Part shown: positions 1 to 64,000 of the stretch, one piece after another | Layout of the letters: the number at the start of each line of letters is the position of its first letter | How positions within the stretch are numbered: the stretch's first letter is position 1 | Source: Candidatus Calescibacterium sp. | Lineage (GTDB): Bacteria > Calescibacteriota > Calescibacteriia > Calescibacteriales > Calescibacteriaceae | Assembly: GCA_025060505.1 (NCBI GenBank) | Contig: JANXBU010000008.1 | Coordinates: 32,155 to 96,154, forward strand | DNA length: 64,000 nt | Direction of reading: 5' to 3' | Notes under the pieces: model-generated | What the model saw: only the letters and a program-made list of their open reading frames with translations | Database searches by the model: none | What the model was told of the DNA's origin: nothing | Program-made: the position numbers and the translations under genes

Positions 1-475
1 ATAGAACAAGGAAAAGAATTATATTACTATACCTCTTTATTGAAGATATTATAGAAATTCTAATATTTTCATAACTTGAATCAAGAATCTTCTTGGATTC
101 AGCAAGCTTCGCCATAGCTTCTTCATCCCCTTTTATAACATCTTCAAACAAACCTATATAAGATTCCATAGATCCTCTGAATGTCTTAACCTCCTGAGAA
201 AAACCTATATCTGATATATTTTTGAGAAAAGCATCCATTTCAAACATTATTTTCTTCGCTTCCGAAATATCATCAGCTGACATCTTAGTTATTGCTTCAT
301 AGAGCTTTGAAGTTATTCTCATGTTAAACGATTCCACCTGAGACAAAGCTGGCATAATGTCAATAAGGTTCTTCTGGAGAGATGAGAAATAAAATATGAA
401 CAAGATAAGTATCGTGTTCAAAAACACCACAACAAAAAATGCAGAAAGTATCTTCAATCTTATACTCATCCTCAT
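1..475 (-). CDS. Membrane sensor, N-terminal part (chemoreceptor or histidine kinase)
   Basis: The frame is open from an ATG at 475 (a second in-frame ATG is at 469) to the window edge, giving about 158 codons; the C-terminal part lies outside. Residues about 8-30 form a hydrophobic membrane helix after a basic start (MRMSIRLK). Residues 31-147 are charged and helical, and a second hydrophobic run (NIILFLVL) begins at the edge. A membrane helix, about 120 extracytoplasmic residues and a second helix is the layout of four-helix-bundle sensors of chemoreceptors and some histidine kinases. The output domain is not visible, so the class is inference. It lies 76 bases downstream of the binding lipoprotein gene on the same strand and could be co-transcribed with it. 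Confidence 0.6.
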   Translation of the reverse strand, partial: MRMSIRLKILSAFFVVVFLNTILILFIFYFSSLQKNLIDIMPALSQVESFNMRITSKLYEAITKMSADDISEAKKIMFEMDAFLKNISDIGFSQEVKTFRGSMESYIGLFEDVIKGDEEAMAKLAESKKILDSSYENIRISIISSIKRYSNIILFLVL

Positions 476-551
476 ATAAGAAATTTTAAATATGAAACGA
501 GATAAAAAACAAGTTTTTAAGCGTATGTAGCTACACTATTGAAAAAAGAAA

Positions 552-1841
552 CTATTTTAAAGATACCGATTTGATCTCTTTGAAGTCTTCCGTAACTCCT
601 TTTGTATCAACTATTTGCCAAATCTCATAAACTCCTCCCTTTACATCACCGTTTTGGTCAAAATCCACATCACCTGAAACACCTTTGTAGTCTATATCAG
701 CACCAGCCTTTGCCTTCTGAACAACATCTTTCCAGTTTCCACCAGAAGCCGGCGGTTTGACTTTCTCTCCACCGTTTGTCAGATTAACAAGAACCTCCTT
801 CACTTTTTCTGGATTGTATTCCCCAACTGCTTCTATACCTAAAGCTACTACGAAAAAAGCATCATATGCATGTTCAAGAAAAGAGGCCGGTTCAGATCTA
901 AATTTGCTTTTGTATGCTTCAGCAAATCTCTTGTAATCTGGATCATCCGCCGAGGGTTTTGGAGCAGTTCCACTCATACCCTTAACAAATTCTCCGATAC
1001 TAGATATACCCTTATCTTTAACACCATCTACGCCAAAAAGATATGGCTTTCGCTTCCCGGTATTAGTTATATATGTCTGAAGGTCTTTCAGAAGATTTAT
1101 TCCATCATCAACAAAAGAAATTATAACAATTCCATCTGGATCTCCATATTTGTAAAGTTCAGCAACTTCACTTGAAAAATCTACTGTTTTATCCTCAGAG
1201 TAACCAACCGATGTCCAAGTTTCTCCTCCTTTTTTTCTAAATTCCTCTCCGAAAGCCTCCGCTAACTTTGCTCCATATGCATCATTTCTGTATATTATAG
1301 ATACCTTCCTCGCTCCAACATCATCGTATGCATAATCTGCAAGAACCTTGCCTTGAAGAGCATCAGATGGGGGAGTTCTCCATATATAGCCTCCATCATT
1401 TAGCTCAGATATAAGCGGACTCGTTGCAGATGGAGAAATAATTATTACCTTGTTACTTACAACAGCTGGGCAACTTTTATTTTCGGCTCCGCCACATATC
1501 CCTCTGATTATAGCAGAACTTGTTGCTGGACCAATGATAAATTTTATACCCTGAGATACAAGCTTATCAAAACATCTCTTTGCACCATCTGGAGAAGTTC
1601 CATCATCACATATCTCCAACTTTACATTCTTCCCAAGAATACCACCTAATTCGTTTATCTGATCCTCGGCCATTTTTAAACCAGTTATCACATCCTCCCC
1701 AAAAGATGCTTCTTCTCCAGAAAGCGGAAGTATAACACCTATCTTCAGTGCTTCCTTCTTCTCTTCTTCCTCGGCAGCACAAGAAATTAAGACTAAGCTT
1801 CCGATTAAAAGTAAGTGAAAAACCAATCTAATCCCAACCAT
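552..1841 (-). CDS. Branched-chain amino acid-type ABC substrate-binding lipoprotein
   Basis: 429 residues. The N-terminus has a hydrophobic signal ending in the lipobox LISC, so the mature protein should be lipid-anchored at Cys21. A periplasmic binding fold of the LivJ/LivK type follows: IGVILPLSGEEASFGEDV near residues 34-51, a ligand pocket segment IGPATSS near 103, and LEHAYDAFFVVALGIEAVG in the C-terminal lobe. The family captures amino acids or related small ligands for an ABC importer. No LivHMGF permease or ATPase genes are in view. It ends 76 bases before the membrane sensor gene on the same strand, so a sensing role is possible. The ligand cannot be told from sequence. Confidence 0.85.
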   Translation of the reverse strand: MVGIRLVFHLLLIGSLVLISCAAEEEEKKEALKIGVILPLSGEEASFGEDVITGLKMAEDQINELGGILGKNVKLEICDDGTSPDGAKRCFDKLVSQGIKFIIGPATSSAIIRGICGGAENKSCPAVVSNKVIIISPSATSPLISELNDGGYIWRTPPSDALQGKVLADYAYDDVGARKVSIIYRNDAYGAKLAEAFGEEFRKKGGETWTSVGYSEDKTVDFSSEVAELYKYGDPDGIVIISFVDDGINLLKDLQTYITNTGKRKPYLFGVDGVKDKGISSIGEFVKGMSGTAPKPSADDPDYKRFAEAYKSKFRSEPASFLEHAYDAFFVVALGIEAVGEYNPEKVKEVLVNLTNGGEKVKPPASGGNWKDVVQKAKAGADIDYKGVSGDVDFDQNGDVKGGVYEIWQIVDTKGVTEDFKEIKSVSLK

Positions 1842-1990
1842 ACCTAATATTTTAATGAACTATGAAAAAAAATTCAAGATTATTTTCAAGATTTTGAAAA
1901 ATGAATATTCCAGAATAAATAAACTTTACAGAACCAAAATAAAACGGAAATAGCGAAAAATTACTCCAAATTATAAAAAAAAATTGAACT

Positions 1991-3301
1991 ATGAAAAGAT
2001 TCAAGATAGGCGTTGTTGGAGCTGGATATGTTGGACTGACAACTGCTATTTGCTTCTCTGAACTCGGACACCACGTCATATGTTATGACAAAGATACAGA
2101 AAAAATAAAAAAACTCAAAGAAGGAAAAATTCCTATATACGAACCAGGACTTGAAGACATATTGAAAAAAACATACCAGAAAAATATTTTCTTTACCGAT
2201 AAACCAGAAGAAATTTATGCTAATTCAGAGGTCATATTTATATGCGTTGGAACACCGGAAATGCCTGACGGAAGTGCTGATCTATCTTATATAGAAGCCT
2301 GCTCCATTGAGCTTACATCCTATCTGAAAGAATATAAACTTATTGTAGAAAAAAGCACAGTACCTGTTAGAACAGCTGAATGGATAGAACGAACCATAAA
2401 GCTATACAATCCGCATGCAGATTTTGATGTTGCATCAAACCCTGAATTTCTGAAAGAAGGCAGTGGTATCAAGGATTTCTTCCAACCAGATAGAATAGTT
2501 CTTGGAGTTTCCTCCGAAAGAGCAAAAAAAATATTACTTGAAATATACAACGAAAAAGAGTTCCCTTATCCAAAAATAATCACAGATGTTAAGACTGCAG
2601 AACTAATAAAGCACGCATCAAACTCGTTTTTGGCATTGAAAATATCTTATATAAATATGGTAGCAAACTTCTGCGAAAAAGTTGGAGTTGATGTTGATGT
2701 CGTTGCAGAAGGTATGGGGCTTGACAGAAGAATAGGCAGAGAATTTCTAAAAGCAGGTATAGGTTGGGGTGGAAGTTGTTTCCCAAAAGATGTAAAAGCT
2801 TTCATAAAAATGGCAGAAGAAAACCACGAGGATTTCTCAATACTGAAAGAAGCATACAAAATAAATGAAAAAAGGATTGATCACTTTATAGAAAAAGTTA
2901 AAAAAACTTTGTGGGTAATAAAAGGCAAAAGACTAGCGATCTGGGGACTTTCTTTCAAACCAAATACAGATGATATAAGAGAATCCCCAGCAATAAAAAT
3001 CATTCCAAGATTACTGAATGCAGGAGCTTATCTTAAACTATATGACCCAGAAGCTATGGAAAACACCAAAAAGATAATACCACCAAACGTCAACGTAAAT
3101 TATGCAGACTCAATCGAGGAATCCGTAAAAGAATCGCATGCGATATTGATCCTGACAGATTGGGACGAATTCAAAAACGCAAACTTACCAACTTTGAAAA
3201 AATACATGATAACACCAATAATTATAGATGGAAGAAATATTTACGATCCAAAAAAAGTCAGAGAACTCGGATTTCTGTATGTTCCAACAGGTAAGCCATA
3301 A
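1991..3301 (+). CDS. ugd: UDP-glucose 6-dehydrogenase family protein
   Basis: 436 residues, full length for the UDP-glucose/GDP-mannose dehydrogenase family. The N-terminal Rossmann segment is GVVGAGYVGLTTA. The catalytic Cys263 lies in GWGGSCFPKDVKAF and the central helix carries ELIKHASNSFLALKIS with Lys207. The C-terminal UDP-binding domain has WGLSFKPNTDDIRESPA. The enzyme oxidises UDP-glucose to UDP-glucuronate with two NAD, feeding exopolysaccharide or LPS. A different UDP-sugar substrate cannot be excluded. There is no Shine-Dalgarno sequence before the ATG. The gene is divergent from the binding lipoprotein gene and 78 bases ahead of the tRNA nucleotidyltransferase gene. Confidence 0.9.
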   Translation: MKRFKIGVVGAGYVGLTTAICFSELGHHVICYDKDTEKIKKLKEGKIPIYEPGLEDILKKTYQKNIFFTDKPEEIYANSEVIFICVGTPEMPDGSADLSYIEACSIELTSYLKEYKLIVEKSTVPVRTAEWIERTIKLYNPHADFDVASNPEFLKEGSGIKDFFQPDRIVLGVSSERAKKILLEIYNEKEFPYPKIITDVKTAELIKHASNSFLALKISYINMVANFCEKVGVDVDVVAEGMGLDRRIGREFLKAGIGWGGSCFPKDVKAFIKMAEENHEDFSILKEAYKINEKRIDHFIEKVKKTLWVIKGKRLAIWGLSFKPNTDDIRESPAIKIIPRLLNAGAYLKLYDPEAMENTKKIIPPNVNVNYADSIEESVKESHAILILTDWDEFKNANLPTLKKYMITPIIIDGRNIYDPKKVRELGFLYVPTGKP

Positions 3302-3379
3302 AGCTCAAAATCAAAAATGTTTCGCTGTATCACAAAATAATTCTTAGTAAAAATACTCAAATACCCGCAGATTATCCGA

Positions 3380-4366
3380 TTGAAAAGAGACAAAAATATC
3401 TCAAAACCACACAGCAAAAAGAAAAAAACTAAAAATTTGAACTCACAAATGATAGAAAAATCAACAATTTTTGAGGATAAAATAAAATCAAGTCTTGAGA
3501 AACACAGAAAAATACTTACAGAAATTCTGAAAGTCTCAGATAAATTCGGAGTTAGAACATATCTGGTAGGTGGTTTTATAAGAGATGTTGTTCTTGAAAT
3601 AGAAACAGCAGATATTGATCTTGTAGTTGAAGGAGATACGTATGAGCTTTCACAAGAACTCAGAAGAATTCTTCGCGGTAAGAACTACAAATATATTGAG
3701 AATTTCGGAACAGCTTCTTTTGATATAGAATTTTATGGGAAAGTATACAGAATAGATTTTGCAAGAGCCAGAAGAGAAGAATATCCTATTCCCGGCGAGC
3801 ACCCGAAGGTTTCCTTCGTTGATGATGTAAGAGTTGATCTTCTGAGAAGAGATTTTAGCATAAATGCAATAGCTATTGAATTTGATCAGAATCTTAATTT
3901 CAAATTTATAGATGTAGTCGGTGGACTAGATGACCTTATGGCCAAGAAAATAAAAATTCTGCACAAAATGAGCATAGCAGACGATCCCACAAGAATTTTG
4001 CGAGGAGTAAGAATTTCTCTGAAAACTGGTTTTGAAATAGATCAAGGAGTAATTGAATCTCTTGAAATAGCAAAGAAAATTGGAGCTTTCAAAAATGTTC
4101 ACGGAAGTAGATTTTTCAGTGAAATGAAGATCACAGCCAAAGAAGATTTTTTCGATAAATTTATCGAGAAACTAAAAGAACTAAATGTCTTGATCTCAAT
4201 CCATCCAGCACTTGATATAAATGTATATAACTTTTCAGGAGATTGGCAAGATAAAATAGCGGAGCTCATTTTAAGAGTATCACCAGAATCAAGGTACGAA
4301 ATAGCAAGCTTTTTCGGAGTTCCAAAGAGCATATCAAAGAGATTAGAGAAACTCTCTCGGGTCTGA
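3380..4366 (+). CDS. Class II tRNA nucleotidyltransferase / poly(A) polymerase family, short form
   Basis: 328 residues from a TTG; an in-frame ATG at 3449 gives 305 residues and may be the true start, since the first 23 residues are only a basic tail. The head domain is clear: [11 protein letters not shown], the metal-binding pair in [19 protein letters not shown] and [12 protein letters not shown]. This family adds CCA, or only CC or only A, to tRNA 3' ends, or makes poly(A). The protein stops soon after the neck region, without a long tail, HD domain or CBS domains. Deep-branching thermophiles often split CCA addition between a CC-adding and an A-adding enzyme, so this may be one of the pair; which one is not evident. 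Its 3' end overlaps the leuC 3' end by 24 bases, tail to tail. Confidence 0.75.
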
Positions 4367-5809
4367 TATATACCCTTTTATTGCAGATGCAGCAGCTGTA
4401 AGAGGACTTGCAAGATGAGTTCTTCCATCTCTGCCTTGTCTTCCCTCAAAATTTCTGTTTGATGTACTTACGCATCTTTCTCCGGGAGAAAGAATATCTG
4501 GGTTCATTCCGAGACACATACTACAACCTGCGTTTCTCCACTCAAAGCCAGCTTCCTTGAATATTTTGTCAAGACCCATCTTTTCAGCTTGAAATTTTAC
4601 AAGTTGAGAACCCGGAACAATCATAGCTCTTACCCATGGTGCCACCTTTTTTCCCTTAACAATCTGAGCAGCAGCTACAAGATCATCCAATCTTGCATTT
4701 GTACAAGAACCAATGAAAACTCGATCAATCTTTATACTTGTCATAGGAGTTCCGGGAGAAAGTCCCATATACTTCAGAGCTCTTTTGGCATGTTCCCTTT
4801 CAACAGGATCTTCAAATTCCTCAGGATTCGGAACCGCCTCTCCTATTGAAACCACATCAGATGGTCTTGTTCCCCAAGTTATCTGTGGTTCAAGATCTGA
4901 AATATCAAAGTAAAGTTCCGCATCAAATTTAGCATCAGGATCAGATTTAAGAGTTTTCCAGTAATTCAGAGCTTCTTCAAAATTGCGTGCTGAATACATT
5001 CTACCTTCAAGATACTTAAATACTTTTTCATCTGGTTCAATTATTCCTGTTCTGGCACCTCCTTCTATTGTCATATTGCATATAGTCATCCTTTCCTCAA
5101 CAGAGAATTGTTTTACCACCTCTCCTGTATACTCTATAGCATAACCTACTCCACCGGTTGTTCCTATCCTACCTATTATGTAAAGTATAACGTCTTTTGA
5201 TTTTATTCCTTTGGGTAAAACTCCCTCAATAGCAACCTTCATTTGTTTTGGTTTGTTTAGCCAAAGCGTTTGAGTAGCAAGAACATGTTCTACTTCGCTT
5301 GTTCCTATTCCGAAAGCAATCGCTCCGAATGCCCCGTGAGTCGATGTATGACTATCTCCGCAAACTATTGTCATCCCCGGCTGAGTTAGTCCAAGCTGAG
5401 GTCCTATTATATGGACTATACCCTGGTATTGACTATCTATACCGAAAAATTTTATACCAAACTCCTGAGCATTTTTTTTGAGATATTTGACCTGCTTCAA
5501 AGATATAAGATCAATCTCATATCCATCAAGCGAGAGTTTCTCATATTTATTCAAAATATTTTCTGGAAAATCCAGTTCTTCAAAGATGTATCTGTTGTCG
5601 TCAGTAGGAACATTATGATCTACAACAGCAAATGTAAGATCTGGTCTTCTGACTTTCCTCTTCGCTAATCTAAGACCATCAAAGGCTTGAGGACTTGTAA
5701 CCTCATGAACAAGATGAAGATCTATGTATATAAGATATGGTTTATTCGGATCATCCGGTTCAACAACAACATGCTCCTTCCAAATTTTTTCAAAGAGAGT
5801 TTCGCTCAT
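4343..5809 (-). CDS. leuC: 3-isopropylmalate dehydratase large subunit
   Basis: 488 residues, bacterial LeuC length. Aconitase-family landmarks are [15 protein letters not shown], the cluster cysteines in [11 protein letters not shown] and [13 protein letters not shown], and the terminal [20 protein letters not shown]. With LeuD it isomerises 2- to 3-isopropylmalate through citraconate in leucine synthesis, using a 4Fe-4S cluster. The small subunit gene leuD is not adjacent. A TATAAA hexamer ends five bases before the ATG and no Shine-Dalgarno is present. The 3' end overlaps the nucleotidyltransferase gene on the other strand. Confidence 0.95.
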
Positions 5810-5814
5810 ATAAT

Positions 5815-5820
5815 TTTATA
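5815..5820 (-). promoter_or_regulatory. -10-like hexamer abutting leuC
   Basis: On the minus strand the sequence reads TATAAAATTATATG, where the final ATG is the leuC start. A -10 box five bases from the start codon would place transcription start at or next to the ATG, giving a leaderless message. Identified by eye; in AT-rich DNA chance matches are common. Confidence 0.4.
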
Positions 5821-5922
5821 CTTTAGTTATTTTTCGGCTGCTTTCAGCTTTTGCAGATTACTGGACTTATATCCAAAGAGAAATGAGAGATTATGAAAAA
5901 ATTAAATTCAACGTTGTAAGAA

Positions 5923-6216
5923 CTATTTCTTTGCCATATTTTGTTTTACTATTTTTGGTATATCAAACATAGATATTACATCTTTGCCGAATATCTTTTT
6001 TAGCTTTTCATCTGCTTTTATTTCACGCTTTACTTGAAGTCCCTTTTGTTTTATGTATGTCCATATACCTTTTATTGCCTCTTGCATCGTAGCTTTTGTC
6101 TTTCCGACTATATCAGATAACTCAGGAGAAAGTTCAAATTCTTTAAAGAACGAAGCTGGAGCCTGCCTTTTCTTCTTCTCTGATTTTTCTTTTTTCGTCG
6201 TTTTACTTTTCGCCAT
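5923..6216 (-). CDS. SWIB/MDM2-domain protein
   Basis: 97 residues. A Lys-rich basic tail (residues 1-18) precedes a SWIB/MDM2 fold: FFKEFELSPELSDIVGK, MQEAIKGIWTYIKQKGLQ, then KIFGKDVISMFDIPKIV. In eukaryotes the fold belongs to chromatin remodelling complexes. In bacteria it is known mainly from chlamydiae and scattered lineages, alone or fused to topoisomerase, with poorly known roles near DNA. Here it stands alone. It has one of the best ribosome binding sites in the window and a good -10 box, which suggests strong expression, perhaps as a small nucleoid protein; that role is inference. It is divergent from the chemoreceptor gene. Confidence 0.8.
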   Translation of the reverse strand: MAKSKTTKKEKSEKKKRQAPASFFKEFELSPELSDIVGKTKATMQEAIKGIWTYIKQKGLQVKREIKADEKLKKIFGKDVISMFDIPKIVKQNMAKK

Positions 6217-6225
6217 AGGTTATTA

Positions 6226-6232
6226 CCTCCTT
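6226..6232 (-). promoter_or_regulatory. Strong Shine-Dalgarno site for the SWIB gene
   Basis: AAGGAGG on the minus strand, nine bases before the ATG at 6216. It shows that the ribosome of this organism does use the canonical anti-Shine-Dalgarno sequence, although most genes here lack such a site. Confidence 0.85.
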
Positions 6233-6237
6233 GAACT

Positions 6238-6243
6238 ATTATA
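6238..6243 (-). promoter_or_regulatory. -10 box of the SWIB gene
   Basis: Perfect TATAAT on the minus strand just upstream of the Shine-Dalgarno site. The implied leader is only about 15-20 bases. No strong -35 hexamer is obvious at the usual spacing. Confidence 0.5.
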
Positions 6244-6300
6244 CTCATTAGATATTTAAATCTTAAAAAATTTCCCAAAAAACAAAAATTTAAAAATAGT

Positions 6301-6306
6301 TATAAT
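6301..6306 (+). promoter_or_regulatory. -10 box close to the chemoreceptor start
   Basis: Perfect TATAAT ending nine bases before the ATG at 6316. Transcription start would fall within about three bases of the start codon, and there is no Shine-Dalgarno sequence. This is one of the clearest leaderless-type starts in the window. Confidence 0.5.
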
Positions 6307-6315
6307 TCTATTGTT

Positions 6316-7401
6316 ATGCTTGCTGTAATAATAGGAAATACAGTAGTTATACTGTCTTCTATAATCGGCATACTCGTAAGCGGATTTTCCATTGGGGTGA
6401 TTTTAGCATCAGTTGGAGGTATCATCGGAACCAATATAGTTTTTATACTTGCAAAAATACAGGAGAACAAAAGTTTTCAAGACGCACTAGATGACGCTAA
6501 AGCAGCGGAACCAAAAACACAAAGAGGAAAAGACATAAAATCAATAATAAACGAAATCCTACAAAAAGAGAAAGAAAACCTGGCCAAAACACTAAGTGCA
6601 CTTGAAAATTTACTAAACGAATTTGAAAACAAATTCAAAAGCATATCAAGAGAAAATGAAATGCAGTTGAATAAAGTGAACGTTGTTGTAACTGCTTCGG
6701 AAGAACTTTCAGCATCGGCTGCGGAGGTTGCATCAAGAATAATTCAAGTCGCATCAAAAGTAGAAGAAACTTCTTCAATATCAAAAGGAGGTCTTAGCAG
6801 AATGGATGAGGTTGTAAAAGTTATGGATGAGGTTGTATCAACTATGAAAGGTGTAATGGGTATGGCAAAGGAACTTGAAGATCAAACGAAAGAAATATCT
6901 GAAATAATCTCAATAATAGAGGACATAACAGACCAAACAAACCTACTTGCTCTGAACGCAGCGATTGAGGCTGCACGAGCCGGAGAACAAGGTAAGGGAT
7001 TCGCGGTTGTGGCAGGAGAGGTCAGAAAACTAGCAGAAAGAACATATAGTGCTGCAAGAGAAATATCCGAGAAGATAAACCTCATTGTATCAAAAGTTGG
7101 CGAAACCTACAAAGCCATAGAATCTGAATTCGAGGTTACCAAAAAAGGATTTGAACTCATAACAGAAGGAAAAAAAAGCTTCGAAAATGTTACAAACTAC
7201 ACAAACGTAATAAACACAGAAACAACAGCCATATCAACTGCAACAGAACAACAATCAAAAGTCACTGATGAAATATCAAGAAACCTTCTGACCCTTCTTG
7301 AAAGCGCAAAAAATATAGATGCTTCTTATCAGGAAGCAATAAACCTACTACAAAGACTAAAAGAAGAATTCAAAAAGAGACTTGAAATCCTGACCAAATA
7401 A
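6316..7401 (+). CDS. Methyl-accepting chemotaxis protein without a sensor domain
   Basis: 361 residues. Two adjacent hydrophobic helices (about 3-25 and 28-47) form a membrane hairpin, so almost nothing faces the periplasm. The rest is a long coiled coil with the conserved receptor tip, including [19 protein letters not shown] and [20 protein letters not shown] near residues 210-240. The tip binds CheW and CheA. With no ligand domain it may sense membrane state or a cytoplasmic signal, or join other receptors. No che genes are nearby. It lies 31 bases ahead of the peptidase gene on the same strand. Confidence 0.9.
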
Positions 7402-7432
7402 TTTTGCAAATTAGAGAATAAAAATCTAAAAA

Positions 7433-8773
7433 ATGCTCGTATTTCCAATTGAAATAATAAAGAAAAGACAAAAAACTTTATTTGAGAAACTACCCCCAAA
7501 TTCAGTAGCAATAATACCATCTGAAAGCATAAAAATAAGAAATAATGATGTAGAATATAGGTTCAGACCATCATCAAGGCTACTTTACATCACCGGAATA
7601 AAAGATCCAAATACAATAGCTGTTATATCCAAGAAAAAATTAAGTGATGGCGAGGAAACGAAAATAATAATTTTCAGAAAAAAAAACAAATTCGAGGAAG
7701 CTATATGGATAGGCTTCTCAACTCCGGATGAAGAATTAAAACAGGTATGCGATGAAATAGAAAACATAGAAAACTTTGATACAAAAATATCAAAAATAAT
7801 CCAGAACACAGAATACCTTTTTTATCCCATCGGAGAAGATGGAAACATTCAAAATAAAATACTTAAGTCATACTATGAACTCAAAAGAAAAGCAAGAGCA
7901 GGAACACTACCTCCTAAACTAATATCAGATATCGACACAATACTTGGAGAACTGAGAGCTAAAAAAGATCAATATGAAATAGAGAATATAAGAAAAGCAG
8001 TAAAAATAACAAAAAAGGTACTCAATGAAATTGCCCTGAAACCCGGAATGATGGAATACGAAGTTGAATCACAAATAATCAGAACATACAGAATGTACGG
8101 AGGCGAGGAGGCATTTCCAACAATAGTAGCGTCTGGGAAAAATTCCACAATCTTACATTATACACAGAATTCTTCCGTTCTGAAAATACCCTGCGTTATA
8201 GATACAGGTGTTGAAATAAACTTTTACGCCTCAGATATAACAAGAACATTTATACCAGAGGATTTTCCAGATGAACCAAAAGAAAAAGTGAAAATAGCTC
8301 AAGACATAAAATCGCAAGTTGAGATTATACAAAAAAAAGTTATAGAGAAAGCTAGAAAAGGTGTATCATTTGAAGAACTAAACCTAATCGCTCAAAGGGA
8401 AATATCGTACTGTTTGATTGACATCGGAATTCTAAAAGGTAGCATTGATGAAATTCTTGAAAAAAAGTTATTTAAGCCTTTCTTTCCACACAGAATAGGT
8501 CATCATCTTGGACTTGATGTACACGATGTTTGTCCATACTACGAAGATCAAAACAGAGCAAAGAAATTAGAAGCCGGAAACATAATAACAATAGAACCAG
8601 GAATATACTTCCCCTACCTTGAAACAGTCTATGTGAAAGACGGACAAATATATGAAAAACCAGATGCAGAAGGTCAATACTACAAAACAGAAATCCCAGA
8701 AATCTTCAGAGGAATAGGTGTCAGAATAGAAGACGATGTAATTATAACAGAAGATGGCAACGAAGTATTGTAG
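7433..8773 (+). CDS. pepP: Xaa-Pro aminopeptidase (M24B family)
   Basis: 446 residues, matching PepP-like M24 metallopeptidases. The N-terminal creatinase-like domain (about 1-165) has RFRPSSRLLYITG. The pita-bread catalytic domain shows VIDTGVEIN and SDITRTF for the two aspartate metal ligands, HRIGHHLGLDVHD for the histidine region, and TIEPGIYFP and VRIEDDV for the two glutamates. It removes N-terminal residues ahead of proline in the cytoplasm. The start has no Shine-Dalgarno sequence. It probably shares a transcript with the chemoreceptor upstream. Confidence 0.88.
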   Translation: MLVFPIEIIKKRQKTLFEKLPPNSVAIIPSESIKIRNNDVEYRFRPSSRLLYITGIKDPNTIAVISKKKLSDGEETKIIIFRKKNKFEEAIWIGFSTPDEELKQVCDEIENIENFDTKISKIIQNTEYLFYPIGEDGNIQNKILKSYYELKRKARAGTLPPKLISDIDTILGELRAKKDQYEIENIRKAVKITKKVLNEIALKPGMMEYEVESQIIRTYRMYGGEEAFPTIVASGKNSTILHYTQNSSVLKIPCVIDTGVEINFYASDITRTFIPEDFPDEPKEKVKIAQDIKSQVEIIQKKVIEKARKGVSFEELNLIAQREISYCLIDIGILKGSIDEILEKKLFKPFFPHRIGHHLGLDVHDVCPYYEDQNRAKKLEAGNIITIEPGIYFPYLETVYVKDGQIYEKPDAEGQYYKTEIPEIFRGIGVRIEDDVIITEDGNEVL

Positions 8774-8883
8774 AAAGATTATTAAAAGAAAGATTACTAA
8801 AAATTATATAATCAAACCACAGAAGCTAACAGCAAATTTATGCGCTCCACTGCTCTACGTTAAGCGATGTGATATGTCAGAAA

Positions 8884-9012
8884 ATGCTCTTTGCTGATAT
8901 CCACAATATCAAAGACTTATTGGGCAGCTGGATACTAGAAAAAGCGCAAGCGATAAATACCTTTTTACTGTTTAAACAAGTAGATTTTTTATTTGTTGTT
9001 CAGGAAATATAA
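8884..9012 (+). CDS. Possible small ORF downstream of pepP
   Basis: An open frame of 42 codons from ATG 8884 (or 47 from GTG 8869) begins MLFADIHNIKDLLGSWILEK and ends 17 bases before the converging lipoprotein gene. I do not recognise it, and it has no Shine-Dalgarno sequence. The stretch from about 8820 to 8965 is richer in G+C than other spacers here, so a structured RNA or a gene relic is equally possible. Confidence 0.2.
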   Translation: MLFADIHNIKDLLGSWILEKAQAINTFLLFKQVDFLFVVQEI

Positions 9013-9029
9013 AATTTAGAACAACAGAA

Positions 9030-10112
9030 TCAGAAGATATCGGCTCTCCTCTCAAGCAGCTTTTTTGCTTTCTCTTTGGCTATTTCATTTGGAAGAACAG
9101 CATCTGGTAGAACATCAGATTTTGTTTCGAATATTTCCTTTATAGTTTCATCAAATATTTGCTCTCCGGTTCTATCTGAAAAGAGCTTAGCAACTTCTGG
9201 TTTTGAAATTTCTTCGAGTTCCTTTCTCATCTTCTCGAGCTGTGACTGAAATTTGGCTTTTATCTCTGGGTCCTGAATTTCTGCTATTGTTGATTCATAC
9301 CCTTTAATTTTATCTTTCAGTCTTTGTATTTCCTCTTCATAGAGCTCTTTTTCTTTTTTATCCTTGAGAAGTGAAGCATAGAATCTCGCATAAGCTAACT
9401 TTGCTAACAAGAATTTGCCATCACTTTTCTTCATTGCTCTATCAAATAGAATTTTAGATTTTACTGGGCTTCCACCGAGAATGCTCGGAGCAGTGGCATA
9501 AAAAGATGCCCGAAGCAAAAGCGGCCCGCCGTAGAAAAAGCTATCATCAAGCTCTATCAATCTGTCTAAAACAGCAACCATTTTTGAGATTTCCGCGACA
9601 GATTCAGGAGATCCACCTGATGCAGCAATCCAGTATGCAAGGCATGAACCATACCAAAAACCGTCTTTGATGTCATCTTTTGTCAATGTCTTTGCGAGAT
9701 CCTCCGGAAATGCTTCGTTGTTTTTTAATTTCTCCAAAGTTTCTGCAAATTTTTTGTTTTTCAATGCTAAGGTTCGTTCTGCATATTGGTATCCCTTGTA
9801 ATAAAGAATCTGAGCTCGCTCAACACTCTGATCCTCTACGAACCCAAAACCGTATGAACAATATATTTGTGCAAGAGCCCCGAGAATTTTAGGATTATCT
9901 GGATCCAGTCTTCTTGCCGTTTCCATAATCATTATGTTTGAAGGAATTCCGGCAGCGGCTATAAAGGCAACATCATATTTCTGCGCCTCCGGAGCAAAAT
10001 CAGCAGTCGTCTCAGCCGTAGCTATAAGAGCTATTCTCCGAATATTACAAGAGTAAAGAAAAGACCCTCCAAACAAGAAAAATGCAGCAACTATAAATAT
10101 TCTTCCTTTCAT
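9030..10112 (-). CDS. TRAP transporter T-component-like lipoprotein
   Basis: 360 residues. The signal peptide ends in the lipobox FLYSC. The helical repeats that follow match the TatT/TRAP T-component family: RRLDPDNPKILGALAQIYC, FYGGPLLLRASFYATAP, ILGGSPVKSKILFDRAM and FLLAKLAYARFYASLL. A Lys/Glu-rich coiled-coil insert sits at about 250-300. In Treponema, TatT is a TPR-like periplasmic lipoprotein that partners the TRAP binding protein TatP. No TRAP P, Q or M genes are in view, so it is an orphan here. It has a strong Shine-Dalgarno sequence. The family assignment rests on the repeats and the ILGGS region. Confidence 0.7.
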   Translation of the reverse strand: MKGRIFIVAAFFLFGGSFLYSCNIRRIALIATAETTADFAPEAQKYDVAFIAAAGIPSNIMIMETARRLDPDNPKILGALAQIYCSYGFGFVEDQSVERAQILYYKGYQYAERTLALKNKKFAETLEKLKNNEAFPEDLAKTLTKDDIKDGFWYGSCLAYWIAASGGSPESVAEISKMVAVLDRLIELDDSFFYGGPLLLRASFYATAPSILGGSPVKSKILFDRAMKKSDGKFLLAKLAYARFYASLLKDKKEKELYEEEIQRLKDKIKGYESTIAEIQDPEIKAKFQSQLEKMRKELEEISKPEVAKLFSDRTGEQIFDETIKEIFETKSDVLPDAVLPNEIAKEKAKKLLERRADIF

Positions 10113-10120
10113 ATTTATTT

Positions 10121-10128
10121 CCTCCTTT
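10121..10128 (-). promoter_or_regulatory. Strong Shine-Dalgarno site for the TatT-like gene
   Basis: AAAGGAGG on the minus strand, eight bases before the ATG at 10112. It fixes the start and the signal peptide. Confidence 0.8.
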
Positions 10129-10238
10129 GTATGCTTTTGTTACTGTATAATTTAAAATTCAAGACTTCAATTTTCCTAAAATTTTTAATTTTTTAAGTAT
10201 TATTTTCTCAAGATTTATCGTTAATCTTTAATTTCTTC

Positions 10239-11393
10239 ATGCTTGAAAATATCAGAACATTTTTCAAAAATCCAAAAGGATTCTTCATTGTATTCTTGTT
10301 ATTGTTCGTTATAAACTCTTTCTGGCAAACCGTCGGTATGAATCAAATAGTGTTTCTTCTGATCTCGTCTTTCCTGATTTCTATCATTCTCACTCCATCT
10401 ATGGTTGAACTATCAAGAGTTCTAGGAATAGTAGACAAACCAGATGAGCAAAGAAAAGTCCACCAATCAGCAACAGCTCTGCTGGGTGGAGTTGCAGTAG
10501 CACTATCTTTTGCAGGGGCGATAATTCTCTCTAAAAACTCATTTCCGGAAAAATACAAAACTCTTATGATAGCTGGAACACTTATAGCTCTTGTTGGTAT
10601 GCTTGACGATATTTTCAAGGTTCCCGCTAAAATAAGATTACTATTTCAATTTTTCCTTGCAATGTGGGTTGCATCATCCGGCATAACTCTGAGCCTCTTC
10701 CCAACAAAAGAGTTACTAGGACAAAAGCTCAACGAATTCTTAACGATAATATGGATAATAGGATTTACCAACGCATACAACTTCATCGATGGACTTGATG
10801 GACTAGCAGGCGGACTCGGAATAATAATTGTTATATTCTGTTCTATAATATCTTCAATGAATGGAGAACCAGATGTGTTCATAATATCTATGCCCCTTGC
10901 AGGTGCTCTTTTGGGATTTCTCATATTCAACTTCAAAAGAGCCTGGATATTTCTCGGAGATGTTGGAGCACAATTCTGTGGATTCATAATATCCTCAATA
11001 TCTGCTGATACAGCTTGGTCACAACCTGGAAACTTCCTCAAGGCGATAACGGGACCAATGCTCATTCTATGGGTACTGCTCTTTGATATGACACAAATAA
11101 CAATATTGAGAATAAAATACGGTTTCGTAAAGAATATTACAGACTGGATAAATTTCACAGGCAAAGATCACATACATCACAGATTACTCCTTCTATCAGG
11201 CTCAGACGTAAAAGCTGTAATATACCTCTACATAATCTCAACAGTACTATCCTCTACTTTCGTACTTCTTGGAACAATACCTCTGAACTTTATTGAATGG
11301 GTAATTATAGATGCATTTATTCTTTTAGGATCACTAGGATTTATGATCTTTCTCGATAAAAAAACATCAGAAAAAGCATTTGGAATAACCTAA
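10239..11393 (+). CDS. Polyprenyl-phosphate sugar-1-phosphate transferase (WecA/TagO-like)
   Basis: 384 residues with about ten membrane helices. PNPT-family motifs are NAYNFIDGLDGLAGGLG (catalytic aspartates), FLGDVGAQFCGFI and the histidine motif DHIHHRLLLL that separates WecA-like enzymes from MraY. It should transfer GlcNAc-1-phosphate or a related sugar from UDP to undecaprenyl phosphate, starting O-antigen, enterobacterial common antigen or other envelope glycans. A separate MraY is at 53367-54407. The start is chosen at MLENIRTFF, and upstream sequence is AT-rich with no Shine-Dalgarno. It ends 11 bases before pgeF. Confidence 0.85.
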   Translation: MLENIRTFFKNPKGFFIVFLLLFVINSFWQTVGMNQIVFLLISSFLISIILTPSMVELSRVLGIVDKPDEQRKVHQSATALLGGVAVALSFAGAIILSKNSFPEKYKTLMIAGTLIALVGMLDDIFKVPAKIRLLFQFFLAMWVASSGITLSLFPTKELLGQKLNEFLTIIWIIGFTNAYNFIDGLDGLAGGLGIIIVIFCSIISSMNGEPDVFIISMPLAGALLGFLIFNFKRAWIFLGDVGAQFCGFIISSISADTAWSQPGNFLKAITGPMLILWVLLFDMTQITILRIKYGFVKNITDWINFTGKDHIHHRLLLLSGSDVKAVIYLYIISTVLSSTFVLLGTIPLNFIEWVIIDAFILLGSLGFMIFLDKKTSEKAFGIT

Positions 11394-11395
11394 TT

Positions 11396-11401
11396 TATAA
11401 T
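11396..11401 (+). promoter_or_regulatory. -10-like hexamer before pgeF
   Basis: TATAAT lies between the wecA-like stop codon and the pgeF ATG, ending only three bases before the ATG. It may drive an internal leaderless transcript. In so short a gap it could also be chance. Confidence 0.3.
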
Positions 11402-11404
11402 CAG

Positions 11405-12076
11405 ATGGAAAGCAGATTTTATGAAAACGAAAACGGCATAATTTTCAACTTATCAGAAAAAACAAAAGCGATATTTTTCTTCAAGAACGCTTATCCGGAA
11501 CAGCCGGTCATTTTTCCAATACAGAAACATACCAGAAATATTGCCGTATACCCTAATTTTGATTTCTCTGATGGATATGATGGCATCATTATTCCCAACA
11601 ATCTTGAAGTAAACATCGGTGTAAAAACAGCAGACTGTCTTCCTGTTATATTCTATTCAGATAAGGTAAAGGGAGTTATTCACGCAGGATGGCGTGGGAT
11701 AGTAAATGGAATATTCGAAGAACTAGAACTCAAACTCAAAATTTTTAATGAAAGAATTGAAAATCTTTTGTTTGTTATAGGACCTCATATATGCGGTAAA
11801 TGCTACGAAGTTAAAGAAGATGTAAAGAGTATATTTGAGAAACTTTGTGCCAAAAAATCAATAGATAAAGAAAAAGTTATCAAAACAGAAAATGGAAAGC
11901 TCTTCATAGATCTCTTCTCGTTCGTATATGAGACGTTAAAGAAAAAATCAGAAAAAATAAAAGTATTTCATTCCGGAGTATGTGTAAAAGAAGATACAAG
12001 GTTTTTTTCAAGAAGAAGAGGTGATATGATTTCTCAACCTTCTTGTATCATAGTTGAAAATAAACTTGCAAGATGA
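11405..12076 (+). CDS. pgeF: PgeF/YfiH-family purine nucleoside phosphorylase (laccase-domain)
   Basis: 223 residues. Multicopper-oxidase-like YfiH motifs are VKTADCLPVIFYS, VIHAGWRGIVNGI and IGPHICGKCYEV, supplying the zinc ligands Cys and His. The family was long called polyphenol oxidase or laccase. E. coli YfiH helps peptidoglycan fidelity, and relatives cleave purine nucleosides by phosphorolysis. It follows the WecA-like gene by 11 bases and likely shares its transcript, in keeping with an envelope link. Confidence 0.85.
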   Translation: MESRFYENENGIIFNLSEKTKAIFFFKNAYPEQPVIFPIQKHTRNIAVYPNFDFSDGYDGIIIPNNLEVNIGVKTADCLPVIFYSDKVKGVIHAGWRGIVNGIFEELELKLKIFNERIENLLFVIGPHICGKCYEVKEDVKSIFEKLCAKKSIDKEKVIKTENGKLFIDLFSFVYETLKKKSEKIKVFHSGVCVKEDTRFFSRRRGDMISQPSCIIVENKLAR

Positions 12077-12138
12077 CTTATGAAATTACTAAAAAAGAAA
12101 ATGATAAAAGCTACGTGCGGAATATCAAAAAACAATTA

Positions 12139-13065
12139 TCAATCTAAGCGTCCTTTTGTTAATAGGTAATATAAAACAGCCATTCTCACAGCTACGCCGT
12201 TTTTGACCTGATCAAATATCAGAGAATTTTCTGAATAAGCAACAGTCTGATCTATTTCTACCCCCATATTCATAGGTCCTGGATGCATTATGAGAAGTCC
12301 TTTCGCTTTCTCTACTAAATCTTGTTTCACACCCCAGAACTCAAAATACTCTCTCTCAGATGGATAAAAAGCATTACCGTGCCTTTCCCTCTGCAATCTC
12401 AGAGCAATAATAAAATCGGAAGATAGTACATCGTTGTCTATAAAATTTTTAACTTTAACACCTTCTGGAAGATTTTGATACAATGTGGTATATGCGGAAA
12501 CAAGTATAACCCGTGCTCCAATTTTTGAAAGGAGTTTTATATTACTTCTGGCAACACGAGAATGAAGTATATCTCCTACTATTGAAACCTGAACATTCCT
12601 GAATTCCGATAAATTCTTTACACTCTTGTGTTTCATCATAGTAAAGAGATCAAGCAAAGCTTGTGTTGGATGCTCATTCTTGCCATCACCAGCGTTCACA
12701 ACTGGAATTTTCAGGCGTTCAAAAATGAACCAAGGAACTCCTTCTCTGCTATGTCTCACAACAATAAGATCAGCACCGAGCGACAATATCGTATTTGCAG
12801 TATCAAGCAAATTTTCACCCTTTTCTACGGAAGAACCAGAAGGTGAAAAATTCACTATATCAGCGGAAAGAAGCTTTGACGCAATTTCAAAAGAAATGCG
12901 TGTCCGCGTAGATGGCTCAAAAAACATAAGTGATATAACTTTTCCTCTCAATGTTGGCAGCTTCTTTATTTCTCTTGAAAGAACATCATACATAGAGTAA
13001 GTGCTATCAATTATTTCCTGTATCTCGGAGAGTTTCAAAGAATCAACGGAAAGCAGAGATTTCAT
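12139..13065 (-). CDS. pyrB: Aspartate carbamoyltransferase, catalytic chain
   Basis: 308 residues, standard PyrB length. Carbamoyl-phosphate motifs are FFEPSTRTRISFE and GKNEHPTQALLDLFTMMK, and the C-terminal part has LIMHPGPMNMGVEID. It joins carbamoyl phosphate and aspartate in the first committed pyrimidine step. No pyrI regulatory chain is adjacent. It is the last gene of the co-oriented truB-rpsA-pyrB run but has its own TATTTT element six bases before the ATG. Confidence 0.95.
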   Translation of the reverse strand: MKSLLSVDSLKLSEIQEIIDSTYSMYDVLSREIKKLPTLRGKVISLMFFEPSTRTRISFEIASKLLSADIVNFSPSGSSVEKGENLLDTANTILSLGADLIVVRHSREGVPWFIFERLKIPVVNAGDGKNEHPTQALLDLFTMMKHKSVKNLSEFRNVQVSIVGDILHSRVARSNIKLLSKIGARVILVSAYTTLYQNLPEGVKVKNFIDNDVLSSDFIIALRLQRERHGNAFYPSEREYFEFWGVKQDLVEKAKGLLIMHPGPMNMGVEIDQTVAYSENSLIFDQVKNGVAVRMAVLYYLLTKGRLD

Positions 13066-13071
13066 TCAATA

Positions 13072-13077
13072 AAAATA
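13072..13077 (-). promoter_or_regulatory. -10-like hexamer before pyrB
   Basis: TATTTT on the minus strand followed by TATTGA and the ATG, a six-base gap. Transcription would start at the A of ATG or one base off. No Shine-Dalgarno sequence is present. Confidence 0.35.
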
Positions 13078-13202
13078 TTTCACAGGACTTGAAATTTTAT
13101 GAATTTACTACTTTTTTTATTTGATAGATGTAAGGTTCTCGCTAGCTTTTCACTCTATCGCAAAGATCAAATGTAACAAAATAGAAAAGAGATCTTGAAA
13201 TA

Positions 13203-14837
13203 CTACTTTTTTTGCAGTTGAGAGAAAAGCGCCCCCAGAGAAACTCCTTGGCTTTGTCCTTTGACTTCCTTCAGCATAACCTTATTTTCACTGAGAACAA
13301 ATGCATCTATATTCTTGCTGTAATCTAGAACTTCACACTTTATCTCTTCATCCTTTGAATATCCAGATATTTTTGATACAAGTTCATTTACAGGAACAAA
13401 ACCTCTGAGAAATTTTCCATCTTTTTCAAAAACAACCCAAATACCTTTTTTAGATCTATCAACATTCTGAACAATTCTTGCCTTCACTGTCTTACCAACA
13501 AGTTCATCTAGAATACTTTTCAGAACATCTTCGTTAACCTTCTTTTTACTAACAATTACATCATCTTTCCTAACAGAAAGAACTTTGACCTCTATTTCAT
13601 CTCCTTCTTTCAAGTTTTCAGAATCTATAAACCAAGAGATTTCACTTTTTGGAAGAAACGCTCTAACCTTAGCTTGAGCTTCATCAACTTCAACATCAAC
13701 GATGTATCCCTTCCTACTAACACTCCTAACAACGGCTTTTCTCACTTTATCTTGAGAAGCTCTGAGTGATTCATATGGATTTGGTAAAACTTTCTTCATA
13801 CTCAGAGTTATCTTCCTTTCTTCCGGAGAAACATTTATAACAGCTGCTGATATAGTCTGCCCAACCTGAAATTTATTTTTTATATCTTCACCTCTATCCC
13901 AACTAGCTTCGGAGAAAGGTAAAAGGGCCTCAACCTCTGACTCACCAACTTTCAACTTGACAAATACCCCGAAATCCTTCACATCAGATATTTCTCCCTC
14001 AACAACATCTCCAGCCTTGAATATCTCCTTTGCTCTATACCAAGGATTATCATAAATATGTTTTATACTGCATCTTATATCTGGATCAACTTCCATTATT
14101 TTGACTTTGACAACCTGACCGTTTTTAAGTCTATCCTTACAACTTTCCACTCTGTTCCAATCTATATCATCTCTGAGTATTCTTCCTCTGACTCCTCCTC
14201 CAAAATCTATTTCTGCAAATAAATTGTAAACCTTTATAACCTTTCCATCCATTATAGCACCAACTTTAAGATTTGACAGAACCTTTTTCCTTTCCTCCTC
14301 CCTGATAACCTGCAAGTAAGTTTTTCTTGAAAGAATATATCTATCACTTCTGTCTGATTTTTTTATAGCAAATTCATAGTGACCTCCCACCTTTATATCT
14401 TCCGCTTCAGAAAATGGACAGAAGAGAACATATCTTCCAAAATCGAGTCCAGATAACTCGCCAACGTCGACTTCAAAGCCACCTTTTGATTTTCCTATTA
14501 CTATACCGTGAACAGATTTACCTTCTTCATAGAGTTTGGAAAGGTAGTCATTTAATCTTTTTTCTTTTGCCGCTTTGTAAGATAAAATAAAAAGTCCCTG
14601 CCCTCCTCTACTGACAACCTGCGCTTCAATAGTTTCACCGGGATAAAGTTTTTCTTTATCTATCTCAGATGTTTTTATTTTTCCCTCTATTTTGAATCCG
14701 AGATCAACTATTGCATTTTCTCCAATTATATCTACAATACGACACTTTACAATTTGCCCTTTCTGAATCTCCGAAATATCATTGTAGAGATACTTTTCCA
14801 ACTCTCTTTCTATGTTCATTTCAGATTCTGATTTCAT
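13203..14837 (-). CDS. rpsA: Ribosomal protein S1
   Basis: 544 residues made of about six S1 (OB-fold) repeats, recognisable by repeated phrases such as VDLGFKIEGKIKTSEID, AEIDFGGGVRGRILRDDIDW, GVFVKLKVGESEVEALLPFS and WVVFEKDGKFLRGFVPVNEL. S1 helps the 30S subunit capture structured or Shine-Dalgarno-poor messages in leadered genes. In a genome where most genes lack a Shine-Dalgarno sequence, its role and its dispensability for leaderless messages are of interest. It sits between truB and pyrB on the same strand. Confidence 0.9.
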   Translation of the reverse strand: MKSESEMNIERELEKYLYNDISEIQKGQIVKCRIVDIIGENAIVDLGFKIEGKIKTSEIDKEKLYPGETIEAQVVSRGGQGLFILSYKAAKEKRLNDYLSKLYEEGKSVHGIVIGKSKGGFEVDVGELSGLDFGRYVLFCPFSEAEDIKVGGHYEFAIKKSDRSDRYILSRKTYLQVIREEERKKVLSNLKVGAIMDGKVIKVYNLFAEIDFGGGVRGRILRDDIDWNRVESCKDRLKNGQVVKVKIMEVDPDIRCSIKHIYDNPWYRAKEIFKAGDVVEGEISDVKDFGVFVKLKVGESEVEALLPFSEASWDRGEDIKNKFQVGQTISAAVINVSPEERKITLSMKKVLPNPYESLRASQDKVRKAVVRSVSRKGYIVDVEVDEAQAKVRAFLPKSEISWFIDSENLKEGDEIEVKVLSVRKDDVIVSKKKVNEDVLKSILDELVGKTVKARIVQNVDRSKKGIWVVFEKDGKFLRGFVPVNELVSKISGYSKDEEIKCEVLDYSKNIDAFVLSENKVMLKEVKGQSQGVSLGALFSQLQKK

Positions 14838-14911
14838 TATTGAATTTCTGAATTCTTACTATTTAGACATATGTAATATATTTTTTGTTTTTTCAAAAAA
14901 GTTAGCGAAAA

Positions 14912-15820
14912 TCATATAACACGTTTCACAATAATTCCACTATTTTTTACCTTACCTATCGCAACTATATTTGATGATTCATCACACAAAGCACAATATT
15001 CACCAACTGCACCCTGTATTTTCACCTTAGGTGGAGCACCATTTTTTATTCTCTGTATATCCTGCTCTCTCAAAATTATCTTTCTCATATCGAGCATTTC
15101 CGGAGTTACTTTTTTGATATATTTCTTTATTTCTTCAGGTGTTGAGTTTTTTATGACATCAGCCGGAATGGCATCACTTTCTGTAAATATACTACATCTT
15201 ATCCTACGAAGCGATTTCAGAGTTCCACCAACTTTCACTCCATTGACTTGCAAGCTATCACCTACATCTCTTGCCAATGCACGAACGTACATGCCACCGG
15301 ATGAAATAACTCTTATTTTAACTATTGGGATTTGTATTTTAATTATATCTATACGATATATCGTTACTTTCGATGGTGTAAGTTCGAGAAACTTCCCCTT
15401 CTCTCTTGCCCAAAGATAAAGAGGCTGTCCCATATATTTCTTTGCTGAAAAATACGGAGGAACTTGTTCAATTATTCCTTCAAATTTCTTTAATACAGAA
15501 ATTACCTCTTCTTCTCTCAAATCTTTCAGAACATCCGGCGGACAAGAATATATTTCCTCACCTGTTATATCATCTGTTATGGTTCTTTTTCCAAGAAGTA
15601 TCTCAGCAATATATTCTCTATCTTTATCTATTATATATGGAATAAATTTTGTTGCTTTTGATATTGCTAATGGCAAAACCCCCGAGGCAAAAACATCAAT
15701 AGTACCTATATGTCCAACTTTCGTCCTCAACTTCTTCTTCAAGATGTTATCAATATAAGTAGAGGTTTTTCCCTCAGGTTTGTCTACAACTATGATACCA
15801 CTGATATCTTGAAAATTCAT
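14912..15820 (-). CDS. truB: tRNA pseudouridine-55 synthase
   Basis: 302 residues. The catalytic motif reads GHIGTIDVFASGVLPLA; its aspartate is kept although the usual Pro after it is Val. The entry motif is VVDKPEGKTSTYIDNIL, and ISSGGMYVRALARDVGDSL is the RNA-binding segment. The last 80 residues resemble a PUA domain. The enzyme makes pseudouridine 55 in the tRNA T-loop. The GTxD context is slightly unusual but should be functional. It is the first gene of the truB-rpsA-pyrB run. Confidence 0.9.
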   Translation of the reverse strand: MNFQDISGIIVVDKPEGKTSTYIDNILKKKLRTKVGHIGTIDVFASGVLPLAISKATKFIPYIIDKDREYIAEILLGKRTITDDITGEEIYSCPPDVLKDLREEEVISVLKKFEGIIEQVPPYFSAKKYMGQPLYLWAREKGKFLELTPSKVTIYRIDIIKIQIPIVKIRVISSGGMYVRALARDVGDSLQVNGVKVGGTLKSLRRIRCSIFTESDAIPADVIKNSTPEEIKKYIKKVTPEMLDMRKIILREQDIQRIKNGAPPKVKIQGAVGEYCALCDESSNIVAIGKVKNSGIIVKRVI

Positions 15821-16029
15821 ATAAAAAAGGTAAAATAAGAATTATCTTGAAGATTTATTTATGTTTTTCTCAAATTTTCAGGAAGAATATGTGAATAAGA
15901 ACAAACATTTTGATTTTATAATAAGAGCAAACACTTTGATTCTATATTGATCTTAGAAAGCGTCTCATTTATCAATCACATTACTTGAAAATTTTCAAAA
16001 AAATTTTATAAATAAAAAAGTTTGAATTT

Positions 16030-16785
16030 ATGACAATAGATCTTTCCGGGAAAGTGGCCTTGATAACTGGAGGAGGAAGAGGAATAGGGAAAGCAATATC
16101 TATTGAGCTTGCAAAGTCTGGAGCAGATATAATAATCAACTTTTTGAGAAATGTTCAAGCTGCCGAAGAAACCAAAAAAGAGATAGAATCTTTGGGAAAA
16201 AGATGCGAACTTATAAAAGGGAATATAGCAGAAACTGAAACAGCATCAAAAGCGAAAAAACTAATTGAAGAAAAATTCGGAAAAGTTGATATTCTTATAC
16301 TTAACGCAGCGAGTGGAGTTCTGAGAAAATTTTGGGAAATGGATCTTAAACATTTCAGATGGACATTTGAAATCAATGTTTTTGGACAAATAAATCTTCT
16401 GAAAGAAATTTTGCCGCTTATGAAAGAAGGCTCAAAAGTGATTGGAATATCAAGTCTAGGTGCTACCAGAGCCATACCGTATTACACATTCGTTGGAGCT
16501 TCAAAAGGCGCATTTGAGTCAGCTTTGAGACACATAGCAGTTGAACTCTCATCAAGGAAAATAAACGTAAATATAGTTGAAGCAGGAGTTGTCGAAACAG
16601 ATGCACTGAAATTCTTTCCTAACAAACAAGAGCTCATCTCAGAATCACAAAGAAGAACTCCTCTTGGAAGACTTGTCTCCCCAGAAGATGTCGCAAAAGT
16701 TGTTCTGTTCCTTTCATCAGATCTATCTGATATGATACAAGGCCAAACCATAGTTGTTGATGGCGGATACTCTATTTTGGCATAG
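16030..16785 (+). CDS. fabL: Enoyl-[ACP] reductase, FabL type
   Basis: 251-residue short-chain dehydrogenase. The Rossmann motif is TGGGRGIGKA. Several stretches match Bacillus FabL from memory: LNAASGVLRKFWEM, ISSLGATRAIPYYTFVG with the catalytic Tyr and SKGA Lys, TDALKFFPNKQEL, TPLGRLVSPEDV, and SDMIQGQTIVVDGGYSILA. FabL reduces enoyl-ACP with NADPH in the last step of each fatty acid elongation cycle and is less sensitive to triclosan than FabI. It is a lone gene, divergent from truB. FabG-type activity is the main alternative, but the DALKFFPN and DMIQGQT blocks favour FabL. Confidence 0.8.
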   Translation: MTIDLSGKVALITGGGRGIGKAISIELAKSGADIIINFLRNVQAAEETKKEIESLGKRCELIKGNIAETETASKAKKLIEEKFGKVDILILNAASGVLRKFWEMDLKHFRWTFEINVFGQINLLKEILPLMKEGSKVIGISSLGATRAIPYYTFVGASKGAFESALRHIAVELSSRKINVNIVEAGVVETDALKFFPNKQELISESQRRTPLGRLVSPEDVAKVVLFLSSDLSDMIQGQTIVVDGGYSILA

Positions 16786-16982
16786 CTTTACTTTTGCCGA
16801 AAACATATAGAACTTTTTGGAATAATGGCTTGACACTAAATCAATATACCTCTGTACTAACGCAACAAAACATAATTTTTACGATCTGTTGATTAACTCA
16901 ACAATACAGTAGCCTGAATAGAGTAAAAAAGACCTGTTGCAAAGAAGAAATAAACACACAAATACCTGCAAACTTTGGAAAT

Positions 16983-17009
16983 CACAGATGGATTGCACTG
17001 GTCTGTGCA
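16983..17009. other. Two mutually exclusive short hairpins
   Basis: CACAGA at 16983-16988 pairs with TCTGTG at 17002-17007, and TGCAC at 16994-16998 pairs with GTGCA at 17005-17009; the right arms overlap, so only one stem can form. The element lies between the converging fabL and TRIC genes. It may be part of a weak terminator, since T-rich sequence follows. The stems are only 5-6 pairs, so chance is possible. Confidence 0.2.
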
Positions 17010-17043
17010 TACAAAATACTTTTTATTTGTTTCCCCACATTCG

Positions 17044-17658
17044 CTACTTTGTTCTTATCACAGGAAGATTTATATTAAATCTGTAAGAAATTGTTCTCAC
17101 AAAAAATATCAAAAGAATAGATAACCAAGTTGATATCTCATCTTGCAAACCAACTCTTTTCAGAAAATACAGAAGAAATAACCCAGCCAAACTAGCAGTT
17201 GCATACACCTCCTTTCTGAAAACAAGCGGTATTTCCCTAACAAGAGATTCTCTTATGATCCCTCCTCCTATTCCAGTTATAAGACCACAAACAGTGGAAC
17301 CCAAAAATCCAATATTGACCTCATCATAAGCTTTGTTGAAACCTATAACACTGAAAACACCAAGTCCAACAGCATCAAGATAAATTATTGCATCCTTGTA
17401 ATTACCTATTCTTTTGAATACCAAAGTGAAAAGTATTCCGGCAATTATAGGAATTATGTAAAACTCATTCTGGAAGTAAAACGGAATTCTGTTGAGAAGT
17501 ATATCTCTTATCGTTCCTCCGCCAACAGCCGTAAGGAAACTCAAAACAAGCACTCCAAAAAGATCCAATCTTTTTTCTATACCTCTCAGAGCACCTGTTA
17601 TTGCAAAAATGAAAGTTCCAAAAATATCAAGAATATAAATTATCTGCATACTATCCAT
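17044..17658 (-). CDS. TRIC-type cation channel family protein (UPF0126)
   Basis: 204 residues with seven hydrophobic helices. Two inverted repeats carry the family's glycine motif: LTAVGGGTIRDILLNRIPF and ITGIGGGIIRESLVREIPL. Prokaryotic TRIC homologues form trimeric potassium-permeable channels; E. coli YadS and YicG belong here, also proposed as glycine transporters. The start is ATG with no Shine-Dalgarno. It is a single gene between fabL and the phosphoesterase gene. Confidence 0.85.
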   Translation of the reverse strand: MDSMQIIYILDIFGTFIFAITGALRGIEKRLDLFGVLVLSFLTAVGGGTIRDILLNRIPFYFQNEFYIIPIIAGILFTLVFKRIGNYKDAIIYLDAVGLGVFSVIGFNKAYDEVNIGFLGSTVCGLITGIGGGIIRESLVREIPLVFRKEVYATASLAGLFLLYFLKRVGLQDEISTWLSILLIFFVRTISYRFNINLPVIRTK

Positions 17659-17758
17659 AATAACACAAACATATAGTATTTTGAGAACTCAAGCGGATTG
17701 ATTCTAATGAAGATAGAATTCAAACCAGTAAAGAAATATTCTCAACAAAATCACAGAT

Positions 17759-19117
17759 TTACCATTTCACAACAAAGTTCCTTTCATCAAAGTTCCCAAA
17801 CATTATGTATTGAGCTGCTGGCAGATTCGGAAAAAATTCATAGTTTTTCCCCATTGTAGACCACTGGCGACATTCATCACATCTTGTCTTATAGAAATTT
17901 GTCATAATACCATTTTTGTACACCCTATGTATTGCGTACCCTCCGGGATAATCCTTAACAGATGCCATCTCCGAAAACCTAACTCCTTTATAGTAGTTCG
18001 ATTTGTTCCTATGAGTGTGACCTGAATAGACGGCTTTGACCTGCTCGTTTTTAGAAATTATATCAAGCAACCTGTTCCTACTCGATGTGTCATTCAAAAC
18101 CGAGAGCTGTCCGAGTAAATCATCAGGTTGCGAAACAACTGGATGATGTATAAATATTATTGTGACCTTATCTCTGTTATCTTCAAGTGTTTTCTCTAAC
18201 CAATCGAGCTGCTGATCTGATAGCTTACCCCAACCAGTCTTAAGATCAGATGAATCAAGACCAATAAATAAAAATCCCTTATAAACAAAAGATATATAAA
18301 CTTGGCCATATTCATCTATGTTGTATTTTGCTCCGGAGATAGGAGAGAAATTTTTCAGATCAAAAACCTTCACAAAATAATCTTCTGGATTATCCCCAAC
18401 TCTATCGTGATTTCCGCGCAGCGGGATGTATGGCATCTTGAAAATAGAAAAATACTCTTTTGCTTTTTGAAATTCATCCTCCTTGTATTCACTTGTTATA
18501 TCTCCATTTATAATAACAAAATCAGCTCCTCTTTCATTTATCTCTTGAATGGCAGCTCGGTTCATAAAAGACCAATGCGGATTCTGCGGATCAGGCCATT
18601 TCATACCCTCATTGAGTTTCCTTCCACCAACAGTTATAAGTCCTGCTATCTCTTCTCCAAAATGTAAATCGTTCATACTGGCAAAGCTAAAAATGAACTC
18701 ATTACTTGGGGGAGATAATGTTGTCACAACTCCCGGAGAAAATTCATTTGGTTCTCCCTTAACTTTACCACTCATCGTATAGTAGTAATATGTCTTACCA
18801 GATTCCAAATCTTTAACTTCACAGTAATGAAATTTAACAAGTTTATCTTCACAAACATACCCTTTCATCTTCTCGGTTGTCTCTCCGTAATATATTATAG
18901 ATCTACTTTCCGAATCACTCTCCCAAGTTACAATAAATGAGTTATCTGTAACTGTCACAAGTTCCTCATTTATTATTTTCGTAACATTCTGCTCTTCTGG
19001 GAGTATTTTTATTTCCTCTGCTTCCTTTTCAGATGAACAACCTACAACCAAAGAAGAAAACAGTAGAATAAGCCAAAGCAATTTTAAATGTTTCATCCTC
19101 AGTATGATGTGTTTCAT
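17759..19117 (-). CDS. Metallophosphoesterase lipoprotein
   Basis: 452 residues. The signal ends in the lipobox VVGC; an in-frame ATG seven codons in (19096) may be the real start. A beta-rich domain (about 50-135) like the N-terminal domain of purple acid phosphatases precedes the calcineurin-like domain. All metal-site blocks are intact: NDLHFG, NGDITSEYKED, LRGNHDRVGD, IFIHHPV and SGHTHRNK. It should hydrolyse phosphoesters in the periplasm or at the outer membrane. The C-terminal part has a CDEC pair of unknown use. No phosphate-uptake genes are adjacent. Confidence 0.8.
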   Translation of the reverse strand: MKHIILRMKHLKLLWLILLFSSLVVGCSSEKEAEEIKILPEEQNVTKIINEELVTVTDNSFIVTWESDSESRSIIYYGETTEKMKGYVCEDKLVKFHYCEVKDLESGKTYYYYTMSGKVKGEPNEFSPGVVTTLSPPSNEFIFSFASMNDLHFGEEIAGLITVGGRKLNEGMKWPDPQNPHWSFMNRAAIQEINERGADFVIINGDITSEYKEDEFQKAKEYFSIFKMPYIPLRGNHDRVGDNPEDYFVKVFDLKNFSPISGAKYNIDEYGQVYISFVYKGFLFIGLDSSDLKTGWGKLSDQQLDWLEKTLEDNRDKVTIIFIHHPVVSQPDDLLGQLSVLNDTSSRNRLLDIISKNEQVKAVYSGHTHRNKSNYYKGVRFSEMASVKDYPGGYAIHRVYKNGIMTNFYKTRCDECRQWSTMGKNYEFFPNLPAAQYIMFGNFDERNFVVKW

Positions 19118-19283
19118 AGCAGAAAATTCAAATAAACTAAAACTGATGAATAAGACTTACAAAAAAATTTTCCCAAAAATTAGAAATCTCCGATTACCTT
19201 CTTAACCAGCAAAATTCACAGAAATAAGATCAGATTATCTGAATGAGCACAAACAAAAAATCCGCAATACAATATTTCAAAAG

Positions 19284-20039
19284 CTATATAATTTCAAATG
19301 ATAGAAGGTTGATAGAAAATCCGATACCCTCTTTGTTTTCAATTTTGTATCTTCCACCGGAGAGAAATTTCATACCGTCCAAGAAGCCATAAAAAATCAA
19401 ACCATCATAGTAGCTCTTCTCAACTTTCTCAGAAAGATTGTAGATTTTCTCACCTCTGAATCTTGAAGAAAATATTTCCAAGTCCTCCGGAACATTCTGA
19501 ATAACTTTTTTTATCTCCTCAATATTTGTTATTACCTTAAAAAATATTTGCGCAATATCTTTTCTTAATTTACCAGATTCAATAAGCTCCGATATTTTAG
19601 TTGTATCTTTTCTGAAAAAGAAGTCCGAGTTTTCACCGAGCGTATCTATGGTAAGACCATAGTGTCCGATCATCAAAACAATACTGTATCCCGTGATTTT
19701 TTTAATATCATCAGCGATACTGTTTAGAACATCGGTACAAATAAATATATCATCTTTAAGTATGGAATTTTCTCTGACGATTTCGCAACCTATTTGATAT
19801 ATCTCCCTTGGTTTACCGAAAGAAGTTGTTCTCAGAATACTTCCTCTGTAATAAACTTTTCTGTTTGGAAAGATTTTCGCGATTTCAGATGTGAAATCTT
19901 CTCTTATCTGGATTGCCTTTCTATCAGAAGAAAAATCAATCAGTGGTATATGAATTTCTTCAAATCCAAATTCCTCTAATATTTCAAGAGTTCTAAATTC
20001 AATCTTTCTCAAATTTTTTGTACTGAGCATAGACTTCAA
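19284..20039 (-). CDS. hisZ: HisZ-like ATP phosphoribosyltransferase regulatory subunit
   Basis: 251 residues of the histidyl-tRNA synthetase-like fold without an anticodon domain. Matches to HisZ/HisRS are the opening TKNLRKIEFRTLEILEEFGF, VYYRGSILRTTSFGKPREIY (motif 2-like), QIGCEIV, and the closing YYDGLIFYGFLDG and LSGGRYKIE. HisZ activates the short form of HisG, the first enzyme of histidine synthesis. hisG is not in the window. It is shorter than most HisZ (around 350-390), so a paralogous role is possible. It is the last gene of a HAD-methyltransferase-HisZ operon with gaps of 4 and 11 bases. Confidence 0.65.
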   Translation of the reverse strand: MKSMLSTKNLRKIEFRTLEILEEFGFEEIHIPLIDFSSDRKAIQIREDFTSEIAKIFPNRKVYYRGSILRTTSFGKPREIYQIGCEIVRENSILKDDIFICTDVLNSIADDIKKITGYSIVLMIGHYGLTIDTLGENSDFFFRKDTTKISELIESGKLRKDIAQIFFKVITNIEEIKKVIQNVPEDLEIFSSRFRGEKIYNLSEKVEKSYYDGLIFYGFLDGMKFLSGGRYKIENKEGIGFSINLLSFEII

Positions 20040-20050
20040 AAATCAAATAC

Positions 20051-20704
20051 TTAATTCTTTCTAAAAATTCCATAGACAAAAAATTCAATGCCAGCTCCCT
20101 CCTCACATACATCTAATTTCTCAAGGAATGTAAATTCTCGTTCAAGAGTTTTTGGAGTAAAAAATCTATCATAGTGTCCTCTATGAAATATAAAATCCTT
20201 ATTTCTCTGTTCAGCTGGATGATGTTTGAAGTTTTCACTGAACACGCCTATGAGAAAAACTCCGTTTCTTTTGAGAATTCTATCTATTTCACTTTTGTAA
20301 TATCTTGCATCTTTTTTTCTTATATGATGAAAAACACCAAAGTCAACAACTATATCTGCTGATTCACTTTTGATTGGTATAAAGAAAGCATTTGCAAGAA
20401 TGAATAAGACATTGTTTGTTTTACCTATCTTTCTGATAGCACTGTTTATTGGTTCTCTTATAATATCAAATCCAACAACAGTAGATCTTGGGAAAAGATC
20501 TCTGAGCATCTTTATATGTCTTCCCTCTCCACATCCTATATCAACACACAGAATATTCTTTTCTTTGTACTGTTGTTGTATTTTTTCAAGAAATTTTATG
20601 AAAGTTTTCTCTGGAGTGTCAGATGGCCAAGGGGTTTTACCAGAAAGATAGGTCTTTCTATAAAACTCAACATCTGTTCTGAAATTTTTTGTTTGATTTC
20701 TCAT
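20051..20704 (-). CDS. Class I SAM-dependent methyltransferase
   Basis: 217 residues. The SAM-binding motif I is CVDIGCGEGRHIKML, with the acidic motif II in VVGFDIIREP, motif IV in ADIVVDFGVFHHI, and LKRNGVFLIGVFSE after it. The opening FYRKTYLSGKTPWPSDTPEK resembles thiopurine/tellurite-type methyltransferases acting on small molecules. The substrate is unknown. It is the middle gene of a tight operon (4 bases after the HAD gene, 11 before HisZ). Confidence 0.8.
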   Translation of the reverse strand: MRNQTKNFRTDVEFYRKTYLSGKTPWPSDTPEKTFIKFLEKIQQQYKEKNILCVDIGCGEGRHIKMLRDLFPRSTVVGFDIIREPINSAIRKIGKTNNVLFILANAFFIPIKSESADIVVDFGVFHHIRKKDARYYKSEIDRILKRNGVFLIGVFSENFKHHPAEQRNKDFIFHRGHYDRFFTPKTLEREFTFLEKLDVCEEGAGIEFFVYGIFRKN

Positions 20705-20708
20705 AAAC

Positions 20709-21374
20709 TCATAATGTTTTCAGAATTTTCCATCCCATAGATTTCGCGAATTTTTTGAGATTAGGGTCAGGGTTTACAGCAATTGGATTTCCAACAGAAA
20801 GCATAGTATCTATATCATAGAAACTATCTGTATAAAAGAAGCTTTCCGTCAGATCTATTTTGTTCTCGCGAGCAAATTTTTTCATCCAGTATGTTTTTCC
20901 CTTGCCAATACATATAGGTTCAATAACTCTTCCGGTAAATTTTCCGTCAACAATCTCAAGTTCTATTGCTACTACGTCAGAAACATTTAAGTATTGAGCA
21001 AAAGGTTTTATTAATATTGAGAAGTTTCCAGAAAGTATAACAACTCTGTGTCCAGCACTTCTATGCTTTTCTATAAGATCAAGAGCTTTTGGCAGAATCC
21101 TGTTTCGTCCTTTCTCAAAAATAGATTCAGCAATATCTACAAAAACTTTAACATCTGTTCCTCCAATATCTTTGAGATTTTCCCTTATAACATCTTCCCC
21201 GCTCAAAAGGTTCAAACGATATTTTAAAAGCCATATATACCAAACAAAAAGACGATAGCGCGGGACTTTTCCCATTCTTATAAGCTCTTCCCCAAGCATA
21301 CGATACAGATCTTTTCCCACCACAACATAGTCAAAATCAAAGAAAGCAGCTACATTGTTTTTAAACAAGTTCAT
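20709..21374 (-). CDS. HAD-IB family phosphatase (SerB-like)
   Basis: 222 residues from the ATG at 21374; the open frame reaches 21416, but the shorter start puts the HAD motif in its usual place and has an AT-rich -10-like element before it. Motif I is AFFDFDYVVV (Asp13, Asp15), motif II is VVILSGNFS, the lysine is in GKGKTYWMKK, and motif IV is FFYTDSFYDIDTML. The cap domain of about 80 residues is the SerB/HAD-IB type. Members dephosphorylate phosphoserine, lysophosphatidate or glycerol phosphates. An operon with HisZ might suggest histidinol or serine phosphate, but that is speculation. Confidence 0.8.
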   Translation of the reverse strand: MNLFKNNVAAFFDFDYVVVGKDLYRMLGEELIRMGKVPRYRLFVWYIWLLKYRLNLLSGEDVIRENLKDIGGTDVKVFVDIAESIFEKGRNRILPKALDLIEKHRSAGHRVVILSGNFSILIKPFAQYLNVSDVVAIELEIVDGKFTGRVIEPICIGKGKTYWMKKFARENKIDLTESFFYTDSFYDIDTMLSVGNPIAVNPDPNLKKFAKSMGWKILKTL

Positions 21375-21512
21375 CCTAAACACCAAAATAACTTCAATGA
21401 ATTTTAAATATTTCAAAAATCAAGAGAGTAAAAATAAATTCATTTATTCAAAAACCTCTGAGAATCCACTACCAATACATTTTGTTCGTAGATAAATTAT
21501 GTGATAAATAGA

Positions 21513-22121
21513 TTACCTATAAAAAGCATTTTTAACTCCAAAAACTATATACTCAACAGCTATTGCTGATATGAAGATGGCCATAAGCTTTGAAACTATT
21601 ATAGAACCAGTCTTACCCAAAAGATTATTTAGTCTTTCAGAATTCATAAGTATAAACCAGTTCAGAGCAGAAACAAGAATAACTGAAACAACAGTAGGCA
21701 AAATACCAAATTGTTGTATTGAGAGCATAGAAGTCGTTATTGCTCCCGGCCCCACAAGGAGTGGGAAGGCTAGTGGAACAACTCCTAGAAACTCTTTTTT
21801 CTCTTTATCATACACTTCAGAAAGCTCACCAATGAGCATCCTTATAGATATAAAAATCAGAAGAACACCTCCGGCAATAGCAAAACTGTAAATACTTATA
21901 TTGAAAAACCTAAGAACACCCTCACCGAGAATAGAAAAGAACATAAGCAAAATAAATGAAACAACAATAGCCTGACGAAAAATAACTCCTCTTCTTCTCT
22001 TAACACTCTCCGTGAGAGATAAGAAAATCGGAATGTTCCCAATAGAATCAACTATTATAAAAAGAGAAACGGAAACCTTCAGTATATCAACAATATGTTC
22101 TGTTATAACCTCAAAATCCAC
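21513..22121 (-). CDS. MarC-family integral membrane protein
   Basis: 202 residues with six membrane helices. MarC family phrases are FIIVDSIGNIPIFLSLT, FAIAGGVLLIFISIRML and VPLAFPLLVGPGAITT. Function is unresolved in the family; an early link to antibiotic resistance was not supported. It starts with GTG, and TATTTTT lies directly before it. Only 59 bases separate it from the divergent DUF790 gene, so the two promoters must overlap. Confidence 0.88.
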   Translation of the reverse strand: MDFEVITEHIVDILKVSVSLFIIVDSIGNIPIFLSLTESVKRRRGVIFRQAIVVSFILLMFFSILGEGVLRFFNISIYSFAIAGGVLLIFISIRMLIGELSEVYDKEKKEFLGVVPLAFPLLVGPGAITTSMLSIQQFGILPTVVSVILVSALNWFILMNSERLNNLLGKTGSIIVSKLMAIFISAIAVEYIVFGVKNAFYR

Positions 22122-22180
22122 AAAAATACTGGTTAATTACAATAGTTATAAAATATCTTTTTATAAGAAGATATTCTATA

Positions 22181-23575
22181 ATGTCTTCAAACGAAAAATT
22201 TTATCTCAATACTGTGGAAGAAAAAAATGAATCGATATTTATAATCCCAAAGGAACTGCTGAATTTCAAAATAATTGGAAGGAAGATAGTTCCAAAATTC
22301 ATTGAACAAGATGAAGCAGATATAATAAAACTATTTGAACTGTGGAAAAATTCGTTAGGAAAGACAAAAAAAGAGATAAGGGAAAAATTTCAAGCATATG
22401 AGAATTTCTCAAATTACAAAAAAATCAGAGGTTACTTTTATATCCTGAGCAGAATATCTGATTTCAGAAAAGCTTTTGAAAGAGCGGGAGAGCTAAGAGA
22501 ATTTTTGTTCGGTCTCGGTCCAGCTCTCTCCGAATCAGAAAGACAAAACATAGCTCAGAAAGCAAAGAGTACTTTTGGAATAAAACTATCAAGCGATACG
22601 ATATGGGGAGACCTTGATGAAAACTCAGTTCTTGAAGGATTCAAAGAAATGTCAGTTGAAGAAACAATAAAGCTCTACAACTTTTCTCTTCTGTGCGGAA
22701 TAGCTCTGCTATCTCACAAAATAAAGTTCAGAACAACAAATATCGGAAAAGTTCTAAGATACATCAAAAAGCTCAAACTTATGTACGACATAGATACAGA
22801 AGGATGGATTTATGTCTTCGGGCCTGAATCAATTCTTACAGAATCACAAAAATATAAACTTCAACTCTCAAAATGCTTCTACTACCTGCTTAAACAAAAG
22901 AACTCAGATGTGATAGTTGAAACAAAAAAAGGAACTCTTGAAATATCTCCAAAAAACTTAAAGTATATACCAGAATTCGAAACAGAAGAAGAAAAATATG
23001 ACTCAAAAATAGAAGAAGATATATCAAAACTTATCAAAGATGCAATACCCTACGCAACAATTCAAAGAGAAACAGATGCTTTTTTATCAAAATCTGGCAT
23101 ATTCATTCCAGATTTCAAAATAAAAAGTGCAGAGAAAGAAGTCTTTTTGGAAATAGTAGGTTTCTGGACAAAACAATACATAGAAAGAAAAATAGAAAAA
23201 TTATCTGATTTCAAAAGAGAAATAGTTCTTATAGCTTCTGAAGAAAATTCAATTGAAATAAAACAAAAAATACCTCAACATAGAAACCTAATAGTTTTCA
23301 GCAAAAAGATACCCTACCTTGAAATAATAAAGAAAATGAAAGAACTAATAGGATATACGAAAAAACAGGAAGAAATCCAAGAACGAACAAATCAAAGAGT
23401 TTTAGATGAACTCAGAGAAAAACTAAAAGACCAAATGGATTTTTCCGAAGCATCGGAAATAATAAAGTCAAAAGATCTTGATGTAAAAAGCACATTAAAG
23501 ATACTCGGTTTTGAGATTCTATGGGAATCTCTGATTCCACCAAAGGGCAAAATAGTAAAAAAAACGGAAAAATAA
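22181..23575 (+). CDS. DUF790 / Bax1-type structure-specific nuclease
   Basis: 464 residues. The N-terminal two thirds are helical and include the family-like KKIRGYFYILSR near 80-91. The C-terminal part carries a restriction-endonuclease-like core: YDSKIEEDISK (273-283), FIPDFKI with Asp311, VFLEIVGFWTKQYIERK with Glu324 and Lys337. This pattern is that of archaeal DUF790 proteins, known as Bax1, the nuclease that binds XPB helicase and cuts next to DNA bubbles. In archaea bax1 usually neighbours xpb; no helicase gene is in this window. A role in DNA repair is inferred. It is alone on its strand and starts at TATAATG. Confidence 0.7.
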   Translation: MSSNEKFYLNTVEEKNESIFIIPKELLNFKIIGRKIVPKFIEQDEADIIKLFELWKNSLGKTKKEIREKFQAYENFSNYKKIRGYFYILSRISDFRKAFERAGELREFLFGLGPALSESERQNIAQKAKSTFGIKLSSDTIWGDLDENSVLEGFKEMSVEETIKLYNFSLLCGIALLSHKIKFRTTNIGKVLRYIKKLKLMYDIDTEGWIYVFGPESILTESQKYKLQLSKCFYYLLKQKNSDVIVETKKGTLEISPKNLKYIPEFETEEEKYDSKIEEDISKLIKDAIPYATIQRETDAFLSKSGIFIPDFKIKSAEKEVFLEIVGFWTKQYIERKIEKLSDFKREIVLIASEENSIEIKQKIPQHRNLIVFSKKIPYLEIIKKMKELIGYTKKQEEIQERTNQRVLDELREKLKDQMDFSEASEIIKSKDLDVKSTLKILGFEILWESLIPPKGKIVKKTEK

Positions 23576-23654
23576 AAACAAAAAGAAAAATATGCTGTCT
23601 CAAAAATTAAATTCTCTCTGAATAAAAATTTCGGGTTTCAAGCAAATGCGAGAC

Positions 23655-23669
23655 GAGATTTGGAATCTC
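23655..23669. other. Short perfect inverted repeat
   Basis: GAGATT-TGG-AATCTC, a six-pair stem with a three-base loop, 80 bases after the DUF790 stop and 150 before the next gene. No T-run follows, so it is not a standard terminator. It might be an operator or a chance palindrome. Confidence 0.2.
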
Positions 23670-23806
23670 AAAAGAGCAAGAAAGCAAGTAAAATATACTG
23701 ATCTCAGATGTGATCTTACATGAAAATCAACAATTTTTACAATAAACGTGTATAAATAAGAAAGTAAAAAATAAACTAATTGGAGACGAATGTAATAAGA
23801 TATAAC

Positions 23807-23813
23807 AAGGAGG
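23807..23813 (+). promoter_or_regulatory. Strong Shine-Dalgarno site
   Basis: AAGGAGG six bases before the ATG at 23820. It strongly supports the small downstream gene as real and translated. Confidence 0.85.
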
Positions 23814-23819
23814 AAAAAT

Positions 23820-24239
23820 ATGAAATTTGAAAGGACAATAGGTCATATAAAGGATATATCAGAAAGAATAAGAGCTGAAATGCAGTCAATACCCCGTTCA
23901 ATAAACCCGCAAAATGTTGTGGAATCAATTGAAGTAGTTCTGAAGTTTATGAACTCAATCATAAGGATAAAATCTGCTATAAAAATAATAGAAGCTGCTG
24001 AGAAATTTGATATCCCGCCAAGAGACAAGATACAAATACAGTATTACAAAGAAGTTTTAAAAGAATATATGACAAGTATATACAACTCATGCACAAGAGT
24101 TTTGGATCTCTTAAAAAACACGTTCTCAGAAGAATCTTTTGAGAGAATAATATTTAACGAATTAGAAAATGATGCAAAGGAAATAGTCAAACCATACTTA
24201 CCAGCAGAGATATTAGGAACAAAAGAGAAAACAAACTAA
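23820..24239 (+). CDS. Unknown all-helical 139-residue protein
   Basis: I do not recognise this protein. It is charged, with no signal peptide or membrane segment. It appears helical throughout, with heptad-like stretches (VVESIEVVLKFMNSIIRIK, YYKEVLKEYMTSIYNSC) and a short basic tail. One central break falls at FDIPPRDK, so a helical bundle or hairpin is likely. It has a near-perfect Shine-Dalgarno site, which few genes here have, hinting at high or specially controlled expression. The upstream gene is DUF790, 244 bases away, and a converging NfeD gene ends 40 bases downstream. Confidence 0.75.
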   Translation: MKFERTIGHIKDISERIRAEMQSIPRSINPQNVVESIEVVLKFMNSIIRIKSAIKIIEAAEKFDIPPRDKIQIQYYKEVLKEYMTSIYNSCTRVLDLLKNTFSEESFERIIFNELENDAKEIVKPYLPAEILGTKEKTN

Positions 24240-24279
24240 ACTAAAACCGGAAATCTGAAATTAAGATAGTGGTATTGTC

Positions 24280-25791
24280 TTATTCACTTTCTTTTTTAAC
24301 TAAAAGTGTCATACCCTTGTGAGATACCACCTTGATACGCTCTCCTTTGGTTATCTTTTCATCACCTACAGCCTGAGCATCCCATATTTCACCGCTTACA
24401 GATATTTTACCTCTACCATTCTGAAAATCAGTAATAGAAACACCCGTTTGATCTATCAAACCTTCAAATCCAACAATAGATTTTACCCTTTGAGCTGAAA
24501 GAGCTTTGTATGCAACAAATATAAAGAAAAGAGCAGTAGCTATTGTTGTTGATATTATTGCTTTGTATGAAGCACGGAATATTGGTTCTGGTGAGTCAAA
24601 AAGCATAATTGATCCCAAGAACATACTAAGTATTCCAGCTAATGCCAATATTCCAGATGTTGCTAATTTAACTTCAAGCAAGAAAAACACAATAGCAAGA
24701 AGAATAAGAGCAAGCCCTGCCCAGTTTACAGGAAGAGCTTGAAGAGAATATAGACCAAGCACCAGACATATAGCTCCAATAACTCCGGGAAACACAGCTC
24801 CAGGATTTGCGAGCTCAAAAAATATACCCCATATACCAATTGTCATAAGTATATATGCTATATTAGGATCTGAAACTACTTTGAGCACTTTATGTTTTAT
24901 GTTAGGCTCAACCCTGACCACCTCATAGGATTGTATATTGATGGTTATCTCTCCAGCAGAGGTTGTCACCTTTCTTCCTGAAACTTTTTTTATAAGATCA
25001 TCAACGGATTCTGCTATAATATCTATAAGACCGTTTTTTAAAGCCTCTTCCGATGTAAAGGTAGCAGCTTCTCTTACTGTTTTTTCAAGAGCTTCCGGAT
25101 TTCTTTTGTGTCTCTGAGCAATCGCTCTTATGTATGCTATAGCATCGTTTTCTATTTTCTTTCTGAGTTTTTCATCAATTCTTTCTCCTCCCATAAGCAC
25201 AGGTGAAGCAGCACCTATTGATGTTCCAGGAGCCATAGCAGCTATGTGAGCAGAAGCCGTGATAAAAGTTCCAGCTGATGCCGCGCGAGCTCCAACTGGC
25301 CACACAAAAACACAAACTGGAACATAAGAAGCTTCAATAGCACGTATTATATCTCGCATAGCTGGATCAAGTCCACCAGGAGTATCAAGAAGTATAATAA
25401 ATAAGCTTGCTCCACCTTTCATCGCTTCTTCAAGAGAATCCACAATAAAATTGGCAACAGCTGGGCTTATAGCACCATCTACTCTCACAACATAAACCCG
25501 GGACGCACCTGAGCTTGAAATTTCCTTTTTTTCCTGAGCTTTCTTGCTGCGCTGTATTAAATCCTCATCCTCTCTCTTGGTATCTGCCTCCTTCTTGCTG
25601 TCTACCCCACTTTCTATCTCCTTTTTACCGGAGTTACTATTGGAACCTTGTTCAACGCCTTCTATTCTTTTTTTTATATCTCCTATGATTCTCCTTACAG
25701 CATCTTCATCTGCACTGAAAACATTCAGAGCTTGAAATAAAAGAATTGAACCAAAAACAATTCCTAGGCGTCTGCTAAAATTATTGACCAT
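24280..25791 (-). CDS. NfeD/ClpP-class membrane serine protease
   Basis: 503 residues. A signal peptide (about 1-27, ending NVFSA) precedes a Lys/Glu/Ser-rich linker. A ClpP-like protease domain follows (about 97-300), with VYVVRVDGAISPAVANF, LLDTPGGLDPAM and the nucleophile Ser in ARAASAGTFITAS. Four or five membrane helices come next, then an OB-fold of the NfeD type (VGFEGLIDQTGVSITDF). This is the long NfeD1b form that cleaves stomatin-like proteins; no stomatin gene is adjacent. It lies 62 bases downstream of the TolQ-like gene on the same strand. Confidence 0.88.
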   Translation of the reverse strand: MVNNFSRRLGIVFGSILLFQALNVFSADEDAVRRIIGDIKKRIEGVEQGSNSNSGKKEIESGVDSKKEADTKREDEDLIQRSKKAQEKKEISSSGASRVYVVRVDGAISPAVANFIVDSLEEAMKGGASLFIILLDTPGGLDPAMRDIIRAIEASYVPVCVFVWPVGARAASAGTFITASAHIAAMAPGTSIGAASPVLMGGERIDEKLRKKIENDAIAYIRAIAQRHKRNPEALEKTVREAATFTSEEALKNGLIDIIAESVDDLIKKVSGRKVTTSAGEITINIQSYEVVRVEPNIKHKVLKVVSDPNIAYILMTIGIWGIFFELANPGAVFPGVIGAICLVLGLYSLQALPVNWAGLALILLAIVFFLLEVKLATSGILALAGILSMFLGSIMLFDSPEPIFRASYKAIISTTIATALFFIFVAYKALSAQRVKSIVGFEGLIDQTGVSITDFQNGRGKISVSGEIWDAQAVGDEKITKGERIKVVSHKGMTLLVKKESE

Positions 25792-25853
25792 CTCATTAGA
25801 TAGTTTATAACCTATACCTGATCCAAAACTTTTCTCAAAAAGATTTAGTAAGG

Positions 25854-26576
25854 TTACGGAGAAAAATTTTTGCCTCTTAACTTTTTTCTTAAACTTTCTC
25901 CTGAACCTTTTACATCTGTAAAATCCATATCAGATGCTCTTTCCGATGTTCTGGCATCTATTTCATCTATTTCTCTTTCTATCTCGGTAGAAAGTGTTTC
26001 AAGCTGACCGGACATCTTTTTCAACTTATTCTGAAAAAAATTGTAGGCAATAACAGCTGGGATAGCGACAAAAAGCCCAAGAGCAGTGGTAAATAGAGCT
26101 TCGGCAATTCCGGGTGCAACAACTTCAAGACCAGCTCTTCCCATTTTAGCTATATCTCTGAACGAATGCATTATTCCCCAAACAGTACCAAAAAGTCCAA
26201 CAAAAGGTGCAGATGAACCTATTGTAGCATAAATAAATTGAAACCTTGATATATCTGAAATTATGTTTCTAACCTCCTGCTCAATAAACCTCAAAATTTT
26301 CTTTTTTTTGGATAGAGCAACACCAACCTCTGAACAAAGCCTTGCCAAAGGTGAAGGATAAAATTCATCACACCGACCATACGAATACATAAGAAAATCT
26401 TTGAGATCTTGCTGAGACCAGAAAAAATCTATAAATTCTGTATTCTTTCTCTCCATTTTTAGGAACCAGATAAAGTTGTAGATTATCAGAGCCCAAAGAA
26501 CAACAGATGATGAAAAAAGTATCAATATAACCACTTTAACAGGTAAAGACGCATGAAGTAGTGCTTCCTTTATCAT
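25854..26576 (-). CDS. TolQ/ExbB/MotA-family proton channel protein
   Basis: 240 residues with three membrane helices (about 12-33, 122-142 and 158-180). Family motifs are IYATIGSSAPFVGLFGTVWG and IAEALFTTALGLFVAIPAVI. It should form the pentameric motor that uses the proton gradient to drive the Tol-Pal or TonB system with a TolR/ExbD partner. No TolR/ExbD gene is beside it, which is unusual. The charged C-terminal tail is long. TATAAA lies nine bases before the ATG. Confidence 0.85.
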   Translation of the reverse strand: MIKEALLHASLPVKVVILILFSSSVVLWALIIYNFIWFLKMERKNTEFIDFFWSQQDLKDFLMYSYGRCDEFYPSPLARLCSEVGVALSKKKKILRFIEQEVRNIISDISRFQFIYATIGSSAPFVGLFGTVWGIMHSFRDIAKMGRAGLEVVAPGIAEALFTTALGLFVAIPAVIAYNFFQNKLKKMSGQLETLSTEIEREIDEIDARTSERASDMDFTDVKGSGESLRKKLRGKNFSP

Positions 26577-26585
26577 ACAATTAAA

Positions 26586-26591
26586 TTTATA
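26586..26591 (-). promoter_or_regulatory. -10-like hexamer before the tolQ-like gene
   Basis: TATAAA on the minus strand, nine bases before the ATG at 26576, with no Shine-Dalgarno sequence in between. It fits the near-leaderless pattern seen across the window. Confidence 0.35.
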
Positions 26592-26745
26592 AAATCCAGA
26601 TTAGACAACCAAGTAATCTGAAGTTATAATTTTAATTTGAAGTTATAATTTCATCGGTTGGCTAAATTTTTTGATCGTATGCTGTAAAAATGATGAAGGA
26701 AGATAATACAAATTCTATCATAAATAAAATCCTTACAAAAATGCA

Positions 26746-27341
26746 TTAATTTATCTCACTATGCCAGTTAATTATATCTCTCGGTAGGTTATTGAGCTCT
26801 TTTACTATACCTCCCAGCACAGTTTTATGAATTTTAGGTTCAAAGTTCTTTGGCATAAACTCAACCTTATTATTCACATATACTCCGTCGAGAAATAAGC
26901 TTGCAAGAAGTCTATTTTTAGAAGGCTTCTCATTAGTACCCCACTCACTTTCCCATTCATATGAACCGGACTTTTTACCTCTATCCGGTGTTACAAGAAC
27001 ATACTTTATTTTACGCATTAGTCTATAATAGACGGCATAGAAAAGAGTTTCTGTAAGTCTACCGTGCAGGCTGGTCTTACAACTTACTATACAGACAGGA
27101 TAAGAGAATTCCTTTGAATATACCACAATATCAGTATCTCCAGGTGGTAGAAACTACCCCTATAATATACTTCAATACACAAGATCCTGTAAAGCTCCGT
27201 ATTGATTGCCCTTGTGCTTTAGAGCTTCTACCTCATTATTACCCCCTAACTTGATAGTTTCTATATTATCATGGCCTTTCAGAGATTCAATTAAAAAATT
27301 GTAGATATAACTTTCCCAATCCTTACCACTTTTTGAAACAT
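26746..27341 (-). pseudogene. Decayed type II restriction endonuclease
   Basis: A good Shine-Dalgarno site precedes ATG 27341, but the frame soon fails: MFQK runs out of frame at an A5 tract (27330-27334), and one more base would restore SGKDWESYIYNFLIESLKG. Around 27152-27177 the frame meets TGA, TAG and TAG, or needs two compensating shifts to read EVYYRGS. The intact tail (126 codons) has PPGDTDIVVYSK, then the likely catalytic SCKTSLHGRLTET. A catalytic SxK with a downstream R and E is reminiscent of the Cfr10I/NgoMIV/BsaWI group that recognises CCGG cores; this is inference. It follows the methyltransferase relic by five bases. Confidence 0.75.
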
Positions 27342-27345
27342 CTGA

Positions 27346-28141
27346 TTACCTCCTTTTTATCTGATCCGGATTACTTTGTTGCAGATATAGTTCCTTTACA
27401 GTGCTCTGAATCCTTTGGTTTGCAATCTTACAATATTTCTCACTCATTTCTACTCTTATTGCTCTTCTGTTTAACTTCATTGCGGAAACAAGCGTGGTTC
27501 CGGAACCAACAAATGGATCAAGTATTAAGTCATCAATAAAAGAAAAGAGTTTTATACACCTTTTGGGAAGCTCCTTAGGGAACGCAGCCGGGTGCCCACA
27601 TTTTTTTGCTCTCTCCCGAAAAACTCCACAATCCATTGGTTCATTGCACAAATTCATCTTTTGTTATATCAGATATACCTTTTCTTTTCTTTCTCCATGT
27701 TTTTTTATAGAGAACGACTATAACCTCAACTGGAGCTATGACATACGGAGCCGCGGCACTGGGCCATGACCCCCATGCAGTTCTTCTTGATATGTTTCCT
27801 TCGTTCCAAATTATAGTAGAATGGTATCTAAAGCCTATCCTCTTGGCTACATACAGAACGTCTGCATACACACTTTACTATTCACCCTTGTTTTTATCTA
27901 AGAGAATGTTAAAACAAATTCTACCATCTTCTTTAAGAAGTCTGTAAGCTTTTGAGAGCCATTTTTCTGTAAATGACAAGTACTCCTCGTATTTCATCTT
28001 GTCTCTAAAATCTTCATATTCAATCCCAACATTATACGGCGGCGAGGTTATCAGAAGATCTATTGAATTCTCATCAAGTTCAACTCCTAAAAAGTCCCCA
28101 CATATAAGTTTTATACGATCGTTCAAAAAGGTATAATTCAC
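27346..28141 (-). pseudogene. Decayed DNA methyltransferase (beta class, probably N4-cytosine)
   Basis: Three adjoining segments on one strand form one methyltransferase. Segment one (28141-27878) has the catalytic motif TSPPYNVG and ends in consecutive in-frame TAG and TAA codons. Segment two continues in the same frame (VYADVLYVAKRIGFRYHST) to a TGA at 27641, where a Trp would fit (DEFVQ-stop-TNGLWSFSGE). A shift of frame in the GA repeat near 27608-27616 leads to segment three, with the SAM motif DPFVGSGTTLVSAM. The order IV before I is beta class, and TSPPY suits N4-cytosine methylation. At least three stops and one frameshift make it non-functional. Confidence 0.85.
27349..27355 (-). promoter_or_regulatory. 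Shine-Dalgarno of the dead restriction gene
   Basis: AAGGAGG on the minus strand, seven bases before ATG 27341. It overlaps the last codons of the methyltransferase relic, showing the two were once translationally coupled. Its survival suggests recent decay. Confidence 0.65.
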
Positions 28142-28236
28142 ATTATAAAGTATTAGTCAATCAATAAAAAGTTAAAGATTTTTTATAACATAAAATCACT
28201 CTCTGTTTAAAATTACGATTCATTTCTTCGCTAAAA

Positions 28237-30447
28237 TTAAGCCCCAAGAGAATTTCTCAAAGATTTTCTCCACAAATTGAAAAGTTCCGAGATTTTGAAA
28301 GAAAAAAGACCTTCAACTTCAAATATGTCATCATCAACTGTCTCACCTATTACCTGAAAAGTTATAGAATTCTTTGAACATAAAGATAAAAAATCCTGTA
28401 GTTTGTTTTTCTCAATAGAAACAATGTATAGAGGAAAAGCTTCTGAAAATATATAAAAATCCCACCTATCTTTTATAAAGTTCTTTGAAACTTTAAGTCC
28501 GCACAAATCTTTGCCAGAAAACTTACCAAACACAGCACTTTCAAACAGAGCTAGTACCAAACCTCCATCTGATACATCATGACAAGAAGAAACAATCTTG
28601 TTCTTGTTTATAAATCTCACAAAATTCATGAGCTTTTTCTCAAGCTCAAAATTCGGCTCAGGAATTTTCCCGCCAACCTTCTCAAAATTTACATACAGAT
28701 AAGCGCTCGCAGAGATCATAGGATAAATATCACCAATAGCAATAACAAATCTTCCGGGTTCAAAGTACGGTTTCTGAGGTTCAGAGAAAGGAAAAATTTC
28801 ACCTATGGTTCCAACAACAGGTGTTGGAGGTATTGATACACCATCGGTTTCATTGTAGAAACTAACATTTCCAGAAACAACAGGAATACCAAGCTCTTCA
28901 AGTGCCTTTTTCATTCCATCAACAGACAAAGCGAACTCCCACATAACCTCCTCATTTTCTGGATTACCAAAATTCAAATTGTCTGTTATTGCAAGCGGTT
29001 CAGCACCAACACAAGCTAAATTTCTACATCCTTCAAGAACAACAAGCATAGTACCTACATAAGGATCTGTGAAGCAGTAAAGAGGATTCCCATCAAGAGA
29101 TATTGCCAACCCTATGTCTTTCTGTTTCCCATACTCATCAAATTTTTCAAGGCTGTTGAGTCTCAAAACACCTGCATCGGCACCAGGGATGTAGTAGGTC
29201 TGCCCAAGAACTGTTGAGTCGTACTGTTCATAAATAAACTCCTTTGAAGCCAAAAGCGGAGAAGAGATCATCTTAATAAATGTTTCAGATGGATCAGGTG
29301 GTATAGGAAGTTTTTCCAAAGCAATATCCCTTAACGAATCAGACCAAACGGGCCGTCTCTTTGGTCTATCATACTTTGGAGCATTATCTATCAGAAATTT
29401 AAGTGGTACAGATAAAACTTTCTGAGCACCATCGAAAACTTCATAATTACCGGTATCTGTAAGTTCGCCGATTATCTCGCATTCAAGACCCCACTTTGAA
29501 AAAATATCTTTGATTTTCGGGAAATTTTCGCTATCTGCAACTATAAGCATTCTCTCTTGTGATTCAGAAAGCAAAAATTCTACTGGTTTGAGATTTTGCC
29601 TTTTTGGTATGCGAGATATATCAATTTTAGCTCCAAAACCACCCTTTGCTGCAACTTCTGTTGTAGAGTTCAATAGCCCAGCAGCACCCATATCTTGCAT
29701 AGCTATAACTCCAACCTTTTCAAGTGTCTCCAAAACAGCTTCAATTAAACACTTTTCTGCAAACGGATCTCCTATTTGAACAGATGGTCTCTTTTTCTTC
29801 TGATCTTGCTGTTCAAATGCTTCAGAGGCCATAACCGAACCACCAATTCCATCTGCTCCAGTTTTAGCTCCGCAATATATAATCACACCCTTTCTCTGAG
29901 GCTTACTTGAAACTGGTCTGATCCCCTCCGGAACAACTCCGACACACATAGCATTGACCAAAATATTATGGTTGAAAAACTTGTAAAAAAGAGTCTGTCC
30001 TCTTATAATAGGAACCCCTATTGAATTTCCGTAATCAGATATACCATCAACAACTCTTTCGCAAAGATACTTCATTCTTCCAGAGAGCTCACCAAAGCAA
30101 AGAAAATCAGCAAGAGCAACGGGCCTTGAACCAACACAAAGAACATCTCTCACTATACCACCAACACCGGTAGCTGCACCAGAGTATGGCTCTATGTAAG
30201 ATGGGTGATTGTGAGACTCTATCTTGAAAGCAACATAAGTTCCATCAGAGAGCCTGATTATCCCGGCATTCTCTCCAGGACCAAAGACAACTCTTTCTGA
30301 TTTTGTCGGAAGCTTCTGTAGATGAATTTTGGATGATTTATAAGAAGCGTGCTCGCTCCACAGTGCATCAAAGATGGAAAGTTCTATGTCACTCGGATCT
30401 CTTTGTAGAAAATTCTTTATTATCTCAATCTCAGACTTTGTAAGCAT
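28237..30447 (-). CDS. purL: Phosphoribosylformylglycinamidine synthase subunit II
   Basis: 736 residues, the small PurL that needs PurQ and PurS. Motifs include SEHASYKSSKIHL (active-site His), FKIESHNHPSYIEPYSGAAT, VQDMG-like IAMQDMGAAGLLNST and SCHDVSDGGLVLALFES. It converts FGAR to FGAM with ATP and ammonia from PurQ in purine synthesis. purQ and purS are not adjacent. It starts 11 bases after the trigger factor stop, and TATAAA ten bases before the ATG may give it a separate transcript. Confidence 0.95.
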   Translation of the reverse strand: MLTKSEIEIIKNFLQRDPSDIELSIFDALWSEHASYKSSKIHLQKLPTKSERVVFGPGENAGIIRLSDGTYVAFKIESHNHPSYIEPYSGAATGVGGIVRDVLCVGSRPVALADFLCFGELSGRMKYLCERVVDGISDYGNSIGVPIIRGQTLFYKFFNHNILVNAMCVGVVPEGIRPVSSKPQRKGVIIYCGAKTGADGIGGSVMASEAFEQQDQKKKRPSVQIGDPFAEKCLIEAVLETLEKVGVIAMQDMGAAGLLNSTTEVAAKGGFGAKIDISRIPKRQNLKPVEFLLSESQERMLIVADSENFPKIKDIFSKWGLECEIIGELTDTGNYEVFDGAQKVLSVPLKFLIDNAPKYDRPKRRPVWSDSLRDIALEKLPIPPDPSETFIKMISSPLLASKEFIYEQYDSTVLGQTYYIPGADAGVLRLNSLEKFDEYGKQKDIGLAISLDGNPLYCFTDPYVGTMLVVLEGCRNLACVGAEPLAITDNLNFGNPENEEVMWEFALSVDGMKKALEELGIPVVSGNVSFYNETDGVSIPPTPVVGTIGEIFPFSEPQKPYFEPGRFVIAIGDIYPMISASAYLYVNFEKVGGKIPEPNFELEKKLMNFVRFINKNKIVSSCHDVSDGGLVLALFESAVFGKFSGKDLCGLKVSKNFIKDRWDFYIFSEAFPLYIVSIEKNKLQDFLSLCSKNSITFQVIGETVDDDIFEVEGLFSFKISELFNLWRKSLRNSLGA

Positions 30448-30458
30448 TCTTTATTTAT

Positions 30459-31625
30459 TTATATCTCTATAAGTTCATAGATTTTCTGACGAGCCTTTTC
30501 AAATTTTATTCGGTCTTTTATATTCTCTCTTACTCCTCCGGTTAATTTATCTGCTCTGCCAACGCCCAACTCTTTTGAAATATATTCATCAACTTCTGTA
30601 TCAGATACCTCTATCTTCAAGTCCTCTATCAAATTTAGAAGTATAGAAAACTCTATGGCTTGGAATATAGCTAAGCTTTGCGCCTCTTCACGAGAGATTT
30701 CTCGCTCAGATGAAGAAACTCTTGATAAGTATGTTTCTATAAGACTAACTGGAACCTCAATCTTATTCTTTTCCTGAATCTTTCTTATAGCTTCAATGTA
30801 AAGCTGATCTTTTAACAACTTCTTTTTCATATCTTGTATCTTTTTTCTTGCATCCTCATACATCTCCTGTTCGCTGTTATAACCAAGAGTTCTTGATAAA
30901 TCCTCATCTGTTGGTAAAACTTTTTTCCTTATATCTTTAAGAGTTATTGAGACCTTTCTGTTGCCATTCACAACTATCTCTTTTCTTTCATTTTTTTTCA
31001 TTCCCAAAACAGTGTTTTTGAACCAATCCTCAGATTTTGCAATACTTATGAGCTCATCTTTTGCCCTACTTATAATTCTCTGGGTGGAAATGTCTTTTAC
31101 AGAAATATCAAAAACGCCAACTTCATCTTCTTCACCTTTTATCTCCTGTTTTTCAGAAACATCCAAAACTGCAGCTTTTTCACGTCTCGAATCTATATAT
31201 TGCTTCACCTCCTGGTCCGAAACTTCTAGCTTCATATCTTCATTGGCACCTTTTTTAAAATCTACATTAGTGTCTATCTTTTTTCTTGGAATCACCTCAA
31301 CATTCAAAGAAAATGAAATACTTCCATCAGATTCATTCCATATGAGATTAGTTATACGAGAAACAAAAATCCATTTATCCTTCTTGCTCGTTTCTTGATC
31401 TAGTATCTCCGAGATTTTTGCATTGACAGCTTTTGATTTTATCTCATCTTTATATCTTCTTTCAACAATATCAAGAGGAGCATTTCCTACTCTGAAACCA
31501 GGTATCTTGACGTCTTTAGCAAGATTTCTCAATTCTCTTTCATAAACTTCTTTGAACTCATCAAATTGTATCTTTCCTGAAATCTCAAATTTCCAATCAG
31601 AAATATTCTTGAAAGAAATCTCCAT
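30459..31625 (-). CDS. tig: Trigger factor
   Basis: 388 residues. The ribosome-binding N-domain is clear, with the signature region KIPGFRVGNAPLDIVERRY. The middle domain (about 150-240) is weakly conserved compared with a usual FKBP-type PPIase and may be inactive. The C-terminal helical arms include KKLLKDQLYIEAIRKIQEK and IEVPVSLIETYLSRVSS. It is a little shorter than E. coli trigger factor (432). It binds the ribosome exit tunnel and shields nascent chains. It lies 9 bases after rpmE and 11 before purL. Confidence 0.85.
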   Translation of the reverse strand: MEISFKNISDWKFEISGKIQFDEFKEVYERELRNLAKDVKIPGFRVGNAPLDIVERRYKDEIKSKAVNAKISEILDQETSKKDKWIFVSRITNLIWNESDGSISFSLNVEVIPRKKIDTNVDFKKGANEDMKLEVSDQEVKQYIDSRREKAAVLDVSEKQEIKGEEDEVGVFDISVKDISTQRIISRAKDELISIAKSEDWFKNTVLGMKKNERKEIVVNGNRKVSITLKDIRKKVLPTDEDLSRTLGYNSEQEMYEDARKKIQDMKKKLLKDQLYIEAIRKIQEKNKIEVPVSLIETYLSRVSSSEREISREEAQSLAIFQAIEFSILLNLIEDLKIEVSDTEVDEYISKELGVGRADKLTGGVRENIKDRIKFEKARQKIYELIEI

Positions 31626-31634
31626 GTTTGATAC

Positions 31635-31862
31635 CTACTTGTTCTTGTTCTGAATGAAGTCTCCGTACTTTTTCTTGAATTTTTCTACCTTACCGAACTT
31701 ATCTATAAGCTTTTCTTCCTCAGCTCCCTTATAGAATGGATGACATGCAGAACATATTTCAATTGAAAAATCAGAACCCTTTGTTGACCTTACCTCTATA
31801 ACATTACCACAAGCACATGTTATTCTTGTAACATTATAGTTCGGATGAATTCCTCTTTTCAT
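31635..31862 (-). CDS. rpmE: Ribosomal protein L31
   Basis: 75 residues. The zinc-ligand pattern is ITCACGNVIEVRSTKGS followed by IEICSACHPFYKG, as in zinc-binding (C+) L31. The C-terminal helix is basic. It is a 50S protein at the subunit interface. It shares a compact run with tig and purL; the AT-rich upstream region has no Shine-Dalgarno site. Confidence 0.93.
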   Translation of the reverse strand: MKRGIHPNYNVTRITCACGNVIEVRSTKGSDFSIEICSACHPFYKGAEEEKLIDKFGKVEKFKKKYGDFIQNKNK

Positions 31863-31913
31863 AATAGCTTCAAATTAAAAAAGCAAAAATCAAAAAGATA
31901 AAAAAACGGTTAT

Positions 31914-33170
31914 TTAAGACGCAAGAACTTTCATCATAACTTTCAGACCAACCTCCATTGTTTTCCAAGCTGGTCCAGCATGGAAAGGTTTGCAGTTTTT
32001 GAATCTCCACGGCAGATACATTCCGAGAAGTTTTTTACCCAATCTCCAGATCTTTGAAGATCCAACCTTGTACTGATCTATATCTGATTGTCTTACTTCA
32101 ACAGGTCTTTGTGGATCACCGGTAAGCTGAAGCGGAACCTGTGCGAAAGTTGCTTTATCAAACTGCTCCATAATGCACATACTAGTTGGAATAAACTCCG
32201 CAACAAATTCCTTCTTTTCTATGTCAGAATATATATGCTCAGCAACAGCATCTCCCTGCAAGAGAGCCAAAAATGCTTGCTTAACTGGGAAGTCTCCAAT
32301 ATCTCCAACAGCGTATATGTTAGGATAATCTACAAGCTGCCTTGTTGGTGTTTTTGTCGAAATAAAACCTCTTTCATCTGAGCGAAGTCCTTGAAGGTAA
32401 GTCGAAGCGTAATATGGTGGGAATGATATAAGAACATCAAAAGGAAGAGATTTTCCATTTCTGTATTTGACCTGATTTGATTCAACTTTATCAACAACAT
32501 ACTCATTGTAGCCTGTAATTTTCCTTCTCTCAAACTCGCTCGTTACAACCTGATGGAGCCTTGGGCCAAAAGCTTGAATGAATGTTTTTTCATAAGTTGA
32601 GTAAGTTATATTGACTTTATCTCTTACTCCTTTTTTTCGAAGATATGTATCCAGCATAAATACTATCTCATACAAAGGACCAGAACACTTGTTGTTTGGC
32701 GGAACTAAAAACAGAACTTCTCTGTGTTTTCCTCCCTTAGTATCTTCTACCAGACGATTTATAGAGTCTCTGAGCTTGAGCATCTCTTGTGGTGTCCATA
32801 TAGTATTTGCGTATTCACCAAGACCATCTACTTCCTCTGGTTTCATCTTTGCTCCCATTGCAAGAATAAGATAATCGTACTCAAAATACTTCCCATCTGC
32901 ATAAACCCTTTGCTTTGATGGATCAACACCTTCAACAGAAGCTTTGTGAAACTGCACTCCTAACCTTTTAGCAGAATCCAGAAATTGAAACATAAGATCC
33001 TTGGGATCCTTTCCAAAAGGAATATATATAGTGTTTGGCTTGAATAGAAAGTAATCTTTATCTGAAATCAGAGTTATATCGACTTTATCCTTGAGCTTGT
33101 ATTTCAGGTATGAAATTGCCTCCATTCCTCCAAACCCTGCCCCACAAACCACGACTTTTTTGTTTGCCAT
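31914..33170 (-). CDS. Sulfide:quinone oxidoreductase-like flavoprotein
   Basis: 418 residues. The N-terminal FAD motif is VVVCGAGFGGMEAI, with YDYLILAMGAKMKP and a second FAD contact YPNIYAVGDIGDFP. Cys162 in PNNKCSGP and Cys332 in TSMCIMEQF match the positions of the two redox cysteines of SQR. The C-terminus (AWKTMEVGLKVMMKVL) is an amphipathic helix suited to membrane attachment. It probably oxidises sulfide and passes electrons to quinone; a type II NADH dehydrogenase is the main alternative. It has one of the few strong Shine-Dalgarno sites. The gene stands between an unknown gene and rpmE. Confidence 0.75.
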   Translation of the reverse strand: MANKKVVVCGAGFGGMEAISYLKYKLKDKVDITLISDKDYFLFKPNTIYIPFGKDPKDLMFQFLDSAKRLGVQFHKASVEGVDPSKQRVYADGKYFEYDYLILAMGAKMKPEEVDGLGEYANTIWTPQEMLKLRDSINRLVEDTKGGKHREVLFLVPPNNKCSGPLYEIVFMLDTYLRKKGVRDKVNITYSTYEKTFIQAFGPRLHQVVTSEFERRKITGYNEYVVDKVESNQVKYRNGKSLPFDVLISFPPYYASTYLQGLRSDERGFISTKTPTRQLVDYPNIYAVGDIGDFPVKQAFLALLQGDAVAEHIYSDIEKKEFVAEFIPTSMCIMEQFDKATFAQVPLQLTGDPQRPVEVRQSDIDQYKVGSSKIWRLGKKLLGMYLPWRFKNCKPFHAGPAWKTMEVGLKVMMKVLAS

Positions 33171-33178
33171 GTTTTTTT

Positions 33179-33185
33179 ACCTCCC
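33179..33185 (-). promoter_or_regulatory. Strong Shine-Dalgarno site for the SQR-like gene
   Basis: GGGAGGT on the minus strand, eight bases before the ATG at 33170. It fixes the start at the residue before the FAD-binding strand. Confidence 0.8.
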
Positions 33186-33186
33186 A

Positions 33187-33192
33187 ATTATA
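33187..33192 (-). promoter_or_regulatory. -10-like box upstream of the SQR-like gene
   Basis: Perfect TATAAT on the minus strand directly before the Shine-Dalgarno site. If used, the leader would be only about ten bases and start in the Shine-Dalgarno itself, so the real promoter may lie further upstream. Confidence 0.3.
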
Positions 33193-33334
33193 GTTTGCCT
33201 GTTTCGCAGATGGTTGAAACAATTTCAAAAACAAAGAAATTAGTTCAAGTGATGTAATTTGCTAAAAACTGTCTTATTCTTTATAATTTTGTGACAAAAA
33301 CAATGAATTTCAAATAAGCAGAAAAATAAAGTTT

Positions 33335-33415
33335 CAAATGCGTTGCTGGAACTCAGAAGAATCAGAAATGCACAACGACTGCGGCTTCAAAGGAGAATAA
33401 AATGAATACAGAATT
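33335..33415. other. G+C-richer block in the spacer, candidate RNA or relic
   Basis: Between the SQR-like gene and the unknown gene (295 bases with no clear ORF) this stretch is visibly richer in G+C than the flanks. On the plus strand it ends with AAAGGAG and a six-codon frame (MNTEFG). On the minus strand two overlapping frames run through it without stops. I cannot assign it. Confidence 0.2.
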
Positions 33416-33465
33416 TGGATGAACTTTCACCACAAAAGAAAACCTAAAGGAATCCTAAGCAGAAG

Positions 33466-34212
33466 TTAGGCTGAAATTTTTACAGGGACAAAAAACGAGT
33501 TATAGGCTACAAGAACCTCGTTTACCGGTTTCATAGATAAAACTTTTGAAATTGGGTAAGTAATGTAGCTCAACTCTCTGAGAAGCGGATAAGATAGCTT
33601 TATGAGTATAGATAAAGGAACTTCTGGATAAAATCTCAGCCATCTTTTCTCAACTATGGTTTTAACCGCATCAATGAAAAGTAAAAGAAAAAGCGGAAGG
33701 TTTTTGCCCTCAGAAGACTTTTCCCACGCGTCTTTTATTGCCTTGAAGAACATGATGTTTGCTACCTTTATTGCTCCAACTGAGTCTCCGAGTTCATTTT
33801 TTCTTACCCAAGACTGAACATATTCATAAGCTCCTTGCAGGTTATCCACAAAAAGAAGTTCTGCAACTTTGTCTGTCCATTTTTCTTCTGGGTTCAACAA
33901 TATAGCCTCTGTGAATACTCCGTCTTTCTGCTTCTCAAAAGCAGCCCATATAACTCGATCTTCTTTCTTTGACAATATTATAGTAAAAAGATTTCCGTTC
34001 ACAAAATTAGAAAGTCTAATGGTCTTCATAACTTTATACATAAGTCTGGCATCTATCAGAACATCTAAAAAGAAAGGATGATACCAAACATCATCTAGCT
34101 TCTCACCTCTTGAGATTTTGCTACACTTCTGAACAAGATCCAACCAAGGTTCTTTGAAAGCTTTACCTGCCCATTCTTTTATTTCCTTTTCTTCTTGTGT
34201 TAAAGCAACCAT
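33466..34212 (-). CDS. Unknown 248-residue protein
   Basis: I do not recognise this protein. It has no signal peptide. It is mixed alpha/beta at first (NLFTIILSKKEDRVIWAAFE, DGVFTEAILLNPEE) and helical after about residue 110, with a moderately hydrophobic helix LPLFLLLFIDAVKTIVE (about 168-184) that could be buried or membrane-associated. The motif WYHPFFLDVLIDARLMYKVM near 43-62 is distinctive. It lies between an S4-less TlyA and the SQR-like gene on the same strand. An ORF of this length with sensible codon use and no frame breaks is very likely real. Confidence 0.75.
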   Translation of the reverse strand: MVALTQEEKEIKEWAGKAFKEPWLDLVQKCSKISRGEKLDDVWYHPFFLDVLIDARLMYKVMKTIRLSNFVNGNLFTIILSKKEDRVIWAAFEKQKDGVFTEAILLNPEEKWTDKVAELLFVDNLQGAYEYVQSWVRKNELGDSVGAIKVANIMFFKAIKDAWEKSSEGKNLPLFLLLFIDAVKTIVEKRWLRFYPEVPLSILIKLSYPLLRELSYITYPISKVLSMKPVNEVLVAYNSFFVPVKISA

Positions 34213-34272
34213 AAGTCTATTTTAAAGTATAAGAAAGTATTTGTCAGAAATTACAACTTGTATCTTGATTTT

Positions 34273-34917
34273 TTAGCTCTTTTTTTGCAAAATCTCAAAA
34301 GCTTCTTCAACTGTTCTTTCTATAATTAGATCATCTACAGTACTGCTATCTTTATCAAACCAAATGAAAAACTCGATATTTCCTTCTGCACCAAGTATTG
34401 AAGAAAAAGTCAAGCCTCTTACTACGAATATATCCGAAACATTCAAAATAACTTTCTTTATGGCAAGCTTCGCAATATTTCTGTTTTTAAGAACTCCCTT
34501 TTCAAGATACCTTCTTGGAACCTCAAAATTTGGCTTACATAGCAAAACTACCTCTTTGATGAAACTTATAGCTCTCAAAATGGGTATAGATGATGTAAAT
34601 GAAACATCAACTGTTGCAAATTCCGGAGTTTCATCAAACATATCTTTCGTTATATTTTTAGCGTCAACTCCTTCCATAACAACAACTTTGTCTCTCAAAG
34701 AAGTGTGGAGAAGATTTTTTCCTATATCCACACAGTAGATCTTTTTTGCCCCTTTTTCAAGAAGAAACTCCGTGAATCCCCCAGTTGAACATCCTATATC
34801 AACACAAACTTTACCTCGTGGATTGAACCCAAGCTTTTGATGTGCAAATTGTATTTTTATATATCCTCTACTTACCACACTTGGTAGTACGCATAGAGTG
34901 TATAAAGGAGATACCAA
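34273..34917 (-). CDS. TlyA-like rRNA methyltransferase lacking the S4 domain
   Basis: 214 residues from a TTG; a GTG at VVSRG is another option. The FtsJ-like methyltransferase domain matches TlyA: VVSRGYIKIQ, CVDIGCSTGGFTEFLL (SAM motif), ATVDVSFTSS, VLLCKPNFEVPR and IEFFIWF. TlyA methylates ribose of 16S and/or 23S rRNA in other bacteria. Normal TlyA starts with an S4 RNA-binding domain of about 60 residues. Only 43 bases separate this frame from the HDOD stop codon, so there is no room for S4. Truncation or a lineage-specific short form are both possible; the catalytic core looks intact. Confidence 0.78.
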   Translation of the reverse strand: MVSPLYTLCVLPSVVSRGYIKIQFAHQKLGFNPRGKVCVDIGCSTGGFTEFLLEKGAKKIYCVDIGKNLLHTSLRDKVVVMEGVDAKNITKDMFDETPEFATVDVSFTSSIPILRAISFIKEVVLLCKPNFEVPRRYLEKGVLKNRNIAKLAIKKVILNVSDIFVVRGLTFSSILGAEGNIEFFIWFDKDSSTVDDLIIERTVEEAFEILQKKS

Positions 34918-34960
34918 AATAATAAAGATATACGATCAGACAAGTTGAAAACTAAAGGTC

Positions 34961-35854
34961 TTACAGGATTTTTTCAGGTAAAATTTCCTCAATTATTTTC
35001 TCCGTTCTAACGAATGTCTCGTAAAATATACCTTCTATTATTCTCTCATCTATGTTCAAGACATAAAAAGATCTTCTTGAAAACCTTTCTATCATGTTAT
35101 CAAACGCCGCTCCGGCTCCGGTCATTTGCGCTATTATATCACCAACATGCAATATATAAGTGAGCTTTCTTATAATAGGAGAAACTTCGTCTGGTAGATT
35201 ATCTGGACATCTGAAATATCTGCATGGTATTTTTATATCATCTGGTATTCCCCAGGAGTTTGTGATAATATAAGTTGCCTCTGGAAAAGATATTCCGAGT
35301 ATTTTTTCCTCAGCAACATAAGATTCATCTCCAGAATATATCTGCCTGATTATATCTGTCTTTTGAGAATAAACATAGAAGTCTATTATTAGTCTTCCAA
35401 GTAATCTTATTGCAGCTGATGTGAATGCTGATGTAGAAAGAAACGGGTCAACTATATCTGCTAACCTCTTTGATGCGTAAGCTCCGACAAATGATTGAAG
35501 GACAATATCTCTCTTCCTCTGACGATAACCTATAAGATCGCTTGACTCGTGCAGACGCTTGACCCAGAAGGCAAGAGATATTCTAGCTACATTGTACACC
35601 CCAAGAACAACTATAGCATGTTCCAAAGATGTAACGCGAAGAGATAAGAACATGTTGGAGTTTGCAAACCTCAAAATCTCAGCAGCAAGATTTGGATCCA
35701 TAGCTATTTCTTGTGCTATTTTACTTACAGGAACATCTGAATAATACTGTACATTGAGTAAATTCTTTATGACCTCAGGAAGAGCCGGTATCTTGCTTTC
35801 GAGTTCCTGAAGTATTTTTGCTTTTAGATATTCATTCTTTTTTGCTTCAAACAT
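34961..35854 (-). CDS. HDOD-domain protein
   Basis: 297 residues from the ATG at 35854. The open frame extends to 35923, but a strong Shine-Dalgarno site fixes the shorter start. The HDOD core is seen in KIPALPEVIKNLLNV, IAMDPNLAAEILRFANS and TSLEHAIVVLGVYNVARISL, then ITNSWGIPDDI. HDOD proteins lack HD catalytic residues and act in signalling, often with chemotaxis or c-di-GMP. The C-terminal 60 residues are extra helices. It lies in a run with nusB upstream and the TlyA-like gene downstream. A pair of GACCCCGT repeats precedes it. Confidence 0.85.
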   Translation of the reverse strand: MFEAKKNEYLKAKILQELESKIPALPEVIKNLLNVQYYSDVPVSKIAQEIAMDPNLAAEILRFANSNMFLSLRVTSLEHAIVVLGVYNVARISLAFWVKRLHESSDLIGYRQRKRDIVLQSFVGAYASKRLADIVDPFLSTSAFTSAAIRLLGRLIIDFYVYSQKTDIIRQIYSGDESYVAEEKILGISFPEATYIITNSWGIPDDIKIPCRYFRCPDNLPDEVSPIIRKLTYILHVGDIIAQMTGAGAAFDNMIERFSRRSFYVLNIDERIIEGIFYETFVRTEKIIEEILPEKIL

Positions 35855-35860
35855 AGTGTA

Positions 35861-35867
35861 CCTCCTT
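35861..35867 (-). promoter_or_regulatory. Strong Shine-Dalgarno site for the HDOD gene
   Basis: AAGGAGG on the minus strand, six bases before ATG 35854. It decides the start against the longer open frame. Confidence 0.85.
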
Positions 35868-35880
35868 CTTATTCTTAGCA

Positions 35881-35909
35881 GACCCCGTTCTGAAATTATC
35901 TGACCCCGT
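35881..35909. repeat. Paired 8-bp direct repeat upstream of the HDOD gene
   Basis: GACCCCGT occurs at 35881-35888 and 35902-35909, start to start 21 bases, which is two helical turns. On the coding strand it reads ACGGGGTC twice, each flanked by AGA or TCTG, with AGATAATTTC between them that could serve as a -10 region. C4/G4 runs are rare in this AT-rich spacer. It is a good candidate for a binding site of a dimeric regulator. Confidence 0.45.
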
Positions 35910-35961
35910 CTGTATTTATACAATAATCACTTAATATAATAATAATTGATACTTGTAAAAG

Positions 35962-36333
35962 TCAAAAATTTGATGAATTTTCTGGTAAATTTCTGACGAT
36001 CTTGGAAACAACAGCATGAATAAACTTAGACATATGCTTTGATGAAAATTTATCAGAAATTTTGATAGCTCTCGATATGGCTAGAGGGATATCTTCTCCC
36101 AAAATCACCATGGAAATAAAGGTTCTAAGTATACTTCTGGCAACAGGATCCAAATTATTTAAATTGATACCAGCATTTGAAAAAATTTTCATTATATTCT
36201 GAGAATTAGAAAAATATCCTTGAACTATTGGGTTTGACGAAAAATCAGTTTCTGAACCGTTTATCTGCCCATTCAGATCCATCTGATAGAATTCAAGAAA
36301 AGCGTCCAATGTTTTTTCCCAAGAGAACTTCAC
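35962..36333 (-). CDS. nusB: NusB-like antitermination factor (divergent)
   Basis: 123 residues, all helical, starting at GTG; a TAA four codons upstream bounds the frame. The N-terminal LDAFLEFYQMDLNGQ resembles the NusB first helix, and the C-terminal RSILRTFISMVILGEDIP, LAISRAIKISDKFSSK and KFIHAVVSKIVRNL match the NusB phrases ILR..IYEL, VAINEAVELAKKF and KFVNGVLDKI. NusB with NusE (S10) binds boxA RNA for rRNA antitermination. Conservation is low and the protein is slightly short, so the call is moderate. It is divergent from the sulfite reductase gene. Confidence 0.6.
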   Translation of the reverse strand: MKFSWEKTLDAFLEFYQMDLNGQINGSETDFSSNPIVQGYFSNSQNIMKIFSNAGINLNNLDPVARSILRTFISMVILGEDIPLAISRAIKISDKFSSKHMSKFIHAVVSKIVRNLPENSSNF

Positions 36334-36444
36334 ATTTAAACTTTACCTGTTTCATTGATACTTTCAGAAGTTTCAAAAAGAAACAAGCGAGTTTTATCAG
36401 ATATATTTCTGCTTTTTGGATGAATCTGGAACAATTTTTTCATT

Positions 36445-38673
36445 ATGTATAGAACTATGAAGATATGGGAAAAGATAGACATAAATAAAGAATCTGAAGG
36501 TTTCGATGTTTGGAAGGAAATTGATGAATACGAAGAAACAATAAATAAACTTTACAGAGAAGAGATACATCCTGAAAGATTCAAATCATACAGATTACTT
36601 TTTGGAACTTATGGGGTGAGACGCCATGGAGAAGGTATGCACATGCAGAGAATAAAAGTTCCATCTGGATTTATTACATCTGAGCAACTCAGTGTGATAG
36701 CAGATGTAACCGAAAGATTTGCGGGATCTGGGCACGCACATCTTACTACCAGACAAGATATTCAACTTCATTATGTTAAACTACAAGATATACCAACACT
36801 TCTGAGAATGCTCACAAAAGTCGGAATAACCACCAGAGAAGCTTGTGGTAACTCTGTAAGAAATATAACCGCTTCATACCTTACAGGGATATGCCCAGAT
36901 GAAGCTTTTGACGTCCTACCATACTCTGTTTTCTGTGCGAGGTATTTCCTAAGACATCCGCTTTCTTCAAGCTTACCACGAAAATTCAAAATGGCTTTCT
37001 CTGAATGTGAAGAAGATCATGGTTTATCTCGGATGCATGATCTCGGAGCAATTGCTCAAGTAAGAAAAAACGGAAAAACAGAACTTGGGTTCAAGGTTTA
37101 TGTTGGAGGTGGGCTCGGAGCTGTTCCCATGTATGCAGAGGAGATAGCAGATTTTGTTCCTGCTGATGAATTTTACTTGCTTGTAGAATCAATACTGAAA
37201 GTTTTTCATAAATATGGAACAGAGGAAAGGAAATTCAGAAACAAAGCCAGAATAAAGTTTCTGATCGCAAGAATTGGTTTTGATAACTTCAAGAATCTTG
37301 TGCTTGAAGAGTTTGAAAAAATGAAGAAAGTAAAGCTTTCTGAAGTAAGTGAGAAGTTAGGAAGATATGTAGAAAACTTCCCGAAACCTGCTCCTACAAA
37401 AAACGGGAGAGAAGATGGAGAAGAAAATCAAAAAGCTCTGAAAACTCCCTCTTACAAAACAGACAAATCAGATAAGCTCTTTGAACTTTTCTTGCAGAGA
37501 TATACAATACAGCAGAAGCAAAACGAATATTTTGGAGTCTATGTAAAACCTCCAATAGGTAACCTCAAACCAGATGAAATAAGAGCTATCGCAGAAATAT
37601 GTGACCTTTACGGCGCGGGATACATTAAAATAACACCTTCTCAGAAAGTTCTGATACCCTGGGTAAAACAGGAATTTCTCTACGATGTATACTTGAAGCT
37701 CAGAAGTAAAGGATTTCTGGGCGGTGTGAATGAAGCAATGCGCGACATTGTATCCTGCCCCGGAGCTTTTTCATGCAAGCTCGGTGTCACTCACTCGTAT
37801 AATCTTGCAACATACATAGGAGAACTTGTGGAAGACACAGCTGGATTAAGAATACACATCTCAGGATGCCCAAACTCCTGTGGTCAGCATCACATTGCAG
37901 ATATAGGATTTTACGGTGGAAGCGCAAAAGTAGGAGAAAAACTCTCCCCACACTACATAGTGCTTATAGGAGGAAACATATTCAAGCAGAGAAAAAGGTT
38001 TGCAGAAGTTATTGGAAAAGTTCCAGCTATAAACGCTCCTTACTTTGTCAAAGAAATAATCAATGTTTGGAAATCTAACAGAAAAGACGGAGAAGAGTTT
38101 TTTGAAATGGTAGATAGACTTGGTACAGACTTTTTCAGAAAAATTCTGGCGAAATACTCAAAGGTGGATCCAAATAACCCAGATATTTACAGGGAACCGG
38201 GAATATCTGAGGAGTTCAAAATGGAAGCAGAATCAAGAGGTGAATGTGCGGGAAGTTTGGTTGATCTTATGGCTATAAATCTTTTTGATTCATACAGAAA
38301 CATTTACGAAATAGAACAGGAAGATATAAAACTTGGAAGATGGAATGATGTGAAGGAGAAACTACTTGATTCTCTCTTAAAATGTTCAAAAACATATGTT
38401 CTTCTTGAGGGTATAGAACCACAAAATCCAGACGAAATACTTGACGAATTTGTGAAAAGAATTCTACCAAAGAATTGGTTCTGCTCAGACTGGGAAGACA
38501 TAAGAGAGACATACAAAAATATAAAGGAAACAGACGGTGAAGAAATACAAAAATTTTACCCTTATGTTAAGAACTTTGTAAAGGATGCGGAAAAAGCTTT
38601 CCTCAGGCTCAAACCCAACCTCAAAATAATGGAATGTTCTGCAAAGAGAGAAGAAAATGTTCCAGGCGAATAA
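36445..38673 (+). CDS. Siroheme sulfite/nitrite reductase with C-terminal helical extension
   Basis: 742 residues; an ATG at 36457 is an alternative start. The two ferredoxin-like halves are seen in MHMQRIKVPSGFITSEQLSV with HLTTRQDIQLHYV, and again from YFGVYVKPPIGNLKPDE. The 4Fe-4S/siroheme cysteines lie in SCPGAFSCKLGVTH (C-x5-C) and SGCPNSCGQHHIAD (C-x3-C). It reduces sulfite to sulfide or nitrite to ammonia with six electrons, probably from ferredoxin. About 130 extra residues after residue 600 are helical and resemble the extension seen in some Bacteroidetes-type enzymes. No siroheme or APS genes are nearby. Confidence 0.85.
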   Translation: MYRTMKIWEKIDINKESEGFDVWKEIDEYEETINKLYREEIHPERFKSYRLLFGTYGVRRHGEGMHMQRIKVPSGFITSEQLSVIADVTERFAGSGHAHLTTRQDIQLHYVKLQDIPTLLRMLTKVGITTREACGNSVRNITASYLTGICPDEAFDVLPYSVFCARYFLRHPLSSSLPRKFKMAFSECEEDHGLSRMHDLGAIAQVRKNGKTELGFKVYVGGGLGAVPMYAEEIADFVPADEFYLLVESILKVFHKYGTEERKFRNKARIKFLIARIGFDNFKNLVLEEFEKMKKVKLSEVSEKLGRYVENFPKPAPTKNGREDGEENQKALKTPSYKTDKSDKLFELFLQRYTIQQKQNEYFGVYVKPPIGNLKPDEIRAIAEICDLYGAGYIKITPSQKVLIPWVKQEFLYDVYLKLRSKGFLGGVNEAMRDIVSCPGAFSCKLGVTHSYNLATYIGELVEDTAGLRIHISGCPNSCGQHHIADIGFYGGSAKVGEKLSPHYIVLIGGNIFKQRKRFAEVIGKVPAINAPYFVKEIINVWKSNRKDGEEFFEMVDRLGTDFFRKILAKYSKVDPNNPDIYREPGISEEFKMEAESRGECAGSLVDLMAINLFDSYRNIYEIEQEDIKLGRWNDVKEKLLDSLLKCSKTYVLLEGIEPQNPDEILDEFVKRILPKNWFCSDWEDIRETYKNIKETDGEEIQKFYPYVKNFVKDAEKAFLRLKPNLKIMECSAKREENVPGE

Positions 38674-38839
38674 ATAAAGTTTTCTGCTCGATCACAAACT
38701 GGGTTATTTTCTGGATAGGATAAAAATGCAAAACTAAAACAAGAAAATCTATATCACCGCTACAGAGCAGGTTCCTTTCAAATAACAAACAAGCACATTT
38801 CTCACACAAATTCCAAAAAATCTTATTAAATTCTTTAGT

Positions 38840-40021
38840 ATGATTTGTAGAAAAACTGGAATATCTTTTTGGATAGTCGGATTTATTCTTTTGGCCATCT
38901 CCGGCCCTTTACAAGCTCAGAAGGTTCCGGGAGTCGAAAAAGACAAGGTATACATAGGAACAAGTATGCCTTTCTCCGGTCCAGCTGCCTCATGGGGAAC
39001 AGTTGGAAAAGCTATGGAAGCATATTTCAAGTATGTGAATCAGAAAGGCGGGGTTCACGGTAGAGAGATAATTCTGCTTGCAAGAGATGATGGCTATACT
39101 CCCGCGAGGATGAAATCCAATATAGAAGAGCTCGCTGATAAAGTTCTTTTCTTTGCAGGTCTAATGGGAACAGCAAATCTATCTGCGAACAGAGACCTTA
39201 TTGCAGAAAAAAAGATACCCACTGTAGTTCCGCTCGCAAATGTTAGAATGTGGATGAACTATCCGAAAGACAAACTAAAATACTTCTTTGTAGCTTACAC
39301 GGACTATCAAGATGAAGCTTCTCATCTTACGAAATTCGCAATTGAGAAACTCGGCTCTCAGAAAATCGCTGTTTTTTACCAGAATGATGATTACGGTGAA
39401 ACCGGTTTGAAAGGAGCAGAGATAGCTGGAGGAAACAAGATAGTTGCGAAAGTAAGTCACGAACTTGCAGAAGTTGATTTTTCTGTTCACGCACAAAAGA
39501 TCAAAGACGCAGGTGCAGACACAATATTGATATACTCAAATCCAAGACAAACAGCCGCATTTGTGAAGAAGCTTGCCGAAATTGGAGTTAAACCCAAAAT
39601 CTTAGCTTCATATCCACTTTCAGACCCGATTATGGTCAGACTAGCGGGTGAACTTTGGGACGGAGCTTATGTTGGAGCGGTTGTAAAACTACCTACACTA
39701 TATCCAGATGCCCAGAAAATCTTTGAAGAAGTTGTAAAAATAGACCCAGAACTTGCTAAAACTCCAATGCTCACAACGTACGGAATAATGATCGGTGCAA
39801 TTGTCGAAGATATTCTCAGGAGAGCTGGCAAGGACCTAACAAGAGAAAAAATAATCAAAACCCTTGAAGAAACAAAGAATCTTGAAACATTCGTCTCATT
39901 TCCCATAAACTGGAGCAAAGATAAAAGACACGGATCTAACTACATAGGAATATGGAGAGTCTACAAAGATGGAAGGTATGAAGAGATAGATAAACCAAAG
40001 GCTCTCCCGCTACTCTTCTAA
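38840..40021 (+). CDS. Branched-chain amino acid-type ABC substrate-binding protein
   Basis: 393 residues. A Sec signal peptide ends at GPLQAQ, with no lipobox Cys at the cleavage site, so a soluble periplasmic form is likely. The binding fold reads VYIGTSMPFSGPAASWGTVG, YVNQKGGVHGREIILLARDD and ALYQNDDYG-like VFYQNDDYGETGLKGAE. It is only distantly like the lipoprotein at 552-1841 and is nearer the LivK branch used for aromatic or amide ligands in some soil bacteria; the ligand is unknown. No permease genes follow. It lies 166 bases after the sulfite reductase gene. Confidence 0.85.
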   Translation: MICRKTGISFWIVGFILLAISGPLQAQKVPGVEKDKVYIGTSMPFSGPAASWGTVGKAMEAYFKYVNQKGGVHGREIILLARDDGYTPARMKSNIEELADKVLFFAGLMGTANLSANRDLIAEKKIPTVVPLANVRMWMNYPKDKLKYFFVAYTDYQDEASHLTKFAIEKLGSQKIAVFYQNDDYGETGLKGAEIAGGNKIVAKVSHELAEVDFSVHAQKIKDAGADTILIYSNPRQTAAFVKKLAEIGVKPKILASYPLSDPIMVRLAGELWDGAYVGAVVKLPTLYPDAQKIFEEVVKIDPELAKTPMLTTYGIMIGAIVEDILRRAGKDLTREKIIKTLEETKNLETFVSFPINWSKDKRHGSNYIGIWRVYKDGRYEEIDKPKALPLLF

Positions 40022-40122
40022 CAAACGATTTCTAATAAACGAATTTATTTTGTATTATATCCATTCTACTGATAACCTGACCGCTGCTTGATACTTAATC
40101 CTACTTTTCTAAAACCTCTTAT

Positions 40123-41304
40123 TTATATTTTATGCTCCTGAACACCGCTATCTATTTGAACTAATCTTGAAATCGGTTTTCTTCCGGTTACAGACATATA
40201 TCTGTTTGAGATAAAATCTATAAACTCCATTTCTCTTCCGCTTTCTACTATATTCACTGTGTTTCCTCCGAAGCCTCCACCTGTCATTCTTGTACCTACT
40301 ATTCCTTCAAAAGATTTAGCTATATCAAAAAGAATATCTAGCTCTTCACAAGAAACTTCGTATTCTTTGCTTAAACCAATGTGAGACTTTGAAAAAAGCT
40401 CAAAAACTTTTCCTTTATCTTTTTTAGATATGGCTTCAACTGCTTCAATAACTCTTTGATTCTCTTCAACAATAAATTTTGCTCTCCTGTACAAAACTGG
40501 ATCCAAATTATACTTTATTTTCTCAATGGTTTGGGTACTTATATCTCGTAGCGATTTTATTCGCTGATCAAAGCGTTTTGCTATTTCGACCACTTTTTTA
40601 CAATCATCCTGTCTTTTAGCGTATTCGGAAGAACCAAGCTCATGTTTCACACCGGAGTCGCAAACGACTATTTTCCAGTCTTCTGGAAACTTAACATTTT
40701 GCACCTCATAAGTTCGACAATCTATAAAAAGAGCATTTTGCTTCACACCTAAAGATGAACATAGCTGGTCCATAATACCACACGGGACTCCTACAAACTC
40801 ATTTTCAACTCTTCTTGATAAGAAAGCAATCTCTCTTCTATCAAGTCTCAGACCGAACAGATTAGAGATAGCGTACATAGCAGAAACTTCAAGCGAAGCA
40901 GAAGAACTCAAACCTCCTCCAAGAGGAACAGTTCCATAAATAGCTATGTTGAATCCTTGCCTTATACCAAGAACATATGCGCAACCCAAAACATAGCTCC
41001 ACCAATTATACGAAGGCTTTATATCATCTATATCCTGAATATGAACCTTGTTCAGATTCAGACTTACTATCCTTATATTTTTATCTTTCCTTTTTCTTGC
41101 AACACAAAATGTTCTGAGATTTATTGCGCAAGGTAAGACAAAACCTTCGTTATAATCAGTATGCTCTCCTATAAGGTTTACTCTACCCGGAGCACTTGAT
41201 ATGGAAAAATCACCATATGAATCCTGATCAACAGCTGAAATCAAGCTCTTTATTATATCGGATTCACTATTTAACTTTTGGTAAATCTCAATTCTATCTT
41301 CCAT
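40123..41304 (-). CDS. galK: Galactokinase
   Basis: 393 residues from the ATG at 41304; the open frame extends to 41379 but the added 25 residues are not galactokinase-like. GHMP motifs are GRVNLIGEHTDYNEGFVLPC (galactose signature), VPLGGGLSSSASLEVS (ATP binding) and GTRMTGGGFGGNTVNIV. It phosphorylates galactose at C1 in the Leloir pathway. galT and galE are not adjacent. TATCTT seven bases before the chosen ATG supports the shorter start. It is divergent from htpX. Confidence 0.92.
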   Translation of the reverse strand: MEDRIEIYQKLNSESDIIKSLISAVDQDSYGDFSISSAPGRVNLIGEHTDYNEGFVLPCAINLRTFCVARKRKDKNIRIVSLNLNKVHIQDIDDIKPSYNWWSYVLGCAYVLGIRQGFNIAIYGTVPLGGGLSSSASLEVSAMYAISNLFGLRLDRREIAFLSRRVENEFVGVPCGIMDQLCSSLGVKQNALFIDCRTYEVQNVKFPEDWKIVVCDSGVKHELGSSEYAKRQDDCKKVVEIAKRFDQRIKSLRDISTQTIEKIKYNLDPVLYRRAKFIVEENQRVIEAVEAISKKDKGKVFELFSKSHIGLSKEYEVSCEELDILFDIAKSFEGIVGTRMTGGGFGGNTVNIVESGREMEFIDFISNRYMSVTGRKPISRLVQIDSGVQEHKI

Positions 41305-41517
41305 AAAAAAGAAGATACCACACAGAAAAAAGTGTTTCAGATTTTTGAAATGATTACTTATGATCAACCTGGGCTGCAAATATTATGACATACAAACAGA
41401 ATTTTAGATTCAACTATTTGAATACAAGAACAGCGAATATAAAACAGGAAAACAGAACAGACACTAATTCTGAAATTAAGTACAGAAACCTGATGTATGA
41501 TTATTATTTAAACCAGT

Positions 41518-42396
41518 ATGGTTGAAAGGCTTAAGACATTTTTGCTTCTGACCATTCTGACGGCTTTTTTACTTTTTATGGGGAACTTGATCGGAGGTAA
41601 AACTGGACTGACCATAGCTTTAATTATGGCAGGTTTCATGAACCTGATAGCGTATTTCTTTTCAGATAAAATAGTTTTAGCTATGTACAGAGCTCGCGAG
41701 CTTTCAGAACAAGAAGCCCCAGCTCTGCATAGAATGGTTCAGGAACTTTCAGTATCGGCTGGGATTCCAAAACCCAAACTATATATAGTCCCGTCTCCAT
41801 CCCCAAACGCTTTTGCTACTGGAAGAAATCCATCTAAAGGTGTTGTTGCGGTAACAGATGGTATAGTAAAGATTCTGAACGAATCTGAGCTAAGAGGCGT
41901 GATAGCACATGAGATTGCACACATAAAGAATAGAGATACTCTGGTCCAGGTTATAGCTGCAACCATAGCTGGCGCAATTATGTATCTGGCAGATATGCTG
42001 AAGTGGGGTTTATTTTTCTTTGGCGGAAGATCTGATGATAGAGAAGAAGGCGGAGGCGGAATAGCTGGTATAATAGGACTTATAGCTATATCTATCTTAG
42101 CTCCAATAGCAGCAATGATAATTCAGTTCGCTATATCAAGATCACGGGAGTTCCTAGCAGATGAAACTGGAGCAAAAATAGCAAATGATCCTTTATCTCT
42201 TGCATCAGCTCTGAAAAAGATCACAGGTTATGCTGAAAGAATACCTATGGAAGCAAATCCAGCAACAAGTCATCTTTTCATTGTTAACCCTCTCTCTGGT
42301 TCCGCAATTCTATCACTATTCTCAACCCACCCACCAGTTGAAAAAAGAATTGAGAGACTATACAAAATGGCAGGATACACAACTGTGAAATTATAA
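41518..42396 (+). CDS. htpX: Membrane zinc metalloprotease HtpX
   Basis: 292 residues. Two N-terminal membrane helices (6-25, 30-48) precede the zinc motif HEIAH (131-135), then two more helices (about 142-160, 180-205) and the third ligand in EFLADETGAKIA. It degrades damaged membrane proteins alongside FtsH. TATTAT lies ten bases before the ATG. Its stop codon abuts the stop codon of the converging DUF4442 gene with no gap. Confidence 0.93.
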   Translation: MVERLKTFLLLTILTAFLLFMGNLIGGKTGLTIALIMAGFMNLIAYFFSDKIVLAMYRARELSEQEAPALHRMVQELSVSAGIPKPKLYIVPSPSPNAFATGRNPSKGVVAVTDGIVKILNESELRGVIAHEIAHIKNRDTLVQVIAATIAGAIMYLADMLKWGLFFFGGRSDDREEGGGGIAGIIGLIAISILAPIAAMIIQFAISRSREFLADETGAKIANDPLSLASALKKITGYAERIPMEANPATSHLFIVNPLSGSAILSLFSTHPPVEKRIERLYKMAGYTTVKL

Positions 42397-42891
42397 TTAC
42401 TCTGTCTTTTGTACACTTTTCTTTTTTCTAACATAGAGAACCTTTTTAACACTTGCGACAACTTGACCGGACTCATCAACTATATCCACATAGAAAACTG
42501 GGAAGTATGGTCTTCCACTTTCGGTCTCTTTTTTTGTTTTCTGGATATCTTCTTCTGTTATTTTGAAAACGGCTTTAATTTTTCCGCGCGCAGGCTTCAA
42601 AAACTTTATCTCGGCAGCTGAATCCCAAACTATATAATCTGTCCCAAGATTCATAAACAACATAATCATGTAAAATGGATCAACCATTGCATACATACTT
42701 CCGCCAAAATGAGTTCCTACATAGTTCTTGTTGAAAAATCTCAACGACATCTGAACTATTATCTCTCTGAAATCATGTGATATGTGCTTTACCCTTATTC
42801 CAGCACCCAAAAATGGTGGATATATATTCAACAAAAATTTAGCAACAGATGGTTTCCTGGTAAAGTTCACCCATGCTTTCCAAATTCCCAT
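42397..42891 (-). CDS. DUF4442 hotdog-fold thioesterase-like protein
   Basis: 164 residues. Hotdog-fold pattern with YVGTHFGGSMYAMVDPFYMIM as the central helix and DSAAEIKFLKPARGKIKAVF as the following strands, typical of DUF4442/PaaI-like proteins. These are thought to hydrolyse or bind acyl thioesters. The substrate is unknown. Its stop abuts htpX tail to tail, and its start is 66 bases after the GT9 stop codon, so it may be in the glmS-GT9 transcript. Confidence 0.75.
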   Translation of the reverse strand: MGIWKAWVNFTRKPSVAKFLLNIYPPFLGAGIRVKHISHDFREIIVQMSLRFFNKNYVGTHFGGSMYAMVDPFYMIMLFMNLGTDYIVWDSAAEIKFLKPARGKIKAVFKITEEDIQKTKKETESGRPYFPVFYVDIVDESGQVVASVKKVLYVRKKKSVQKTE

Positions 42892-42957
42892 CCCACTATA
42901 TGATAGAAAATTTGTTGAGTATTTGTATAGTGAAAAAATTTTAGAAAACCGATATCT

Positions 42958-43905
42958 TCAAGAATCTTTATTTATCTCGCAAAGATCTTTTATTTTCTTC
43001 GCACACAGTTCAGGTGAAGGTAAATTTTCAATGTAAAATATCTCTTGAATCTCGTTCAGTGGCATCCATCTTGCAATCTCCTGCAATTTATAAAATCCAA
43101 CTGTTGGAATTTTCAAAGCAGCTGAAATGTGAATTGGTCCTGACGCAGGAGATACAACACATCTGCTCATTTTCAAAACAGCAAGCAGATCATCAATATT
43201 TGTTTTGTTTACAAGTGAGATTCCATAGAATTCCCTTAAAGTTGTATTGTTTTTTCCAATCCAAACAACTGGAATATCCAAACTTTGGGCGACTTTATAA
43301 AGATAATCGATATCAACAGATGGAGCAGAACCACCCGAGAAAGGATGAAACACAACATAAGTTTCAGGAAGTGAAAATTTTTTCTTCACGAATCTGCAAA
43401 GTTCATCTTCAATATAAAGTTCTGGCTTCAATTCAATTATGGAATCAAAGCTTATATCCTCAACCTGATTGAAAATTGGCGATAGTATCTGCAAGTTGTA
43501 AAAAGCTTCGTGGAAAAAGTTTGTTCTTCTTGATATATTTACCCTAAAGTTAAACAGAAAAGAAAAGAATCTCCGAGAAGTTCCACATATTTTGACTCCA
43601 TTTAACTTCATGGTTAATGCCAGAATTGGCTTCGGATACAGTAGAAAGCAAAGATCCGGTCTTGTTTTCCTTAGGAAAAAAGAAAGTTTTGGAATTTCAA
43701 GAATTCTGATGTCTCCTCGTTCTCCCCCAACGGATACTTCAAAAAATCCATCAATATATTTTGCCCTCTTCAGTATATCACCAAGACCTTTTCTTACCAA
43801 ATAAAAAACTTTTGATTCTGGTTTTATTCTTTTTATGAATTTTGCAACTGAAAGTGAAATTACAAGATCTCCAATCTTATCTGTTCTTGATACAAGAAAA
43901 TTCAT
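42958..43905 (-). CDS. Glycosyltransferase family 9 (heptosyltransferase-like)
   Basis: 315 residues from ATG 43905; a TTG at 43917 is an alternative. GT9 features are the opening FLVSRTDKIGDLVISLSVA, VVFHPFSGGSAPSVD in the second Rossmann half and the donor-binding SPASGPIHISAALKIPTVGF. The family adds heptose to the LPS inner core, so it supports an outer membrane. It starts 18 bases after glmS and is probably co-transcribed with it. Which sugar it moves is unknown. Confidence 0.85.
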   Translation of the reverse strand: MNFLVSRTDKIGDLVISLSVAKFIKRIKPESKVFYLVRKGLGDILKRAKYIDGFFEVSVGGERGDIRILEIPKLSFFLRKTRPDLCFLLYPKPILALTMKLNGVKICGTSRRFFSFLFNFRVNISRRTNFFHEAFYNLQILSPIFNQVEDISFDSIIELKPELYIEDELCRFVKKKFSLPETYVVFHPFSGGSAPSVDIDYLYKVAQSLDIPVVWIGKNNTTLREFYGISLVNKTNIDDLLAVLKMSRCVVSPASGPIHISAALKIPTVGFYKLQEIARWMPLNEIQEIFYIENLPSPELCAKKIKDLCEINKDS

Positions 43906-43922
43906 TGATTTATCCAATATTT

Positions 43923-45701
43923 TTACTCAACGGTTACGCTTTTTGCAAGGTTTCTTGGCTGATCCACATCGTGTCCAAGATAAACAGCAGTATGATACGA
44001 AAGTAATTGTAGCGGTATAACGGAAACGAACGGAGATAATAAATCATCTGTCTGGGGTATAGATATTTTTATCACCTCAGCAGGTAAAAGATTCTCATAC
44101 CCTTGAGTTATAACAGATATAACCTTGCCCTTTCTTGCAATAACTTCTTGCAGATTAGAGAATGTTTTCTTGAATATTCTATCGTAGGGCATAACAAAAA
44201 CGGAGAGCATATCTTGAGATATAAGAGCTATTGGGCCGTGCTTCATTTCACCGGATGGATAAGCTTCAGCGTGTATATAGGATATCTCTTTGAGTTTAAG
44301 AGCTCCTTCTTCTGCTACTGGATAAGAAATCCATCTTCCAAGATAAAGAGCATTTTTGAAAGTTGCAACCTCTTCTGCCAGATCTTGAACATTGTTTTTT
44401 GAAAGGAACCTGTCTATTTTTTCTGGAATTCTTCTGAGCTCATCCACAATTTTATGAGATTTCTGAAAGCCGGCGAGTTTCAAGGCAAGAAGCAATAAGG
44501 CTGTAAGCTGTGCAGAGAAAGTTTTGGTAGCAGCAACTCCGATCTCTGGTCCAGCATTTGTATGAATAACCAAATCAGCTTCTCTTGATAAAGATGAACC
44601 AAGAACATTTACAAGTCCAACAACCTTCGCTCCTTTTTCTTTCGCTATTCTTACAGCCTCAAGGGTATCAGCTGTTTCACCAGATTGACTTATTGATATT
44701 ATCAGTGAGTCCTGAAAATCTTTATCTTTGTATCTTAGCTCAGATGCATACTCTATATCTACCTCTTTTCTCGCAATGCTCTCAAACCATATTCTTCCAA
44801 CAGCTCCAGCGTGAAATGAAGTTCCGCAAGCAGTAATCAGAATTTTTGAATACTTCGGTACAACTATTTCATCCCAAACAGATAAAATCTCATGCATGGT
44901 ATCCTCAACCACATGAGGCTGCTCCATAATCTCTTTGAGCATAAAATGTCTATATCCACCCTTCTCTGCTTCCTGAATATCCCACTTTATCTCAATCGGT
45001 TGTTTGTAGATTCTTTGTCTGTTTTTGAGAAATTTTACATCATCAAACGATACAATCGCAACTTCATCATCATCAAGCGGAATAACTTTTTTGGTAAATG
45101 TAACAAGCGATGGAATATCAGATGAAACAATGTATCCTACACCATCTATTATTCCCACAACCAAAGGAGATCTCTTCCTTGCACAAAATATTTTATTTGG
45201 ATCTTTTGAGGTTATCATAACTATGGCGTACGAACCTTCAATTTTTTCAAGTGCATCAAGAAAAGCAGTTTCTGGGTCCTTACCTTTTTTCATCTCCTCC
45301 TCAATCAGGTGCGGAATAACCTCGGTATCTGTTTCCGACACAAAACTATGATGTTTGAGCTGATTCTTTATTTGCAGGAAATTTTCAATTATACCATTGT
45401 GAATAACAGATATTTCTCCTGTGCTATCTGTATGGGGATGAGCATTGTAGTCAGAAGGTTCTCCATGCGTAGCCCATCTTGTATGACCTATTCCCAAATT
45501 CGCATAGCTTGGAAAATTCACCTCAGAAAGATAAGTCGTAAGAGCTGAAATTTTACCCTTCTTTTTAGCTACAAAAACTCTACCGTTGTGTATAACAGAT
45601 ATACCTGCTGAATCGTACCCTCTGTATTCAAGACGATACAAAGCAGGTATAACAAAGTGCAAAGCGTTTGACTTTCCAATAAATCCGACTATACCACACA
45701 T
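43923..45701 (-). CDS. glmS: Glucosamine-6-phosphate synthase
   Basis: 592 residues. The glutaminase domain starts MCGIVGFIG with catalytic Cys2 and contains LGIGHTRWATHGEPSDYNAH. Two SIS domains follow with ITACGTSFHAGAVGR, ISISQSGETADTLEAVR and the C-terminal PRNLAKSVTVE. It makes GlcN-6-P from fructose-6-P and glutamine, feeding peptidoglycan and LPS. I see no glmS ribozyme in the short upstream region. Confidence 0.96.
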   Translation of the reverse strand: MCGIVGFIGKSNALHFVIPALYRLEYRGYDSAGISVIHNGRVFVAKKKGKISALTTYLSEVNFPSYANLGIGHTRWATHGEPSDYNAHPHTDSTGEISVIHNGIIENFLQIKNQLKHHSFVSETDTEVIPHLIEEEMKKGKDPETAFLDALEKIEGSYAIVMITSKDPNKIFCARKRSPLVVGIIDGVGYIVSSDIPSLVTFTKKVIPLDDDEVAIVSFDDVKFLKNRQRIYKQPIEIKWDIQEAEKGGYRHFMLKEIMEQPHVVEDTMHEILSVWDEIVVPKYSKILITACGTSFHAGAVGRIWFESIARKEVDIEYASELRYKDKDFQDSLIISISQSGETADTLEAVRIAKEKGAKVVGLVNVLGSSLSREADLVIHTNAGPEIGVAATKTFSAQLTALLLLALKLAGFQKSHKIVDELRRIPEKIDRFLSKNNVQDLAEEVATFKNALYLGRWISYPVAEEGALKLKEISYIHAEAYPSGEMKHGPIALISQDMLSVFVMPYDRIFKKTFSNLQEVIARKGKVISVITQGYENLLPAEVIKISIPQTDDLLSPFVSVIPLQLLSYHTAVYLGHDVDQPRNLAKSVTVE

Positions 45702-45883
45702 AACAGAAGTAAGTTTAGTATCTGGGCATTAGCATTCACTTCTTTTAAAAAAGTATGAATCTCATGATTTTTTCACAACTTTTTAGCGAACACAATATCT
45801 TTCTTGTTTTTCAGGTTTACGACAAATATATGCAGATATATAACAAGGATTCTTGGGTATAACTCCTATATTCCATTTCAAAC

Positions 45884-45889
45884 TATTAT
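45884..45889 (+). promoter_or_regulatory. -10 box at ideal leaderless distance from the SDR gene
   Basis: TATTAT followed by exactly six bases and then the ATG at 45896. This is the spacing expected if transcription starts on the A of the start codon. No Shine-Dalgarno sequence is present. Confidence 0.5.
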
Positions 45890-45895
45890 CAAATT

Positions 45896-46690
45896 ATGAT
45901 CTTCAGAGATGGATTATTTGAGAAAAAAGTTGTTCTAATCACCGGAGGCGGAACTGGGATAGGCAAGTCAACAGCTATGGAGTTTGCAAAACTTGGAGCA
46001 GATGTTGTGATTGCATCAAGAAAATTAGAAAACTTAGAAAAAGCAGCAGAAGAAATAAAAGAGAAAACAGGAAGAGATGTTTTAATTCGCCAGCTAAATG
46101 TCAGACAAGAGGAATCAGTAAGAGATATGTTTGAAAGTGTAAAAAGTGAAAAAGGAAGAGTTGATATTCTCGTAAATAATGCTGGAGCAAACTTTCTTTC
46201 TTTGTCGGAAGAGCTATCAGTAAGGGGCTGGAATGCTATAATAGAGACAATATTGCTTGGAACATTTCTCTGCTCAAAATATGCCTGCAAAATTATGAAG
46301 GAACAGGAGGAAGGTGGTACAATAATAAACATAGGTGCTACAACTGGAATATTCGGATCACCTTTTGCTTTACCATCTGCAACAGGTAAAGCTGGCCTTG
46401 AAGGTCTGACCAAAACACTAGCAGCTGAATGGGGAAGATATAACATCAGGGTGAATCTTGTGGCACCAGGTGTGGTATGGACAGAGGGATTCGTCAAAAA
46501 CGTTGGAGCCACAGAAGCTCTGCTTGAAAACATAAGAAGAAATACACCGCGTGGCATAGTAGCTGAGCCAGAAGATATAGCTTGGGCAGTTATATTTCTA
46601 TCGTCACCCGCCGCAAGAGCTATAAACGGTGTAACCCTCATAGTTGATGGAGGACACTACTTCGCAAAGGGCTTTGATATAAGTTTTTAG
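45896..46690 (+). CDS. SDR oxidoreductase, 2,4-dienoyl-CoA reductase-like
   Basis: 264 residues. NAD(P) motif TGGGTGIGKSTAMEFA, DILVNNAGANFLSLSEELS, catalytic region with SATGKAGLEGLTKTLA (Lys of SxxxK; the usual Tyr is replaced by Ser in FALPSATGKAG), and VDGGHYFAKGFD. Loss of the Tyr is characteristic of peroxisomal-type 2,4-dienoyl-CoA reductases, which instead use Asp and Lys. It would reduce unsaturated acyl-CoA during beta-oxidation, matching the acyl-CoA dehydrogenase and mutase genes further on. It is divergent from glmS. Confidence 0.75.
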   Translation: MIFRDGLFEKKVVLITGGGTGIGKSTAMEFAKLGADVVIASRKLENLEKAAEEIKEKTGRDVLIRQLNVRQEESVRDMFESVKSEKGRVDILVNNAGANFLSLSEELSVRGWNAIIETILLGTFLCSKYACKIMKEQEEGGTIINIGATTGIFGSPFALPSATGKAGLEGLTKTLAAEWGRYNIRVNLVAPGVVWTEGFVKNVGATEALLENIRRNTPRGIVAEPEDIAWAVIFLSSPAARAINGVTLIVDGGHYFAKGFDISF

Positions 46691-46770
46691 GCCAAAAAAT
46701 TAATTTCCTGAATAAAATCTCAAAGAATATAAAAAACTTACATAAACAAAAGTTACATCCCAAAGATTCA

Positions 46771-46776
46771 TATTTT
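46771..46776 (+). promoter_or_regulatory. -10-like hexamer before the GGDEF gene
   Basis: TATTTT, five bases (TAACT) before the ATG at 46782, without a Shine-Dalgarno sequence. Confidence 0.35.
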
Positions 46777-46781
46777 TAACT

Positions 46782-48167
46782 ATGAAAATCAGAAAGGAAG
46801 ATATACCAGTCATACTATCTATCCTTGCAGGGGGAGTAGTTGCTTATTCTGATTTTTTTGCAGGACATATCGGAGCATTAGTGATTATTCTCATCTTTAG
46901 TCTCGGATGGATTGGGAGAAAGAAGATAAAAGACAAGATAATGGCACAGATTTCAGAGCTTGCAAGAGAAGCCAAAGATAACATAGGTATAGCAGATATG
47001 AGCAAATTCAAAGAACTTGTCCCATCTGAAGTTCTACCCATTGTAGAAGTATTGCAGAAACTTTCTGAAAAGGTTCAAGAAAAGGAAATTCAAAAGATTG
47101 AATATGAAACACTGATGGAACAAGTAAAGGAACTCAATTCGATGAAAAAAGATATAAACAAGTATAAAGAAGAAATAGATAAAATGAGAACAAAAATGCA
47201 ATACCTACAACTGATATACGATGTAACATCAAAAATGAGCTCAGCTTTAGATATAAACTATCTCTCCAATCTTATAGTTCAAACAATTGGGGAAAAACTT
47301 GATGTGGGAAACTTTGCAATCCTGCTGAAAGAAAACGATGTTCTTGAAGTAAAGTCAGTCTGGGGTTTCTCAAGCAATCTCAAAAACCTGAAATTTTCTC
47401 CCTTTGAGGGAGTATCTGGACTTGCCTTCTCTACTGGACAAGTTATATATATTCCAGACACAAGAAGAGATGGGAGATATCTTTACTGGAAAGGTGAGTA
47501 TGCCGAGGATGGTTCTTTTCTGTCTATTCCTCTGAAATATAGAGATGAAGTTATTGGACTTTTCAATTTCAACAAGCCAAAGGTAGGCGGATTTTCCGAA
47601 GAGGAAATAGAACTTCTCAAAAAAATAGCAGATCAGGCTGCAATAGCTATAAAGAATGCATATCTCTTTGAAGAAGTAAAGAATCTTTATAGTTCTGATC
47701 CGCTAACCGGCCTTATAAACAGAACAACGATGATAAAAAAGGTAGAAGAGCTTATATCTAAAAATAGAACTTTCACATTTGCACTCTTTGATGTAGATGG
47801 TTTGAGACAAATAAATATGAACTTCGGGTATGATTTTGGAGATAAACTGATTGTGAACATAGCAAAAATAGTTGGTTCCGAAATAAGATCAGTTGACGTT
47901 GCGTCAAGATTCGGTGGAGATGAATTTGCAATTGTATTTTTAGGGGCAAACTCAAAAAAAGCTATGGATGAACTCAAAAGAATTTCGCAGAAAATATTGA
48001 ACATAGACGAGAGAGTCAAAATATCTATATCCGGAGGGATATCGGAGTTTCCAAAAGATGGAACAAACTTGAAAGAGATATTCGAATCGGCAGATAGGAA
48101 ATTACTGTTTGCAAAAAAAATGGGCGGGGGCATAGTTTTGTTCGATACAAACGAGGTCAGCGTATAG
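46782..48167 (+). CDS. GAF-GGDEF diguanylate cyclase
   Basis: 461 residues. Two membrane helices at the start (about 8-22, 24-42) lead to a coiled coil (85-145), a GAF domain (about 150-300; FEGVSGLAFSTGQVIYIPD) and a GGDEF domain. The active site is intact (ASRFGGDEFAIVF), and RSVD five residues before it is an RxxD inhibitory site for product feedback. It should make c-di-GMP in response to a ligand bound by GAF. It is followed by pcm after 30 bases. Confidence 0.9.
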   Translation: MKIRKEDIPVILSILAGGVVAYSDFFAGHIGALVIILIFSLGWIGRKKIKDKIMAQISELAREAKDNIGIADMSKFKELVPSEVLPIVEVLQKLSEKVQEKEIQKIEYETLMEQVKELNSMKKDINKYKEEIDKMRTKMQYLQLIYDVTSKMSSALDINYLSNLIVQTIGEKLDVGNFAILLKENDVLEVKSVWGFSSNLKNLKFSPFEGVSGLAFSTGQVIYIPDTRRDGRYLYWKGEYAEDGSFLSIPLKYRDEVIGLFNFNKPKVGGFSEEEIELLKKIADQAAIAIKNAYLFEEVKNLYSSDPLTGLINRTTMIKKVEELISKNRTFTFALFDVDGLRQINMNFGYDFGDKLIVNIAKIVGSEIRSVDVASRFGGDEFAIVFLGANSKKAMDELKRISQKILNIDERVKISISGGISEFPKDGTNLKEIFESADRKLLFAKKMGGGIVLFDTNEVSV

Positions 48168-48197
48168 ATAAAACAGTAAAATCTACAATATTCAAAA

Positions 48198-48923
48198 ATG
48201 GATAAGAAAGAAAGGATAATCCAGAGAGCAGCAGAACTTTCAGTCAGAATAACAGAAAATATACTGAAGCATCTGGATGAATTTGAAGAGGATAGAAAAA
48301 AAATGATTGAAATTATTGAGAGCAGAGGTGTCAAAGACCAGAGAGTTCTTTTTGCAATGAACATTATACCAAGACATATCTTTGTTCCAAGTAAATATGT
48401 TCCCTTTGCTTACGAGGATTCCCCCCTTGAAATAGGATTAGGGCAAACCATATCTCAGCCCTACATCACAGCTTTTATGACAGAACATCTTGAAATATCT
48501 GAGTCAAACAAAGTTCTTGAAATCGGAACAGGTTCTGGATATCACACTGCAATTTTGAGTATGTTGTGCTCAAAGGTTATCACTGTTGAGTATGAAAAAT
48601 CTCTTTCAGAAAAGGCTAAGAAAATTTTAGATTATCTTGGACTATCGGACAACATGGTTTTTGTCGTTGGAGATGGATCTACTGGATTTGAAGAACAAGC
48701 TCCTTATGATAGAATATGTGTATCATCTGCCACACCAGATGTTCCACCACCTCTGATCGAGCAACTCAAAGAAAAAGGCATAATGATAATACCAACTGGC
48801 GATCCAGAAGAACAAATACTTTGTAAAATTATAAAGGAGACAAACGGTAAAGGCTTTACAAAGCAAGAACTATGCGGATGCAGATTTGTAAAAATGAAAG
48901 GAAAGTATGGATTCAAAGATTAA
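48198..48923 (+). CDS. pcm: Protein-L-isoaspartate O-methyltransferase
   Basis: 241 residues, with an N-terminal helix longer than usual (about 30 extra). Motifs are the family VPSKYVPFAYEDSPLEIG, GLGQTISQPYITAFMTEHL, the SAM motif VLEIGTGSGYHTAILS and DRICVSSATPDVPPPLIEQL. It repairs isoaspartyl residues that build up in aged or heat-exposed proteins. Its last 52 bases overlap the next gene, which suggests translational coupling. Confidence 0.93.
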   Translation: MDKKERIIQRAAELSVRITENILKHLDEFEEDRKKMIEIIESRGVKDQRVLFAMNIIPRHIFVPSKYVPFAYEDSPLEIGLGQTISQPYITAFMTEHLEISESNKVLEIGTGSGYHTAILSMLCSKVITVEYEKSLSEKAKKILDYLGLSDNMVFVVGDGSTGFEEQAPYDRICVSSATPDVPPPLIEQLKEKGIMIIPTGDPEEQILCKIIKETNGKGFTKQELCGCRFVKMKGKYGFKD

Positions 48924-49771
48924 ACGTTTTCCTCTTATTAATATTGATTTTTACACAAGGATGCGGATATGGTGTATATCACCGAGTAAAAAAAGGAGAA
49001 ACAATTGATGAAATAGCCAGAAAATATAATGTAAGAAAAGAAGATATAATTGAAGCCAACAGAAAAAGTCCTCACTTCAAAGATCAATTCAAAGAAGGTG
49101 ATTATGTTTATATACCACTTGATAGACAAACAAGCGCACAAACAAATAATAACAACGAAAAAAATATACAGGTAAAAGAAAATTCAAAAACGGAAGAGAA
49201 AGCAACAAAAACAGAAAATAAAGTTTTCAAAGTCTCTATCCCAAGCAGAGATGAAGAATTCCAGGAGAAAGCAACAAAACAAGCTGAGAATATAAAACCA
49301 AAAGAAAAAAAAGTATTTGACACAAAAGGAACGGAGAACCAAAAAATTTCGGAAGATTTTAAGAAAGATGGAAAATTCATTCTTGATTTTCCCGTTGAAG
49401 GAGGACAGATCATATCTAACTTCGGGATGAGAAATGGAAGAGCACACAAAGGAGTTGATATAAAAGCTCCGGAAGGAACTCCTATAAAAGCCGCACAAGA
49501 TGGAGTTGTTGTTTTCTCAGGATTCATAAAAGGCTACGGAAATACTGTCATAATAAAGCATGAGGGTGATTACTTCACCGTATATGCACACAACAAATAC
49601 AATACTACAAAAGAGGGAGAATTTGTAAAAAGAGGAACCGTAATAGGATATGTCGGGATGACTGGTAACGCGGAAACTTCCCACCTACACTTTGAAGTGA
49701 GAAAAAGAACAAATCCACTGAACCCACTTCTATTCTTTAAGGAAGAAATTGGTAGAGGAGGAAAAAATTAA
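48872..49771 (+). CDS. LysM-M23 lipoprotein (NlpD-like)
   Basis: 299 residues; ATG 48872 or 48878 both lie inside pcm. A signal peptide ends at the lipobox FTQGC. A LysM domain follows (YHRVKKGETIDEIARKYNV), then a long charged linker (about 90-170) and an M23 domain with AHKGVDIKAPEG and HLHFEVRKR, so the HxxxD and HxH zinc motifs are kept. NlpD itself has lost them and activates amidases, whereas this protein could be an active endopeptidase. pcm beside nlpD-like genes is also seen in E. coli (pcm-nlpD-rpoS), an interesting parallel; no rpoS follows here. Confidence 0.88.
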   Translation: MRMQICKNERKVWIQRLNVFLLLILIFTQGCGYGVYHRVKKGETIDEIARKYNVRKEDIIEANRKSPHFKDQFKEGDYVYIPLDRQTSAQTNNNNEKNIQVKENSKTEEKATKTENKVFKVSIPSRDEEFQEKATKQAENIKPKEKKVFDTKGTENQKISEDFKKDGKFILDFPVEGGQIISNFGMRNGRAHKGVDIKAPEGTPIKAAQDGVVVFSGFIKGYGNTVIIKHEGDYFTVYAHNKYNTTKEGEFVKRGTVIGYVGMTGNAETSHLHFEVRKRTNPLNPLLFFKEEIGRGGKN

Positions 49772-50026
49772 CCAATGATACGTTGTGTATGACAATTAAT
49801 AAATATAGCGTTTAGAAAATCTCCACAAGACTAGGTTGCAAGTTAATACTAATCTATAGATAACCTGATTAAATTGAATAACTCCACAGGAAAAACATCC
49901 CGGAGATTATCAAAAAGAAATATCATAAAATAACCAAGAAAAAATATAAAACACATCGCAAAAAATATTAACTCTACTTTGAATCAAACATCTTTTGTTT
50001 TTATCCGATTTATAAAATTATCAGTG

Positions 50027-51472
50027 ATGGGACAGCTCAGACAAAATATAGAAGGTAAAACAAGCATTCTTTTGATTGAGGATGATAGAGATGTGGGCGA
50101 ATCAATGAGAAGTGTTCTTTCAAAGCATTTCTGGGTAGATCTTTACAGAACAGCAGAAGAAGCTCTCAATTTTGTTGAGGAGAAAGAATATTCCGTTATT
50201 CTGTGTGATCTTAAACTTCCGGGGATGTCTGGACTTGAATTTTTCAAAGTTCTCAAAGAACGAGGATTTTCGAAACCATTTATCATAATAACAGCGTTTG
50301 GAGATATACCCACAGCAGTTGAAGCAACAAAACTTGGAGTAAACGACTTTATAAGAAAAGGGAGTGTGAGCCCAGATGAACTAATCCAAAAGATATACCG
50401 TGTTTGTGAAGATTCGGACTCCGATTTTGTATGCGCCTCTCCCGTTATGCAAAACATTCTGGGGATCTCAAAGCAAGTCGCAAAAACTGATTCAAACATT
50501 CTCATAGTCGGAGAATCTGGGGTAGGAAAAGAGGTACTTGCCAGATATATACACAAGGTAAGTCCCAGAGCTAACAGACCTTTTGTAGCAATAAACATGT
50601 CTGCTATTCCGGATAACTTGCTTGAATCCGAGCTTTTCGGATACGAGAAAGGAGCTTTCACAGGTGCAGAAAAAAGAAAACTTGGAAAGTTCGAGATAGC
50701 ATCCGGTGGAACACTTCTACTTGATGAAATTGGAGATATGCCACTTCACCTTCAACCAAAAATCCTAAGAGTTATTCAAGAAAGAAAAATAGAACGACTT
50801 GGATACAACTACCCCATAAAAGTTGATGTGAGAATAATCTCAACAACGAACAGAGACCTAGAGAGTATGGTAAAGGAGGGGAAATTCAGAGAAGACTTGT
50901 ATTTTCGTCTTTCTGTTATGCCAATAAAGATACCACCTTTGAGAGAAAGAAAAGAAGATATAATCCCACTTGTTGAACATTTTGTATCGAGACTTTCAAG
51001 AAAATATGAAATAGATGTAAGCATTGGGAATGGCGTTATAGAAAAACTTATGAACTATGATTGGCCCGGAAATGTAAGAGAACTACAAAATGTACTGGAA
51101 AGAGCATTTGTAATATCTTTCTCTTCAAATCAGAAAAAAGTAGTTATAGAACCAAATCATCTTATAGTTTCACCAGAAGATATATGGAAGATACAAATAG
51201 AAAACAAAAATATAGAAAGTAAAACTACCAACGCAACAGATATTCAAAAAACAGTTCAAGAAACATATTCAGCCAAAGAGCGAACTAAAAAAAATATAGA
51301 CTTTGATGACCTTAACATAAGAAATATGGAAAAAACATTTATAATCAAGGCTTTGGAAAGAACTGGTGGAAACAAAACTCAGGCCGCAAAACTTCTTGGA
51401 ATAACTGTAAGAACACTGAGAAACAAACTCAAAGAACTTAAAATGGAGAACGTTGATTCAGAGACGGAGTAA
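50027..51472 (+). CDS. Sigma-54-dependent response regulator (NtrC family)
   Basis: 481 residues from the ATG at 50027; the open frame starts at a TTG 16 codons earlier, which adds a non-receiver stretch. The receiver domain has phospho-acceptor Asp61 in VILCDLKLPGMSG. The AAA+ domain has VGESGVGKEVLARYIH (Walker A), the sigma-54 contact loop ELFGYEKGAFTGA and LLLDEIGDMPLHLQ (Walker B). The C-terminal Fis-type helix-turn-helix is GNKTQAAKLLGITVRTLRN. It activates sigma-54 promoters when phosphorylated. Its kinase is not adjacent. Confidence 0.93.
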   Translation: MGQLRQNIEGKTSILLIEDDRDVGESMRSVLSKHFWVDLYRTAEEALNFVEEKEYSVILCDLKLPGMSGLEFFKVLKERGFSKPFIIITAFGDIPTAVEATKLGVNDFIRKGSVSPDELIQKIYRVCEDSDSDFVCASPVMQNILGISKQVAKTDSNILIVGESGVGKEVLARYIHKVSPRANRPFVAINMSAIPDNLLESELFGYEKGAFTGAEKRKLGKFEIASGGTLLLDEIGDMPLHLQPKILRVIQERKIERLGYNYPIKVDVRIISTTNRDLESMVKEGKFREDLYFRLSVMPIKIPPLRERKEDIIPLVEHFVSRLSRKYEIDVSIGNGVIEKLMNYDWPGNVRELQNVLERAFVISFSSNQKKVVIEPNHLIVSPEDIWKIQIENKNIESKTTNATDIQKTVQETYSAKERTKKNIDFDDLNIRNMEKTFIIKALERTGGNKTQAAKLLGITVRTLRNKLKELKMENVDSETE

Positions 51473-51661
51473 AATCTAAAATCTTTGCTTTCACAAATAT
51501 TCCTTTCTTGACACTTCATCAAAAACAATACAAGGCAAAACTACACAATCTCAACAAAGTGATTTCATAATCAAGAATCAATCATACATCGAAATTTTTA
51601 TCTGAATATTTCGGAACATTTTATCCTCAAATGTTTAAGTCAAGAAAATAAAATAATAAAA

Positions 51662-53239
51662 ATGGAAAGAGAACACTGGAAGACAAGATTCGGTTTGATT
51701 TTAGCGATGGCTGGTAATGCCATCGGTCTTGGAAACTTTTTGAGATTTCCTACACAAGCTGCTCAGAATGGTGGAGGAGCATACATAATTCCGTATTTTA
51801 TATCCTTACTTCTTCTCGGTATCCCCTTGATGTGGCTTGAGTGGTCTATGGGAAGATACGGAGGAAAACAAGGTTTCGGCTCTCCCTCCGGAATATTTTA
51901 CTCAATAAAACCAAAGATGATTTCACTTTATCTTGGGATTCTTGGAATATTTGTTTCATTCATCATAACAGTTTATTACTCTTATATTGAATCTTGGACT
52001 TTGTCTTACGCTATTTTGTCTTTCTTGAATAAACTCCCGGATCATCCAGAGACATTTACAAATGCAGAGGAATTTACAAAACCCTTTGCGGAGCTCTTAT
52101 TGCAAAACATAGGAGAGACAAGAATAAAAGAGTTCTGCATAGGAGCATTTTGCTTAAAGTTATACACCCCTTCATTATTTTTCTATCTTATCTTCATTTT
52201 GGTTTTTGTGATAAACATATCAATACTCATAAGGGGTATAACTGAGGGAATTGAGAAGTTTTCACTTTTCGCAATGCCTTTACTTTTTTTGATGGGAGTC
52301 ACTCTTATGATAAGAGTTTTCTTCGTTGAATCTCCTCACAACATATCAGTTGAGCAAGCGCTTGGGTTCCTATGGGAACCAAAATTCGAAGGTCTAAAAA
52401 GTGCTGATGTTTGGCTAAAAGCAGCTGGACAAGTTTTCTTCACTCTCTCAATAGGGATATCAATAATTATGACTTACGCAAGCTATGTTGATAGAGGTAA
52501 AGATATAGCTCTTTCTGGTCTAACAACAACAATGCTTAATGAATTTGCTGAGATAGTTCTGGGGGGTTCAATATCTCTTGTAGCAGCTGTTCTGTTTTTT
52601 GGCGCTGCTGGGGCTCAGGAAATAGCAGAAGGAGGAGCTTTCAGACTTGGATTTGCTTCCATGCCAGCTATATTCTCAGAAATAGAAGGCGGAAGATTCT
52701 TTGGAACGATCTGGTTTCTACTCCTCTTTTTTGCCGGCGTAACATCATCAATAGCATTGGCCTCTCCGTTCATTTCTTTTCTTGAAGATGAGATAGGTCT
52801 TGAAAGAAAAAGAGCTGTACTCATAACCGCAGTTATATGGTTTGCTATGAGTCATGTCGTTATATTCCTGAAAGGATCAATCGACGAGATGGATTTCTGG
52901 GCAGGAACATTTGGTCTGATCACATTTGCTTTTATTGAGATAGTTTATGGATGCTGGGTTCTCGGAGAAAAGAAAATATATGAAGAATTATCTGAAGGCG
53001 CTCTGATCAAAGTGCCAAAAATATTCATATTCATAATGAAGTATATATCACCTGTGTATATTTTTGGAATATTCATTTTCTGGGTTTATGAAAACTACAT
53101 AGTTGGTGAAAGACCTCCGGTGGACGAAAACACAGTAATAACAAGAATAGTCATGCTCTCGTTTTTAATACTTTTGGTAATACTTGTTAGAAAATACTGG
53201 CACAAAAGAATGGAACAAAAAAGCAAAACACGAGCATAA
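51662..53239 (+). CDS. Neurotransmitter:sodium symporter family (SNF) transporter
   Basis: 525 residues with about twelve membrane helices. The signature of TM1 is GNAIGLGNFLRFPTQAAQNG, with GGGAYIIPYF following. The family couples Na+ to uptake of amino acids, e.g. LeuT. Substrate is unknown. Good evidence for a sodium-driven amino acid uptake system, and it stands alone. The start is the ATG at 51662 in an AT-rich, Shine-Dalgarno-free context. Confidence 0.9.
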   Translation: MEREHWKTRFGLILAMAGNAIGLGNFLRFPTQAAQNGGGAYIIPYFISLLLLGIPLMWLEWSMGRYGGKQGFGSPSGIFYSIKPKMISLYLGILGIFVSFIITVYYSYIESWTLSYAILSFLNKLPDHPETFTNAEEFTKPFAELLLQNIGETRIKEFCIGAFCLKLYTPSLFFYLIFILVFVINISILIRGITEGIEKFSLFAMPLLFLMGVTLMIRVFFVESPHNISVEQALGFLWEPKFEGLKSADVWLKAAGQVFFTLSIGISIIMTYASYVDRGKDIALSGLTTTMLNEFAEIVLGGSISLVAAVLFFGAAGAQEIAEGGAFRLGFASMPAIFSEIEGGRFFGTIWFLLLFFAGVTSSIALASPFISFLEDEIGLERKRAVLITAVIWFAMSHVVIFLKGSIDEMDFWAGTFGLITFAFIEIVYGCWVLGEKKIYEELSEGALIKVPKIFIFIMKYISPVYIFGIFIFWVYENYIVGERPPVDENTVITRIVMLSFLILLVILVRKYWHKRMEQKSKTRA

Positions 53240-53366
53240 AACAAATCCGAAAAATCAGTTGAACCTTTATTATGTATTATCAAAACATTCGAATTCGCGT
53301 ATGTTTGTCTAATTCTTTGTCAGAGTATATAAACCTCCGAAAATACTAAATCCAACAATAAATGGA

Positions 53367-54407
53367 TCAATTTACTTTCAGACCAAGCAAGGCAAGTCCT
53401 CCAAGAATCACAGCAAGAATTATAAAACGCGCGACGACCTTAGTTTCCTTCAAACCTCCGAGTTCGAAGTGATGGTGTAGCGGAGCCATTCTGAAAATTC
53501 TTTTCCCCCCTGTAATTTTGAAATATCCAACCTGCAACATCACAGAAACAGCCTCAAGAACAAAAAGAAATCCATATATCGGGAGAAAAAGCTCAGTTTT
53601 TGAAATTATTGATATGTATCCAAGAAGAGCTCCAAGTGAAAGCGATCCGGAGTCACCCATAAAAACCTGAGCAGGATAAGAATTGTACCAAAGAAAACCG
53701 AGAAGCGAACCGATTATTGCTGATACGAGAACAACTACTTCTCCAACACCGGAAACAAAAAACATTTCAAGATAGTTTGCAAAGACATAGTGTCCAGCAA
53801 GATATGACAAAACAAGCAATACAGAAAAAGCAACGGCAAGATGGCCACCGGCAAGGCCATCAAGTCCATCTGTCAGATTTACAGCATTTGAGCTCCCAAC
53901 AAGTATGAAAATAGCTAAAACAAAGTACAGATAATTCGGAAGCTCAATAAAATAGTTTGAAAACGGAACCCTTATAGAAGAACTTGGATCGATCCACATA
54001 TATGTGAGAAACATTACCAGAACAGAAATAAAAACTTGAAGAGAAAATTTCTGTGAGATTGTGAAACCTCTTTTTTTACTTTTCTTTTTGAGTACATCGT
54101 CGGCAAAACCCAAGATCGAAAACAAAGCGAAAGTCAGAAGTGATAACAGGAGATATTTGTTTTTCAGATCACCAAAAAGAAGTACAGAAATTGTTGAGAA
54201 AAGCCAAATAAAAATACCTCCGGCCGTAGGTGTTCCTTCCTTTGAAAGATGATTTTTTGGTCCCCACTGTGATACCTTTTGTCCAAGTCCAATGTTTCTT
54301 AAAAAATTTATGAGAGCGCCTCCTAAAAATAAGTAAAGAGATATGGAAAGAATGAAAGAAAGTATAGCCCTCTCGGTTATCCCATATTCTAAAATGAACG
54401 AAAGCAT
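53367..54407 (-). CDS. mraY: Phospho-N-acetylmuramoyl-pentapeptide transferase
   Basis: 346 residues, ten membrane helices. MraY motifs are SKEGTPTAGGIFIW, NAVNLTDGLDGLAGGHLA, VFMGDSGSLSLGALLG and the C-terminal APLHHHFELGG. It makes lipid I from UDP-MurNAc-pentapeptide and undecaprenyl phosphate. It follows murF by 46 bases. The rest of the usual mur/fts cluster is absent here. Confidence 0.96.
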   Translation of the reverse strand: MLSFILEYGITERAILSFILSISLYLFLGGALINFLRNIGLGQKVSQWGPKNHLSKEGTPTAGGIFIWLFSTISVLLFGDLKNKYLLLSLLTFALFSILGFADDVLKKKSKKRGFTISQKFSLQVFISVLVMFLTYMWIDPSSSIRVPFSNYFIELPNYLYFVLAIFILVGSSNAVNLTDGLDGLAGGHLAVAFSVLLVLSYLAGHYVFANYLEMFFVSGVGEVVVLVSAIIGSLLGFLWYNSYPAQVFMGDSGSLSLGALLGYISIISKTELFLPIYGFLFVLEAVSVMLQVGYFKITGGKRIFRMAPLHHHFELGGLKETKVVARFIILAVILGGLALLGLKVN

Positions 54408-54453
54408 ACTAATAATGAATTCTAAAAAATTCTTTCAGATCAATTTGCAAAAT

Positions 54454-55941
54454 TTATGAAACTTGATTCCTGATAGCATCTGAGAAATCAGATAAAATTT
54501 CCTCAAATTTACACCTCCTTGAAGCCTTGAAAAAAACATAATCACCGGATTTTACAATTTTTTTGAGATATTGAGAAATCTTCGGTCTCTCTCCGATTTC
54601 CAGAACTGAAAAACCGTTTTCATTCAACCCCTTGAAAAGATGTTCTGAAAATTCTCCGTTGACAATAAAAAAAGCTTCATCTTCTCTGAAATATCTTCTT
54701 GCCAAGTTTCCTATGTTCCTGTGCTCCTCCTCCGATTTCTTACCTAACTCAAGCATATCTCCCAGAACAAAAATTTTCCTACCCTTAGCAAAAGATGCAG
54801 AGAAAAACATCCCATCAACGGATGTTGGATTTGAATTATACGTATCATCTACAATGAATATATTTCTCAAAAATATAACCTTGAATCTCCCCTTCTCGTT
54901 TTCAAACTTTCCAAAATCGATTTCGGATATTCTTTTGAGCTCTTGAACATTTGCATTTTTCCTGAAAAATCCGAGAACCGAAGCAAAAGCCCCAGCCAGA
55001 ATTTCTCCAAAATGCGGTGGAAGATTGGTTCTCAAGTGCAAGCTTTCTTCTCCAAAAAAAACTCTGAAAGTTGAATTCAAAAACTCATCAGCCTGTTCAA
55101 GCTTACATCTGACTAAAATTGAATTGCCTACCTTTGAGTTCTTAAATTTCTCCTCCAAACTACCATTTTTATCTTGCATAAAAAAGCCTATTTTTGGTTC
55201 AGGTATAGATAAAAAATATTCTCCGAGCATCTGGTTCCCTATGTTTAGGACTGAAATTCCCCCCTTTTTAACAACATACTTTATAAGTTCTATCTCTTCA
55301 AGAAAAACACCGTATTCATCTTCAAGTCCCTCAAGATGTTCCTTCCCAACCGATGTTATAATACCTAAATCAGGGTCAGCGAATCTTGTGAGATAAGGTA
55401 TTTCTCCCTTTGAAGATGTCCCTATTTCTAAAACTGCTACCTTTTTTTCTTTGTCAGCTGAAATAAGTGATATAGCCAAACCAACATTATTGTTGAAGCT
55501 TTTCATACTTTTGTGAGATTTTACACCCAATTCCGTGAGAATAAAGTAAGTAAGTTCTTTGGTTGTTGTCTTTCCTACACTTCCCCCAACAGCAATTACG
55601 AAAATATCAAGTCTCTTTCTAACATAATAAGCTAACCTCAAAAAAGCTTCGGTTGTGTCTTTGACCAAAAGTATGGGTTTTGTCAGTTCCTGAAAACTCA
55701 GATTCTTCTCCCAGAATTGTTCAGACGAAAAAGATGCAACAGCTCCCAGATTATATGCCTCAGTAATAAATTTATGACCATCAAAGGTCTGTCCCTTTAT
55801 AGGTATAAAGAGAGAATCTGAAACATCCTTCCTCGTATCAGTTGAAATAAAGCTAACAGGAAGGTTATGACCAATCAATTTCGCATTTGTTATATGAGCG
55901 ATAGTTTCAAGGTCTAACTCAATAGGAATTTTTATCTTCAC
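54454..55941 (-). CDS. murF: UDP-MurNAc-tripeptide--D-Ala-D-Ala ligase
   Basis: 495 residues from a GTG start with TAAAAT eight bases before it. Mur ligase motifs are VAVGGSVGKTTTKELTYF (ATP binding), LEIGTSSKGEI, and IFIVDDTYNSNPTSVDG. The usual P-loop G(T/S)xGKT is present. It adds D-Ala-D-Ala to UDP-MurNAc-tripeptide. It lies 52 bases after the acyl-CoA dehydrogenase and 46 before mraY, so the mur pair is downstream of acyl-CoA genes. Confidence 0.95.
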   Translation of the reverse strand: MKIKIPIELDLETIAHITNAKLIGHNLPVSFISTDTRKDVSDSLFIPIKGQTFDGHKFITEAYNLGAVASFSSEQFWEKNLSFQELTKPILLVKDTTEAFLRLAYYVRKRLDIFVIAVGGSVGKTTTKELTYFILTELGVKSHKSMKSFNNNVGLAISLISADKEKKVAVLEIGTSSKGEIPYLTRFADPDLGIITSVGKEHLEGLEDEYGVFLEEIELIKYVVKKGGISVLNIGNQMLGEYFLSIPEPKIGFFMQDKNGSLEEKFKNSKVGNSILVRCKLEQADEFLNSTFRVFFGEESLHLRTNLPPHFGEILAGAFASVLGFFRKNANVQELKRISEIDFGKFENEKGRFKVIFLRNIFIVDDTYNSNPTSVDGMFFSASFAKGRKIFVLGDMLELGKKSEEEHRNIGNLARRYFREDEAFFIVNGEFSEHLFKGLNENGFSVLEIGERPKISQYLKKIVKSGDYVFFKASRRCKFEEILSDFSDAIRNQVS

Positions 55942-55993
55942 AGGAGAATATTTTAAAATTCGTTATCCATAAAGACAAAAAGTATGATCCAAA

Positions 55994-57382
55994 TCATATT
56001 ATCCCAGTCTTTCCAAAGAGATTTTTGAATATCATGATGTTGTTGACTTCATTTGTTGTCTCATAAATATGTGTTAGTTTTATATCTCTCCACAATCTCT
56101 CAGATATTTTAGATTTGTCTATTCCCTTTTCTCCAAGCAAATCCATACAAGATGTACATATTTCATAGGCTATCCAAGATGAGTATGCTTTTGCAATCGA
56201 TGAGTAAATACTAACTTTACTAAGGTTTTCTGAAAAAATATCCAAAATCTTATTTTTCATTTTCTCACCAAGCAACCTTCCGAGCTTTCTTGAAACACCG
56301 TAAGGAACATTTGAACTGATATTAAGTAGTATTTTGAATATTTTGCTATTCTGTACTTTCATTGGACCAGCAAGATCTATAAAAATACAAGATGCAATCC
56401 ACAGATTTCTTGCGATATAGAGTTTTGAGTAAGCTTCTGCAATTTTGTAAGCCTGATGCTCTTTGAAATCTCCAACGTTTTCCACGGCGCTTTTGATCAA
56501 ACCTTTGGCAATTCCAGTAGCTATTGCCCCAACTGGAGCTCTTGAGACAGATAAAGTAAGTTCCGAGATTTTATATCCTATGTCTGAGTCAGCCAGAATC
56601 ATTTCATCTGGGACAAAAACTTCGTCAAAAACAATTTCGGCAGCATGAGAAGGTTTCTGTCCCATTTTATTCTCAACACGAGAAACAGAAAAACCTTTTG
56701 ATGAAGTATCGAGTAGAACCCATATGATTTTGCCCAGCTCTGGGGAAGCTGCAACGGTTATGTAATTTGCAATTGAACCGTTAGATATAAAAACTTTTCT
56801 TCCATTCAGAATGTACCCTCCCTTCGTTCTTCTGGCACGAGTTGTTATTTTAGCAACTTTCAGAACTTCATGATCCTGCTGAACATCTGATCCACCGGTC
56901 GGCTCAGTTAATCCAAGAGCATAAATCAGTGGATAACTCTTTTCACTTTCAACAACATCTTGCATAAATTTGCTGAAAGATAATGAGAAAGGAGAAAAGA
57001 GAACTGGGAGCAATCCAAGCGAATGAGCTCCAAAAATTGTAGCTACCCCAGATGAAACAGAACTTAAATCCTCAACAAAAAAAGCATAAGGCAAAGTTCT
57101 TACACTGCTTCCACCCCACTCTTTTGGTATTATAAGTGAGAAAAACTTATATTTTGCTCCGCTTTTCAGTAGATCTTGATCTAAAAACCTCGGATCTTTT
57201 TCGGTCTCAATTTCTGCTTTATCTATTCTATAACGATTTTCCGAGATAAATTTCCTTCCTTTGTCCCTCAGAGATTCTATCTCATCAATATACTGTTTTA
57301 TCTCTGCGTTTGATCCGTTCAGAACTTTCAGAACCGGATAGATGAAATCTATATCTTCCAAAAAATTTTCAAACATACTCAT
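55994..57382 (-). CDS. Acyl-CoA dehydrogenase family protein
   Basis: 462 residues, longer than the usual 380-390 owing to C-terminal helices. Domains in order: helical N-domain, beta-domain with ALGLTEPTGGSDVQQ and YILNGRKVFISNGSIANY, helical C-domain. The catalytic Glu position is kept in HIYETTNEVNNIMIF. It oxidises an acyl-CoA with FAD and passes electrons to ETF. Its ATG overlaps the stop of the preceding gene (ATGA), so the two are translationally coupled. The chain-length preference is unknown. Confidence 0.88.
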   Translation of the reverse strand: MSMFENFLEDIDFIYPVLKVLNGSNAEIKQYIDEIESLRDKGRKFISENRYRIDKAEIETEKDPRFLDQDLLKSGAKYKFFSLIIPKEWGGSSVRTLPYAFFVEDLSSVSSGVATIFGAHSLGLLPVLFSPFSLSFSKFMQDVVESEKSYPLIYALGLTEPTGGSDVQQDHEVLKVAKITTRARRTKGGYILNGRKVFISNGSIANYITVAASPELGKIIWVLLDTSSKGFSVSRVENKMGQKPSHAAEIVFDEVFVPDEMILADSDIGYKISELTLSVSRAPVGAIATGIAKGLIKSAVENVGDFKEHQAYKIAEAYSKLYIARNLWIASCIFIDLAGPMKVQNSKIFKILLNISSNVPYGVSRKLGRLLGEKMKNKILDIFSENLSKVSIYSSIAKAYSSWIAYEICTSCMDLLGEKGIDKSKISERLWRDIKLTHIYETTNEVNNIMIFKNLFGKTGII

Positions 57383-58116
57383 GCTTTTGTTGGTAGATAC
57401 AAGATAGAATTCATATATGGAATCTTCATTGAAAAAACAGATGTTTTGTGAATGATAACATCTTCAAGTTCTTTTCCTATTTGCGTTGTAGGATCTGGAA
57501 ATACCTTTGTTGATAGGAAGCTAACAGAAACTCCTTCGCCAACCGCATCAACAGAAGCTTTTATAAGAGAATCATCTTTTATCTGATATGTGATAAAGTG
57601 AAATTTCTTTCTTCGAAAATGAATTTTCATTTTTCCATCTGTCTCAACAACCTCAAGTATTCTTTTGCCGTTCAGAGCTAATGAGAAATTCTTGTCTGAA
57701 TATTTTATCTCCGAGACAAACTTTGGATAGTTGTAAATCTGCACACCTGCAATATAAGCTATTTCGGTTGTCACAGGAAGATGCCAGACATGAACCTCAA
57801 ATTTACCAGATACGAGAGAACTCAGAATATCTTTCAAAGATGCTCTATCACCAAACGGCACAGTGATTCCTATTTCGTTGTATGGACCTATATCTGTTTT
57901 TCTGTACTCAAAGCAGGTTATACCAAGCAGAGTTATTCCCGGAAAAAGTTCTGCAATTTTTATTCTCTTGTCCTTGACATATTTTCTGATCTTTTTTGAA
58001 GAAGCAAGAAACATATTTACAAAAGCTGAAACATCATAATAGAATATAGGAACCTTTACCTTTGCCTCTTGAAGCTTTACATCAAACTGCTCAATACCCC
58101 TGAAAAGCTCACTCAT
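57379..58116 (-). CDS. Acetoacetate decarboxylase-like protein
   Basis: 245 residues from ATG 58116; the open frame runs to 58152 but TATATATTT just before 58116 favours the shorter start. Family matches are VPIFYYDVSAFVNMF, ELFPGITLLGITCFEYRKT, DIGPYNEIGITVPF, and a lysine in YNYPKFVSEI (about Lys132) at the place of the Schiff-base Lys of acetoacetate decarboxylase (FPK). Members decarboxylate beta-keto acids or catalyse related aldol chemistry. The substrate is uncertain. It overlaps the acyl-CoA dehydrogenase start by four bases. Confidence 0.65.
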   Translation of the reverse strand: MSELFRGIEQFDVKLQEAKVKVPIFYYDVSAFVNMFLASSKKIRKYVKDKRIKIAELFPGITLLGITCFEYRKTDIGPYNEIGITVPFGDRASLKDILSSLVSGKFEVHVWHLPVTTEIAYIAGVQIYNYPKFVSEIKYSDKNFSLALNGKRILEVVETDGKMKIHFRRKKFHFITYQIKDDSLIKASVDAVGEGVSVSFLSTKVFPDPTTQIGKELEDVIIHKTSVFSMKIPYMNSILYLPTKA

Positions 58117-58695
58117 AAATATATAGTAATAACTCAAATACTTGAAATCCAAATTAATCGTTATTAAACAAGAAAAATTGTGTAATCAGAATCTCTCCGT
58201 TGCGAAGTTCAGCTTTTATCAAGCAAAACTTATAACAAGCATAGGATTGAAAGAGAACAATTTATTAAGTATTTTTCCGAAAATATCTACTTAAATGTGC
58301 TAAAAGATACAAAACAAAAGGCTATTGATATTTTTTATATTAATCTCTTGATAGAACATGCGAAATCAAATTTTTCAGCTATATAGTGTTCTTGAAGATT
58401 TGCTCAGTTTCTTTGAGATAATCAAATTTTGATTGCAGAAAATGAAAAGGAAGATGCAAAGAGATATTCATAATAGGAACTGAGTTCAGAAAAAACAAGA
58501 AAAATGTAGTAAATTTTGAATTGGAAAAGATCTAACGATTTTCGAGAAATAATCGCTTTACAAGGAATATAATATAACTTTGAATATATATTTGTCCACA
58601 GAGATTGTACCTCTAAGTACCAAATGAAGATAGCATTGGGAAAATAGGAAAGAGAAACAATCAATAATTGAAGACAGAGTGAATTAAACTATCTA
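58117..58695. other. Long gene-free spacer, possible gene relic
   Basis: About 580 very AT-rich bases. The plus strand has one stretch (58186-58386) open for about 66 codons without a good start codon, reading in part YNKHRIEREQFIKYFSENIY, and further short open pieces interrupted by stops. That is what a decayed coding sequence looks like, but no domain is recognisable. A minus-strand ORF of 80 codons at 58422-58664 has poor composition and I do not accept it. No RNA gene or repeat is seen. Confidence 0.25.
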
Positions 58696-60372
58696 TCAGA
58701 CCACAATCGGTTCATTGAATTCTCCGTATACCTTCTTGATAGCTTTTGTAGTCTCTCCTATTGTAGCTCCGTTCTCAAAAGCTTCAATGAGGTAAGGCAT
58801 AACGTTTTCATTTCTCTCAAGAGCAAAAGATATGTTATCAAGTAATTTTTGTATCTTTGTGTTATCACGAGATTTTTTATATTCTTGGAGAAGTTTTGCT
58901 TTTTCGTGAGCCTCGCGTGGTCTGAATATCTCGAATTTTTGATTTCCATCTCCATTTTTATCTTCAAATATGTTTACTCCGACGATCTTTTTCAACTTGT
59001 TTTCTACAAGCTTCTGCTGTCTGTAAGCCTCCGAAAGAATGATAGATTGCACAAAACCATCTTTTATAGCCTTTACCATTCCGCCGTAAGCTTCAATTCT
59101 CTTCATCTCAGAGAGAGCTCTTTGTTCTATCTGGTCTGTGAGACTTTCGATGAAAAATGATCCACCAAGGGGATCTGAGACCAATGGTATATCTGTTTCA
59201 AAAGCCAGAATCTGCTGGGTTCTCAGAGCAATCTTTGCAGAGTGCTCCGACGGTATTGAGTATGCTTCATCATACGCTTCTGTAAATATTGACTGTCCGC
59301 CTCCCAGAACAGTTGCGAGAGCACCTAGCATGACTCTCGCTATATTTAGAAGTGGTTCGGCTCTTGTAAGAGAAGCTCCTCCAACAGCAACGGCAAACTT
59401 CATAGCCATGTTCTTTTGATCTTTGACACCAAGCTCCTTACATATGTGAGCCCACATTCTTCTCGCAGCTCTGTATTTGGCAACCTCTTCAAACAGATTG
59501 TGATATGTGCAGAAGAAGAAAGTTACACGCTTTATAAAAGAGTCTATATCAAGACCCCTTGACAAAACCTCTGAAACATAGACCTTAGCATTTTCAAAAG
59601 CATAAGCTATCTCCTGCCAAGCGGTAGCACCGGCTTCTCTTATGTGGTATCCGCAAACAGAAATAGGATTAAAGCGCTGAACATTTTTCGAACAAAATTC
59701 AATCACATCACAAGAAAGCTTAACAGATGGCTCAACAGGATATATCCAAGTTCCTCTGGCAATTATTTCCTTTAGTATGTCGTTCTGCAAAGTTCCAGTA
59801 AGTTTTTCCCAAGTTATTCCCCTCTTTTTAGCCACAACAAGATACATCGCCATTATCTGTGGAGCTGTACCGTTTATAGTGAAAGATACCGATATTTTAT
59901 CTATTGGTATACCATCAAAAACAGTGGAGAGATCCTCAACAGTATCTATTGCAACACCAACTTTGCCAACTTCTGGAAGAGCAATTTCATCATCTGAATC
60001 GTAACCCATTTGTGTTGGCAAATCAAAAGCTAATGAAAGACCGGTATTTCCCTGCGCAAGAAGAAATTTGAACCTTTCGTTTGTTTCCTTCGCTGTTCCA
60101 AAACCAGCATACTGCCTCATAGTCCAGAGCTTATCTCTATACATTGTCTTGTAGGGACCTCTGGTAAACGGGAATTCTCCCGGGTCACCAAGCTTCTCCT
60201 TGTAATATTTTTCCATATCTCCAATATCAACCAAAGAGTAAAAAAGTTTCAGATCATATTCAGTGTAAGGCTTGTATTGAATTTCTTCTTCTAACTTTTT
60301 CTCCTGAGATTTCTCCGTTTTTTCTTTTTCAGTAATCCTGTCTGCCTTTCTTTCAGCACTTTCTGAACCCAT
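58696..60372 (-). CDS. Methylmalonyl-CoA mutase, catalytic chain without B12 domain
   Basis: 558 residues. A charged N-terminal tail (1-32) precedes the TIM-barrel: FTRGPYKTMYRDKLWTMRQY, SVSFTINGTAPQIMAMYLVV, GYHIREAGATAWQEIAYAFE and GGGQSIFTEAYDEAYSIPSE. Tyr88 in RQYAGF and Arg206 in IIARGTWIYP are the residues that mark methylmalonyl-CoA mutase; isobutyryl-CoA mutases have Phe and Gln. The B12-binding domain is absent, so a separate small subunit must exist elsewhere. It interconverts methylmalonyl-CoA and succinyl-CoA. TATAAA lies eight bases before the ATG. It is divergent from the PBP gene. Confidence 0.9.
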   Translation of the reverse strand: MGSESAERKADRITEKEKTEKSQEKKLEEEIQYKPYTEYDLKLFYSLVDIGDMEKYYKEKLGDPGEFPFTRGPYKTMYRDKLWTMRQYAGFGTAKETNERFKFLLAQGNTGLSLAFDLPTQMGYDSDDEIALPEVGKVGVAIDTVEDLSTVFDGIPIDKISVSFTINGTAPQIMAMYLVVAKKRGITWEKLTGTLQNDILKEIIARGTWIYPVEPSVKLSCDVIEFCSKNVQRFNPISVCGYHIREAGATAWQEIAYAFENAKVYVSEVLSRGLDIDSFIKRVTFFFCTYHNLFEEVAKYRAARRMWAHICKELGVKDQKNMAMKFAVAVGGASLTRAEPLLNIARVMLGALATVLGGGQSIFTEAYDEAYSIPSEHSAKIALRTQQILAFETDIPLVSDPLGGSFFIESLTDQIEQRALSEMKRIEAYGGMVKAIKDGFVQSIILSEAYRQQKLVENKLKKIVGVNIFEDKNGDGNQKFEIFRPREAHEKAKLLQEYKKSRDNTKIQKLLDNISFALERNENVMPYLIEAFENGATIGETTKAIKKVYGEFNEPIVV

Positions 60373-60483
60373 AGCTAAAATTTATATTGAAGAAAAGCGT
60401 TTTCAGAATTTTTCAAAATATCAAGAAAATAAACAAACCACAACTTATGAAATTTTACAAGGTAAGACTAAATTAGAAATCTG

Positions 60484-62796
60484 GTGGGAAGAAAAATCGT
60501 TGTCGTGAATAGTAAGCAGAAAAAAACAAAGAAAGGTGGATTAATATTAAAACTTTTCATTTCCTTTTTAGGATTATTTTCAATCTCCGCATTTGGAGCA
60601 ACATTCTACATAAATCAAATAAGAAAAAATGAACTACAAGAAATAACAAGAGAAAACATATATAAGGCACTGTACGATATAAAGGCCCCAACAGTTTTTC
60701 TTTCAAGAGATGGAAAAATATCAGCTGAACTTTTTGAAAGATATAGAGAAGATGTAAAATTTGAAGAAATTCCAAAGCATCTTGTTTACGCTTTTCTGGC
60801 AGCTGAGGATGAAGATTTTTTCAAGCACAGAGGAGTAGATATAAGTTCAATTTTAAGAGCTACAATCAAAAACATACTTGAAGGAAAGATAGTACAGGGC
60901 GGAAGTACTATATCACAGCAGCTTGCAAGGAATCTGTTTCTAACGAGAGAAAAAACAATACAGAGAAAAATAAAAGAAATTCTTTATGCAATGAAAATAG
61001 AGCAAGAACTAACAAAGGAAGAAATCTTTTCAATCTATGTTTCCATAATTTATTTTGGAAATGGATCATGGGGTATAAAACCAGCAGCAAGAAATTTTTT
61101 TAACAAGAAACTAAAAGATCTTACGATTGCCGAAGCAGCTTTACTCGCAGCTTTACCCAAGTCACCCGTATACTACTCGCCCATAAACTATCCAGAAAAA
61201 GCAAGAGCAAGACAAATGTGGATACTTGAAAGAATGCTTGAACTTGGATACATATCTCCTCATGAGTTTGAAAAATCTGCCAATGAGAAAATCAAAATAT
61301 ACGTGTGGGAAAGCAAGTTTCACAAATATTTTTGGTTCAACGAACATATAAGAAGAGAACTTGTAAAATTAGTCGGAAACGAAGAAGAGATAAAATCAGG
61401 GTTTATTGTGAGAACAACCCTTGATGAAGATTGCTACAAATTTGCAGAAGAAGCATTAAAGTGGGGGATAGAAAGAGCTGAAATTCTAAATGGCAGAAAA
61501 CCTATAACATCGGAAGAAAAAATAAAAATAACATTGAGACCAAAAGAAGTTATATTTCCAGATGGACTCAAAACTTATGATGAAAAAGAAATATTTTTAG
61601 CAAGAATAGATGAGATAACACCAAATGGTATAAGAATCACGATCAAGGATCAAAAGAGAAAAGATAATCTACATCCTGATTTTTCTATTATGAGATTAAA
61701 AGTTGGTTCAGAAATACTAGTAAAGACTTGTCCTGATGGTAAATACTTCTGTCCAATTCCAGAAAAAGTTGAAATAGAAGGAGCAATTGTAGCTCTTGAT
61801 GCAAAAACAGGTGATGTTCTCTGCATGGTTGGCGGGTATGACTGGAAAACATCTCAATTCATAAGATCTATACAAGCTCAAAGACAGATTGGTTCAGCTA
61901 TAAAACCAATAGTATACACTGCAGCAATACAGAGTGGACTTTATAATCCAGCAACTGTTGTTAAAGATACACCAATTATTTTTGAATACGAAACAGAAGA
62001 AGGAGAGCTCAAAGAATGGAAACCAAAAAACATAGAGAACTTCTCTGGATGGATAACTTTACAGGAAGCACTTGCTAAATCTATAAATGCAGCCACCGTT
62101 CGGGTTGCAGAAGACATAGGAATAAGAATCATAAGGCAAACTTTCGGAGATTTCGGAATAAAAGCACCAGTTGAAGATCTTACAGTAGTTCTAGGTTCAA
62201 TATCTCTAAGTCCACTAGAGGTAGCAGAAATATTCTCTACATTCCCAAACAATGGAATAAAGAGAAAGTCAAGATTCATAATAAGCGTTGAAAGAGGGAA
62301 TGATATAGTTTTGAAGACACAAGAGGAGTCAAATCAAATCATACCACCGGACATAAGTTTCGTTGTAACCTGGATGATGAGAAATTCGGTCCTCTATGGA
62401 ACAGGAGCAAGAGCCAAGGCACTTGGTATTCCAGTAGCTGGCAAAACAGGTACAACAAATGATCTCAAAGATGCTTGGTTTGTTGGATTCACACCAGAAA
62501 TTGTAGTCGTAGTTTGGATCGGAAAGGACGACTTTACTCCGATTGGCAATTATGGATCCGGACCAAAGATAGCAGTTCCAATATTTGTCGAGTTTATGAG
62601 AAAATACATGAACAAGATAAAGAAATCTGATTTTGAAATACCAAATAATATTGAGTTTTTCAGAGTAGATCCGATAACAGGCGAAATATCGGATGACCCA
62701 AAATCTTACCTTATGGCTTTCACCAAAGATAATCCACCTGCATCAACGCATCAAGACTCAACCGAAAAAAAAGAAAACGGTCTGATAGAATTTTGA
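60484..62796 (+). CDS. Class A penicillin-binding protein (PBP1A-like)
   Basis: 770 residues from a GTG. A basic N-terminus and one membrane helix (about 20-42) anchor it. The GT51 domain has FLAAEDEDFFKHRGVD (catalytic Glu108) and QGGSTISQQLARNLFL. The transpeptidase domain has SxxK in IGSAIKPIVYTAA, SIN in AKSINAATVRVAE and KTGTTNDLKDAWFVGFTPE. It polymerises and crosslinks peptidoglycan in the periplasm. A linker OB-like domain sits between (about 340-440). It is single and divergent from the mutase gene. Confidence 0.93.
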   Translation: MGRKIVVVNSKQKKTKKGGLILKLFISFLGLFSISAFGATFYINQIRKNELQEITRENIYKALYDIKAPTVFLSRDGKISAELFERYREDVKFEEIPKHLVYAFLAAEDEDFFKHRGVDISSILRATIKNILEGKIVQGGSTISQQLARNLFLTREKTIQRKIKEILYAMKIEQELTKEEIFSIYVSIIYFGNGSWGIKPAARNFFNKKLKDLTIAEAALLAALPKSPVYYSPINYPEKARARQMWILERMLELGYISPHEFEKSANEKIKIYVWESKFHKYFWFNEHIRRELVKLVGNEEEIKSGFIVRTTLDEDCYKFAEEALKWGIERAEILNGRKPITSEEKIKITLRPKEVIFPDGLKTYDEKEIFLARIDEITPNGIRITIKDQKRKDNLHPDFSIMRLKVGSEILVKTCPDGKYFCPIPEKVEIEGAIVALDAKTGDVLCMVGGYDWKTSQFIRSIQAQRQIGSAIKPIVYTAAIQSGLYNPATVVKDTPIIFEYETEEGELKEWKPKNIENFSGWITLQEALAKSINAATVRVAEDIGIRIIRQTFGDFGIKAPVEDLTVVLGSISLSPLEVAEIFSTFPNNGIKRKSRFIISVERGNDIVLKTQEESNQIIPPDISFVVTWMMRNSVLYGTGARAKALGIPVAGKTGTTNDLKDAWFVGFTPEIVVVVWIGKDDFTPIGNYGSGPKIAVPIFVEFMRKYMNKIKKSDFEIPNNIEFFRVDPITGEISDDPKSYLMAFTKDNPPASTHQDSTEKKENGLIEF

Positions 62797-62824
62797 TTTT
62801 TTCTTTGCTTTATATCTATTGGCT

Positions 62825-63547
62825 CTACCAATCTACAATTCCTTTAAGATATTCTTTCTGTATTTCAACAATTTTATATATTGCAGAAATTCCCATATTT
62901 ACAAGTTCATAGAAATCCTCCATTTTCATAAATCCTCCGTTCTCAACACCGCCCTGCACCTCACATATTTCTCCCTTATCTGTTGCCACAATGGTCATAT
63001 CACACCAAGCTTCCGAATCTTCTTTGTATGTCAGATCAACCACTTTATTACCGTTCAGAATACCACAAGAAACAGCGGAGATTATTCTTCTTACCGGAAA
63101 AGATTCTATTTTACCATCTCTTCTTGCCTTATCAAGAGCGTAGCAAAGTGAAATAAAACCTCCGATTATTGAAGCACAACGTGTGCTACCATCTGCTTGT
63201 ATAACATCGCAATCCACTGCGACAGATATATTTGGCATTTGAGCAAGATCGACCGCAGCTCTTAAAGACCTACCTATTATTCTTTGCAGCTCATAAGATC
63301 TACCACTCTGTGTCCTGCTAGTTCTTGTATCAACAGACCGAGGAAGCATTGAATATTCAGCAAAAACCCAACCTATCTTTTTCTCCTTCGCAAACTGAGG
63401 AACCGTATCTAAAACAGAAGCTGTGCATATCACCTTCGTATCACCAAGGGAGATAAGGCAGGAACCCTCAGCCCATTTTATATAATTTTGCTCAATTTTA
63501 ATTTCTCTTATCTCGTCAAATTTTCTGCCATCTGCCCGAACAAACAT
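62825..63547 (-). CDS. rph: Ribonuclease PH
   Basis: 240 residues, standard length. Motifs: the opening RADGRKFDEIREIKIE, GSCLISLGDTKVICTASV, RSYELQRIIGRSLRAAVDL and DCDVIQADGSTRCASIIGGF with the catalytic Asp pair. It trims tRNA 3' ends by phosphorolysis; paired in function with the CCA/CC/A-adding enzyme at 3380. It converges with the PBP gene, stops 28 bases apart. Confidence 0.96.
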   Translation of the reverse strand: MFVRADGRKFDEIREIKIEQNYIKWAEGSCLISLGDTKVICTASVLDTVPQFAKEKKIGWVFAEYSMLPRSVDTRTSRTQSGRSYELQRIIGRSLRAAVDLAQMPNISVAVDCDVIQADGSTRCASIIGGFISLCYALDKARRDGKIESFPVRRIISAVSCGILNGNKVVDLTYKEDSEAWCDMTIVATDKGEICEVQGGVENGGFMKMEDFYELVNMGISAIYKIVEIQKEYLKGIVDW

Positions 63548-63645
63548 AAACTTTTCATAGTAAAAAAAAATCAGATTTTATAAGTTTTATCAAAAAGTTT
63601 TACCTTAATTACTTTTCAGCGCAAGAAAAACTAATAACAAACCCG

Positions 63646-63747
63646 TTATCTCTTCTTTTTGGCAAAACAATTAAGTAGGTTTCTGGAATTTTTTCCTATT
63701 GTGTCATATTCATTAATAAGCAGTAAAGCATCTGATTGTGGATTCAT
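63646..63747 (-). CDS. Possible small ORF
   Basis: 33 codons from ATG 63747, or 43 from TTG 63777, beginning MNPQSDALLLINEYDTIGKN and ending in a basic tail. It has natural-looking composition but no Shine-Dalgarno. It lies just after the fragment at the window end on the same strand. I do not recognise it and it could be the tail of a decayed gene. Confidence 0.25.
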   Translation of the reverse strand: MNPQSDALLLINEYDTIGKNSRNLLNCFAKKKR

Positions 63748-63814
63748 AGATCCGAATTCAGTTTTATATAAATTCAAAACCTGTATACTTCCAATATTAG
63801 ATTAGTCCAAAAAA

Positions 63815-64000
63815 CTATCTATTGTTGCGATTCATAGACTTGATCTTTCTTCCAAATTCTTTCAGAGTTTTTGCTTTCAATAGCTCTTTCTTCAAACTTC
63901 TAAGTTTATCAATATCATCAGTATGCATTATCACCTTCCTAATTGATGACGGTGTTTTGCCAAATTTTACTTCTATAGCGGAAAGTAGCCCTTCCTTCAA
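63815..64000 (-). CDS. C-terminal fragment, Rpn/PD-(D/E)XK transposase-like family
   Basis: The last 61 residues of a protein that enters from the right edge. GLLSAIEVKFGKTPSSI, a helical stretch, and LLKAKTLKEFGRKIKS are typical of the C-terminal tails of DUF4351 and Rpn-family recombination-promoting nuclease/putative transposase proteins. The catalytic domain is outside the window, so the call is tentative. Confidence 0.4.
   Translation of the reverse strand: MKEGLLSAIEVKFGKTPSSIRKVIMHTDDIDKLRSLKKELLKAKTLKEFGRKIKSMNRNNR

Follow-up and report, generated by a model that had tools for sequence, protein, structure and literature searches.

A Bax1-type (DUF790) nuclease gene in Calescibacterota and its probable XPB partner, encoded elsewhere in the genome

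The window analysed here (by which is meant the whole 64-kb stretch of DNA) comes from a hot-spring bacterium, a relative of Candidatus Calescibacterium (Calescibacterota), and its bax1 gene, at 22181..23575 on the + strand, very probably encodes the nuclease component of an XPB-Bax1 helicase-nuclease of the archaeal type, the helicase of which is encoded elsewhere in the same genome; we would put the probability of this reading, which includes acquisition from an archaeon (most likely together with xpb), later unlinking of the two genes and a function additional to that of UvrABC, at roughly 85%. A sequence-only reading of the same DNA had described the gene as a Bax1-type nuclease without its XPB partner, a description that must be given up: the partner had been thought absent because only 64 kb was looked at, and a full-length XPB sits on another contig, so that the supposed orphan nuclease can be removed from the list.

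In the solved archaeal complexes XPB opens bubble or fork DNA or moves along it, with Bax1 cutting close to the junction (PMC7293015, PMC7672443, PMC13024598), and by homology with these the Calescibacterota proteins probably form a complex and cut at junctions in the same way. The thumb and HD2 of XPB would dock on the N-terminal domain of Bax1. At a bubble or fork XPB would open the DNA or travel along it, and incision of one arm, where double-stranded DNA gives way to single-stranded, would fall to the PD-(D/E)XK domain of Bax1 (E278/E279, D311, E324, K337). Such a pair would supplement the UvrABC set of excision repair: UvrA and UvrB are present in the genome as full-profile matches and UvrC scores above its cut-off, and the presence of all three implies that XPB-Bax1 would be an addition to, and not a replacement of, bacterial excision repair. 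Complex formation, cutting activity, the excision-repair role and the joint transfer of the two genes are what we infer; the identities of the proteins, their motifs, their co-occurrence and linkage and the phylogeny of Bax1 are direct results of the analysis.

As regards the gene itself, an ORF for 464 aa with an ATG start lies just where the earlier reading had placed it, and both of the sequence elements to which that reading had drawn attention, FIPDFKI and VFLEIVGFWTKQYIERK, are found in it. It is apparently monocistronic, with a divergent marC upstream and a gap of 245 nt before the next ORF downstream. The Pfam profile PF05626 (DUF790) matches residues 22-385 with E=4.9e-68 and 230 bits, against a cut-off of 28.8, and the match covers profile positions 2-386 of 387; this is the only DUF790 protein in the whole genome. 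A phmmer search against solved structures returned Bax1 of Pyrococcus furiosus (8gy8, 2e-44) and of Archaeoglobus fulgidus (6p66_B, 6e-39), and Sulfurisphaera Bax1 (6p4w and 6p4f) was also matched. Scores against the NCBIfam equivalog models for endonuclease Bax1 (NF053694 and NF053695), which are strict models named after the Archaeoglobus (ARCFU) and Sulfurisphaera (SULTO) proteins, were 203 and 193 bits and so fell under the curated cut-off of 500 bits. Judged by its sequence and its modelled fold, the ORF is a genuine DUF790/Bax1-type nuclease, as had been proposed. An Rfam scan of the 64-kb window gave no match, and a scan for promoters and terminators found nothing beyond chance level.

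The domain order is the one common to Bax1 from Archaeoglobus fulgidus (Af; 6p66) and Sulfurisphaera tokodaii (St; 6p4o/6p4w/6p4f), as are the catalytic residues and the N-terminal interface residues, at 24-32% identity. All features are on the + strand, and their predicted limits derive from alignment to 6p66_B, from the borders given in PMC7293015 and from an AlphaFold2 model. The N-terminal domain, which in Af Bax1 is the surface that binds the XPB thumb and HD2 (PMC7293015), should comprise residues ~22-157 (22244..22651), and is followed by a central Cas2-like domain (CRD, residues ~177-262, 22709..22966), a PD-(D/E)XK nuclease (NUS) domain (residues ~270-391, 22988..23353; placed also by structure search) and a C-terminal helical domain (residues ~395-464, 23363..23572; from the model and the published borders), which occupies the place of the dimerisation/CTD domain of Af Bax1. 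In the archaeal protein the XPB interface and a second nuclease site involve F119, Y131, D133, E135, Y155 and N156 (PMC7293015), to which F132, W142, D144, D146, Y166 and N167 correspond here (22574..22681), meaning that all six are conserved or conservatively changed; the second of the N-terminal acidic residues, E135 in Af, is D in the window protein and N in the orthologue of one related genome (G002).

Within the nuclease domain, the residues D311 (23111..23113), E324 (23150..23152) and K337 (23189..23191), which the earlier reading had proposed as active-site residues, do align with D305 (D301 in Ss Bax1), E318 and K331 of Af Bax1, and all three are invariant across 41 archaeal and three Calescibacterota sequences. 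D305 and E318 are described as active-site residues in Af, with E275 as the published third acidic residue (PMC7293015); E279 is the residue that aligns with E275, while its neighbour E278 is the invariant glutamate among the same 41 plus three sequences, the pair forming the first acidic motif at 23012..23017. Among 18 other bacterial Bax1s examined alongside, D311 is retained, E324 is kept in 16 of 18, and the K337 position is K or R in 17 of 18; eight of the 18 have V, L or I at the E278 position (loci L105-L117 and others), and many of these proteins are without the RE motif (R296-E297). On these alignments the nuclease site of many bacterial Bax1s outside Calescibacterota may be altered.

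The AlphaFold2 model has a mean pLDDT of 88, and comparison of the predicted structure with known ones places it with Bax1: the only significant Foldseek matches are eight Bax1 chains, and in the VIA comparison Bax1 takes the first five places at Z 22-23, after which the score falls to Z 9. The orientation of the domains differs from that in the crystals, giving an rmsd of 6-8 A over ~350 residues. Other nucleases (VRR-Nuc, Can2, Hjc, BsaWI) have the nuclease domain fold in common with it, for most of them at Z 6-9 over residues 270-393, but the N-terminal and central domains of Bax1 are not seen in them, and they are relatives at superfamily level only.

For the window itself it is true, as had been stated, that no helicase of the XPB kind is present (tblastn with three XPBs). 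A search of the full genome nevertheless finds one, a protein of 446 aa encoded on contig C27 (G000:C27:210149-211486), bax1 being on contig C104. Pairwise comparison gives E=1e-109 and 370 bits with Af XPB, and 3e-97 and 330 bits with St XPB2 over residues 47-436. Its N-terminal part, the first 58 residues, is short as in St XPB2, and hardly any gaps are needed to align its thumb-bearing region with Af XPB. Walker A, DEVHH, RED (R203, D205) and QRLGRILR are all present and are conserved in the XPB alignment, so that, like the archaeal systems, this genome has an XPB with thumb and RED motif. It belongs to the same bacterial XPB helicase family as mycobacterial and actinobacterial XPB, but keeps the thumb region that, according to PMC3353954, Mtb XPB is without; the same paper gives Mtb XPB a more extended N-terminal domain and states that a Bax1 partner had not been identified. 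In two of the Calescibacterota genomes the gene immediately upstream of xpb encodes a protein of 136-140 aa with hydrophobic stretches (L002 2832-3242, - strand; L007 1079-1501, + strand; 32% identity), which overlaps the start of xpb in G001 and of which the copy in the window's genome (G000) is without a Pfam match.

Turning to the origin of the pair, the Bax1 tree comprises 62 rows, of which the archaeal ones were taken as best matches to the window protein, making the sampling not neutral. All three Calescibacterota proteins are united in a single clade (100/100), whose sister is a mostly Archaeoglobi clade (100/97); 39 archaeal rows belong to the wider group in which it is nested (100/100), and outside that group, separate and more divergent, fall the remaining 18 bacterial rows together with two haloarchaeal ones. 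One might suppose instead that the pair reached Calescibacterota by descent within bacteria and has merely diverged, with no archaeal source. For XPB there is something to be said for this, as the test does not reject placing it with bacteria plus haloarchaea (p=0.29; 54/84 in the 60-row tree); in the 47-row tree (7 bacterial) the Calescibacterota XPBs have the same sister group as in the Bax1 tree, at 93/92, and in the 60-row tree (20 bacterial) a 100/99 branch keeps them on the side of the archaea, though the Archaeoglobi placement is weakened there and their position among archaea is not settled. For Bax1, in contrast, constraining the Calescibacterota proteins to group with the other bacteria is rejected both with haloarchaea included (p-AU 9.6e-4) and without them (p-AU 2.8e-9), and while choosing archaea by similarity to the query could exaggerate nearness, it is unlikely to create supported nesting. 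Inheritance within bacteria is accordingly an unlikely explanation, and there is good support for bax1 having been acquired from an archaeon, one near Archaeoglobi, with acquisition of xpb in the same event as the simplest reading; the genes would then have become unlinked later. The earlier suggestion of an archaeal-type nuclease “acquired by, or ancestral to” the lineage stands in its first part, which the tree favours, while for the phylum, with three of five genomes carrying the gene, it could still be ancestral. By composition there is no strong signature of recent foreign transfer, the GC content of bax1 being 0.31 against 0.353 for the window and GC3 being similar. A phage or plasmid origin was considered and set aside: no phage match was found, and the plasmid matches were to Deinococcus and haloarchaea at 20-26% identity.

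The distribution of the two genes within the phylum was assessed in a sample of five genomes. Both are present in three (G000, G001 and G002) and both are missing from the other two (G003 and G004), although the genomes are only 82-86% complete. The absences can be looked at directly, as G002, G003 and G004 belong to the same genus: in G002 bax1 follows murA-lgt, and at the orthologous site in G003 (lgt alone in G004) the contigs run on into other genes with no bax1, which excludes an assembly gap at that site. In all three carriers bax1 and xpb are unlinked, and because of this their joint absence suggests, at the stated completeness, that they depend on each other. By the same token the unlinked state means that there is no operon argument for a complex here. 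Nor does bax1 have a conserved neighbour, since none of the genes that surround it in the window turns up in G001 or G002 within 6 kb of their bax1; a homologue of the window ORF 49934-51469, which lies 26 kb from bax1, is found near bax1 in G002.

The archaeal XPB-Bax1 genes differ in being overlapping neighbours, found in archaea and not, as here, unlinked in a bacterial host with complete UvrABC; adjacency is usual in archaea (XPB is in the flank of 69 of 78 archaeal bax1 loci, and several of the remainder end at a contig edge) without being a requirement, and the Calescibacterota pair is an instance where it is lacking. Nor is a Bax1 exceptional in a bacterium: DUF790 occurs above cut-off in 28 of 386 sampled bacterial genomes (about 7%), from 20 families, and every one of the 28 has a full-length XPB, scoring 469 bits or more against the XPB profile. 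No XPB of comparable score occurs in the 358 genomes without DUF790, where only five helicases pass E=1e-40, at 139-216 bits. XPB and Bax1 are thus strictly paired in the sampled bacteria, in that no Bax1 without XPB was found. Outside Calescibacterota bax1 adjoins xpb at 19 of 25 bacterial loci, and unlinked pairs occur in four of the sampled bacterial families (that of the Calescibacterota, f48, f80 and f98). Pairs of the same two families, always together in the sampled genomes, are adjacent and overlapping on plasmids of Deinococcus and of haloarchaea such as Halobacterium; the Bax1s of these bacterial and haloarchaeal pairs are mostly XPB-adjacent and form a separate set, whereas that of Calescibacterota groups with archaea. 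One of the five lower-scoring helicases (L152, G178:C236:26497-27729) is a diverged XPB-like protein with no DUF790 in its genome and 108 bits to St XPB2.

These figures bear on the possibility that Bax1 works alone or with some other helicase (UvrB, a RadD-like protein or another SF2 member), the XPB homologue having an unrelated job, which is close to what the earlier reading had in mind in proposing another partner or a standalone role. The unlinked state of the genes in all three carriers is what one would expect on that basis, and Bax1 from Af and Ta does show nuclease activity without XPB (PMC7293015). Set against this are the fact that in the phylum the two genes, though unlinked, are either both there or both missing, the co-occurrence in 28 of 28 genomes across 20 bacterial families, and the retention in Bax1 of the residues at the XPB interface, and a standalone role seems quite unlikely.

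Taking bacteria and archaea together, we lean slightly towards a more general view, namely that XPB-Bax1 is an obligate two-gene repair module of both domains, one that passes between them as a pair, whose two genes are acquired or lost together even when unlinked, and which would provide a second route of bubble or fork incision beside UvrABC. When DUF790 was put in the PD-(D/E)XK superfamily in 2005 it was called almost exclusive to Archaea and Cyanobacteria (PMC1189080), and a 2012 paper on Mycobacterium XPB noted that a bacterial XPB-Bax1 complex had not been identified (PMC3353954); a literature search, with subscription journals mostly outside its reach, found no title or abstract describing an XPB-Bax1 pair in bacteria. 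The strict pairing is the most useful by-product of the present analysis: DUF790 in a bacterium should be taken to mean a Bax1 that has an XPB partner, adjacent or not, and the perfect co-occurrence makes a bacterial XPB-Bax1 complex a concrete prediction, testable in cultured hosts such as Deinococcus. On plasmid P1 of Deinococcus gobiensis a gene of the spore photoproduct lyase family (L154 501-1565) lies just upstream of the XPB-DUF790 pair, a neighbour in keeping with a role of the pair in DNA damage.

It might also be asked whether the helicase on contig C27 is really an XPB, or a defence helicase like PbeA, of the phosphorothioation type, in a genome that truly has no XPB. It does score 199 bits against PADLOC PbeA and 140 bits against TIGR04095, and falls under the NCBIfam cut-offs for XPB/rad25. 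However, it is pairwise close to archaeal XPB (370 bits to Af and 330 to St), it is without the N-terminal region of ~220 residues found in PbeA, the neighbours of the gene are housekeeping genes, and it passes PF16203 and falls in the tree with archaeal XPBs that adjoin bax1, all of which makes a defence helicase very improbable. Least likely of all is an assembly or binning artefact, in which an archaeal contig would have entered a bacterial bin: the genomes are indeed MAG or single-cell assemblies, but bax1 lies between bacterial genes of similar GC3 and codon use on a 96-kb contig, xpb is on a contig of 352 kb, and orthologues are present in a second MAG and in the assembly of Ca. Calescibacterium nevadense.

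A further observation concerns the part of the window downstream of bax1, where 26746-28141 on the - strand holds what is left of a type II restriction-modification system. A BsaWI-type endonuclease survives as a fragment at 26746-27126 (PF18643), and the sequence of an N6/N4 DNA methyltransferase is divided between two ORFs, at 27346-27657 and 27878-28141, which match profile positions 156-220 and 1-57 respectively.
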